IMG/VR virus record: IMGVR_UViG_3300018416_000064
Location: 1 to 31,336 of that record
Reading direction: 5' to 3' (one strand)
Origin: a virus
DNA length: 31,336 nucleotides
Below the pieces are notes generated by a model that did no database searches, was not told where the DNA came from, and saw only the letters and a list, made by a program, of their open reading frames with translations. This document shows, piece after piece, positions 1 to 31,336 of this stretch (position 1 is its first letter; the number at the start of each line of letters is the position of its first letter). A program made the translations under genes and the position numbers.

Positions 1-140
1 ACGATTGGCCAAAGGAATGAATAAAGAGGAATTTTAATTAAATCTGACTTTGTGCTGTCCTCACTCAAGAGGATAAAGAAAGAGGTTATGGCAAATGCCA
101 CAATAAATCCAACCCAATAAATTATTTGTAAAGTATCCAT
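1..140 (-). CDS. Partial small membrane protein, cut by window edge
   Basis: Reading leftward from the ATG at 138-140, the frame stays open to the window edge, giving 46 residues that begin MDTLQIIYWVGFIVAFAIT. Residues 6-24 form one hydrophobic helix, followed by a short acidic-polar stretch and a second hydrophobic patch. It is therefore probably an inner-membrane protein whose C-terminus lies outside the window. It sits at the end of a run of small membrane-protein genes (145-453) near the lysis genes, so a lysis-related role is possible. The family is not recognised. Confidence 0.55.
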   Translation of the reverse strand, partial: MDTLQIIYWVGFIVAFAITSFFILLSEDSTKSDLIKIPLYSFLWPI

Positions 141-144
141 ATTT

Positions 145-219
145 TTATCTATCTACATTTTCAATGACGAAAAGAATAATGCCTATTAGGATTAGGCTTA
201 ATGCCCAAATTTCTCCCAT
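145..219 (-). CDS. Tiny single-span membrane peptide (24 aa)
   Basis: A 24-codon frame starts at the ATG at 217-219 and ends with TAA at 145-147. Residues 4-19 are continuously hydrophobic (IWALSLILIGIILFVI), followed by a short charged tail ENVDR. It fits the 18 bp and 4 bp gaps between the genes on either side, in the same direction, which is the main support. There is no homology evidence, and a peptide this small could be a chance frame. Confidence 0.35.
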   Translation of the reverse strand: MGEIWALSLILIGIILFVIENVDR

Positions 220-237
220 GATATATTTGCTTTTCTT

Positions 238-453
238 TTATTTTATTACACCAAATTCTTCAAACAAGTCGGATGACCAGACCAATTTTTCTTTTTGGGT
301 CTTTTCATCAATTTTAAAAACGGCGGCATTTTCGGCCACTGCTCTCTGTTTGATTGTTTTATTTTCTTCTTTTAGCTCTTCGACTTCAATCGCCAACATG
401 AGAACCGCGAAAAGCAAAAGCAACGGTAGAATAATTAATGTTTTTATGTTCAT
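238..453 (-). CDS. Membrane-anchored coiled-coil protein, possible inner-membrane spanin
   Basis: The 71-residue product starts with a hydrophobic anchor (about residues 5-22, IILPLLLLFAVLMLAIEV), followed by a charged, heptad-like segment (EVEELKEENKTIKQR) and a soluble C-terminus. One N-terminal helix plus a periplasmic coiled coil is the plan of Rz-type i-spanins, which pair with an outer-membrane lipoprotein; such a lipoprotein is encoded at 957-1136. The assignment rests on architecture and neighbourhood only. A sigma70-like promoter (482-509) lies just upstream with a predicted leader of about 20 nt. The overlapping plus-strand frame has no credible protein features. Confidence 0.6.
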   Translation of the reverse strand: MNIKTLIILPLLLLFAVLMLAIEVEELKEENKTIKQRAVAENAAVFKIDEKTQKEKLVWSSDLFEEFGVIK

Positions 454-481
454 TTATTTAATTTTAGTTTGCGTGTTTAAT

Positions 482-509
482 AATATACTCTATATTTGGG
501 CTTTGTCAA
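482..509 (-). promoter_or_regulatory. Sigma70-like promoter for 238-453
   Basis: On the minus strand TTGACA (504-509), a 16 bp spacer and TATATT (482-487). Predicted transcription start is near 475, about 20 nt before the ATG at 453. Confidence 0.6.
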
Positions 510-533
510 TTATATTTTGAATAAAAGTTGCTC

Positions 534-641
534 AGTCTCAATAAGATTCTTTATTTTGGTATAAACCATGACGGAAAAGTGCCTTTTTTGCTTATTTGGA
601 CATATTTTGTGCCATTTTTAGCAATCCGAGTCTCAATAAGA
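534..641. repeat. 13-bp direct repeat pair AGTCTCAATAAGA
   Basis: Identical 13-bp copies at 534-546 and 629-641, 95 bp apart start to start, in non-coding DNA. The second copy runs straight into the 10-bp tandem array. Possible binding sites for a phage protein. Confidence 0.6.
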
Positions 642-710
642 CGCAATATTTTGTTTTATTTTGTGTTATTTTGTGTTATTTGCCGATATTTGTCGATATT
701 TGCCGTTTTT
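641..710. repeat. Seven phased 10-bp tandem units (iteron-like or bent DNA)
   Basis: Successive 10-mers read acgcaatatt, ttgttttatt, ttgtgttatt, ttgtgttatt, tgccgatatt, tgtcgatatt, tgccgttttt. The two central units are identical, and most end in TATT or TTATT. A T-tract recurring every 10 bp is in phase with the DNA helix, a pattern known to cause intrinsic curvature. The array could also be iterons bound by an initiator. Confidence 0.65.
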
Positions 711-956
711 TTTGTGCTTGAATTAAGCTATATTTTATGTATTTATAATAGTTAGAGTCGATGACAGATGCATTATAATCCCCAAACCCTTATAAACACT
801 ATATTCTTCTTCTATTATCCTTTGTTCTATATACTATGTAGCTTATTACCTTTATCTTATTCTTTTATCTTCTATGTTGTTATTTCTCTTACTTTTTGAT
901 TTCGTAGAAATAAGCGCAGGAAGCATTTGTAATAATATAATTTAATTTGATAATTA

Positions 957-1136
957 TTAATACTCTACCTTTAGGACTTGAAAGTAAATATTAGGGTCAG
1001 CTTGATTTATGAGTTCATTTCTTTGCACTCTTTCCAGTTCTGCTCTCCTCATCTGCTCTGTCCAGTCGTTGCTTTTACAACTGGCGATAGTTAAAATCCC
1101 GATAAAGAATAAATATTTGGCTTTTTTAAAATTCAT
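957..1136 (-). CDS. Small lipoprotein, candidate outer-membrane spanin
   Basis: A 59-residue product starts at the ATG at 1134-1136. The N-terminus has basic residues (NFKKAK), a hydrophobic stretch (YLFFIGILT) and a lipobox IASC with Cys20, so it should be processed by signal peptidase II and lipid-anchored. The mature part is short, charged and helical (DWTEQMRRAELERVQRNE). Small lipoproteins near endolysin genes are typical o-spanins, which connect to an i-spanin to disrupt the outer membrane; 238-453 is the best nearby partner. A late-promoter-like motif sits 8 nt upstream. This implies a diderm host. Function is inferred from architecture and context. Confidence 0.65.
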   Translation of the reverse strand: MNFKKAKYLFFIGILTIASCKSNDWTEQMRRAELERVQRNELINQADPNIYFQVLKVEY

Positions 1137-1142
1137 GGTTAA

Positions 1143-1153
1143 TAATTACACTA
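1143..1153 (-). promoter_or_regulatory. Late-promoter-like motif TAGTGTAATTA
   Basis: Minus-strand TAGTGTAATTA lies with TGTAAT ending 8 nt before the ATG at 1136, overlapping the stop codon of the gene upstream. The same motif and spacing precede the lysin, holin and tail fibre. Confidence 0.5.
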
Positions 1154-1613
1154 CAGACCTCAATTCTGATTGTTCAAGGCAATAGCCTTCACCATGCCCT
1201 AAGTCTTTCAAATTATTCTTGTTTATTAGTTCATGCTTCCATGCCCATCCAATGATATCAACGCTATTTTGATTTACCACTGTAAGCACATAAAAATCTA
1301 CATCATCATTTACTTTTTTTGTTGCAAGAAGTCTGCCAGTCTTGTATTTTGTTGATTTAATATCATAAGTTTTTCCTTTTAATACCCCATCCGCGCTTCC
1401 GCTTCTTGGACTAAGGCCTAAATCTGGAAAACAATTCATTTGTTTAGCAAAGGCATATTCGGCCATCATGCCAGTTACATCTGCATCCATTCCGTCTTGA
1501 TTTCCTACTTTCGCGTCCTTTACGTTTGCGCCTCTAGCAATCAACGATCTCATTCTGCCTAATATCTGACAGACGGTTATTTCATCTGGAGTTAACTTTA
1601 CCGTCACTTTCAT
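1146..1613 (-). CDS. PD-(D/E)XK-like nuclease-fold protein
   Basis: The product has 155 residues. The middle contains a pattern typical of restriction-endonuclease-fold phage proteins: an N-terminal acidic helix (GMMAEYAFAKQ), then SADGVLKGKTYDIKSTKYK, where the Asp of YDIK and the following Lys fit the D-X-K core, followed by a beta-strand region (DFYVLTVV). It is probably a small DNA nuclease or nuclease-derived protein; host-DNA degradation or a packaging role cannot be distinguished. Its ATG overlaps the stop of the endolysin gene by one base (TAATG), so the two are translationally coupled. Confidence 0.55.
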   Translation of the reverse strand: MKVTVKLTPDEITVCQILGRMRSLIARGANVKDAKVGNQDGMDADVTGMMAEYAFAKQMNCFPDLGLSPRSGSADGVLKGKTYDIKSTKYKTGRLLATKKVNDDVDFYVLTVVNQNSVDIIGWAWKHELINKNNLKDLGHGEGYCLEQSELRSVV

Positions 1614-2002
1614 TATCCTCTTCTAATGCTTAAAATTCGCCTATATTTATAATCTAGTTTCCTTACTGTTTTGGATCGAGTTGGTCTGTGAATGATTTTA
1701 CCATTACCATCATAAATGCCAATGTGATTATATCCGCCTGACTTGCTATAAACAATAATATCTCCTTTTTGAAGGTTTGCGTGTTTCACAGATTTGCCCC
1801 ATTTGAGCCAAGCAGTGCATTTTTGATACCCTTTGGGTGGAGTCTTGCCACTTTTTGAGACGATATATCCAACGAAATCGGCGCACCTTGCCCCTTGTCC
1901 TCTTTTGTAGTGCTTTCCTTCCCACATTTCGGCGTTGCTTGCCAAGTTTGAAGGCGAACTAAACAAAAAACTTAAAAAGCCTGTTGTTATAATTAAATTC
2001 AT
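1613..2002 (-). CDS. Exported NlpC/P60-like endolysin
   Basis: The product has 129 residues from the ATG at 2000-2002; this start is preferred because it yields a signal peptide (MNLIITTGFLSFLFSSPSNL) and avoids overlapping the upstream gene, which the longer frame would do. The mature domain has the NlpC/P60 cysteine-peptidase signature: RCADFVGYIV with the catalytic Cys, the strand LQKGDIIVY, and YNHIGIYDG with the catalytic His. Such enzymes cleave peptide cross-links in murein. The signal peptide suggests export through the Sec system rather than strict holin dependence. A second, unrelated lysin lies at 8235-9128. Confidence 0.75.
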   Translation of the reverse strand: MNLIITTGFLSFLFSSPSNLASNAEMWEGKHYKRGQGARCADFVGYIVSKSGKTPPKGYQKCTAWLKWGKSVKHANLQKGDIIVYSKSGGYNHIGIYDGNGKIIHRPTRSKTVRKLDYKYRRILSIRRG

Positions 2003-2013
2003 CTTTGATCTAA

Positions 2014-2241
2014 TCAGTCGTGAGTAAAATTTAAAAGAAGAAAAAACTCTTGGCCGCTTTTGTCTGTGAATTTTTCCTCTCGCAAGCTCCATTGGCCAAA
2101 TCCAGAGTAATACTCTAAATCCCAATATTTTCTTGCTTTAAACAAGTCTGTTTCCACTTCTAACAAAGTATATTTCTGCTCACCATCTAAAGACCCATTG
2201 AGGTATTCAACGTAATCTGTGATTTCTTTTGATGCGTTCAT
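2014..2241 (-). CDS. Hypothetical protein (75 aa)
   Basis: A soluble, acidic, aromatic-rich product (MNASKEITDYVEYLNGSLDG, then YWDLEYYSGFGQWSLREEKF) without signal peptide or membrane segment. I do not recognise the family. It is the first gene after the minus-strand promoter at 2313-2341 and lies 11 bp before the endolysin gene, so it belongs to the lysis transcription unit. Confidence 0.65.
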   Translation of the reverse strand: MNASKEITDYVEYLNGSLDGEQKYTLLEVETDLFKARKYWDLEYYSGFGQWSLREEKFTDKSGQEFFLLLNFTHD

Positions 2242-2312
2242 TAATGTTTTTTTGTTTTTTCTTTGATTTGATTAAGATTTAAATTAAACTGTGTCCGTTT
2301 TTCATGGAAATG

Positions 2313-2341
2313 AATTTACTCTACAATTTCGCCTTTGTCAA
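2313..2341 (-). promoter_or_regulatory. Sigma70-like promoter for the leftward lysis unit
   Basis: Minus strand: TTGACA (2336-2341), a 17 bp spacer, TAAATT (2313-2318). The expected start near 2306 gives a leader of about 65 nt to the ATG at 2241. It faces away from the holin signal at 2347-2357. Confidence 0.5.
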
Positions 2342-2346
2342 GCTTT

Positions 2347-2357
2347 TAGTGTAATAT
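2347..2357 (+). promoter_or_regulatory. Late-promoter-like motif before the holin
   Basis: Plus strand TAGTGTAATAT; TGTAAT ends 7 nt before the ATG at 2363. No TTGACA-like box is found at the right distance upstream. Confidence 0.5.
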
Positions 2358-2362
2358 CTTGC

Positions 2363-2995
2363 ATGGACAAGCAAAGAATTAGAAACATAGGAAGAGAATT
2401 TTTTAAAAAAGGTTTGCCTAAAATTGGAGAGTCTTTAATTAAAATCGCTGGTGCTGCTGCTGCAAGAACTCCTGCTGGTTCTGTCCTAAAGGAAATTGGC
2501 GTGTTCGACGCTGTTGCCGATGCTTTGGGAATAGATTCTTCTGATGAAAAAGCCATTGAAGAAACGGTAAAGGAAATGACGGAAGATCAACTTAACTCTT
2601 TAGTTGAATTAAAACAGTTAGAAACAAATATCGCCATCGAGGAGATCGAGCGAGAAAACGTCATTGACACAGAAGACACTAAAAGAATTGAATCTGTAAA
2701 CGAGACAATGAGGGCAGAGGTTTTGGGGAATCCCAAGGCAGCAGAATGGCGACCTTTGTGGGGCAGATGGACTTGTTATAACTTTTTTCCAATTGTCTAT
2801 CTTTTAGTTGCAACTTTTATTTATGCAGTTATCTCTGCTGATTACCAAGTCGTAACCCAAATTCCCGTGATAGTAGGTGCTTTTTCTTCTTTGTTTATTC
2901 TTCCTGCTGCGATTCTTGGAGTTGCATCATATAAAAGAGGTCTTGAGAAGATCGAATTGGCTAAAGGCTTTAATAAAGACAATGAAGAGAGTTAA
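2363..2995 (+). CDS. Holin-like membrane protein (3TM/GTA-holin type)
   Basis: The product has 210 residues from the ATG at 2363; a longer frame begins at 2291 but would include the promoter-like motif. Residues 1-60 are helical and alanine-rich, 60-115 are strongly acidic and coiled, then the conserved-looking AEWRPLWGRWTCYNFFP leads into two or three hydrophobic segments (VYLLVATFIYAVI, VIVGAFSSLFILPAAILGVASY) and a charged tail. WRP followed by hairpin membrane segments is characteristic of the 3TM holin family (GTA_holin_3TM). It would permeabilise the inner membrane for lysis. It is the only plus-strand gene in the lysis region and ends convergently with the next gene, sharing TTAA. Confidence 0.7.
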   Translation: MDKQRIRNIGREFFKKGLPKIGESLIKIAGAAAARTPAGSVLKEIGVFDAVADALGIDSSDEKAIEETVKEMTEDQLNSLVELKQLETNIAIEEIERENVIDTEDTKRIESVNETMRAEVLGNPKAAEWRPLWGRWTCYNFFPIVYLLVATFIYAVISADYQVVTQIPVIVGAFSSLFILPAAILGVASYKRGLEKIELAKGFNKDNEES

Positions 2996-3387
2996 TTAGT
3001 CACTCTCCAAACTGATTTAATTCTGTGGCAACGTGATTTCGTCCAATCTTCTACTTGCTTATTCTTGATAGCAAGAACGTGTCCGCGAACAAAAACCAAA
3101 AAGCTGCCATTTGATTTAATATTTCTTTGCAGAGTTTTAACTGTCTTGCTTTTGCATTGGACTTGCTTAACATTAAAACCATTTAATCTTAAAGCTCTAA
3201 TCATATTGTGGTTGAAATTTGGATTATTGGTTACAAGACCTTTTCTGGTCTTTCTTCCGACTCTTGCCATTTCCCTCCTTGAGTCTTCGTAAGTCATTCC
3301 CGTAACAATTGCAAAAGCCTTTACTGTGCAGTCGTTCCTTTCTCCAAATTTTCTACTTTCTTCTTGCAACTTTGTGAACTCTTTCAT
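2992..3387 (-). CDS. Small papain-like (Cys-His) fold protein
   Basis: The product has 131 residues from the ATG at 3385-3387; a TTG five codons upstream is an alternative start. NDCTVKAFAIVTGMTYEDSR near the N-terminus places a Cys at the start of a helix, and the C-terminal half has FLVFVRGHVLAIKNKQVEDW, a strand with His then Asp. The order Cys-helix, His-strand, Asp/Asn matches the papain/C39-like fold seen in phage proteins. It may be a peptidase or transglutaminase-like enzyme; substrate unknown. The middle is basic. It overlaps the convergent holin gene by 4 bp. Confidence 0.55.
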   Translation of the reverse strand: MKEFTKLQEESRKFGERNDCTVKAFAIVTGMTYEDSRREMARVGRKTRKGLVTNNPNFNHNMIRALRLNGFNVKQVQCKSKTVKTLQRNIKSNGSFLVFVRGHVLAIKNKQVEDWTKSRCHRIKSVWRVTN

Positions 3388-3430
3388 AATGTTGTTCGAC
3401 AATTTACATTATAATTACCAAAAGTCAAGA

Positions 3431-3637
3431 TTAAATTCGCTTAAAGATAATTACAAACAAAAAAGTAAAATACATTTGTAGCGGTTTGACACTTGGCCAG
3501 TCAAAAATGCTTGAAAAACTTTCGTTCCACAAGTAAGAAAGAGGGTAGCAAAAGATACCCGCCCCAATTAGAAATGAAACTATTTCAGTAAATAGATGCT
3601 TTGCAGGGTGTTGATCTTTAAATTCTTTTTCTGTCAT
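3431..3637 (-). CDS. Small membrane protein with two hydrophobic segments
   Basis: The 68-residue product has hydrophobic segments around residues 17-37 (EIVSFLIGAGIFCYPLSYL) and 55-66 (MYFTFLFVIIF), with a hydrophilic N-terminus. It looks like an inner-membrane protein. It follows 3642-3965 with a 4 bp gap. No family recognised. Confidence 0.6.
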   Translation of the reverse strand: MTEKEFKDQHPAKHLFTEIVSFLIGAGIFCYPLSYLWNESFSSIFDWPSVKPLQMYFTFLFVIIFKRI

Positions 3638-3641
3638 AGTT

Positions 3642-3965
3642 TTATTTTTCTGCTTTTAGATGAGATATTTCCCCTTTTTCATTGAAGAAATAAAGCTGAT
3701 TCTTAAACCAGCTAAAGTTTTTAAGCTTACTTAAATTAAAGTTTCCGACTTCTCGTTTCGCATTCGCAATGTCAAAAGGAGAGTAAAAATAAACTCTTGC
3801 ATCAGCTTTTGGCGACCCATCCAAGCATAAATCGTCTTTATCGGCAAAAAAATCGTCAACCAAGCGGTTATTCTGTAATTTGAGAACATAAACGAACTTT
3901 TGCTCATCATCGAAATGATGAACAAAAGTCTTGTGTTCAATGTTTTTATGACAAACTAATTCCAT
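3642..3965 (-). CDS. Hypothetical protein (107 aa)
   Basis: A soluble, mixed alpha/beta-looking product with alternating strands (KFVYVLKLQNN, ARVYFYSPFD, NQLYFFNEKGEISHL). No motif recognised. It lies 2 bp from the neighbour at 3968 and 4 bp from the one at 3637, so it is part of an operon. A 69-codon frame in another register is a shadow. Confidence 0.6.
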   Translation of the reverse strand: MELVCHKNIEHKTFVHHFDDEQKFVYVLKLQNNRLVDDFFADKDDLCLDGSPKADARVYFYSPFDIANAKREVGNFNLSKLKNFSWFKNQLYFFNEKGEISHLKAEK

Positions 3966-3967
3966 AA

Positions 3968-4303
3968 TCAGGCGGTAATAGTGAACTCAATTACTTCATC
4001 CTCTGTCTGTTCTGAAACTGACAATGGAGAGAGTTGTTGTCGCTCGGCCCAACCCCATGAATTAACTGTAGAAGACTCCTGCTGAAAAGCTGGAGGCGAA
4101 TCCATCACCGGAGAAGGCTTTTTCTTCCTTGATGGTTTCCAGTTTTCGTAATTTTTTGGATCAATACCCATTTGCTCTAACCACCTGTAAGTGACTGAAA
4201 CTTTTTCATTGGTTCCTTTAAGCAATTCTACGAGGTCTTGAATAGGAACTGATCTTGGACCTGTTCCTGCTGGTCTTCCTGCTTTTCTTTTTTCGTTTTC
4301 CAT
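3968..4303 (-). CDS. Hypothetical protein with AT-hook-like N-terminus
   Basis: The 111-residue product begins MENEKRKAGRPAGTGPR; KRKAGRP resembles the minor-groove-binding AT-hook core (GRP flanked by basic residues). A helical segment follows (PIQDLVELLKG, VTYRWLEQMGIDP), then a basic KPSRKKKPSP linker and an acidic tail. DNA binding or transcription modulation is plausible in this AT-rich genome but is inferred from one short motif. Confidence 0.55.
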   Translation of the reverse strand: MENEKRKAGRPAGTGPRSVPIQDLVELLKGTNEKVSVTYRWLEQMGIDPKNYENWKPSRKKKPSPVMDSPPAFQQESSTVNSWGWAERQQLSPLSVSEQTEDEVIEFTITA

Positions 4304-4321
4304 ATTTTAATGTAATTTATT

Positions 4322-4498
4322 TTAAATTCCTGCTTTGTCTAGAATATATCTTTGATCGCTGGTTACTAAGTCTATTTCCTCGCTTTTCTCCAAAATATCT
4401 ACTTCTTGGAAGACTTCATTCAATCCTACAATCATATCGAAAAAATCTCCTTCGATTTCCCAAGCCTTGTCGTCGTCTAGTTCAAATGTGATTTTCAT
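4322..4498 (-). CDS. Small acidic hypothetical protein (58 aa)
   Basis: A 58-codon frame starts at the ATG at 4496-4498 and ends TAA at 4322-4324. The protein is acidic (MKITFELDDDKAWEIEGDFF, then EVDILEKSEEIDLV) and soluble. Support is positional: it fills the gap between 4303 and the promoter at 4507-4535, whose -10 box ends 8 nt before the ATG. A plus-strand frame covers the same DNA but has no such promoter. Function unknown. Confidence 0.65.
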   Translation of the reverse strand: MKITFELDDDKAWEIEGDFFDMIVGLNEVFQEVDILEKSEEIDLVTSDQRYILDKAGI

Positions 4499-4506
4499 AT
4501 GCAGAT

Positions 4507-4535
4507 AATTTAGCGCAGTTTTAATTAAAAATCAA
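4507..4535 (-). promoter_or_regulatory. Sigma70-like promoter, near-leaderless, for 4322-4498
   Basis: Minus strand TTGATT (4530-4535), 17 bp, TAAATT (4507-4512), then 8 nt to the ATG. Confidence 0.55.
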
Positions 4536-4575
4536 GTCTTTTGTTCAAAAATTTCAGTAATTTTCTGTCTTGACT

Positions 4576-5664
4576 TTATTGGAATAGAGGATTTTGTTCA
4601 AGATCGAGACTGGTTGGCGGATTGTATGCCGCCACTTCCTTGACTCTTTCCACGATCTCTTGGACAGGCTTTTCTTTTGTGGTTTTATCTTCAACAACTT
4701 CCTGTTCAACATCCTTTGTTGGATTTGTAATGGATAAGTAAAGCTCTCGACCAAGCTTTGTAAGCATCCTCTTCCCGTCAATGTCAATCAGTCCCTTTCC
4801 AAGAAGTGCTGCTTCGTATTCATTCTGGATTACAGACCTAGAGAATCCTGTTGAAGCTGCAATCGCATTAAGTGACTGCTTCTGCCTCTCTCCAAGGAGT
4901 TTGATGATTTTCAATTCTGCATCGTTCAGACCATATTGATAAATACCCATGATTAAGCAGAATTCGTCCCACAAAGGCTTGTTGATGTAGGTGGCCCCTT
5001 TTGCCAATGCGAAGTGGTCAAGCTCTTCTGCAAGCTCTACACAAGCCCTCGGATGCCCTCGAAATACCTTGACAATATCTCCACTAATCTCATCACTGGT
5101 TCTTGTTTTACAGTTCAACTGGAAAATATCAAAAAGATTTTTAGTAGAATAAGGCTGGATTGAGATTTTTGTCAATCGGTCGAGCAGGGCTTTCTTCAAT
5201 TTCTGCTGGTCAGTTGTGGCGAAAACAATAGAAATTTTACGAAAATCAAATTCGTAATCAACCTCGCCACCTTCTCTGTGAGTGTAGGTGATTGTGCGAA
5301 CAGGATTCGGGTCTTTCTCTAGAATCGTAAGAAAAAGTTCTTGAAGTTCTGAGGGGATGTTGTGAGCTTCGTCGATAAAAAGAACTGCATTACTATTAAT
5401 CCAGTGTGGGTAGTAACTCTCTAGGAACGATTCTGCACTTTTAATAGCAGCACCGTTTACTTCCATAATCGGAGGGGTGTCTCCGTTGTTTTTTCTCAAG
5501 GTTTGGCGGAACTCGCGAATTGTTTTTGTTTTACCATCGCCCCTCGCTCCAGTGAAGATAATGAATGGCAATTTATTCTTCCTTTCATAAGAGTTTTTAT
5601 AAATAAAGAGTCTTGACTTAACTTCTTCTTGTCCAATAATGTTTGGTAGGTAGTTTTCTTTCAT
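4576..5664 (-). CDS. RuvB-like AAA+ ATPase
   Basis: The 362-residue protein has an AAA+ core with Walker A GARGDGKT (39-46), Walker B VLFIDEAH (94-101), sensor 1 FATTD (148-152) and an arginine-finger region LLDRLTK (around R163). A winged-helix-like C-terminal domain follows (about 245-320: LNDAELKIIKLLGERQ, then VIQNEYEAALLGKGLIDID), the domain order of RuvB, the Holliday-junction branch-migration motor (~335 aa). The extra ~40-residue disordered tail ends in QNPLFQ, resembling a sliding-clamp-binding QxxLF peptide. It may process recombination or replication forks with the phage RecA. No RuvA or RuvC is visible here. Confidence 0.8.
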   Translation of the reverse strand: MKENYLPNIIGQEEVKSRLFIYKNSYERKNKLPFIIFTGARGDGKTKTIREFRQTLRKNNGDTPPIMEVNGAAIKSAESFLESYYPHWINSNAVLFIDEAHNIPSELQELFLTILEKDPNPVRTITYTHREGGEVDYEFDFRKISIVFATTDQQKLKKALLDRLTKISIQPYSTKNLFDIFQLNCKTRTSDEISGDIVKVFRGHPRACVELAEELDHFALAKGATYINKPLWDEFCLIMGIYQYGLNDAELKIIKLLGERQKQSLNAIAASTGFSRSVIQNEYEAALLGKGLIDIDGKRMLTKLGRELYLSITNPTKDVEQEVVEDKTTKEKPVQEIVERVKEVAAYNPPTSLDLEQNPLFQ

Positions 5665-5673
5665 AACTTCGAC

Positions 5674-5701
5674 ATTATAATGCCTATTACACCTTTGTCA
5701 A
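5674..5701 (-). promoter_or_regulatory. Consensus sigma70 promoter for the RuvB-like gene
   Basis: Minus strand TTGACA (5696-5701), 16 bp, TATAAT (5674-5679), then 9 nt to the ATG at 5664. Both hexamers match consensus exactly. Confidence 0.7.
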
Positions 5702-5707
5702 GTCATT

Positions 5708-5890
5708 TTAATCATTATCTTTATAGGCGATTTCTTCTAATTTGGTAATTAAAAATTCAAGATCGTCCAAGGATTTTTTAGTAAATCCACCTAATTGATT
5801 TTGTTTATGTCTTTCTAGATTTAAAGACCTTCTAGCAAAAACGAGTAACCAAATTAAATCATCTTTATTTTCAATAGGAGGTAAATTCAT
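5708..5890 (-). CDS. Small hypothetical protein (60 aa)
   Basis: A soluble, helical product (NKDDLIWLLVFARRSLNLER, LDDLEFLITKLEEIAY). No family recognised. It is preceded by the leader repeat at 5891-5931 that is also found before 5928-6161. Confidence 0.6.
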   Translation of the reverse strand: MNLPPIENKDDLIWLLVFARRSLNLERHKQNQLGGFTKKSLDDLEFLITKLEEIAYKDND

Positions 5891-6214
5891 TGCGTATTTG
5901 GCGAATTAGTGAAAAAACTTGGCAATTTTAAAGAAAGGAATTTTTATACAACCTTTCGATCTCCTGTATAAGTTCTCCTTCTTTAATCTGTTTTTGAATT
6001 AAAGCGTTTTTTAATTGATTGTTTAAAATAAGCTGCCCTTGAAGTGCATTTTGAAGTTGAAAATTTTCAAACAGCTTATCAGAAAATTCCTTGCACGTAA
6101 AAACCCAAAGAGTTCCAAATACAATCGTTGTAATTAAAAAAGTAAAGAACAGGAACTTCATTTAAAAAGGTGCGTATTTGCGATTTTCTCAAAAAAAATT
6201 GGGACTTTTAAGAA
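5891..6214 (-). repeat. Imperfect ~40-bp leader repeat, two copies
   Basis: Plus-strand TGCGTATTTGGCG (5891-5903) and TGCGTATTTGCG (6171-6182) both continue into an A-rich run and then TTGGSAMTTTTAA (ending about 5931 and 6212). Each copy lies immediately upstream of a minus-strand start codon (5890 and 6161). Possibly a shared regulatory or translation element. Confidence 0.4.
5928..6161 (-). CDS. Membrane-anchored coiled-coil protein
   Basis: The 77-residue product has one N-terminal hydrophobic segment (FLFFTFLITTIVFGTLWVF) and a glutamine/asparagine/leucine-rich amphipathic helix (FQLQNALQGQLILNNQLKNA) ending in a charged tail. The plan resembles an i-spanin or other small periplasmic coiled-coil protein. 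It is not next to a lipoprotein gene, so the spanin label is weaker here than for 238-453. Confidence 0.6.
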   Translation of the reverse strand: MKFLFFTFLITTIVFGTLWVFTCKEFSDKLFENFQLQNALQGQLILNNQLKNALIQKQIKEGELIQEIERLYKNSFL

Positions 6215-6256
6215 GCAGTCTGATCCATTAAAATTCCCCTTCTATAATCTCACCAT

Positions 6257-6415
6257 TTAATAATCTCCAAGATTTTTTGTTCCAGAATCGTTAAACTTCT
6301 TCTTTTCTGGGCTTTTAAACCCTTTTATAGAGTTTTCTCCAGAAATAATGCGAGGGCCGTTTACTTTTTTACGTTTATTCTTAAAACGGTAATCTTGATT
6401 TTTATCCTTTTTCAT
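6257..6415 (-). CDS. Small basic hypothetical protein (52 aa)
   Basis: A frame from the ATG at 6413-6415 to TAA at 6257-6259 encodes a lysine-rich protein (MKKDKNQDYRFKNKRKKVNG, then SPEKKKFND). It fits between neighbours on the same strand (gap 26 bp to 6442). Strong basic charge suggests nucleic-acid contact. No family recognised. The remaining 6162-6256 holds only the leader repeat and frames of a few codons. Confidence 0.55.
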   Translation of the reverse strand: MKKDKNQDYRFKNKRKKVNGPRIISGENSIKGFKSPEKKKFNDSGTKNLGDY

Positions 6416-6441
6416 ATTCAAAATAATTAGCTTCAATTGTT

Positions 6442-6672
6442 TTATCTAAAAATGCTATTAAATTCTTCTTGTTCCTTTAATCGCTCTTTATATTCTTCTT
6501 CTTCTGTTTGAAAATAGACTTCGATAGATTTTTCCGGCCTTCGGTTGTCAATATTTGCTTCACAGAAAGAATATTTGATCGACGCCGTATTTGCATCGCT
6601 TTCGTTCATAAATACTCCCAAAATATTTTGATCAATTAAGTCGGGCAAGCTTTTTAAATTTCTAAATTGCAC
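6442..6672 (-). CDS. Hypothetical protein (76 aa)
   Basis: A soluble, acidic product (DLIDQNILGVFMNESDANTA, IEVYFQTEEEEYKERLKEQE). No membrane segment, no recognisable motif. The stop of the neighbouring gene lies 2 bp upstream, so it is co-transcribed and probably translationally coupled. Confidence 0.6.
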   Translation of the reverse strand: MQFRNLKSLPDLIDQNILGVFMNESDANTASIKYSFCEANIDNRRPEKSIEVYFQTEEEEYKERLKEQEEFNSIFR

Positions 6673-6674
6673 TT

Positions 6675-6971
6675 TTATTCCTCCTTTGAATTTGTCGACT
6701 CTTCCTTTTCTTGCTGTCTTGCTTCTTCAATAAGCTTTCCAAGCATTTTCTTCTGCCTCTTCTGTCCAAGGCTTCTATTTATTCCTTTTTTTCCAAAAGC
6801 TCCTTTTGTTTTTGAAAGTCTTTTTGGAGAATGGAAATTTCCCGCTTTATGAAGCAGGGATTGCATTTCCGGCGAAAACTTGCCTTCCTTTTGTTGTTCT
6901 TCAATTTTGTCTCGATCCTGTTGAGGGAGGGACATTTTAATTCGGGCGATTTTGTATGGTGTCAATTTCAT
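6675..6971 (-). CDS. Basic hypothetical protein (98 aa)
   Basis: A lysine-rich product with a helical N-terminus (LTPYKIARIKMSLPQQDRDK), a basic glycine-containing centre (KRLSKTKGAFGKKGINRSLG) and an acidic C-terminal helix (LIEEARQQEKEESTNSKEE). It overlaps the upstream gene by 4 bp (ATGA). It could bind nucleic acid; family unknown. Confidence 0.6.
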   Translation of the reverse strand: MKLTPYKIARIKMSLPQQDRDKIEEQQKEGKFSPEMQSLLHKAGNFHSPKRLSKTKGAFGKKGINRSLGQKRQKKMLGKLIEEARQQEKEESTNSKEE

Positions 6972-7477
6972 TTTGTAAAATATAATGCGTTATTTTTAGC
7001 GAGTTCGTAGGCTCTTTCGAGAGCGATCCTCACGCCCTCTTTTTTGTTATAGTTTTCTAATGGGTGGCAAACAGCGTCTCCATAAAAATCCTCGCCAGAT
7101 GGAGTGGTTAACTGAATGCGAGTATTTCCGCCCTTTGCTGTCGGAAAAAATTCGCCGTTTACCACGTTATAGAGTCTACAATGCAAAACTCTTACCTTCC
7201 ACCCTTCTCTTCTTAGCCTTTTAACTGAAAGAGGAAGAGGCTGAAAATCCTTTTCCTGAAGGTGAAGGGCCGTTTCCTCAAGCCAAAGGCCAGCGACACT
7301 TCTTGAAAGAGATTCCAAAGAACGATGCGAACCAAAACGCAAAACTGTTGCACTGTTTAAGTTAAGCAACTTATAACCAGAGTCATAAATTACCAATTTT
7401 TCTGATTTTTCGCCTACAGACAGAGAAGGGTTCGTAGGGATGTAAATTTTTCCCAATTCTAATTCTTTATATTTCAT
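6968..7477 (-). CDS. Hypothetical phage protein (169 aa)
   Basis: A soluble, beta-rich N-terminal half (LELGKIYIPTNPSLSVGEK, KLVIYDSGYKLLNLNSATV) and a C-terminal part (TRIQLTTPSGEDFYGDAVCH, then EGVRIALERAYELAK). The C-terminal pattern of a strand-turn with GDAVCHP followed by a helix with ALERA resembles a segment I recall from uncharacterised phage proteins, but I cannot name a family. It is the first gene after the promoter at 7542-7569. Confidence 0.65.
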   Translation of the reverse strand: MKYKELELGKIYIPTNPSLSVGEKSEKLVIYDSGYKLLNLNSATVLRFGSHRSLESLSRSVAGLWLEETALHLQEKDFQPLPLSVKRLRREGWKVRVLHCRLYNVVNGEFFPTAKGGNTRIQLTTPSGEDFYGDAVCHPLENYNKKEGVRIALERAYELAKNNALYFTK

Positions 7478-7541
7478 CGTTGTTTTTGTTTAAGAGGCTA
7501 ATCTAGTTTTTTAAAAAGTCAAGAAAAATCTTCCATTCATT

Positions 7542-7569
7542 ATTTTAACATGGCACAAAAAAAAGTCAA
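7542..7569 (-). promoter_or_regulatory. Sigma70-like promoter for 6968-7477 and following genes
   Basis: Minus strand TTGACT (7564-7569), 16 bp, TAAAAT (7542-7547); leader about 58 nt. The -35 box lies inside the left arm of the terminator hairpin at 7559-7588. Confidence 0.5.
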
Positions 7570-7588
7570 GAAAAATCTTGACTTTTTT
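7559..7588 (-). terminator. Rho-independent terminator after the PAS/lysin genes
   Basis: A perfect 13-bp inverted repeat (7559-7571 and 7576-7588; core AGTCAAGA/TCTTGACT) with a 4-nt loop. Because the arms end in A and T runs it can terminate in both directions; on the minus strand a further T run follows. Confidence 0.75.
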
Positions 7589-7606
7589 CAAAAATTATAA
7601 TTCCTG

Positions 7607-7630
7607 TTATTTATTTATTTATTTATTTAT
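7607..7630. repeat. Tetranucleotide repeat, six TTAT units
   Basis: Six perfect TTAT copies cross the stop codon of the PAS-protein gene (7619-7621). Slippage could change the last residues; TAA recurs in the array so read-through is always short. Confidence 0.7.
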
Positions 7631-8230
7631 TAATTTTTCTGGACAATCTTCTTTAGAAATAATTCCTAAATATTTTTCTACTTCTCCGCTGATGCCTTTA
7701 ATTGGATAAGCGTGAATGTCGCAATATATTCTAGAATCCGATGTTGTTTTAAGAACTATGGAAAATTCAGCTTCTCGACCTTCTGCAAAAGCCTTTGACC
7801 AGTCATTATCGTATTTTTCTTTAACCTCAGAAGAAGCTAAGAAGTTTTTCCATCCATATCCTATAAGCTCTTCTTTTGACGCTCCAATCCATTTACAATA
7901 AGTTCTATTTACGTATTTATTGTATCCTTCTCTTGTGCATTCAAAAATACCTACTACAGCGTCTTCTTTAAAACATCTTTGCGTATTTCTTAAAAGCTCC
8001 AATCCTCCCTCTATCTTTTCTGAATTTTCCTTTATCTTTTTTATATGATCTTTAATTGACCCTCCCCCATTTGGAATAACCTCTTTATATATAGTGTCTG
8101 TTTTTATGATTGTATCAGATACTGGCTTTAATATCCATTTATACGTTCCATATAAAAACCCTATAATTGCAGTAATTCCTCCAATTATTTTCGAAATATC
8201 TTCTATATTCTCTGTAAGATATTGCATCAT
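7619..8230 (-). CDS. Membrane-anchored PAS-domain protein
   Basis: The 203-residue product has one transmembrane helix (about 13-34, SKIIGGITAIIGFLYGTYKW), a charged helical linker (60-85) and a single PAS domain (88-195). PAS signatures are GIFECTREGYNKYVN at the start, KWIGASKEELIGYGWKNFL, the W..AF.EGREAEFSIVL strand and the C-terminal YPIKGISGEVEKYLGIISKE. No kinase, cyclase or other output domain is attached, so it may sense a small ligand or redox state and signal by protein contact. It follows the lysin gene after 4 bp and shares its late-type promoter. Confidence 0.75.
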   Translation of the reverse strand: MMQYLTENIEDISKIIGGITAIIGFLYGTYKWILKPVSDTIIKTDTIYKEVIPNGGGSIKDHIKKIKENSEKIEGGLELLRNTQRCFKEDAVVGIFECTREGYNKYVNRTYCKWIGASKEELIGYGWKNFLASSEVKEKYDNDWSKAFAEGREAEFSIVLKTTSDSRIYCDIHAYPIKGISGEVEKYLGIISKEDCPEKLINK

Positions 8231-8234
8231 AATA

Positions 8235-9128
8235 TTACTTTGCTTTTAAACGCCCCGCTCTTCTGTCTTTTTCGTTAATAAGAATGTAAGGGAACGATCT
8301 TCTTAGGCCATAGTCCTTATAATCTAAAAACATTTTGGGGTTGTCTAAATTCTCAAGTTCTTCATAAATATAATTTCTTATTAATTGAAATTCATTAGGT
8401 TTATTAGTTTGGCAACCTAAAGAAGAAGTGGTTGAATATCCCCCGCTATGCCAATTGATAGCGTGATAACCTGTGTGCTTGTATGAAGGGCTTCCGTCTC
8501 TTACCACTGTAAAAGGACAGGCTTGCCTAAACGCTGGAGAGCCTTTGTGCGGCCCTCTTCCAAAAAACCAAACTCCCGTGTCCAACATCGCCATTCCTTT
8601 TTTAGAGCCATAGCCGTATCCCTTTCTATAGCCGTTTGGGTCTGTGTTTCCTTTGAATCTTAAAACACCCCTTGGAGTTACAATAAAATGGGCATCATCA
8701 TATACTCTTCTATCGTTTTTGCCTCTTGCTCCTACGGAATCTAGTTGATAACCTCTAATTGCTACTACGACTAAATGCTTTTCAGGATCAAAGGGGGTTG
8801 GCTCTGGATTGTTTCTATTAGGCTCTGCTATGAGAAAATGAGAATTGGCGTCTACAATTTTTCTAATCTCTTCGTCTTCTAAGAAGTCGAGGCTTTCTTT
8901 TTGGGCTTTAATTTTTAATCCATCAATTTTTAATTTTGCGTAAGTATTATTTCCAACAATACCATCAGCCTTTAAACCCTTTTCTCTTTGATAAAGTTTA
9001 ACTGCGTTGTCAGTTCCTTTACCAAAATCTCCATCAACTCTCCCGTGGTAAAAGTTCAAATCCTTCAGCAACTGTTGCACGGCATGAATCTCTGCATAAT
9101 CTTTTAATCCCTTTTTCAAGACCCTCAT
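8235..9128 (-). CDS. Peptidoglycan-binding, L,D-transpeptidase-like lysin
   Basis: The 297-residue product has an N-terminal PG_binding_1 domain (about 10-70: AVQQLLKDLNFYHGRVDGDF, then TDNAVKLYQREKGLKADGIV) and a C-terminal catalytic-looking domain. The latter ends in H222-A-I-N-W-H227, followed by STTSSLGCQT with Cys239; His...S-x-GC is the signature of the YkuD/L,D-transpeptidase fold. No signal peptide is visible, so a holin-type pore would be needed if it acts as endolysin; a virion-associated wall enzyme is the alternative. The twin late-promoter motif lies 7 nt upstream. Confidence 0.65.
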   Translation of the reverse strand: MRVLKKGLKDYAEIHAVQQLLKDLNFYHGRVDGDFGKGTDNAVKLYQREKGLKADGIVGNNTYAKLKIDGLKIKAQKESLDFLEDEEIRKIVDANSHFLIAEPNRNNPEPTPFDPEKHLVVVAIRGYQLDSVGARGKNDRRVYDDAHFIVTPRGVLRFKGNTDPNGYRKGYGYGSKKGMAMLDTGVWFFGRGPHKGSPAFRQACPFTVVRDGSPSYKHTGYHAINWHSGGYSTTSSLGCQTNKPNEFQLIRNYIYEELENLDNPKMFLDYKDYGLRRSFPYILINEKDRRAGRLKAK

Positions 9129-9133
9129 AGCCT

Positions 9134-9152
9134 TAATTACACTATTACACTA
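9134..9152 (-). promoter_or_regulatory. Doubled late-promoter-like motif before the lysin
   Basis: TAGTGTAATTA (9134-9144) plus an overlapping second TAGTGTAAT (9144-9152), both minus strand. The inner TGTAAT ends 7 nt before the ATG at 9128. Confidence 0.55.
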
Positions 9153-9200
9153 ATTACAGGATCGTTATGTCTGAAATTTCATAAATGCCTCCAATATCAA

Positions 9201-9222
9201 CAAGAATTGCATAAAATTCTTG
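9201..9222. promoter_or_regulatory. Inverted repeat overlapping a -35 box, possible operator
   Basis: CAAGAATT (9201-9208) and AATTCTTG (9215-9222) form a perfect 8-bp inverted repeat separated by 6 bp. Its right arm overlaps TTGACA (9220-9225), as a repressor site would. Confidence 0.4.
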
Positions 9223-9247
9223 ACAACTCTGATTTTTTTGTTATAAT
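9220..9247 (+). promoter_or_regulatory. Consensus sigma70 promoter for the plus-strand island
   Basis: TTGACA (9220-9225), 16 bp, TATAAT (9242-9247), then 7 nt to the ATG at 9255. The mRNA is expected to start at or next to the start codon. Confidence 0.7.
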
Positions 9248-9254
9248 AATTTTA

Positions 9255-9800
9255 ATGAATCAAGGTAAATTAAAAAACACAAACGCACTCGTAATTGGTC
9301 CTATGGAGGAAGGACTGGAGGCGGGTAGAGAGCTTCGCTCAAGAATTAAGAAGCAATTAGCCGAATTAGGCATCAATGTTTGGGATCATTATTCTAGACC
9401 GTTCATTAATGAAATTGAAGAAAATGAGGAGACTCACAACGATCTAGTTAAAGCCAGAGAATGCGGTAATTATGAACTTATTAATTCTTATCGAGACATT
9501 AGGAGGCAGGATTTATCTCTTGTTGATACCGCCGACTTTATTATTTGCGTATTTGAAAAAAAGACGTTCTCAGTTGGAACATGGAATGAATTTTTTCTTG
9601 CCGACTCTTTGAGAAAGCCTATCTTCTTTGTTTGGGGAGAAGGGAAAGATAAATGCCCTCTTTGGCTTTTTTGGACTTTGCCCCACTCTTACATCTATTC
9701 TAGTGTAATAGAGGCTTTGGAGACAATTAAAGCCATTGACAGTGGGCAAATAGAAATTGACAGCAAACGCTGGAGACTTAAAAAACCAGAATTTAGATAA
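9255..9800 (+). CDS. Nucleoside 2-deoxyribosyltransferase-like protein
   Basis: The product has 181 residues from the ATG at 9255; an upstream in-frame ATG at 9207 lies before the promoter and is rejected. The Rossmann-like plan has a first strand ALVIGPM, a helix, then RRQDLSLVDTADFIICVF and SVGTWNEFFLADSLRKPIFF. The pattern D-x-x-x-[ILV]-x-x-[AC]-D, then S-x-GT-x-x-E-x-x-x-A with a following KP strand is that of the nucleoside deoxyribosyltransferase superfamily, which exchanges or hydrolyses nucleoside bases. The phage protein could act in nucleotide salvage or in modified-base metabolism. First gene of the three-gene plus-strand island. Confidence 0.65.
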   Translation: MNQGKLKNTNALVIGPMEEGLEAGRELRSRIKKQLAELGINVWDHYSRPFINEIEENEETHNDLVKARECGNYELINSYRDIRRQDLSLVDTADFIICVFEKKTFSVGTWNEFFLADSLRKPIFFVWGEGKDKCPLWLFWTLPHSYIYSSVIEALETIKAIDSGQIEIDSKRWRLKKPEFR

Positions 9801-9941
9801 ATGAGCGCAGGAAAAGGAGATAAGCCAAGAAAAGTGGACGGAGAGAAATATCGTAGCAACTACGATAAAATTTTCAGGAAAGACAATTTTTCGCCTTCTG
9901 AAACGTCGAAGGCTGCAAAAAAAACAACATCAAAAAAATAA
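9801..9941 (+). CDS. Small conserved phage protein (46 aa)
   Basis: A 46-codon frame begins with ATG immediately after the TAA of the preceding gene and ends at 9941. The N-terminus MSAGKGDKPRKVDGEKYRSN resembles a small protein I recall from many marine phages (MSAGKGDxPR then GxKYRxNYDxIF); no function is known for it. The C-terminus is lysine-rich (KAAKKTTSKK). Zero spacing indicates translational coupling with the upstream gene. Confidence 0.75.
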   Translation: MSAGKGDKPRKVDGEKYRSNYDKIFRKDNFSPSETSKAAKKTTSKK

Positions 9942-9963
9942 AACCAAATACAATTGCTAATAA

Positions 9964-11187
9964 ATGAAGCGTCGATCTTTTTTATCCACAATAGGAGGCC
10001 TAGCACTCCCGTCATTACTCTCTGCCCAATATGGAAGAGAAGCAAAAGCGAAGAACATTATTTATGTTTACTTGACTGGAGGTATTTCAGCGCAGGAAAC
10101 TTTTGACCCAAACCCATTTGCGGATTCAGAATTTAAAGGACCATTCAGTTCAATTAAAACAAAAACTGATGATCTTTTCTTTTCTGACAGATTTCCTTTA
10201 TTAGCCAAAGAGACTAATAAATTTTCAGTGATTAAGTCAATGACTCACGGGCAAGCAGCCCACGAAAGAGGAGTAGAGTATATGTATACTGGATACAAGC
10301 CTTCTCCTGCTATAAGTTATTCTTCTATTGGCTCTGTAATTTCGCACGAATATGGAGTTCAAAATTCACTACCTCCTTATGTAACGGTTCCTGATACTCC
10401 AAATCAATTTGCAAATGCTGGATTTCTGTCTTCACAGTATAATCCATTTTCTTTAGGTAGTGATCCATCTTCTCCCTCCTTCAAAGTTAAAGATTTGGGC
10501 CAAAACTTGCCAGCAAGAAAGGCTGACATTTTAGAGTTAGTTGATTCCAGATTTAAAAAGGAAGTTTCTGACGATGCCATCGTCGCAATGGATAAATTTT
10601 ACAACCAAGCCTTTGGTCTTATGGCGTCTCAAAAAGCAAAGGACGCTTTTGATATATCTAAAGAAAGCGAAAAAACAAAAGATTTATACGGAGACTCTTC
10701 TGCTGGCAAACGACTTTTAATTTCAAGAAGGCTTGTCGAATCTGGAGTCAGGATTGTAAAAACAAGTTTTGGCAGTTGGGATAATCACGATAATATCAAA
10801 ACAAGTTTTGAAAACCAAGCCCCACAATTAGACAAAGCTCTTGCCGGATTGTTTCAAGACCTAGAACAAAGAGGTTTATTAAATGAAACTTTAGTGGTTG
10901 TTACAAGTGAGTTTGGAAGAACTCCTAAAATAAACAAAACAGCAGGAAGAGATCATTACCCAAAAGTGTTTTCTACTATAGTCGGAGGAGGCGGGATTAA
11001 TAATGGTATTGTTTACGGTTCTTCTGGAAATTTAAGCATGGAGGTTGAAGAAAACCCTGTTTTGCCTGAAGATTTATTTGCTACAATTTTTCACCTTTCT
11101 GGAATTTCTCCAGAAAAGGAGCTTTTCACAAAAGATTTAAGGCCGATTCAGATAAGCAAAGGAAAGATTATCGAAGAGTTAATTTAA
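9964..11187 (+). CDS. Tat-exported DUF1501 (sulfatase-superfamily-like) protein
   Basis: The 407-residue product starts MKRRSFLSTIGGLALPSLLS, a twin-arginine signal (RRSFL, then a hydrophobic stretch), so it should be exported folded. The rest matches DUF1501: an N-terminal strand IIYVYLTGGISAQETFDPNP, SVIKSMTHGQAAHERG, then SFGSWDNHDN, LDKALAGLFQDLEQRGLLNE, VVTSEFGRTPKINKTAGRDH and FSTIVGGGGINNGIVYG. The Asp/His/Glu residues of these motifs probably bind metal in an alkaline-phosphatase-like fold. Members are mostly 420-480 aa and abundant in Planctomycetes/Verrucomicrobia. Occurrence in phage DNA is unusual and suggests acquisition from a host. Substrate unknown. Confidence 0.85.
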   Translation: MKRRSFLSTIGGLALPSLLSAQYGREAKAKNIIYVYLTGGISAQETFDPNPFADSEFKGPFSSIKTKTDDLFFSDRFPLLAKETNKFSVIKSMTHGQAAHERGVEYMYTGYKPSPAISYSSIGSVISHEYGVQNSLPPYVTVPDTPNQFANAGFLSSQYNPFSLGSDPSSPSFKVKDLGQNLPARKADILELVDSRFKKEVSDDAIVAMDKFYNQAFGLMASQKAKDAFDISKESEKTKDLYGDSSAGKRLLISRRLVESGVRIVKTSFGSWDNHDNIKTSFENQAPQLDKALAGLFQDLEQRGLLNETLVVVTSEFGRTPKINKTAGRDHYPKVFSTIVGGGGINNGIVYGSSGNLSMEVEENPVLPEDLFATIFHLSGISPEKELFTKDLRPIQISKGKIIEELI

Positions 11188-12305
11188 ACTCTTAATTTTA
11201 AGACAGAGTGCTTTTCTAGGGCATACGTTAAATCGAAGGCTCCGTCAATTATTGCGCCAATAATATCTTCGTCAGTCAATGGAATTGACTGATTTGCATT
11301 GATAGAAATCCAAATGTAATAAAGTGGAGGTTTGGCTGAAAGTTCGATTGGATCGTAAACGGGATTTGCGTATTCTCCATCTGGACCTGTAAATGGCTCT
11401 GAACCTACTAAGATTTGATATCTTTCAACATACGGATATAAATATCTGTTTCCTTCTTTCGGTTGAATTAACGGATAAATTGGTATATAAAATTTTCCAT
11501 CGGTCTGCTGGTTTCCTTCTCTTCCTGTTTTCGGAGCTTCTTCCTCAATAGAATCAAAATCTCTTTTTTCCCCCTGTATTTCTAAATACGCATCCGTCAA
11601 AGTCGCGGACCTTATTACATCGTAAGGAACATATGCGCCGTCATTCTCTTGATCAAGAGTCGCAACTTCTGTGCTGTATTCTGCAACTAAGTATACCCTC
11701 TTTTCTGGCTCTTCCTTTTCTAAGAGTGATTCCTCTCCTTGGACTTCAAATTCTATTGGGTCTACAAATAAAACTTTTCCAGAAGAAAGGCATACAGCAA
11801 AACCTCCTTCCATTTTGTATTTCTTAGAAATTATTTCCCCTGTTCTCTCGTCAAACTCTGTGCTTATTTGATTTACTTGGAACGCTTTTTTTGTAGCAAA
11901 ATACCTATCTTGTATGAAGACATTCTGTTTTAAAATTTGATTTATATTCCCTGAGTTATTAATGGCGCAGATTAGGATATAGTCTTTTTCTCTTACATAA
12001 CTTGTTGGTAAAGACTCTGACAGCGCAACTTTAATAATTTTAGAAGTTTTTATATCGTATCTGTCTATTGATAGATAGAATTTGTCTCCTTTCTCGTAAG
12101 AGAAGTCCTCTCGCATATTTGATGGTCTACAAAAATTGCATGACTCTTTTAAGGAAACATCTAACTCATTTCCGTCTTTATTTTTAGAATCTTCAAATAT
12201 ATTAAAAATAAAACCATCGGAAAATCTTAACTTATTATCTGACGTTTTATAAGCTTGAAATGGTGAAAATGATAAAGATACGTTTTTGCCTTTTTGTAAA
12301 ATCAT
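11184..12305 (-). CDS. Probable virion structural protein (373 aa)
   Basis: A soluble, beta-rich protein without signal or membrane segment. N-terminus MILQKGKNVSLSFSPFQAYK; an acidic low-complexity region near 190-260 (EESLLEKEEPEKRVY, FDSIEEEAPKTGREG); a C-terminal part rich in Tyr/Pro strands (YIPIYPLIQPKEGNRYLYPY). It is the last gene of the 13891-11184 operon lying downstream of the fibre and glycan genes, so a tail, baseplate or fibre-connector role is likely but not shown. It ends convergently with the DUF1501 gene, the stop codons sharing TTAA. Confidence 0.6.
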   Translation of the reverse strand: MILQKGKNVSLSFSPFQAYKTSDNKLRFSDGFIFNIFEDSKNKDGNELDVSLKESCNFCRPSNMREDFSYEKGDKFYLSIDRYDIKTSKIIKVALSESLPTSYVREKDYILICAINNSGNINQILKQNVFIQDRYFATKKAFQVNQISTEFDERTGEIISKKYKMEGGFAVCLSSGKVLFVDPIEFEVQGEESLLEKEEPEKRVYLVAEYSTEVATLDQENDGAYVPYDVIRSATLTDAYLEIQGEKRDFDSIEEEAPKTGREGNQQTDGKFYIPIYPLIQPKEGNRYLYPYVERYQILVGSEPFTGPDGEYANPVYDPIELSAKPPLYYIWISINANQSIPLTDEDIIGAIIDGAFDLTYALEKHSVLKLRV

Positions 12306-12309
12306 TTTA

Positions 12310-13185
12310 TTAGGAAGGAAGGGGGTAATAAGCCTCTAAATCAAAAAGAATTACAGAGCCAAGGTCTTTAAAATCCGGCACTAAAAAAAAGTCTAGATTT
12401 TCTAACTCTGTAGAATACTCAAACTCTGGAGCATACATAGAACTTCTATTAAGACGGAAATCTACATTTCCTTGTTGGCAGTTTACTATTTCGCCATCAT
12501 CATTTTTAAAAGCCAGCGGGATTCTTGTAGAGCAGCCTACTACTAAATCCACTTCTTCGCCGCCTTCTAAGGCGAATGTCTGTTCCTGACCCGCAACAAG
12601 TTCGCCTTGGGTTTTTGTTCCTCCTATTATTTCCGCCGTTTGTGGCTGTATCTCTTCAGAGTTGGGCAGTGACCGATCTATATTTCCAGCAGAAAAATCA
12701 AGAAACAAGCAATCTTGTATGTCTGTATCGCTTCTATCTATTAGTTTTTTTATATAATTGTAAGTTTTCAGCAAGAAGGGCGTTGTCTTTAGTTTTCCAT
12801 CATTTTTGTAGGAAACGCATCTTCCTATAATTTGACTAGGGATTAAATTAAAAACACCATAATAATATATATCTCTTTTGCCTTTTTTTACTATAGGCAG
12901 GAAGACGTTAAATAATCTATCATTATTTGACTTAACTTCAAGAACTTGTGATTCGTCAAGAATCTCCGCAGATAATATAAGATTCGAATTTTCTATAAAT
13001 TTCAAATGCAAATAATAGTCTTTATCTGAGGGGTTTTCAATTGTAGAATTGAAGCCTAAATTTTGATTTGACAAGATTCCACCAGTAAAATTTACAATAT
13101 GTCCTGAAATTGCTCCTACCCTTATAGAAAACGGTGTTTGATTTCCAAGAACTACATTTTTCGATTTTTTTTTAAAATAACTCAT
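12310..13185 (-). CDS. Probable structural protein, paralogue-like (291 aa)
   Basis: The ATG at 13183-13185 (MSYFKKKSKNVVLGNQTPFS) is chosen over one seven codons upstream because it matches the N-terminus of the gene before it. The N-terminal region has ISGHIVNFTGGILSNQNLGF, similar in layout to VTISNGGILDPISG in 13172-13891. The rest is beta-rich with polar loops. It overlaps the upstream gene by 14 bp and lies 4 bp from the next. No named family recognised. Confidence 0.6.
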   Translation of the reverse strand: MSYFKKKSKNVVLGNQTPFSIRVGAISGHIVNFTGGILSNQNLGFNSTIENPSDKDYYLHLKFIENSNLILSAEILDESQVLEVKSNNDRLFNVFLPIVKKGKRDIYYYGVFNLIPSQIIGRCVSYKNDGKLKTTPFLLKTYNYIKKLIDRSDTDIQDCLFLDFSAGNIDRSLPNSEEIQPQTAEIIGGTKTQGELVAGQEQTFALEGGEEVDLVVGCSTRIPLAFKNDDGEIVNCQQGNVDFRLNRSSMYAPEFEYSTELENLDFFLVPDFKDLGSVILFDLEAYYPLPS

Positions 13186-13891
13186 TATCTGGTTCTCCAA
13201 AATCAAAATTAACTGTTTCTCCTCCTTTTATCAACCTTGTTACGGTTTTTCCCAATATGTCGATATACGCTACAGGAAGGAAGGAATCTAAAGAATCTTC
13301 TGGACTTCTAAAGTCTCCTGTTGGCGTTTCACCATTTGAAACTGCTCCAAACCCGAATATAGCGGAGCTTCTAAATTCCTTTGGAAATTTAATGATCGAA
13401 CTTTTTTTGCCCTCCTCAGTTGTGGAGTGGTAATTACCATCTCCGTCAATGATGGTCCCAGATGTATACCTAATGTATTGCTGAGACTCAAAAGGATCAC
13501 CCTGTCCCATGTCGGGTTCTATATAAGCACCAAAGTAATCGTAAAATCCCGCACTTTCATTTGTATAAATTATGTCGTTATTTATTAGCGAATTGTTTAT
13601 TTTAACAAATTCGCACAAGCTGTCTGTCTGTTGCTGTTCTGCCGCTTGTTCTTTGGTTAATATTTTCAATCCTGAGCATCTTAAATTTGGAAGCTCCTTT
13701 TCGATGCAGATAAAGGTATCACCTTTTGCATCTGCCAAATCTAAATCGTTAAAATTAATAGAATGATAATCTCCAGAAATTGGATCAAGAATTCCGCCGT
13801 TTGATATCGTAACCTCATCTCCATATTCTAAGATTCTAAATGAATTATTGAATTCTACCAAATTTAATTTATTTCTTTTTAAGTAGCTCAT
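13172..13891 (-). CDS. Probable structural protein, paralogue-like (239 aa)
   Basis: The likely start is the ATG at 13889-13891 (MSYLKRNKLNLVEFNNSFRI); two codons upstream is a TTG. The N-terminus resembles the next gene (MSY-K-basic, then a GGIL turn). The middle has cysteine-containing loops and PDMGQGDPFESQQYIRYTSG, and the C-terminus PVAYIDILGKTVTRLIKGGE. It is beta-rich without membrane segments. First gene of a three-gene operon, preceded by a weak late-promoter-like motif (13903-13910). Confidence 0.6.
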   Translation of the reverse strand: MSYLKRNKLNLVEFNNSFRILEYGDEVTISNGGILDPISGDYHSINFNDLDLADAKGDTFICIEKELPNLRCSGLKILTKEQAAEQQQTDSLCEFVKINNSLINNDIIYTNESAGFYDYFGAYIEPDMGQGDPFESQQYIRYTSGTIIDGDGNYHSTTEEGKKSSIIKFPKEFRSSAIFGFGAVSNGETPTGDFRSPEDSLDSFLPVAYIDILGKTVTRLIKGGETVNFDFGEPDNELF

Positions 13892-13902
13892 TGACAAGAG
13901 TT

Positions 13903-13910
13903 TTTACACT
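13903..13910 (-). promoter_or_regulatory. Weak late-promoter-like motif AGTGTAAA
   Basis: Minus strand AGTGTAAA, a one-base variant of the core AGTGTAAT, ending 11 nt before the ATG at 13891. Confidence 0.3.
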
Positions 13911-13980
13911 TGAAAAGTCTTAAAGAATTAAATAGGATTTATTTGAGAAGGGATTCTCCTTAATTCATTTTAACAAAAAA

Positions 13981-14004
13981 CCTACAAGGAATTTACCTTG
14001 TAGG
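13981..14004 (-). terminator. Rho-independent terminator after the sulfotransferase
   Basis: CCTACAAGG (13981-13989) and CCTTGTAGG (13996-14004) form a 9-bp stem with a 6-nt loop, followed on the minus strand by six T residues. Confidence 0.8.
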
Positions 14005-14044
14005 TTTTAATCAGTATTTAAATGAATTCCAATGTCTTCATTTT

Positions 14045-14725
14045 TCATACGGCCCCCTCTCTTCTAAATAATTCATTTCCAGTTCTATTTGTGGTTTTAA
14101 TCTCATTATCTCTTTCTTTCTCAAATTCAAACATATTAAAAATCTCATCAGGATTAGCAGACCCGCCTAAAAATTTAATTAAACGAATCATCTCTTGATT
14201 ATCTTGTAACCTTAATTTTTCATAGTTTAATGTGATTATTTGTTCTGAATTTAATTCTTTATTAAATAAACTATAATCGTATCTCCATTTATCGACAATA
14301 TCCTTAATTAAATCATTTTCTAATTCCACATCTTCGACGCCGAAGTATTTCAACCTTTCCAATAGGTCGGATTCTTTAACGTGTGATTTAGCGTAATGAA
14401 ACCTACTTTTTATCGCATTCTCTTCCTTTCTTAATATGTTTAAGATTAATAAATTCTCATCCATATTAGTTAATTCTTCAAATAAATCTGGAGTGATAGA
14501 GTGACTTTTAATGTAAAAGTTCCCACCCATCTTTCTAACAAATTCTGATATTAGCCCTAACTTTTCTCTACAATTTACTTTAGTTAAATCTAAGAACTTA
14601 TCTATAAAAGCATAATCTTGTGTGTTATCCAGAATTTTATTCGACATTCTCCCAACCCAACTAGACCCAACCCTCATGGCTGTTGAAATTAGTAAATGCT
14701 TCTTTTCGGGTAAAATGCAATTCAT
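14045..14725 (-). CDS. Sulfotransferase-like protein
   Basis: The product has 226 residues from the ATG at 14723-14725 (a TTG lies directly upstream). LLISTAMRVGSSWVGRM corresponds to the 5'-phosphosulfate loop of PAPS-dependent sulfotransferases. NILRKEENAIKSRFHYA fits the 3'-phosphate site (R...S), ITLNYEKL is the usual strand near the acceptor site, and FLGG follows. The protein ends at RREGAV, where family members usually continue as R-x-G-x-x-G-x-W-K, so the C-terminus is clipped. It could sulfate surface glycans, together with the glycosyltransferase just upstream. It has its own near-leaderless promoter. Confidence 0.7.
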   Translation of the reverse strand: MNCILPEKKHLLISTAMRVGSSWVGRMSNKILDNTQDYAFIDKFLDLTKVNCREKLGLISEFVRKMGGNFYIKSHSITPDLFEELTNMDENLLILNILRKEENAIKSRFHYAKSHVKESDLLERLKYFGVEDVELENDLIKDIVDKWRYDYSLFNKELNSEQIITLNYEKLRLQDNQEMIRLIKFLGGSANPDEIFNMFEFEKERDNEIKTTNRTGNELFRREGAV

Positions 14726-14731
14726 CAACTG

Positions 14732-14760
14732 ATTATATCTATTTTTTTACAATAATTCAA
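14732..14760 (-). promoter_or_regulatory. Near-leaderless promoter of the sulfotransferase
   Basis: Minus strand TTGAAT (14755-14760), 17 bp, TATAAT (14732-14737), then 6 nt to the ATG at 14725. Confidence 0.65.
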
Positions 14761-14879
14761 AGAAAAAAACAACATGCAGTTTCTTTCAAATTCTCGTCTT
14801 TCAAAGATTCGCAAATATAAGAAGAACCCACTCCAAAGGGAGTATAAACTAAAATTTTTATTCTATTAATATTTGCCAC
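14757..14879 (-). pseudogene. Fragment resembling a sulfotransferase N-terminus
   Basis: A 40-codon frame from a GTG (14877-14879), overlapping the end of the glycosyltransferase gene, reads IKILVYTPFGVGSSYICESL near its start. This parallels LLISTAMRVGSSWVGRM of the neighbouring sulfotransferase: a strand, then TP, VGSS, aromatic. It stops after 40 residues, so it is probably a decayed duplicate or leftover of a replaced gene. The match is short and could be chance. Confidence 0.35.
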
Positions 14880-15994
14880 TTTTTATTTATCTCTTCCCAA
14901 TCAAAGCTTTTAACAATTTTTTTTGCCTTTTTTACTCTAGATTTTGAATTAGGAAACTCTCTGTATATTTTTTCTGCGCTTTTTTTTGCATCAAAGTCTG
15001 GAACTGATTTGCCCATGTAAAGAACTGACTGAGAATCTTCTAAGAAGATCGCGGATTTTTCATCGAATATTTCTGAAAATGAAGAATGATTACCAAGAGC
15101 AATAGGAACTTCACAACTGGCCGCTTCAGTTGCAGTCAATCCCCAACCTTCCCCATGAGAGGTCGACAAGAACAAATCAAAACAATTATATATCTCTACC
15201 AAAGCCTCTTTTGGACAGTCTGTATCTCCTATGATTCCAGTTTGAAAAAACGGATCAGCGAAAATACATTTGTCTAATACTCCCATTTCAAGCGCGATCT
15301 GCTTTAAATTAAAATAACCATTTGGGTCCGAATGAAGATAAAGCCTCCAAGAATCATCCAGCTTTATTAAGTTGGAAAATATATCAATAGTTCTATATAA
15401 GTTCTTTCTCTTAGAGTTTGAATTCACTACTCCAAGTATTTTATTTTCCATATGCTCTGGAAACCATTTAAACTTTTTATTTTCTTTTGTTTTCTTGAAG
15501 AAGCTGTCGGACCCGTGAGGTATTACGTATATAGGTTTTGTTTCGTCTTGTAATTGTTTTTTAATATTTTCTTTTCCGAATTGAGTATAAGCAACTATTC
15601 CGTCTGCTTCTCTTAAAAAATCGACATCAGACTCTTTATTAAAATAACAATCTACAGGAACGTAGCATATTAACTTTAGCAGTTTTTCTTTGCGAACCTC
15701 TTTTATTACGTCAATATAATTTGCAAATCTAAAGGGGTCGTGAATTGTCCACAAAGTTATAGTCGAGCCTAAAGACAGCAAGAATTTTTTAAACCTTTGA
15801 GCGTTTTCAACAGACTCCCAAGAGGAGTTAATATTTGCTGGATAAATCGGAAAATCGTATTTGTGAAGTTCGCAGTCATACCCTATTCCCCAAAAGAACT
15901 TATTTTCCAAATTTAAATTGGGAACTATGTTTTGAGTCACTCTAGAAAAACCGCTTTCTAAAGTAGGGGAATCTCCTAAAAAGACATATTGCAT
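14858..15994 (-). CDS. GT4-type (GT-B fold) glycosyltransferase
   Basis: The 378-residue protein has an N-terminal Rossmann domain (MQYVFLGDSPTLESGFSRVT) and a C-terminal domain with the GT4 features: YVIPHGSDSFF, GVVNSNSKRKNLYRTIDIF, FLSTSHGEGWGLTATEAASC (the E-x7-E nucleotide-sugar signature) and VPIALGNHSSFSEIF. It transfers sugar from an activated nucleotide donor; the acceptor is unknown, but its position directly after the tail-fibre gene and before a sulfotransferase suggests modification of a virion or cell-surface glycan. It has its own near-leaderless promoter. Confidence 0.85.
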   Translation of the reverse strand: MQYVFLGDSPTLESGFSRVTQNIVPNLNLENKFFWGIGYDCELHKYDFPIYPANINSSWESVENAQRFKKFLLSLGSTITLWTIHDPFRFANYIDVIKEVRKEKLLKLICYVPVDCYFNKESDVDFLREADGIVAYTQFGKENIKKQLQDETKPIYVIPHGSDSFFKKTKENKKFKWFPEHMENKILGVVNSNSKRKNLYRTIDIFSNLIKLDDSWRLYLHSDPNGYFNLKQIALEMGVLDKCIFADPFFQTGIIGDTDCPKEALVEIYNCFDLFLSTSHGEGWGLTATEAASCEVPIALGNHSSFSEIFDEKSAIFLEDSQSVLYMGKSVPDFDAKKSAEKIYREFPNSKSRVKKAKKIVKSFDWEEINKKWQILIE

Positions 15995-16001
15995 ACATCA
16001 T

Positions 16002-16029
16002 ATTATATGAATATTTTCCCTAAAATCAA
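16002..16029 (-). promoter_or_regulatory. Near-leaderless promoter of the glycosyltransferase
   Basis: Minus strand TTGATT (16024-16029), 16 bp, TATAAT (16002-16007), 7 nt to the ATG at 15994. Confidence 0.65.
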
Positions 16030-16093
16030 TAACTTACTCCTGAGATATTAAAGAAAAGCAAGAATAAATCTGAGAGTTTCGATCTTTGAGTGT

Positions 16094-17806
16094 TTATAGG
16101 TCACTTACTTCTATTAAATCAACGGACGCAGCCCATCTAATTGTGCTACCTCCTGCTCCTGTAACTTTTATAACTAAGGAGTCGGTTGTAGTGTCTGCTT
16201 CTGCTGTTACGTCCCAACCTGCCACATCTTCCGCTATTGTTGTAACTGTTATTGACCCAACAATAGCCGCGCTGTTTGTCCCTTCTCTTTCTATTAAACC
16301 TTTTATTTGATAAGCGGCTGATTGTTCGCCGCCGCCGTCTGTTCTTCTAGCTACAATATTTATATTAAATTTTGAAGTGGTTCTTGCATTAATTGTTATA
16401 TTTTTACTAGAACCATCTAGATATAAATTAGTCTGAGTTGCGTTTGTTGTTACTCCTCTTGCTAATAACGAGCTTCTTCTAGGATTTCCAGTTAAAGCTG
16501 AACCTGCAAAAGCACCAGCACTCTGAGATAATTCCCCATATCTATGTGCTGTTCCTTTATAACCTATAATTGTCGTGTCTTGCTCCGATGAAGTCTTTGT
16601 ATGGTCTCTACCTAATGCAACACTGTTTTCACCGTCAGAAATAGAGTTGCTTCTGCCCATCACAAAATTCGTATTGCTTAATAGCGTATTTGATTCTCCC
16701 ACAATAAAACAACCTGAAATTGCGCTTGAATTATCTCCAATTGCATTGGAAGAACCTATGATAGAGGAGTCTTTCGCTTTTGTAATAATTGATGATCGAG
16801 CAGAACCTATAAAACAATAAGGGGAATCGTCTATAATAGCCGAAGCTGCTCCCCCCACAATTGCACTCTCTGTAGCGTTTCCAGTTATATAACTTGATGT
16901 TCCTCCTATAATCGCTGAATTAGTAGCACCTACTCCTATATTACTGTTTTTCCCTCCAAGAATAGCACTTTGCGTTCCCGCTGTTATATAATCAGATAAT
17001 CCTGTAAGATTGTCTTTTGCTATCTGTAAGTCTACTGACTTTGAGCCTCTTGCTCTTTCGGAAAGGGCCGCGACATAGCCAGTTGGTGATATAAAAAACG
17101 CACCAGTTCCTTTTGGGCTAATATTTACACTTGCATTGGAGTGTGCATTTTCAAAACTTGGCGATAATCCGACAGTCTTTGTTCCATTAGTTATTGACTC
17201 GTCAAAGTAAGTTAATCCTGTAGTGCCACCGCCCACACCAACTAATCCAGTAGAACCAGAGACCAGTTGAAATTCTAATCCTATTGGGTTAGCTGGATTA
17301 TATACTACCGCCCATCCACTTTGCGCCCCATCTGTGGTTAAAACCGTTCCTTGGCCGAGGCCTGTTCCTACATATAACTGCCCAATCCCCTCATCTAAAA
17401 AATTACTAAAGGGTTGAGAACCAAAATCGTTTAATCCGCTTCCGTTCACGGTTAAACCACCCGTTATATCAACAGAACCAGTGAAAAAAGAATCCCCGCT
17501 AACGTCTATTCCATTTATAAATTGGGTAATATCCGTAGTTCCTGTTACAACTAAGTTCGCTAAGTTATTGTCATTATAGCCTGTTAAATCTCCGTCTATC
17601 TGTAAGTTCTCCTGAATCTGAGACGACCCTGTTACATTCAGAAATCCATTTACTCCTAGACCATCGCAGCTTAAATGTTCTGCAAATCCCCCTCCTTTTA
17701 AAATGAATGAACCTGTATGGCCGTTTTCGTCCCTTAGAAATTCATAGGCTCCAGAAACAGCCTCTGATATCTCCACTGAATTATTGAATAAATTAAAAGT
17801 AGCCAT
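16094..17806 (-). CDS. Tail fibre with YadA-head-like repeats
   Basis: The 570-residue protein is Gly/Ser/Asn-rich. N-terminal third: short beta segments with ITGGLTVNG and VVTGTTDI patterns, typical of fibre shafts. Middle (about 275-420): repeated units such as SAILGGKNSNIG, SAIIGGTSSYITG, SAIVGGAASAI, SSIIGSSNAIG, NSVALGRDHT, i.e. the S-x-A-[IL]-x-G turn of trimeric YadA/Hep_Hag heads. C-terminal ~90 residues (RRTDGGGEQSAAYQIKGLIE, then GSTIRWAASVDLIEV) look like a terminal domain shared by marine phage fibres. A trimeric receptor-binding fibre is likely. No chaperone protein is recognised next to it. Confidence 0.8.
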   Translation of the reverse strand: MATFNLFNNSVEISEAVSGAYEFLRDENGHTGSFILKGGGFAEHLSCDGLGVNGFLNVTGSSQIQENLQIDGDLTGYNDNNLANLVVTGTTDITQFINGIDVSGDSFFTGSVDITGGLTVNGSGLNDFGSQPFSNFLDEGIGQLYVGTGLGQGTVLTTDGAQSGWAVVYNPANPIGLEFQLVSGSTGLVGVGGGTTGLTYFDESITNGTKTVGLSPSFENAHSNASVNISPKGTGAFFISPTGYVAALSERARGSKSVDLQIAKDNLTGLSDYITAGTQSAILGGKNSNIGVGATNSAIIGGTSSYITGNATESAIVGGAASAIIDDSPYCFIGSARSSIITKAKDSSIIGSSNAIGDNSSAISGCFIVGESNTLLSNTNFVMGRSNSISDGENSVALGRDHTKTSSEQDTTIIGYKGTAHRYGELSQSAGAFAGSALTGNPRRSSLLARGVTTNATQTNLYLDGSSKNITINARTTSKFNINIVARRTDGGGEQSAAYQIKGLIEREGTNSAAIVGSITVTTIAEDVAGWDVTAEADTTTDSLVIKVTGAGGSTIRWAASVDLIEVSDL

Positions 17807-17812
17807 TTAGTT

Positions 17813-17823
17813 TAATTACACTA
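17813..17823 (-). promoter_or_regulatory. Late-promoter-like motif of the tail fibre
   Basis: Minus strand TAGTGTAATTA; TGTAAT ends 8 nt before the ATG at 17806. It lies directly past the terminator at 17832-17857, so the fibre is separated from the replication module. Confidence 0.55.
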
Positions 17824-17831
17824 AAAACAAA

Positions 17832-17857
17832 AAACCCGCAAGTTTCCTTGCGGGTTT
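17832..17857 (-). terminator. Rho-independent terminator after the SSB-like gene
   Basis: AAACCCGCAAG (17832-17842) and CTTGCGGGTTT (17847-17857) form an 11-bp GC-containing stem with a 4-nt loop, followed on the minus strand by a T run. It closes the replication operon. Confidence 0.85.
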
Positions 17858-17888
17858 CAGTTATGAAACTAACTACTATTTTGTTGTA

Positions 17889-18182
17889 TTAAAACGGAAT
17901 TCCGTCGTCTTCTACAGTTTCGCCAGAAGAGGTAACTTGTTGACTCTGCCCATTAGAAGATGTTGTGGCAGCACTTTTTACTTCACTCAAGTAAATTCGC
18001 GCATCTGGTGTTTTCTCTCCCTCTTGTTTGTGGGTGTTTCTAAGAATCATAATATTGACTCTCTCACCATCTACAGTTACATAGCCAGAGCTATATGCGT
18101 TTCCACCTGCTGATGTTTTGCTCCAAAGTGCGCCGCATTCGCGCTCTTTCCAATCGTTTTTGCTTTCTTGTTGATCACTCAT
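17889..18182 (-). CDS. SSB-like protein with acidic tip
   Basis: The 97-residue protein begins with WKERECGALWSKTSAGGNAY and a strand SGYVTVDGERVNIMILRN, then TPDARIYLSE; this layout resembles small OB-like, DUF736-type phage proteins. A Ser/Gln/Thr-rich linker follows and the protein ends EDDGIPF, matching the conserved SSB tip (acidic residues, then I-P-F) that recruits partner proteins in bacteria. It probably binds single-stranded DNA during replication. Its start overlaps the stop of 18175-18327 by 8 bp. Confidence 0.65.
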   Translation of the reverse strand: MSDQQESKNDWKERECGALWSKTSAGGNAYSSGYVTVDGERVNIMILRNTHKQEGEKTPDARIYLSEVKSAATTSSNGQSQQVTSSGETVEDDGIPF

Positions 18183-18327
18183 TTTTATTGAATTCTGTTT
18201 TTTGGTTTTTGTTTAGTTTTGTATAAACTTTTTTAAGTCTTCTGTAGTTTTTTACTAGAATTTTGTTTTTAGGGTCTTTGTCTAAGCCCTGATGTCTTCT
18301 TAATTTTTTACTTTGTTTTCCAGACAT
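18175..18327 (-). CDS. Small basic hypothetical protein (50 aa)
   Basis: Frame from the ATG at 18325-18327 to TGA at 18175-18177. Very basic (GKQSKKLRRHQGLDKDPKNK, VKNYRRLKKVYTKLNKNQKT). It overlaps the SSB-like gene by 8 bp and the preceding gene by 20 bp, a strong sign of real coupled genes. Charge suggests nucleic-acid binding; family unknown. Confidence 0.6.
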   Translation of the reverse strand: MSGKQSKKLRRHQGLDKDPKNKILVKNYRRLKKVYTKLNKNQKTEFNKNE

Positions 18328-18544
18328 TTTTTTGATTAATTTTGCAAATTGAGGTTTTTGCCAATTTTACTAGGTTAAAGGCTTTATTCCTGTCTCTAAA
18401 TAGGACATAAAACGGAGTAACCTTCTCTACTTTAGCATTGAATTTTCGGCCATCAAATGTTTCGATACCAACGAATCTACCAGATGATTGTTTCAAAAGA
18501 CGCTCGTTATTATTCATGTTAATCGTTTTTTCTTTGTTTGTCAT
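18308..18544 (-). CDS. Small Lsm/SH3-like protein, start uncertain
   Basis: The frame is open from 18586, but its first ATG overlaps the -10 box of the promoter at 18585-18613, so translation starts downstream: at 18544 (MTNKEKTINMNNNERLLKQS, 78 aa) or 18517 (69 aa). Residues NERLLKQSSGRFVGIETFDG, then KFNAKVEKVTPFYVLFRDRN and KLAKTSICKI, look like consecutive beta-strands of a small barrel, possibly Lsm/Hfq-like or SH3-like, which I cannot confirm. It is the first gene of the run ending in the SSB-like gene. Confidence 0.5.
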   Translation of the reverse strand: MTNKEKTINMNNNERLLKQSSGRFVGIETFDGRKFNAKVEKVTPFYVLFRDRNKAFNLVKLAKTSICKINQKNVWKTK

Positions 18545-18584
18545 ATTGTATGTTGTATTGTTTAAAATCTGTTTCTGTTTCGGC

Positions 18585-18613
18585 ATTATAAGCTACAAAA
18601 TGCCTTTTGTCAA
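18585..18613 (-). promoter_or_regulatory. Consensus sigma70 promoter before the SSB-like operon
   Basis: Minus strand TTGACA (18608-18613), 17 bp, TATAAT (18585-18590). It shows that ATG 18586, inside the -10 box, is not the start of 18308-18544. Confidence 0.7.
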
Positions 18614-20538
18614 ACCTTTTCTATGAAAAACTCGTTATTTATTGCTTTTTTCAAATCTGCGTCTATGTCACTCGATTTTAATACATTAGCTGCTTGAAAA
18701 CCCAAGCTTTCTTTTTTAAACTTAGAGCTAAAAAACAAGAATAAAGAATTTCCAAATCGAACATCTTGTCCGGTTGGTAACTCCACCTTGCCCTCTTCTA
18801 AAATTTGGATTAGAGAAGATTGTGCTTCTTTTTTGATGCAGTCTATGTCTTTAATTAAAAACGTCGCACCTTCTAAAATCGAGGCTTTTTGAGCTAACGA
18901 ACACAAATAATCTTCAGAGAAGCCTGATATTGAATTTTTGTCTACTAGGGATTTTGCCGACACTGAAACGTAAGGCATCCCATTAGATTTAAAGTAACTC
19001 TCTAAGACAGAGATGACTGCTTTTACATCACTTTCTGATCCAAAAGAAAAAATACTATTGGGGATATCGCCATCTTGTTTAGTAAAAACATCTTCAGATA
19101 TGTTTTTGAAGAAATCGAGCAATTTATTGCAATTGATTCCCTTTTTTAACAACTCTTTGGACAAGCCAGTTTTAAAATCCTTTTTTAACAAAAGACCTCC
19201 TTTATCAACAAAGGCTTCTTTTAAAGTCTTCCTAGTCACCGAATTTAAATCCTCCAACTTGGCAATAGCACCGCATTGATCGACTATATCTACAAATTTA
19301 TCTGGATAATTCCTGTTTGGTAAAAAAACATCACAAAATTTAATAGCTTCTTTTGAAAATTCGGGAAAATATTCAACGCCGCTCTTTTTGCTAAAGCTTT
19401 CAACGATATGATCAGCAATGTCCAAAACTTGAGAAGAGGACAATGGCAATACAGATACCTTCTCAAACCTCCTGTCTAAAGCTGGATTCTTTTTAAAACT
19501 TTGATTGTATTCATAATCTGTAGTTGCCCCTATGCAAGATATTTCTCCCCTTGCTAGGTAGGGTTTTAAAATATTAGACGCTTCCAAATCTCCCTTTCTT
19601 CCTGTCCCTCCTGCTCCAATTAAAGAATGAATTTCATCAAAAAACAAAATAATGTTATCGTATTTCATTACTTCGTTAATGAACTCTTTAATTCTTTCTT
19701 CAAAATTGCCCCTAAACTCTGTTCCTGCAACCATATCTGAAATGGATACTTCGAATACGACCTTTCCTTTCAAACAGTTTGGAACTCTATCGTTTACAAT
19801 TTCTCTAGCAAGCAACTCTACAATTGCAGTTTTTCCTCCTCCTGCTGGTCCAACGAGAATTGGATTCGGTTTTCTTTCTCTAGACAAGACTGTTTGCGTC
19901 TTTTTTAATCTATTTTCAAAATCTACAAGACCGTCGAAATCTCCAGCCATAGCTTTTTTATTTAGATTTACGGCGAACAAGTCTATTGTTTCATTAACTG
20001 CGTCTTGTTGAAATATTCTTTCTTCATCTTCGCTCTTTTCCTCCTCCTCTTCTTCCTCTTCCTTCTCCTCCTGTTCATCCAGCAGGGAGGCAAGAGGCTC
20101 TCCAAGGTCTTTAATAAAAAGAACTATTTTTTCTATAAAATCATTTACTGAAAAATCTCCTGAATCAAGTAGCGATTTTAACAATTTACCGTGTTTTGGG
20201 TAAGACACTAAAGCTAGTAATAAAATCTCCGCAGATATATCTTCTTGCTCCAAAGTTTCCGCCAGAGACTCTGCAACTTGCAAAACTTCTCTACATTGTT
20301 TATTTAATCGAGTTGTCGGATTTTTTGATGGAGGCTTTTCAGTTAAAAAACAGTAAGCTAAAACTTTTGATAAATTAACATCAATATTTAAAGAACCAAA
20401 AATCTTATGGATTGAAATTGAATTATGGGAAGTCACCGCCTCCCAAAGAATATCTACACAAATATAAGGCCTTTCAAGCTCCTCTGCGGTATCTTCGGCT
20501 CTTTTTAAAATTTGCAATACGTCTTTTGATTTATTCAT
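18610..20538 (-). CDS. Clp/Hsp100-like AAA+ ATPase with inactive second ring
   Basis: The 642-residue protein has a Clp N-domain-like region (1-150), an acidic linker (155-173, mostly Glu), then a complete D1 AAA+ module: Walker A GPAGGGKT (230-237), Walker B ILFFDEIH (297-304), sensor GATT (337-340) and finger ALDRRFEK (353-360). The D2 module (about 470-640) is recognisable (SSLIQILEEGKVELPTG, NSLFLFFSSKF) but its Walker A is replaced by SFGSESD (498-504) and its Walker B is FLIKDID, lacking the catalytic Glu. Normal ClpA/C have two active rings. Its start overlaps the polymerase stop (TAATG), so it is co-translated with the polymerase core and may remodel replication complexes. I see no ClpP gene here. 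Confidence 0.8.
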   Translation of the reverse strand: MNKSKDVLQILKRAEDTAEELERPYICVDILWEAVTSHNSISIHKIFGSLNIDVNLSKVLAYCFLTEKPPSKNPTTRLNKQCREVLQVAESLAETLEQEDISAEILLLALVSYPKHGKLLKSLLDSGDFSVNDFIEKIVLFIKDLGEPLASLLDEQEEKEEEEEEEEKSEDEERIFQQDAVNETIDLFAVNLNKKAMAGDFDGLVDFENRLKKTQTVLSRERKPNPILVGPAGGGKTAIVELLAREIVNDRVPNCLKGKVVFEVSISDMVAGTEFRGNFEERIKEFINEVMKYDNIILFFDEIHSLIGAGGTGRKGDLEASNILKPYLARGEISCIGATTDYEYNQSFKKNPALDRRFEKVSVLPLSSSQVLDIADHIVESFSKKSGVEYFPEFSKEAIKFCDVFLPNRNYPDKFVDIVDQCGAIAKLEDLNSVTRKTLKEAFVDKGGLLLKKDFKTGLSKELLKKGINCNKLLDFFKNISEDVFTKQDGDIPNSIFSFGSESDVKAVISVLESYFKSNGMPYVSVSAKSLVDKNSISGFSEDYLCSLAQKASILEGATFLIKDIDCIKKEAQSSLIQILEEGKVELPTGQDVRFGNSLFLFFSSKFKKESLGFQAANVLKSSDIDADLKKAINNEFFIEKV

Positions 20539-23078
20539 TATTTTAATTCTTTGGTCTTTAAATACACCTTACTGTCAAGAACGCTCATTGTCGAGACGAA
20601 ATTTGTTCCGTCTGAAATTTCCGCTCTTATAACTGCTATGTCTCCTTTATTTGGTTCTCCGTTTTCTAAAAATCTAGAAAAAGCGTCTCCCCTCCAGTCT
20701 CCAAAAAGTATTTTTGCCGTTCCACTGTCATCGGACACTGTAGCCGCCATGTATTTTCTATCGTTTCTGTCTAAGCGAATTGTGAAGTCGTCTATTCTAG
20801 CGACTGCTCTCCAGCTTCTTGGCTGTTCAATAGATATATCCTTTAGGGTTTTTAAATCCCTCTTTTCTTTGAAGCAGTCAACTAAAGAAATAGAAGGGCT
20901 GTAACCTAATAAATTAGTCTCAAACCACCAAGTCGATAAGTTTCCTCTTTTTTGGTTTTCTTGATAAAGAGTTTTGTAATCTTGAAATTTTCTTTTAAAA
21001 GTTTCAAATCGAGACTCTTTCATTACCAACTTGTTATCGTCTCCAATGATTTTTTCAAATACGCTTTTGGATATGGAATTTAACAAGTCAAAATTATGCC
21101 TTTCCCCAAGTTTGTAAAATTGTCTTTTCTCTCTGTCTGTTAGTAAATTGTATGCTTGAGCTTCTAAAGCTTTTTTCGGCCTTTCCTTTAATCCCAAAGC
21201 TCCTGCGTAAATCATAGAGCTTAAAACTCCTATATTTATTTTACACTGTTTTGCACAAGCGAATACGTCGTATTTGTTTTTAGGGTCTAGTTTAACAAAC
21301 TCCTCCAAACATTTCTTTGTTCTTTCTGAAACTCCCTTGATCGACTGAAGGCCGTAACGAATATCGTCGCCTTCTATTGTGAAATTCATTGCAGATGACT
21401 CCAAGCTTGGAGGGAGAAGTCTAACTCCAAAGTCAGAAATTTCTCTACTTACCTCCGCAATAGCCTCCAAGGGGTCTGGCTCGTCTTCTGCGACCTCTAG
21501 AATTGATGTAAAGAATTCTTTTGGATGCTTATATTTTAGCCAAACCGTTTTGGCGGCTAAAGACGCATAGCAAACTGCGTGACTTGCATTAAAAGAATAG
21601 TTGGCACTGGCTTCTAGCGCGTTCCAATAATATTGCGCCAAATCTTCATTCAAGCCGTTTTCGTTAGCCGCTTGAAAGATTTTCGACCTCCATGCTGGCA
21701 TTTCATTTGTTTTTTTCTTTCCAACGATTCTTCTCAAAGTCTCCGCATCGTCAAGAGAAAGTTTAAAAACTTTATTAGCAATTTGCATCAATTGTTCTTG
21801 ATACAAGATTACGTTTTTTGATCTTGCCAAGATTTTATCTAATTCTGGATGAAGACCTAAAGGACTTTCATTTTGTTTTTGAGAAATATAGTCATCTACA
21901 AACTGCAATGCAGCGGGTCTAGCTAGAGCAACAACGTCAGCAAGTTCTGCTAAATTGCTAGGTTTTACTTTTTTCGTTACGTCTGCGTTGATGTCTGCCG
22001 AAATTTGAAAAAGACCGCAAGGATGATTAAAGTCTTGCAGCATTTCATAAATAAAAGGGTCTTCATCGTCTACATCATCCAAGGATATTCCGATCTTTTT
22101 GCACACCTTATTCGCAATTGACAGAGTTCTTAACCCTAGAATGTCAAACTTCACCATTAAATCGGCAACGTCATTCATTTCATAACTAGAGATTAGTTCT
22201 CCGTCCTTAGTCAATTGAAGAGGACAGACATCAGAAATCTCTTGGGAGCAAATCGCAATACCAGAAGGGTGAACTCCGCAATTTTTATTCAAATTTTCTA
22301 ATAACAAAGCGCATTCGTAAGCTTTTTTGTTACTATTGCACCAATCTTCGAATCTAGGAACTTCATCATAAGCCCTTTTTAAAGAAACAACTTTCCCATG
22401 TTCTTTGGGAATCATGTCGCTAACTTTATTTGCTTCTTCTTCGGATGCGTTAGAAAAGAATTTCGCGCATTCTTTTATACAAAGCTTTGAAGAGAAAGTA
22501 TTAAAAGTTAAAATTTTGGCCGTTTTTCCTTTGTGCTTTTCTTCAATATAGTCTATTACTTTAAATCTATCTTCGTGAGATATATCTGTATCTACATCTG
22601 GAGCCAGCGATCCTACTAAAAATTCTTTACCTTTTTTGTCAAAGGTCTTTTTCGCTCTATTTTTTGAAACAAATCTCTCAAAAAATAGATCGTGTGGGAG
22701 AGGGTCTTTATTCGTTACTCCAAGCAAATAAAGGATTAAACTACCCGCTGCGCTTCCTCTGCCATCCCCCACGGCGATCCCACTCTTCTTCGCAAAATCA
22801 ACTACATCCCAATTCAAAAGAATGTAATCAACAAAACCTAATTCATCAAAAATATCAATTTCATATTTGGCCCTATCGTAGTATTCCTTCTTGTTGGAAA
22901 GTTTGTCTATCCCTCTGTCTTTAATACCCTTTCTTGATAAGGCCTTTAAAACTTCTAAACTATCAGCCTTTTTTTCCAACCCAAGCTTTTTGAGAGTCTT
23001 TTTTTCTAATTCAATCTTGGGCAACTCCAAACCTGCTGGTTCAAAATCCTCATAGGTTTCAAAACTGTCAAAATTCAT
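20538..23078 (-). CDS. DNA polymerase III alpha, polymerase core without PHP domain
   Basis: The 846-residue protein aligns with bacterial DnaE from just before the palm: YEIDIFDELGFVDYILLNWD, GDGRGSAAGS (104-113), PDVDTDIS with catalytic Asp161 and Asp163, and VKFDILGLRTLS with Asp312. LYQEQ (425-429) and KKKTNEMPAWRS follow, then LLPPSLESSAMNF, and an OB fold (about 755-840: AVARIDD, ATVSDDSGTAKILFGDW). The N-terminal ~270-residue PHP domain is absent but encoded separately at 28476-29168. The tau-binding C-terminus of bacterial DnaE is also missing. It is the likely phage replicase. It has its own near-leaderless promoter and overlaps the Clp-like gene by one base. Confidence 0.9.
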   Translation of the reverse strand: MNFDSFETYEDFEPAGLELPKIELEKKTLKKLGLEKKADSLEVLKALSRKGIKDRGIDKLSNKKEYYDRAKYEIDIFDELGFVDYILLNWDVVDFAKKSGIAVGDGRGSAAGSLILYLLGVTNKDPLPHDLFFERFVSKNRAKKTFDKKGKEFLVGSLAPDVDTDISHEDRFKVIDYIEEKHKGKTAKILTFNTFSSKLCIKECAKFFSNASEEEANKVSDMIPKEHGKVVSLKRAYDEVPRFEDWCNSNKKAYECALLLENLNKNCGVHPSGIAICSQEISDVCPLQLTKDGELISSYEMNDVADLMVKFDILGLRTLSIANKVCKKIGISLDDVDDEDPFIYEMLQDFNHPCGLFQISADINADVTKKVKPSNLAELADVVALARPAALQFVDDYISQKQNESPLGLHPELDKILARSKNVILYQEQLMQIANKVFKLSLDDAETLRRIVGKKKTNEMPAWRSKIFQAANENGLNEDLAQYYWNALEASANYSFNASHAVCYASLAAKTVWLKYKHPKEFFTSILEVAEDEPDPLEAIAEVSREISDFGVRLLPPSLESSAMNFTIEGDDIRYGLQSIKGVSERTKKCLEEFVKLDPKNKYDVFACAKQCKINIGVLSSMIYAGALGLKERPKKALEAQAYNLLTDREKRQFYKLGERHNFDLLNSISKSVFEKIIGDDNKLVMKESRFETFKRKFQDYKTLYQENQKRGNLSTWWFETNLLGYSPSISLVDCFKEKRDLKTLKDISIEQPRSWRAVARIDDFTIRLDRNDRKYMAATVSDDSGTAKILFGDWRGDAFSRFLENGEPNKGDIAVIRAEISDGTNFVSTMSVLDSKVYLKTKELK

Positions 23079-23084
23079 TCAATG

Positions 23085-23112
23085 AACATACATCGAAAGT
23101 AGGGTTTGTCAA
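23085..23112 (-). promoter_or_regulatory. Near-leaderless promoter of the polymerase core
   Basis: Minus strand TTGACA (23107-23112), 16 bp, TATGTT (23085-23090), 6 nt to the ATG at 23078. The -35 box overlaps the end of the upstream gene. Confidence 0.6.
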
Positions 23113-23894
23113 GTCTTTATTTTGTTCCACACTTCAAACTCAGAGCCTTTCCACTGTTTGGGAACTTGCCCCCCTTCTGGCCAAAGTCCATTTATAGCCA
23201 TTTCCCACTCCTCCTCATCCAAAGGAGGGAATGTGAAAATTTCGGTTGGAGGGTTTAAGCATTTAAGAAGTTTTGTGTCTGGATTGTGCAACCATTTTGA
23301 TCCATCTGGATTTTCTCTAGCACTATCCCAACCGCAGTCTCTGAACGGCGGAATCAATTGATTGGGAATTGGGTAAAAAGAAAAGAATTTAAGCCCTTGT
23401 TTTTTCATGTAGTCTTGAACGCTTTCTTCCGTCCATTTTAAATTGTCCAGAGGGCCGGGACCACCGAAATCTTTTTGTGCGATTAAGTAGTCTGAACGTC
23501 TAATAAATTGCGCCCTTTCCGAATAATTCCCATGCCCTTGATTTCCTGCCAAATCAATATAGTAATTGTTTTCGAAAACAATCTTTTCTGTAAAAAAGTC
23601 TATATGTTGTTCAGTTAATTGCATTTGCAGCAAGTGGTCTACCTGTATGTAAAAGGCAAATTCACTTTGGCACTGAGAAAATAATTGAACGGTTCCGGCT
23701 CCGCAACCTATATTGATTGAATTATTGATAACCCTATCACACAGTCCTTCTTTGAGAAACTTGTCAGCGTATTTATCTCCCCCGTTGTTCAATACAACAA
23801 TCTTTTTTTCAAATAAAGCATTCTCTTTCAGAGAATTCAGTAAATTCTTTAATTCATTTGGCCTATTGTAATCTAAAATTAGGATTTCAGTCAT
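23109..23894 (-). CDS. Glycosyltransferase-like protein (GT-A)
   Basis: The product has 261 residues from the ATG at 23892-23894 (MTEILILDYNRPNELKNLLN); an upstream TTG-type frame start would add 29 poorly typed residues. The first strand and helix, VVLNNGG, then NNSINIGCGAGTVQLFSQCQ and FAFYIQVDHLLQ are arranged as in family-2 (GT-A) enzymes; the acidic site in QVDH would be the metal-binding DXD-like position. The C-terminal half is aromatic-rich. The acceptor is unknown. It lies inside the replication module, so glycosylation of DNA bases is conceivable but unproven. Confidence 0.6.
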   Translation of the reverse strand: MTEILILDYNRPNELKNLLNSLKENALFEKKIVVLNNGGDKYADKFLKEGLCDRVINNSINIGCGAGTVQLFSQCQSEFAFYIQVDHLLQMQLTEQHIDFFTEKIVFENNYYIDLAGNQGHGNYSERAQFIRRSDYLIAQKDFGGPGPLDNLKWTEESVQDYMKKQGLKFFSFYPIPNQLIPPFRDCGWDSARENPDGSKWLHNPDTKLLKCLNPPTEIFTFPPLDEEEWEMAINGLWPEGGQVPKQWKGSEFEVWNKIKT

Positions 23895-23940
23895 TTTTTT
23901 GATTCTTTCGATAAATAGTTTATTGTGGTAACAGGGTAAA

Positions 23941-24357
23941 TTAATCCAATTTAGGTTCAACAAATGGCTTTGAAAAGTCAATTGTCGCCCCTTTCATTTT
24001 AATCACTTCCGGCCTGTCTGCAAAGTGTTTTGTTTTGTTTTGTTTTTGGTATTTATCAAAGAACTTTCTTTTTACAGGGTCTTCTGCTCCAATTTTTTCT
24101 GCCCTCTTTTCCGACATTTCTTTGCTTGCATTCCACAAGTCTCCAATGGTTCCTTTCATGTTTCCAGTCTTCTCCACATGAGATCGTTTATCAAATGGGT
24201 CACAATTAGAAAGAGAGTCGATAGAGGCGTTTGGGACGGTCCATACCCTCTCCCATTCTTCACCGTCTTCTCCAAAATAAACGTGCTTCTCGTCCATTTT
24301 TTGAAGAACTTCCCGAACTTCTTCGGTGTCTTTGTTTTTGTATAGATAAATAGGCAT
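23941..24357 (-). CDS. FmdB-like small phage protein
   Basis: The 138-residue protein begins MPIYLYKNKDTEEVREVLQK, then KHVYFGEDGEEWERVWTVPN, an N-terminal layout like FmdB/putative regulatory proteins (MPIY-x-[FY] plus the terminal VPN strand). The four zinc-binding cysteines of typical FmdB are missing, as in several phage versions. The rest is charged and helical. Its start codon and promoter -10 box lie within a near-perfect palindrome (24356-24379), suggesting control by a DNA-binding protein or RNA hairpin. Confidence 0.55.
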   Translation of the reverse strand: MPIYLYKNKDTEEVREVLQKMDEKHVYFGEDGEEWERVWTVPNASIDSLSNCDPFDKRSHVEKTGNMKGTIGDLWNASKEMSEKRAEKIGAEDPVKRKFFDKYQKQNKTKHFADRPEVIKMKGATIDFSKPFVEPKLD

Positions 24358-24379
24358 CCTACTTAAATTTTAGTAGGAT
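24356..24379. promoter_or_regulatory. Palindrome across -10 box and start codon
   Basis: Arms ATCCTACT (24356-24363) and AGTAGGAT (24372-24379) flank an AT-rich centre with AAATTT. The left arm includes the start codon (24355-24357) and the centre includes the -10 box. Operator-like; in RNA the start would be in a hairpin if the transcript began upstream. Confidence 0.55.
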
Positions 24380-24395
24380 TATCCATAATAATCAA
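24367..24395 (-). promoter_or_regulatory. Near-leaderless promoter of 23941-24357
   Basis: Minus strand TTGATT (24390-24395), 17 bp, TAAAAT (24367-24372), 9 nt to the ATG. Confidence 0.55.
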
Positions 24396-24432
24396 CTTGC
24401 GTTTTTATTTAATGATAAAAGCAGTGTTGATT

Positions 24433-25650
24433 TTACCACAAGTCTCTAGCTTCTGGTTTTGAACAACCTTGGCCTTGAGGGTCTTCGACTTCAAACCCCT
24501 GATCTTTTGCTTTTGCAATTATATCTTTATTGTATTTTAAGTTATTGAAAGCTGGACATCCTCCATAGAACTTCTTTTCTATTTTTTGACCCTTTAACGG
24601 TTTAAGGTCTTTTTTTAATTTAGAGGTTTTTACAATCTTATCGCCTTCCTTTAGCTCGTAATAAAAATAACCAAACTTCATTGGGCAATGCCACATCTTG
24701 TCGCCGTTGACTTTTTTTTGCTTGGGGTTCTCTGCTCTTCCGCACTTGATAAGGCCAGCAAATCCTTCGTATTTTTCAGGCCAACCTTTTTCTGAGGCCA
24801 TGTTTGAAATTGCCAATTTTTCATCGAAATTGTCTACGATTTTCTGAATATCAGTTAAGTAATACTCTAAGCCCTTCATTTCCCCTTCTGACATTTCTGG
24901 TGTTACTAATATTCCTCCATCATTCGATTTGATGCCCACTAAATATTCATTTTCTCCTTCTACTAGGTAAGTCCAAGCTTCTTCGCAGTGCTTTTCGCAA
25001 TCATATTGCAAAAAAACGAATTCCATCCACCCCTTGCTATATTTAGGATATAGCTTTTTCACTACCAACCTGTAAATCTGATCTTGAATATTATCTTCAA
25101 GTTCTTTTCCTTGAAATTTGTTTTTACTACTTTTGAAGTCTCTAATGATAGCCAACGACTTATCTTCAAAAAGAAATAATTTATCAATAAATCCTCTTAC
25201 CCTGTAGGAGAACTCACCCTCTTCCACATCAATATCGAAAGATATTTCAGAGTGAGACTCTGTAGGTTCGCCCTTGTCTTTTCCAAAAAAGTCGTAATTC
25301 AAGCCTTCTAAAAGCATTCTTTCCACTAAGTCGAAATGAGATATTTCTTCGCCGTGGGCAGACTTTGCAAGGTCTTTTGGAGGAAACCCTTCTTTCTTTA
25401 AGAAGGAGTTTATGTATCTCTCCACTTGTGGGCAGCAACTTACGTTTTGATGTTTAACTAATTTATCGAAAATCTTTTTTCTTTTTTCTTCGCCTAAATA
25501 TTCATAAAGGTTATGACAACAAGACCCCATCACCGCGCCAGAATTCGTCTGATCTGGAAGTTTTAATACATAATTGCAATAATACTCCCAACTGCAAGAA
25601 TCTAGGGTTTTTATCCTGCTTGCGGACAATGGAATTTTGTTTTGGTTCAT
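24433..25650 (-). CDS. Cas4/RecB-like PD-(D/E)XK nuclease
   Basis: The 405-residue protein begins with SASRIKTLDSCSWEYYCNYV, the usual opening of the PDDEXK_1 (Cas4/RecB) family, then GAVMGSCCHNLYE with the conserved His46. RGFIDKL (152-158, Asp156), IIRDFKSSK (168-176, Asp171 and Lys173) and QDQIYRL (189-195) form the nuclease core. Cysteines 19 and 25 near the N-terminus and several near the C-terminus (WHCPM, GGCPAFN, GCSKPE) could bind an iron-sulfur cluster as in Cas4/AddB. It probably acts as an exonuclease in recombination with RecA or in host-DNA degradation. It lies 25 bp after the primase gene. Confidence 0.75.
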   Translation of the reverse strand: MNQNKIPLSASRIKTLDSCSWEYYCNYVLKLPDQTNSGAVMGSCCHNLYEYLGEEKRKKIFDKLVKHQNVSCCPQVERYINSFLKKEGFPPKDLAKSAHGEEISHFDLVERMLLEGLNYDFFGKDKGEPTESHSEISFDIDVEEGEFSYRVRGFIDKLFLFEDKSLAIIRDFKSSKNKFQGKELEDNIQDQIYRLVVKKLYPKYSKGWMEFVFLQYDCEKHCEEAWTYLVEGENEYLVGIKSNDGGILVTPEMSEGEMKGLEYYLTDIQKIVDNFDEKLAISNMASEKGWPEKYEGFAGLIKCGRAENPKQKKVNGDKMWHCPMKFGYFYYELKEGDKIVKTSKLKKDLKPLKGQKIEKKFYGGCPAFNNLKYNKDIIAKAKDQGFEVEDPQGQGCSKPEARDLW

Positions 25651-25675
25651 TTTGCTTTTTCTACTTTAAGGCGTT

Positions 25676-26701
25676 CTACTCATAATTGAATTCATACTCT
25701 TTTATTAGCTTTTTTATTTTGCTCTTTAGCTTTTGAGTAATTTTAGCGTTGGGCGCATAATCAATCAATTCTTTAATTGCCTTCTTTTGTGATTCTGAAT
25801 CAAATTTCAGAGAAGACCTCCAAGCTTTAATTTCTTCTGTCGTCATATCTCCAAAGTCGTAGCCTTTTCGCGGACAAGGACAGAACCAAATTCTATCAAG
25901 GTCTATCGAATCAATCATTCTCAACAATGAAGCCAAAGCTCCATCAAATCCTCTATTTTGACCGTTATCATTGTTAAATGATAAAATGACATCTTTGTTC
26001 ATTCCATTTAATTTAGAAATCAAATGAGGGTTCATTGAGTTTGTGAAAGCAACACAATTATTTTTAATTCCAGCCTGATAAAGAGACATGGAATCTCCAA
26101 TGGATTCAACTACAAAAATTCGACCCTCCTCGTTTATTTGCTCTTTAACTCCGTCTACAGAAAAATAAGGGTAAAGCCAGTTTGCAGTTTTTCCTCTATG
26201 GAGCCATTTCGGGTAATCATTATCCTCTACGACTTTTCTTCCAGAAAATCCATGAATTAAACCGTCTTCTCGAAATATCGGAAAGACCATTCTCCTGAAG
26301 AACTTTCCATTTGTGGCCAAACCGCATTTGTATGCTTTTTGGGTAGCAACGGAGATTCCTCTATTGTTAAAGAAATCGAAATCTGGAAGCAGTCTTTCTA
26401 AAACTGAATTATTGAATATCTTTTCTTCTTTCAAAAGTTCTCTCCTTTTTGTTGTATAATTAAACTCTTCACCTTTTATGATGTGCGACACATCGTTTGT
26501 TTTTAAAGTTTTTTTTAGTAAAAGCTCGAAAGGCAAAGCTACAGAACCAGCCACAAAATCAGTCCATACGCCACTGTCTTTGTAAATAGAGATCGCTGTT
26601 TTATTGTCTCCACCCCTGTATATTGCAGAAGTTTGCCAATAGCTGCCTCGATCAGACAATGTGTATCCTAAATTTCTAAGTATGGATGCATAATCAATCA
26701 T
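25676..26701 (-). CDS. DnaG-like primase (Toprim), zinc ligands missing
   Basis: The 341-residue protein has an N-terminal part that matches the primase zinc-ribbon region in layout (YWQTSAIYRGGDNKTAISIY, then GVWTDFVAGSVALPFELL) but without any of the CHC2 cysteines. A primase core follows: RGISVATQKAYKCGLA, MVFPIFREDGLIHGFSGRKV. The Toprim domain has VVESIGDSMSLYQAG with Glu199 and VILSFNNDNGQNRG, where the expected D-x-D is N-x-D. It probably makes primers with the DnaB-like helicase encoded just upstream (20 bp). The Asp-to-Asn change and zinc loss make activity worth testing. Confidence 0.75.
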   Translation of the reverse strand: MIDYASILRNLGYTLSDRGSYWQTSAIYRGGDNKTAISIYKDSGVWTDFVAGSVALPFELLLKKTLKTNDVSHIIKGEEFNYTTKRRELLKEEKIFNNSVLERLLPDFDFFNNRGISVATQKAYKCGLATNGKFFRRMVFPIFREDGLIHGFSGRKVVEDNDYPKWLHRGKTANWLYPYFSVDGVKEQINEEGRIFVVESIGDSMSLYQAGIKNNCVAFTNSMNPHLISKLNGMNKDVILSFNNDNGQNRGFDGALASLLRMIDSIDLDRIWFCPCPRKGYDFGDMTTEEIKAWRSSLKFDSESQKKAIKELIDYAPNAKITQKLKSKIKKLIKEYEFNYE

Positions 26702-26721
26702 TTCCTAAAACCTTTTTATAA

Positions 26722-28251
26722 TTAAAAGCCTTGAGGTAAGTCACCTTCTTCTGTTTCTGTATTCGCGTCTAAATCTTGGCCTAATCTAGTTTTTACAATG
26801 TCTCTTAAATCTCCACGATCTTCGACATTAAAGTTATCAATTTTTAAATTAATAAAATTATCTCTTTTTTCTCCGTCTTCCATTTCTACTGCATTTAAAT
26901 GGCCAAAAGGGTCTTCTCCCAAGTGTCTTGCTACAGTAGGTATAAGTTTATGAGTGCCAAAGGATTCTCCCTCTTCTTGCATTTCTTCAATACTCTTTTT
27001 TCTAAGAATAAAAAGGTGAGAGCAAAACTGAGTAATCTGGTCTGACAAAGATACGATTGATTCGTCATCTGTCGCTGCATTTCTTGCATTTGAAATTCCA
27101 GTCCTGTTTGCTTGAACAGAAGTCGCCATAGAGACAACGGGTTTTCCATCAAATTTCAATTCTCTACTAATGCACTGTTTGAAGTCGTGAAGGGTTTTTC
27201 CTACAAAAGCCCATTCGCTTCCTTTTCCTAAATTTGAGAAATCTGTCTTTAAATAGTCAAAAGAAAATACTAACTCATTGCCGCGCCCGACTTCTGCGTA
27301 GTAGATTCTTTTTAAAGTTGCCACCATTTCTTCTGAAGTCATTCCTGCTACATTTTTATACAGAATTTTAATATCTTTAACTTTGTCCCAAACTTCTCTA
27401 ACTTTTTGAACAACCTGTTCCGCACTTAGGTCGTTAAATCCATGAGTTCTCCACTTACCACTTTCCAATAAGTGAACTGGAATCCCTGAAGCCCCAGCAA
27501 CCATTCTAAAAACAAGTTCTTCTTCCGACATTTCTCCGTTATCAAAATGAAGAATTGGAACTTTGTATTTATAAGCTGTTTTTAATAACAAATCTAAAGC
27601 TAGGGTAGTTTTTCCTGCCTTACTTCTGGCGCAAATTACTAAGATGTTTGCGGGTCTTAAAACTGAACCATAAATTTTATTAATAGTTTGATACGGACCC
27701 ATAAATCCAACCTCTTTTGGCGGATTTTCTCCCCTGTCTTCAACAATGCTTTCAGCGATTTCTGCTAAGTTAACTAATACATCGTCTTCTCTCTCAAAAG
27801 AAGAGATTGTCTCATTATGAATTTTATCCAATTCATCAATTATTTCACAATATTTTAAATTAGGATCGGTGCTTTTTGCAAAAGCTTGAATTCTTTTCGC
27901 TTCTTCAAACGCTTCTCTTCTAACAGAGAATTTTTTAAGCTCTCTGATCGAATTTAAGAAAACTTCCTTATTAACCTTGTTAAAGGATAGGCTTCTTATG
28001 TATTCAGAAATGTCAATAGAGTCGGGGAATGAAATTCCTAAATTAACAACTCTTTCGATCAGAATTGTATCGTCAAGAGCTTCCGCGTTATTTAACGCGG
28101 ATCGCATCATTTTAAACAGTGTGACGTTTACTTCCGAGTCTTCCGAATAAAAATCTTGCTCTTTAATTAAAAGATTGACTTGATGCCACTCTTCTTGGTG
28201 CTGCAAGATTCCCGAAAGAACGCTTTTTTCTATTGTTAGGCTTTTAATCAT
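26722..28251 (-). CDS. DnaB-like replicative helicase
   Basis: The 509-residue protein has a DnaB N-domain (SVLSGILQHQEEWHQVNLLI, then FNKVNKEVFLNSIRELKKFS) and a RecA-like motor with Walker A ARSKAGKTT (208-216), LHFDNGEMSEEELVFRM and Walker B LVFSFDYLK (327-335), plus MATSVQANRTGISNA and RKKSIEEM near the C-terminal loops. Bacterial DnaB is ~470 aa. The acidic tail is an extension. A hexameric 5'-3' helicase moving ahead of the polymerase is expected. The start overlaps the stop of the small upstream gene by 8 bp, and the primase follows directly. Confidence 0.9.
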   Translation of the reverse strand: MIKSLTIEKSVLSGILQHQEEWHQVNLLIKEQDFYSEDSEVNVTLFKMMRSALNNAEALDDTILIERVVNLGISFPDSIDISEYIRSLSFNKVNKEVFLNSIRELKKFSVRREAFEEAKRIQAFAKSTDPNLKYCEIIDELDKIHNETISSFEREDDVLVNLAEIAESIVEDRGENPPKEVGFMGPYQTINKIYGSVLRPANILVICARSKAGKTTLALDLLLKTAYKYKVPILHFDNGEMSEEELVFRMVAGASGIPVHLLESGKWRTHGFNDLSAEQVVQKVREVWDKVKDIKILYKNVAGMTSEEMVATLKRIYYAEVGRGNELVFSFDYLKTDFSNLGKGSEWAFVGKTLHDFKQCISRELKFDGKPVVSMATSVQANRTGISNARNAATDDESIVSLSDQITQFCSHLFILRKKSIEEMQEEGESFGTHKLIPTVARHLGEDPFGHLNAVEMEDGEKRDNFINLKIDNFNVEDRGDLRDIVKTRLGQDLDANTETEEGDLPQGF

Positions 28252-28489
28252 CTAATTGAAAATCTGCAAAAAATTCTTCTCCTCTTTTTTCTTCCTTTAG
28301 AAAGTTTTTGATACCACCTTTGACGGCCATCCTTGTTGCCTGATTTTCGAAATTCTCTGCACAAGTTGGATTTCCTGATGAGTCCACGTAGAAAATAAAA
28401 AATCCTTTATTCCCTCCTGCGTGATAGCCTGTCCTATCATAGAGCTTCGAAAACAAGCTCTCTGGTATATTTAGTTTACTTTTTTCCAT
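28244..28489 (-). CDS. Small hypothetical protein (81 aa)
   Basis: Starts at the ATG at 28487-28489 behind a GGGAGG that could be a ribosome-binding site; the longer frame from 28612 lies inside the PHP gene. It is soluble (MEKSKLNIPESLFSKLYDRT, then FFIFYVDSSGNPTCAENFEN). It overlaps the PHP gene by 14 bp and the helicase gene by 8 bp, so expression is coupled to both. A helicase-loader role is conceivable from position only. Confidence 0.6.
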   Translation of the reverse strand: MEKSKLNIPESLFSKLYDRTGYHAGGNKGFFIFYVDSSGNPTCAENFENQATRMAVKGGIKNFLKEEKRGEEFFADFQLDD

Positions 28490-29168
28490 AATCCTCCCAA
28501 CAAAATCTCTTCGTATTACAATCTTCAATTTCGGGTGCGTCAAATTTTCTTGGCCTCCCTCCAGTGCCTCTTCCGCACATGGACTTATAAGCTTGGAATG
28601 CCGGAAAGTCAAGTTCTTTTTCGTAAAGAATTGTTTTGGCAGTTTGAAATTTTACGCTGTCTAAATTTAACTTCTTCAATTTGTCTATTTCTCTTTGAAT
28701 TTGATAATCAAACGGATGACCGTTTTCTTCCTCAAAAACAACGCATTCCTTTAGCTTTTCTATTGGAAGGTTTGAGTTGCCGAAATTATGAATTCTTTTA
28801 TGCAAAAAACTGTCGTAAAAAGGTATCGCGACCAAAACATCACAAGATTGAATGCTTTCAAAATTAAGAATTCCATCGTTTTTAACGTATGCTTCAGAAA
28901 ATAACTTTCTAAGTTCTTTAAGTCCACTATCGTTCTTAGCAAAAAGAACGATCTTGCTTGAAGCGTTGTCTTCGTGACTGCAATCTATTCTCAACCCGAA
29001 AATCAACTTTTTACCCTGTTCTTTTGCCTTTTTTACGGTTTTGCGGAAACCTGCAAAAGAGTCTTCTACCACAACTACTTGCTCCTCGTCTTTTGCTAGT
29101 TCAAAAATTCTATCAATAGATAGGATCGACTTTCCTATTGAAAAATGAGTCTTAAATAAGGGTATCAT
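28476..29168 (-). CDS. Stand-alone PHP domain of DNA polymerase III alpha
   Basis: The 230-residue protein aligns with the N-terminus of bacterial DnaE: PLFKTHFSIGKSILSIDRIF corresponds to VHLRVHSDYS, VVVVEDSFAGF to the ALAITDFTN segment, KKAKEQGKKLIFGLR to the GAGIKPIVGA strand, and KIVLFAKNDSGLKELRKLFS to the VLAANNTGYQNLTLLIS helix. The C-terminus (FPAFQAYKSM, NTKRFCWED) corresponds to the DAHEIRVAI and YMRSEEEM segments just before the palm. Metal-binding His/Asp residues of active PHP domains are not preserved (VEDS, THFS), so it is probably structural rather than a proofreader. It should associate with 20538-23078. It has its own near-leaderless promoter. Confidence 0.85.
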   Translation of the reverse strand: MIPLFKTHFSIGKSILSIDRIFELAKDEEQVVVVEDSFAGFRKTVKKAKEQGKKLIFGLRIDCSHEDNASSKIVLFAKNDSGLKELRKLFSEAYVKNDGILNFESIQSCDVLVAIPFYDSFLHKRIHNFGNSNLPIEKLKECVVFEEENGHPFDYQIQREIDKLKKLNLDSVKFQTAKTILYEKELDFPAFQAYKSMCGRGTGGRPRKFDAPEIEDCNTKRFCWEDYGKK

Positions 29169-29173
29169 GCCTA

Positions 29174-29202
29174 ACGATACGTCATCACTTAGCAGTTGTC
29201 AA
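29174..29202 (-). promoter_or_regulatory. Near-leaderless promoter of the PHP gene
   Basis: Minus strand TTGACA (29197-29202), 17 bp, TATCGT (29174-29179), 5 nt to the ATG at 29168. It occupies the whole 35-bp gap to the nuclease gene. Confidence 0.6.
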
Positions 29203-29203
29203 G

Positions 29204-29605
29204 TTAAAGATTTAAAGACTCTATCTGATCTTTTATACTTTCTCCTTCTACGACTCTGTATAGAGTTATATTGTTTGCTTCACAAAATCTTTCTTTGGTG
29301 TCGTCTCTTCTTAATTGATCTAAGAAGTTCTGGCGGCTATTGGAATGAAAGTGTTTGTTGAATTTATAATGCTGCCTACCGTCAACTTCTAAAGCTATCT
29401 TTTTTGAAGCATTGTAAAAATCAAAGGAGAGTCTGGTTCCTGCAACGGGAAACTCTTCATAAACAAAGTCAGAACACCAATATTCATAAAGGATTTCCTT
29501 TGCTTGTTTTTGTAATTTTGATAACGACTTTCCTTCCCAATCAATAATATACTTGTGGGTAGACCTTACTTTTTTTTCAAAACCTTTTAAAGTCAAAAAA
29601 ACCAT
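29204..29605 (-). CDS. VSR/DUF559-like endonuclease
   Basis: The 133-residue protein has a core FDFYNASKKIALEVDGRQHY (61-80): Asp62, Glu73, Asp75 and Gln-His following, then RRDDTKERFCEANNITLYRV. Asp, then E-x-D-G-x-[QH]-H, then R-D-x-x-K and a final LYRV strand, is the very-short-patch-repair-like nuclease fold (also in DUF559 and some free-standing homing endonucleases). It may nick DNA during recombination or be a selfish element. It directly abuts recA, sharing base 29605 (TAATG type), and lies before the PHP gene. Confidence 0.65.
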   Translation of the reverse strand: MVFLTLKGFEKKVRSTHKYIIDWEGKSLSKLQKQAKEILYEYWCSDFVYEEFPVAGTRLSFDFYNASKKIALEVDGRQHYKFNKHFHSNSRQNFLDQLRRDDTKERFCEANNITLYRVVEGESIKDQIESLNL

Positions 29606-30708
29606 TATAAAGCATCAAAAATTTCCTTATTGCAAAACTTATTAAACTTTTTATAAAGTTCTGGATTCTTTTCTACTTCGTTATACAAATTGTCTAAGCC
29701 TTGTATTCTAAATTCTTCTCCTAAAAATTCTGTTAAAGATTTTTCAGACTTGATCCAGCTTCCTTTTTTCTCAAGAAAAGACCAAGCCATTAAAAGGTCT
29801 ACCACTTCTCTTTCAACCCAAATTGATTTTCCATTTTTTCTTCCAAATTTAATTGGATAAGAAACTGGAATCATAGTTGTTTCGTTTGTTGATTTGCAGA
29901 TTTTAATTTTAGCCATTCTCCCGATAGGTCTGTTATTTGCGCCAATATTTGATTTAGGGTCTGGCAGTATGAAATCATCATTATTGGGTCTGATAAATTC
30001 AAAAACCCAATCAGGATAATGAACTGCCGCGTTTCCTCCAGAAGCTCCTCCTAGTTTATTCCTATCCTTTGCTATATATTGAGACGCTCTAATTTCCGCC
30101 CTGACTTGGCCCATCATAATACATTGATGACCTCTTTTTGAAAGTCCAAGATTCGTTCTTCTCAAGAAATCTCCAGTCATTAATGCTCCTGCTGCTACTT
30201 TGGGCGCATCCTCTGTTCCTTTATCCAATGCTGCTCTTGGAATAAGCCCGTCCATAGAGTCGATGATGATATGGTATCTAATCTTTTTTTCGTTTTTGAT
30301 TAACATTCTTAGCCAATCAAAAACAACTTCATATACGTTCGACTCAAAAACTAAGGAAGTTCCCACCTCCCATTCTTCGGGATCATGGACGAATTTTATT
30401 TTCGTCCTTTCTTTCATCGCATCCGAAAGCCTTCCTTCTGCTTTTACAAAAATTCCTTTTGAGTCCTCGACTGTTTCTAGAAAGTTGCCTTGAATTTCTA
30501 AAGCTTCAGCAGTCTTTCCGCTCTCTGTTGGTCCTACAAATCTAATAAGCCCTGAAGAAACGCCTCCACCAACTACCTGATCTAAAATCTTAGAACCAGT
30601 TGATACGGAGTAATTGCCCCTAAATTCCTCAAAGTTATAATGAAACTCTCTATTTGATTCAAAATACTGTTTTGTTGTCGCTTTGTCGGATACGTCTTGT
30701 TTACTCAT
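29605..30708 (-). CDS. recA: RecA-like recombinase
   Basis: The 367-residue protein has Walker A GPTESGKT (59-66), the strand GIFVKAEGR, Walker B YHIIIDSMDGL (145-155), then RRTNLGLSKRGHQCIMMGQV and RASQYIAKDRNKLGGASGGN, comparable to the L1/L2 DNA-binding region. Length fits RecA/UvsX (~350 aa). It would pair homologous DNA strands in phage recombination or replication restart, with the Cas4-like nuclease and RuvB-like ATPase as likely partners. Its ATG overlaps the preceding gene by 8 bp. Confidence 0.85.
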   Translation of the reverse strand: MSKQDVSDKATTKQYFESNREFHYNFEEFRGNYSVSTGSKILDQVVGGGVSSGLIRFVGPTESGKTAEALEIQGNFLETVEDSKGIFVKAEGRLSDAMKERTKIKFVHDPEEWEVGTSLVFESNVYEVVFDWLRMLIKNEKKIRYHIIIDSMDGLIPRAALDKGTEDAPKVAAGALMTGDFLRRTNLGLSKRGHQCIMMGQVRAEIRASQYIAKDRNKLGGASGGNAAVHYPDWVFEFIRPNNDDFILPDPKSNIGANNRPIGRMAKIKICKSTNETTMIPVSYPIKFGRKNGKSIWVEREVVDLLMAWSFLEKKGSWIKSEKSLTEFLGEEFRIQGLDNLYNEVEKNPELYKKFNKFCNKEIFDAL

Positions 30709-31033
30709 CTAAAAATTCCCTAAATTTCTTAATCTTTTTCTTTGCAAAATTATAACCTTTTTTTTCAGTTCCTGCAACTATTTTATCCTCTTTTGGTTTG
30801 TATAAAAACCTACTTAATTCTTTTTTCAAATACTGCTCTCCATCTTTCGAGAGAAACCAAGCTAGACTATTTAAATCAAACGGTTGCTTGACCATATTTA
30901 AAAAATCAACCGGATATTTTTCAAAAATATCCTTTGCTAATTTCTGCTCTCTTGCGTAAACCACTTTCACAGAAGGGTTTATCATTTTTTTGATGAAAGC
31001 CTTTCTTTCCTTAAAGAATGTTGGTTTTTTCAT
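30701..31033 (-). CDS. Hypothetical protein upstream of RecA (110 aa)
   Basis: Starts at the ATG at 31031-31033; the frame is open further but the promoter at 31059-31087 sits inside the extension, favouring this start. Basic, helical (ERKAFIKKMINPSVKVVYAR, LAKDIFEKYPVDFLN). Overlaps the recA start by 8 bp. No family recognised. Confidence 0.6.
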   Translation of the reverse strand: MKKPTFFKERKAFIKKMINPSVKVVYAREQKLAKDIFEKYPVDFLNMVKQPFDLNSLAWFLSKDGEQYLKKELSRFLYKPKEDKIVAGTEKKGYNFAKKKIKKFREFLDE

Positions 31034-31336
31034 TGACGCTAATTTCTTGATATTCCTCAAGATAACACATGAAATAAGGAAGGTCAAGCCAAAAGTTTAA
31101 ATCATTTTTTGGATCACCCAAGAACGTATGAACTTTATCTCCAATTATATAAAATTTTCCAGAAAATGCCTTTATGTCTCCGACATTTATTTTATCGCCT
31201 ATTTCCTTCTTTAATTTTTTGGCCTTTTTCTTGTCATCATCCAACTCTATCTCGTAATTAAAATACTTGTTTCTAAATTCTTTTAATTTCGATTTGCGCT
31301 TGAGTCTTAATCTAAATTCAATTCCAGAACTTTTTA
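31011..31336 (-). CDS. Partial hypothetical protein, 5' end outside the window
   Basis: The frame is open from the window edge to the stop at 31011. Visible residues include FRLRLKRKSKLKEFRNKYFN, DDDKKKAKKLKKEIGDKINV and DIKAFSGKFYIIGDKVHTFL, so a lysine-rich region is followed by beta-strands; the last part (NFWLDLPYFMCYLEEY) is aromatic. It overlaps the next gene by 23 bp. Family unknown. Confidence 0.5.
   Translation of the reverse strand, partial: KSSGIEFRLRLKRKSKLKEFRNKYFNYEIELDDDKKKAKKLKKEIGDKINVGDIKAFSGKFYIIGDKVHTFLGDPKNDLNFWLDLPYFMCYLEEYQEISVNEKTNIL
31059..31087 (-). promoter_or_regulatory. Sigma70-like promoter for the recA operon
   Basis: Minus strand TTGACC (31082-31087), 17 bp, TATCTT (31059-31064); about 25 nt to the ATG at 31033. 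It lies within the coding end of the upstream gene. Confidence 0.45.

Follow-up and report, generated by a model that had tools for sequence, protein, structure and literature searches.

A described counterpart of the locus reported here is the 'DUF1501 module' of PVC bacteria (Kamneva et al. 2012, cited in PMC4452313 and PMC4960237), which, as presented in the citing papers, involves the same protein family. DUF1501 is called uncharacterised in PMC4452313, and our search of the literature found no biochemical characterisation of DUF1501 or of its PSCyt/PSD1 partners; few protein families of PVC bacteria are as expanded, or as little understood, as these. The preliminary description of our locus had regarded DUF1501 as a cellular family of these bacteria, and this was borne out by eleven PVC genomes, with 6 to 76 copies per genome. 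In Opitutia genomes, the DUF1501 subfamily to which the window copy belongs lay in an operon of DUF1501, a PPC-domain protein and a PSCyt1/PSCyt2/PSD1 protein, in that order.

Host-derived exported enzymes in phages are of a known kind; the recurrent occurrence of DUF1501 in PVC phages is an under-described pattern. No paper on a phage DUF1501 was found among the open-access papers searched. A candidate for an earlier phage case, the 'DUF1501' of PMC5418858, was rejected as a weak domain match in a 61-aa phage protein.

The window (the whole stretch of DNA analysed) is an IMG/VR virus record of 31336 bp, in which a tRNA search found none. It contains a plus-strand unit of three genes (9255-11187), flanked on both sides by leftward genes:

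8235-9128, minus strand: endolysin-like left neighbour (PG_binding_1 and PHROG endolysins)
9220-9247, plus strand: sigma-70 promoter, TTGACA-16-TATAAT, 12/12 to consensus
9255-9800, plus strand: nucleoside 2-deoxyribosyltransferase-like protein, 181 aa, which keeps the G-T-x-x-E motif
9801-9941, plus strand: basic cytosolic protein of 46 aa (MSAGKGDKPRKVDGEKYRSNYDKIF...), with a 50-aa homolog in L003 (52%)
9964-11187, plus strand: DUF1501 (PF07394) protein, 407 aa, full-length profile match
11184-12305, minus strand: convergent right neighbour, whose stop overlaps the DUF1501 stop

The open reading frames, the 12/12 promoter and the PF07394 match (E=5e-101; 339 bits against a cut-off of 27; positions 1-390 of 390) upheld the earlier picture of a rightward three-gene unit that has a consensus promoter and ends in a Tat-signal DUF1501 protein. 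The unit had also been placed between lysin and structural genes. The endolysin was found as described, but the structural genes to the right were weakly supported: a PHROG search gave no match for structural genes at 11184-13206, and the sole PHROG structural match to the right of the unit was at 16094-17806 (E=0.005).

Beside the endolysin gene lies a gene (7619-8230, minus strand) whose product has a PAS domain and a hydrophobic segment at its N-terminus, a possible phage-encoded sensor. Farther along the window are a DNA polymerase III alpha-like catalytic ORF (20538-23078, minus strand) and a short ORF that by eye resembles the PHP N-terminal part (28476-29168, minus strand). The polymerase III alpha of the window thus seemed, by eye, to be split over two distant ORFs.

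The -10 element of the promoter stops only 7 nt ahead of the ATG at 9255. This suggested that the mRNA of the unit is probably leaderless. One other perfect sigma-70 site was present in the window, and only these two were found:

5701-5674, minus strand: second perfect sigma-70 site, ahead of the leftward gene 4576-5664 (RuvB-like by Pfam)

Its layout was like that of the first, with the transcription start at or near the ATG. By our own estimate, about 0.02 perfect sites per window would arise by chance, given the base composition and the spacing. The two perfect promoters with like layout suggest that both genes are leaderless and may be read early by the host RNA polymerase. A similar promoter was looked for around DUF1501 in two other phages, L001 and G004, and none was clear. 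Among these three, a promoter of its own for the DUF1501 unit was seen in the window only.

The product of the first gene scored 24.5 bits against PF05014 (Nuc_deoxyrib_tr), under the cut-off of 28.8, and appears to be only a weak relative of nucleoside 2-deoxyribosyltransferases. As the sole query in a scan of viral contigs, the gene found no relative. In INPHARED, its sole match was a 595-kb metagenomic phage (26%), and the 46-aa protein had no match. A homolog (33%) that passes PF15891 adjoins DUF1501 in L003, and a deoxyribosyltransferase-like gene lies near DUF1501 again in L003, L161, L163, L164, L177 and L179.

Three features of the DUF1501 protein bear on its export and activity:

9964-10029, plus strand: twin-arginine signal peptide, aa 1-22 (MKRRSFLSTIGGLALPSLLSAQ), by sequence
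10771-10794, plus strand: G-S-W-D-N-H-D-N motif, with W272, D273 and H275 invariant; predicted metal ligands
10906-10956, plus strand: S-E-F-G-R-T-P...G-R-D-H motif, with E316 in 41/42 and F317, R319, T320, N324, R329, D330 and H331 invariant; predicted metal site

The sequence MKRRSFLSTIGGLALPSLL combines a twin-arginine n-region with a hydrophobic h-region, the motif of a Tat signal. Almost every relative in the alignment, from phage or cell, had the RR of the signal. Its retention in the window copy is consistent with the proposal that the phage protein is exported by the Tat route.

An AF2 model was built from a 42-sequence alignment (pLDDT 88), in which the signal peptide was disordered. 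The best PDB matches of the model in Foldseek were sulfatases and lipoteichoic acid synthases (LtaS), with prob 1.00 and E ~1e-6, at TM-scores of only ~0.4. A search of the PDB with the DUF1501 sequence gave marginal sulfatase matches only. As the top Foldseek matches were all sulfatases or LtaS, the modelled fold belongs to the alkaline-phosphatase superfamily, which the preliminary description had put forward for structure comparison.

In the alignment, H100, T109, W272, D273, H275, F317, R319, T320, N324, R329, D330 and H331 were invariant in 42/42, and position 45 was acidic (Glu or Asp) in 42/42. The family-invariant W-D-x-H, S-E-F-G-R-T and G-R-D-H residues were all present in the window protein. 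The invariant Asp, His and Glu residues of the model lay at loops on the C-terminal ends of strands, a placement as expected for the predicted metal site of the superfamily. No invariant candidate for a nucleophile (Ser/Thr/Cys) was identified in the alignment. From the motif, the fold and the conservation we infer an exported hydrolase; the label 'hydrolase' is based on the fold and the conserved residues, because no activity is known for any DUF1501 protein.

It had further been suggested, from a sulfotransferase gene in the window, that the phage handles sulfated glycans in both directions. The gene (14045-14728) was a real Sulfotransfer_1 match. Such genes occurred in just 9 of the 42 virus records with DUF1501, in 5 of them with a score over the cut-off, and the coupling was dropped. 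The window DUF1501 protein lacks the formylglycine motif C/S-x-P-x-R and has zero cysteines, which also speaks against the suggestion. In G004, an unrelated phage, a Sulfotransfer_4 gene (L132:3407-4012) lies ~6 kb from DUF1501; the linkage was otherwise inconsistent.

DUF1501 is common on cellular PVC contigs, and its presence in the window might in principle reflect misassembly or host contamination. The DUF1501 stop and the convergent stop share 4 bp (TTAA, 11184-11187), GC is even along the window, phage genes lie on either side, and homologs lie amid phage genes on independent contigs. We therefore saw no sign of a chimeric assembly in the sequence. With the fully supported phage-only clade described below, such an artefact is exceedingly improbable.

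A two-pattern scan of IMG/VR gave 130 relatives, of which 80 were kept. A second query gave 36 matches (35 loci) of another DUF1501 type, three of them on contigs from the first scan. The phage contigs of IMG/VR that encode DUF1501 number at least 112. Among the 41 records searched whole, all contained it, 33 had 2-4 distinct copies, and seven had four. The majority of the contigs also carried DnaB, primase, RecA, PhoH, RNR, PolIII or exonuclease genes, and Terminase_6N was recognisable in 14/41 records. This indicated phages rather than mislabelled cells, although the identity of a few poorly annotated contigs (e.g. L028) is less certain. In BFVD there was one protein with an automatic DUF1501 name, which came from an uncultured Caudovirales phage. 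The INPHARED cultured-phage records had no tblastn match to any of the three different phage DUF1501 types used as queries.

The view of DUF1501 as a lone phage oddity is therefore too narrow as to distribution. Occurrence in many phages of unrelated hosts had been named as evidence against the original interpretation. Many phages do carry the gene, but the close cellular relatives found, in a search aimed mostly at PVC, were all PVC. With more than 100 uncultured phages carrying DUF1501, often in several copies, the host family appears to matter during infection.

In the tree, the window protein formed a phage-only clade with those of L002 and L080 (100/100 support), outside the sampled cell sequences yet within a PVC subfamily. 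It was 68-69% identical to the copies of L001/L002 and of G004. In L001/L002 the gene lies between the terminase (PF03237/PHROG) and the next (portal-like) gene; in the 112-kb G004 it lies 8 kb downstream of the terminase. No other gene common to G004 and the window was detected in a comparison of G004 less 2 kb. This suggested that the clade moved between unlike phages.

These positions, and the endolysin next to the window unit, would suit a virion or lysis component, i.e. a depolymerase-like enzyme on the particle or released at lysis. Such a role is improbable, since the gene position varies among phages, the unit has its own promoter, and a Tat signal takes the protein out of the cytoplasm ahead of assembly.

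A single clade for all phage copies of the window's subfamily was rejected (p-AU 0.0008). Other phage subfamilies had separate planctomycete counterparts (66%, 55-57% and 37-39%), which suggested that phages captured several host paralogs on several occasions. The phylogeny, with phage copies within the PVC family and a single viral origin rejected, thus agreed with the cellular origin presumed at the outset. A dN of 0.24 against saturated dS indicated purifying selection. Judging from the relatives of this gene, the host of the window phage was probably a PVC bacterium.

Many related loci (L006-L081; e.g. L033:8754-14430, L024, L062, L073) contained arrays in which two to four DUF1501 paralogs from different subfamilies stood together, usually in the exonuclease-PolIII gap or the RNR-PhoH gap. 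Many large marine phages have this array as a conserved island. Its surroundings include RNR, dCMP deaminase, PhoH and PAP2 phosphatase genes; the PAP2-family phosphatase (cluster c18, 19 viral loci; L021:12819-13490) has no obvious membrane helices. Also often found by arrays were a small exported protein with a Tat signal, CxxC-rich and EF-hand-like (cluster c41; L038:11196-11579, L041:9228-9713), and a Cys-rich lipoprotein-like peptide (cluster c36; L061:11963-12130). These small cysteine-rich proteins are possibly metal carriers. Some arrays adjoin a gene that by eye is for a HesB/IscA-like Fe-S carrier (cluster c57; L041:7831-8154, L052:3535-3852). In G040 (the record of L081), an 823-aa frame at ~11397-13739 holds pieces of two DUF1501 copies, possibly a fused pair or a frame error.

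The array neighbours raise the main rival to envelope change, namely nutrient scavenging, by which exported DUF1501 would free phosphate or sulfate from organic esters for phage DNA synthesis, like phoA/phoD/phoX. The RNR, dCMP deaminase, PhoH and PAP2 genes, the nucleoside-metabolism-like gene that opens the window unit, and the proven activity of the phage-encoded alkaline phosphatase PhoD (PMC10987575) all favour it. Simple ester release would not explain why one phage has several DUF1501 subfamilies, or why there is a PSCyt2-PSD1 partner; moreover, DUF1501 has no demonstrated phosphatase activity, and proximity to PhoH is weak evidence in phages. We consider scavenging unlikely, though worth keeping in mind. 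The position of the arrays beside RNR, PhoH and exonuclease genes is as compatible with nutrient supply as with surface change.

About 22 of the L161-L195 contigs had a PSCyt2-PSD1 (DUF1549/DUF1553) gene immediately upstream of DUF1501, and L008, L009 and L027 had such a gene next to DUF1501 as well. In PVC bacteria, PSCyt2-PSD1 is the usual partner of DUF1501. In the L008 type the two genes overlap by ~11 bp (L008:4900-8344). Many of the L161-L195 phages with this gene have homologs (38-52%) of the PolIII, RecA or exonuclease of the window. The window has no PSCyt2-PSD1 gene, only the DUF1501 part. By sequence, the phage PSCyt2-PSD1 proteins have a Sec-like signal and a CxxCH haem motif; those of L167-L191, L008, L009 and L027 are putative exported c-type cytochromes.

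This pairing in some phages, together with the adjacency of cellular DUF1501 to PPC-domain and PSCyt1/PSCyt2/PSD1 proteins, would also fit a non-catalytic interference, in which the phage protein replaces or competes with host DUF1501 in an exported DUF1501/PSCyt2-PSD1 machinery and so alters it. Phage copies keep all family-invariant polar residues, unlike a typical dead decoy, and we regard interference as quite unlikely.

The reading that we prefer, with about even confidence, is that of a host-derived 'moron-like' cassette, the exported and predicted metal-hydrolase of which modifies, during infection, some host component outside the cytoplasm. The window unit has the marks of auxiliary genes: its own promoter, an orientation and position unlike its neighbours, and a host origin. 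Host RNA polymerase would transcribe the unit early, and the Tat system of the PVC host would export DUF1501 pre-folded with its metal(s). The enzyme would then hydrolyse a phospho- or sulfo-ester of a lipid or polymer associated with the envelope. The phage would most likely benefit through an altered cell surface, either because fewer or changed receptors guard against superinfection or because the envelope is made ready for egress. We favour a surface change because related phages keep several host-derived DUF1501 types and pair some with PSCyt2-PSD1, like their hosts; the multi-subfamily arrays and this pairing are what suggest the purpose. As the hosts are already rich in DUF1501 copies, it is less obvious what the phage would gain from one more.

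A broader and more tentative proposal is that capture and assembly by PVC phages have repeatedly given rise to a minimal, exported envelope-modifying system based on DUF1501, previously undescribed, of which the window would be the simplest form. Such a system would consist of DUF1501, to which PSCyt2-PSD1 and small exported proteins rich in cysteine may be added. If the proposal is true, it would be a previously undescribed phage route to remodelling the PVC cell envelope during infection. Repeated independent capture and purifying selection imply that the family is worth carrying through infection. The lone phage DUF1501 and the DUF1501-PSD1 pair offer minimal units for expression and assay, and phage DUF1501 marks many uncultured marine phages as likely to infect PVC bacteria.

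Compared with known systems, the window DUF1501 resembles the type I (formylglycine) sulfatases (PF00884) in the superfamily fold and matches their HMM weakly and below the cut-off over its C-terminal half (E=0.001), but the sulfatases have the C/S-x-P-x-R activation motif, whereas the window protein has neither motif nor cysteine. The phage phosphatases phoA/phoD (PMC10987575) are likewise phage-borne and host-derived, and are hydrolases of phosphate esters. They belong to other families, the activity of phage PhoD is proven whereas that of DUF1501 is not, and no multi-subfamily arrays have been reported for them. The PVC 'DUF1501 module', for which no function is known, is represented in the window by its DUF1501 part only; the DUF1501 and PSCyt2-PSD1 pair of that module is found also in some related phages. 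The cellular DUF1501 proteins of Verrucomicrobiota/Planctomycetota (L083-L130, 46-54%) have the fold, the Tat signal and the invariant polar residues in common with the window protein, the N-terminus of which is shorter than in that cellular subfamily. Cell operons add PPC-domain and PSCyt1-PSCyt2-PSD1 proteins, whereas the window copy stands with a deoxyribosyltransferase-like gene.

Follow-up and report, generated by a model that had tools for sequence, protein, structure and literature searches.

The window, by which we mean the whole stretch of DNA analysed (a linear IMG/VR virus record of 31,336 bases), contains a replication cassette in which a gene for a Clp/Hsp100-type unfoldase follows the gene for the core of a DNA polymerase. 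Judged from the relatives, the cassette begins with a RecB/Cas4-like nuclease, PHP and a DnaQ-type exonuclease, continues with polymerase core and Clp, and closes with a 69-aa SGRFFG protein and an SSB-like protein, where the names of nuclease, exonuclease and SSB-like protein are putative and taken from the sequence. The genes that matter here are:

28476..29168, minus strand: PHP-domain gene, the N-terminal piece of a split polymerase (PF02811, 9.4e-9; PHROG 405 match to the polymerase N-terminus)
20538..23078, minus strand: DNA polymerase III alpha core, DnaE type, without PHP domain (PF07733, 1.5e-59; PF17657, 6.5e-35)
18610..20538 (stop codon included), minus strand: Clp/Hsp100-type unfoldase P0001, 642 aa (ORF and translation, ATG start)
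18308..18586, minus strand: small conserved SGRF(F/V)G protein, located after Clp in many relatives (similarity between the sequences)
17889..18182, minus strand: putative SSB-like protein at the cassette end (DDGIPF terminus)

The SGRF(F/V)G-type family is the next ORF in 39 of 88 loci, and a family similar to the SSB-like protein (which itself gave no Pfam or PHROG match) is seen among the first two ORFs past Clp in other loci. Elsewhere the window encodes a RuvB/clamp-loader-like AAA+ protein (4576-5664, minus strand; RuvB_N 6.2e-9, PHROG 5846 clamp loader 1.6e-19). A glycosyltransferase-like ORF (23109-23981) adjoins the polymerase at the place where most relatives have the exonuclease, and the stretch 14045-15994 holds a sulfotransferase-like ORF together with a second glycosyltransferase-like one (14858-15994), all three named by their sequence alone.

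Searching IMG/VR with the window Clp as a single sequence gave no match; relatives were found by scanning with the polymerase (about 40-72% identity). A first scan with a Clp alignment returned at least 7 loci, and a later one with Clp alone again yielded mostly polymerase-linked genes. The first-pass annotation of this DNA had coupled the unfoldase to the polymerase and proposed a search for the gene pair in other phages; the search shows this link to be real, with the Clp gene after the polymerase in every close relative of which the contig runs past the polymerase. The exceptions (L142-L144) concern other phages, with a polymerase of just 32% identity. On the other side of the polymerase, the exonuclease stands immediately before it in 69 of 85 loci, and the PHP gene occupies the second upstream place in 60 of 82. 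No neighbour is as constant as Clp, which is more tightly linked to the polymerase than either. It was also rightly seen that Clp starts inside the polymerase stop codon, as in TAATG (20536-20540) the polymerase TAA and the Clp ATG overlap by 1 nt, sharing an A. Production in a fixed ratio with the replicase, which had been derived from this, does not follow: a 1-nt overlap is no proof, and beside the frequent gene overlaps among the relatives there are several with gaps of 5-700 nt.

In full-length clades an AGTGTAA-like stretch, possibly a regulatory element, recurs between the polymerase stop and the Clp ATG (L009, L013, L043, L053, L064, L067, L068 and L069). At another locus (L145:9992-13780) the polymerase ORF counts 1,263 aa, some 400 aa above its relatives, which is probably due to an in-frame intein in DnaE.

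Within the unfoldase the following parts can be recognized:

20104..20538, minus strand: helical domain at the N-terminus, about residues 1-145, at the position of the Clp_N double repeat (AlphaFold2 helices at 5-142)
20014..20103, minus strand: acidic Glu-rich linker, about residues 146-175 (sequence; pLDDT below 50 at 146-171)
19243..20001, minus strand: D1 AAA+ module with intact motifs, about residues 180-432 (PF00004, 5.1e-16; AAA_lid_9, 1.3e-6)
19828..19851, minus strand: D1 Walker A GPAGGGKT, residues 230-237 (motif comparison with relatives)
19633..19653, minus strand: D1 Walker B IILFFDE, residues 296-302 (motif comparison with relatives)
19465..19476, minus strand: D1 arginine-finger segment DRRF, residues 355-358 (motif comparison with relatives)
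18613..19071, minus strand: AAA+-like D2 remnant, about residues 490-642 (partial PF07724, 6.1e-7; AlphaFold2; Foldseek)
19018..19041, minus strand: degenerate D2 Walker A GSESDVKA, residues 500-507 (alignment with relatives)
18847..18861, minus strand: degenerate D2 Walker B FLIKD, residues 560-564 (alignment with relatives)
18697..18705, minus strand: LGF, residues 612-614, putative ClpP-docking tripeptide (in the position of the ClpA IGL / ClpC VGF loop)

The N-terminal domain reaches the Pfam cut-off for Clp_N in three relatives (L016, L056 and L051) and stays below it in the window protein. As annotated before, the ATPase motifs of D1 are all intact: GPAGGGKT, ILFFDE (297-302), EFRG (the pore loop, residues 274-277) and DRRF. 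By alignment the intact ring corresponds to residues 158-424 of ClpC/ClpA, which is D1, and AAA_lid_9 comes after it; the ring is likely to be an active ATPase. The D1 match to ClpC has an E-value of 4.5e-56, and among phage families the protein matches PHROG 4871 ('ATP-dependent protease') with 5.5e-79, against only 8.9e-7 for the PHROG clamp loaders, for which reason a DNA polymerase clamp loader was rejected. The equivalog cut-offs are not passed, either for ClpA (NCBIfam; 274.7 bits against 993.15) or for ClpB (237 against 1232).

The second ring had been called dead, which holds at the level of motifs: those for ATPase activity and translocation are lost, as the remnant has no normal ATPase site, arginine finger or GYVG pore loop, and the small domain is cut off. 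ATP hydrolysis by D2 has presumably been lost. The motifs themselves need some revision. The D2 Walker A was correctly described as degenerate, but its reading as SFGSESD is out of register; the in-register form is G500-S-E-S-D-V-K-A507, in which, compared to GPRQIGKT of relative L003, the Lys is kept whereas the second Gly has become Val and the Thr has become Ala. The reported loss of the Walker B Glu stands, with the addition that in FLIKD the Asp is replaced by Lys and the Glu position is taken by Asp.

AlphaFold2 monomer models were obtained for the window protein (pLDDT 85.4, pTM 0.64) and for a relative without D2, L016 (pLDDT 85.6, pTM 0.57). In the structure prediction of D2, proposed with the first-pass annotation, what remains is AAA+-like, without the small domain. 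With Foldseek both models match ClpC and ClpA structures best, ClpC-ClpP complexes included, and the window model matches ClpC1 of the ClpC1P1P2 complex. Model confidence falls to 59 at residues 611-620 of the window protein, the block with the loop, and likewise in the final block of L016, as would suit docking elements that are flexible.

The state of both rings was compared over 89 distinct proteins, window included. A canonical D2 is seen in 25; another 45 have a D2 without arginine finger and GYVG pore loop, and 19 have no D2. All 45 window-type proteins share these two losses together with an Asp at the Walker B Glu position; only the window, L052 and L071 have a defective D2 Walker A as well. 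D1, on the other hand, has intact Walker motifs in 87 of the 89, and nearly all retain its pore-1 loop and arginine finger. The two proteins with a damaged D1 have a canonical D2: in L051:12965-15340 both D1 Walker motifs are gone (GDEGVGRK, no Walker B), and in L048:12543-14927 the Walker B reads LDN (Glu to Asn). Not a single protein of the 89 has both rings broken. In the polymerase tree the D2-less forms make up one clade (100/100). A D1 tree rooted with jumbo-phage Clp (a quick tree, with some long branches) places D2-less and degenerate-D2 forms in two separate clades (100 each), so D2 was probably reduced at least twice. A tblastn search for a separate D2 gene downstream of D1-only Clps found matches only inside the Clp gene itself.

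What does persist is the tripeptide, which had been overlooked when the protein was assigned a role in remodelling rather than proteolysis: LGF 612-614 (preceded by Ser) lies at the ClpP-docking loop of ClpA/ClpC. In the full-length relative L056, which aligns with B. subtilis ClpC over nearly its whole length, LGF falls on the VGF of ClpC. We counted [ILMV]GF in 131 distinct complete polymerase-linked Clps, 26 of them without D2, and found it in 130; the sole exception (L146, 543 aa, from a Flavobacteriales MAG) has an ORF that stops 30 nt before the contig end. Within D2, only 3 of 262 columns are fully conserved over 70 D2-bearing proteins: two belong to the loop (its G and F) and one is the first Gly of Walker A. 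The D2-less proteins end, in 26 of 26 distinct cases, in IGF plus 0-2 residues, while among about 1,700 products of other ORFs in the same loci (at least 150 aa) just 2 have [ILMV]GF at the C-terminus (a third match, itself a Clp, was set aside). As the D2-less form is a single clade with one origin, these 26 cases are not independent. Recent copying is nonetheless no explanation, given that the residues before IGF vary and that its Gly codon shows synonymous turnover (GGA 9, GGT 8, GGG 1, GGC 1). In the alignments, the loop tripeptide outlives not just the surrounding D2 ATPase motifs but the complete D2 domain. Its survival through decay or removal of its own domain would be explained most simply by selection for ClpP docking.

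Two loci (L229 and L233) that resembled D1-only forms without IGF were rejected as such, because an intein breaks up their Clp and VGF is present in the C-terminal part. The intein sits in the D2 Walker A (L229:3974-6876; GSTGVGK, CISGDTEI...NGILSHN, TYLAKQ) with its halves in two ORFs; between these, L229 has a small nuclease-like ORF (5322-5597), as in a split-intein 'fractured gene'.

Erosion of D2 in several lineages might also be expected of a decaying gene that is being lost and in which the motif persists through chance or recent descent. We regard this as hardly credible: apart from the synonymous turnover at the motif, the frames are open throughout, no close relative with a continuing contig has lost the gene, and the D1 motifs are conserved over deep divergence (even the nearest relative, L052, is only 63% identical in D1).

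It might further be argued that the IGF tail imitates the C-terminal tail of SSB (DIPF type), or is a sliding-clamp peptide, and ties Clp to the replisome; the gene lies within a replication cassette, of which the SSB-like protein ends in DDGIPF. This is very improbable, and as an SSB tail it was rejected. Ahead of IGF most residues are basic or neutral and few are acidic, and several D2-less proteins continue for one or two residues past the Phe (IGFH, IGFL, IGFI, IGFGV), where an SSB-type tail tolerates none. Moreover, full-length relatives have the tripeptide in an internal loop, at the VGF of ClpC in the alignment. For an IGF motif that docks on ClpP there is precedent: IGF loops bind the hydrophobic sites of ClpP (PMC9035409), and IGF grafted into an unrelated peptide activates it (PMC8745299).

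As first annotated, no ClpP partner gene accompanies the unfoldase: a search of 53 related viral records gave no phage ClpP (PF00574), and one of 26 records gave no HslV/proteasome homologue (PF00227). Since these records are fragments or of unstated completeness, the phages might also have a ClpP of their own. Among jumbo phages there are some with a gene for ClpP or for the adaptor ClpS, with a proposed role in steering proteolysis (PMC7824862). Three MAGs that contain contigs of this kind, two of Flavobacteriales/Flavobacteriaceae and one of Saprospiraceae, all encode ClpP. This binning, from which a Bacteroidota host is deduced, is not strong evidence and may be wrong, as contig fragments also turn up in a Woesebacteria bin and a Lokiarchaeota bin. 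A DUF1501 protein in the window (9964-11187, plus strand; PF07394, 5e-101), with a Tat-like signal and unusual in a phage record, could hint at a host among the Planctomycetota or Verrucomicrobiota, though not strongly either.

Missing ClpP genes in the 53 records, constant adjacency to the polymerase core and frequent gene overlap all fit the earlier proposal that the protein works without ClpP and remodels replication complexes, or the split polymerase. Such a protein would have no use for a tripeptide kept in nearly every relative, also as a free C-terminal tail, whereas Hsp100s that do not dock, such as ClpB, lack the ClpP loop, as does the unlinked relative L065. Relatives with an intact D2 and a ClpP loop also exist, contrary to what was expected under a role without proteolysis. 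We therefore consider it quite unlikely.

The main rival is a ClpP decoy, which would displace host ClpX, ClpC or ClpA and so block or redirect host proteolysis and protect phage proteins, with unfolding as a secondary matter. It agrees with a docking motif that outlives the D2 ATPase motifs, and with the division of labour in E. coli ClpA, where D2 is the principal motor and D1 auxiliary (PMC9663308), so that a D1-only motor may be weak. A decoy needs neither ATP hydrolysis nor a pore, though, and yet the Walker motifs, pore-1 loop and arginine finger of D1 are kept almost throughout, as is the N-domain; where D1 is damaged, it is D2 that is canonical. The decoy appears rather unlikely on this balance.

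Our preferred reading, to which we give a probability of roughly 0.7, is that of a phage class I (ClpA/ClpC-type) unfoldase which is made together with the replicative polymerase, docks on host ClpP and threads chosen proteins into it. The protein is predicted to form hexamers. Its N-domain would select the substrates, and the work would fall to the D1 ring, whose ATPase motifs and pore-1 loop are intact; D2 of the window protein would neither hydrolyse ATP nor grip substrate, serving as holder of the LGF docking loop, and in the sister clade, where D2 is gone, the IGF C-terminal tail would be the hook. With D1 intact, the likely activity is unfolding of clients and their delivery to host ClpP, which would take place during replication. 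The clients themselves can be guessed at: perhaps host factors, perhaps phage replication proteins. As to the more specific proposal of a ClpP partner with only a D1 ring, docking by its IGF tail and bringing about replication-linked proteolysis on a hijacked host ClpP, we lean towards it with some reserve.

All ClpP partners described to our knowledge dock through a D2/HCLR-type ring, and we know of no docking by D1 only. In the literature searched (subscription journals being mostly outside it) neither a D1-only, IGF-tailed Clp nor a phage cassette of polymerase and Clp is described. In ClpA, D2 is both the main motor and the carrier of the docking loop; these phages seem to have reversed the arrangement in two lineages, with D2 worn or dropped and D1 kept with the tripeptide. 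Natural proteins of 458-502 aa allow a direct test of whether a D1-type ring alone can drive ClpP. Overall, the results suggest that in a widespread group of uncultured phages the replicase has a conserved connection with host proteolysis.

Compared with known systems, the proteins are closest to ClpA/ClpC, with which they share the D1 sequence, the place of the N-domain, the pore-1 loop, the position of the docking loop and the overall fold. They differ in that D2 of the window protein has no normal Walker motifs, arginine finger, pore loop or small domain, in that the sister clade has no D2 at all, and in being encoded by a phage gene behind a polymerase. The ClpA-like proteins of cultured jumbo phages (PHROG 4871; RaK2, GAP32, PA5oct, Phosso) have a similar D1 (about 30-44% identity), and those of Phosso and PA5oct carry IGF in the loop, as here, whereas those of RaK2 and GAP32 are without [ILMV]GF. 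Unlike the window protein, the jumbo-phage proteins have intact Walker A/B motifs in both rings, and their genes have no adjacent DnaE polymerase in the regions seen.

ClpB has an Hsp100 D1 as well, and its BAP variant binds ClpP (PMC4023160). Like ClpX and HslU (class II), the phage proteins seem to combine one working ring with a docking element for a peptidase chamber. The single ring of ClpX and HslU is of the D2 (HCLR) kind, whereas the ring that survives in the phages is D1, of the classic clade; natural ClpB differs from the window protein in having no ClpP loop, and the window protein from ClpB in its degenerate D2. HslU activates HslV through its C-terminal tail (PMC4106860), and in the D2-less phage proteins it is the tail that carries the ClpP tripeptide.
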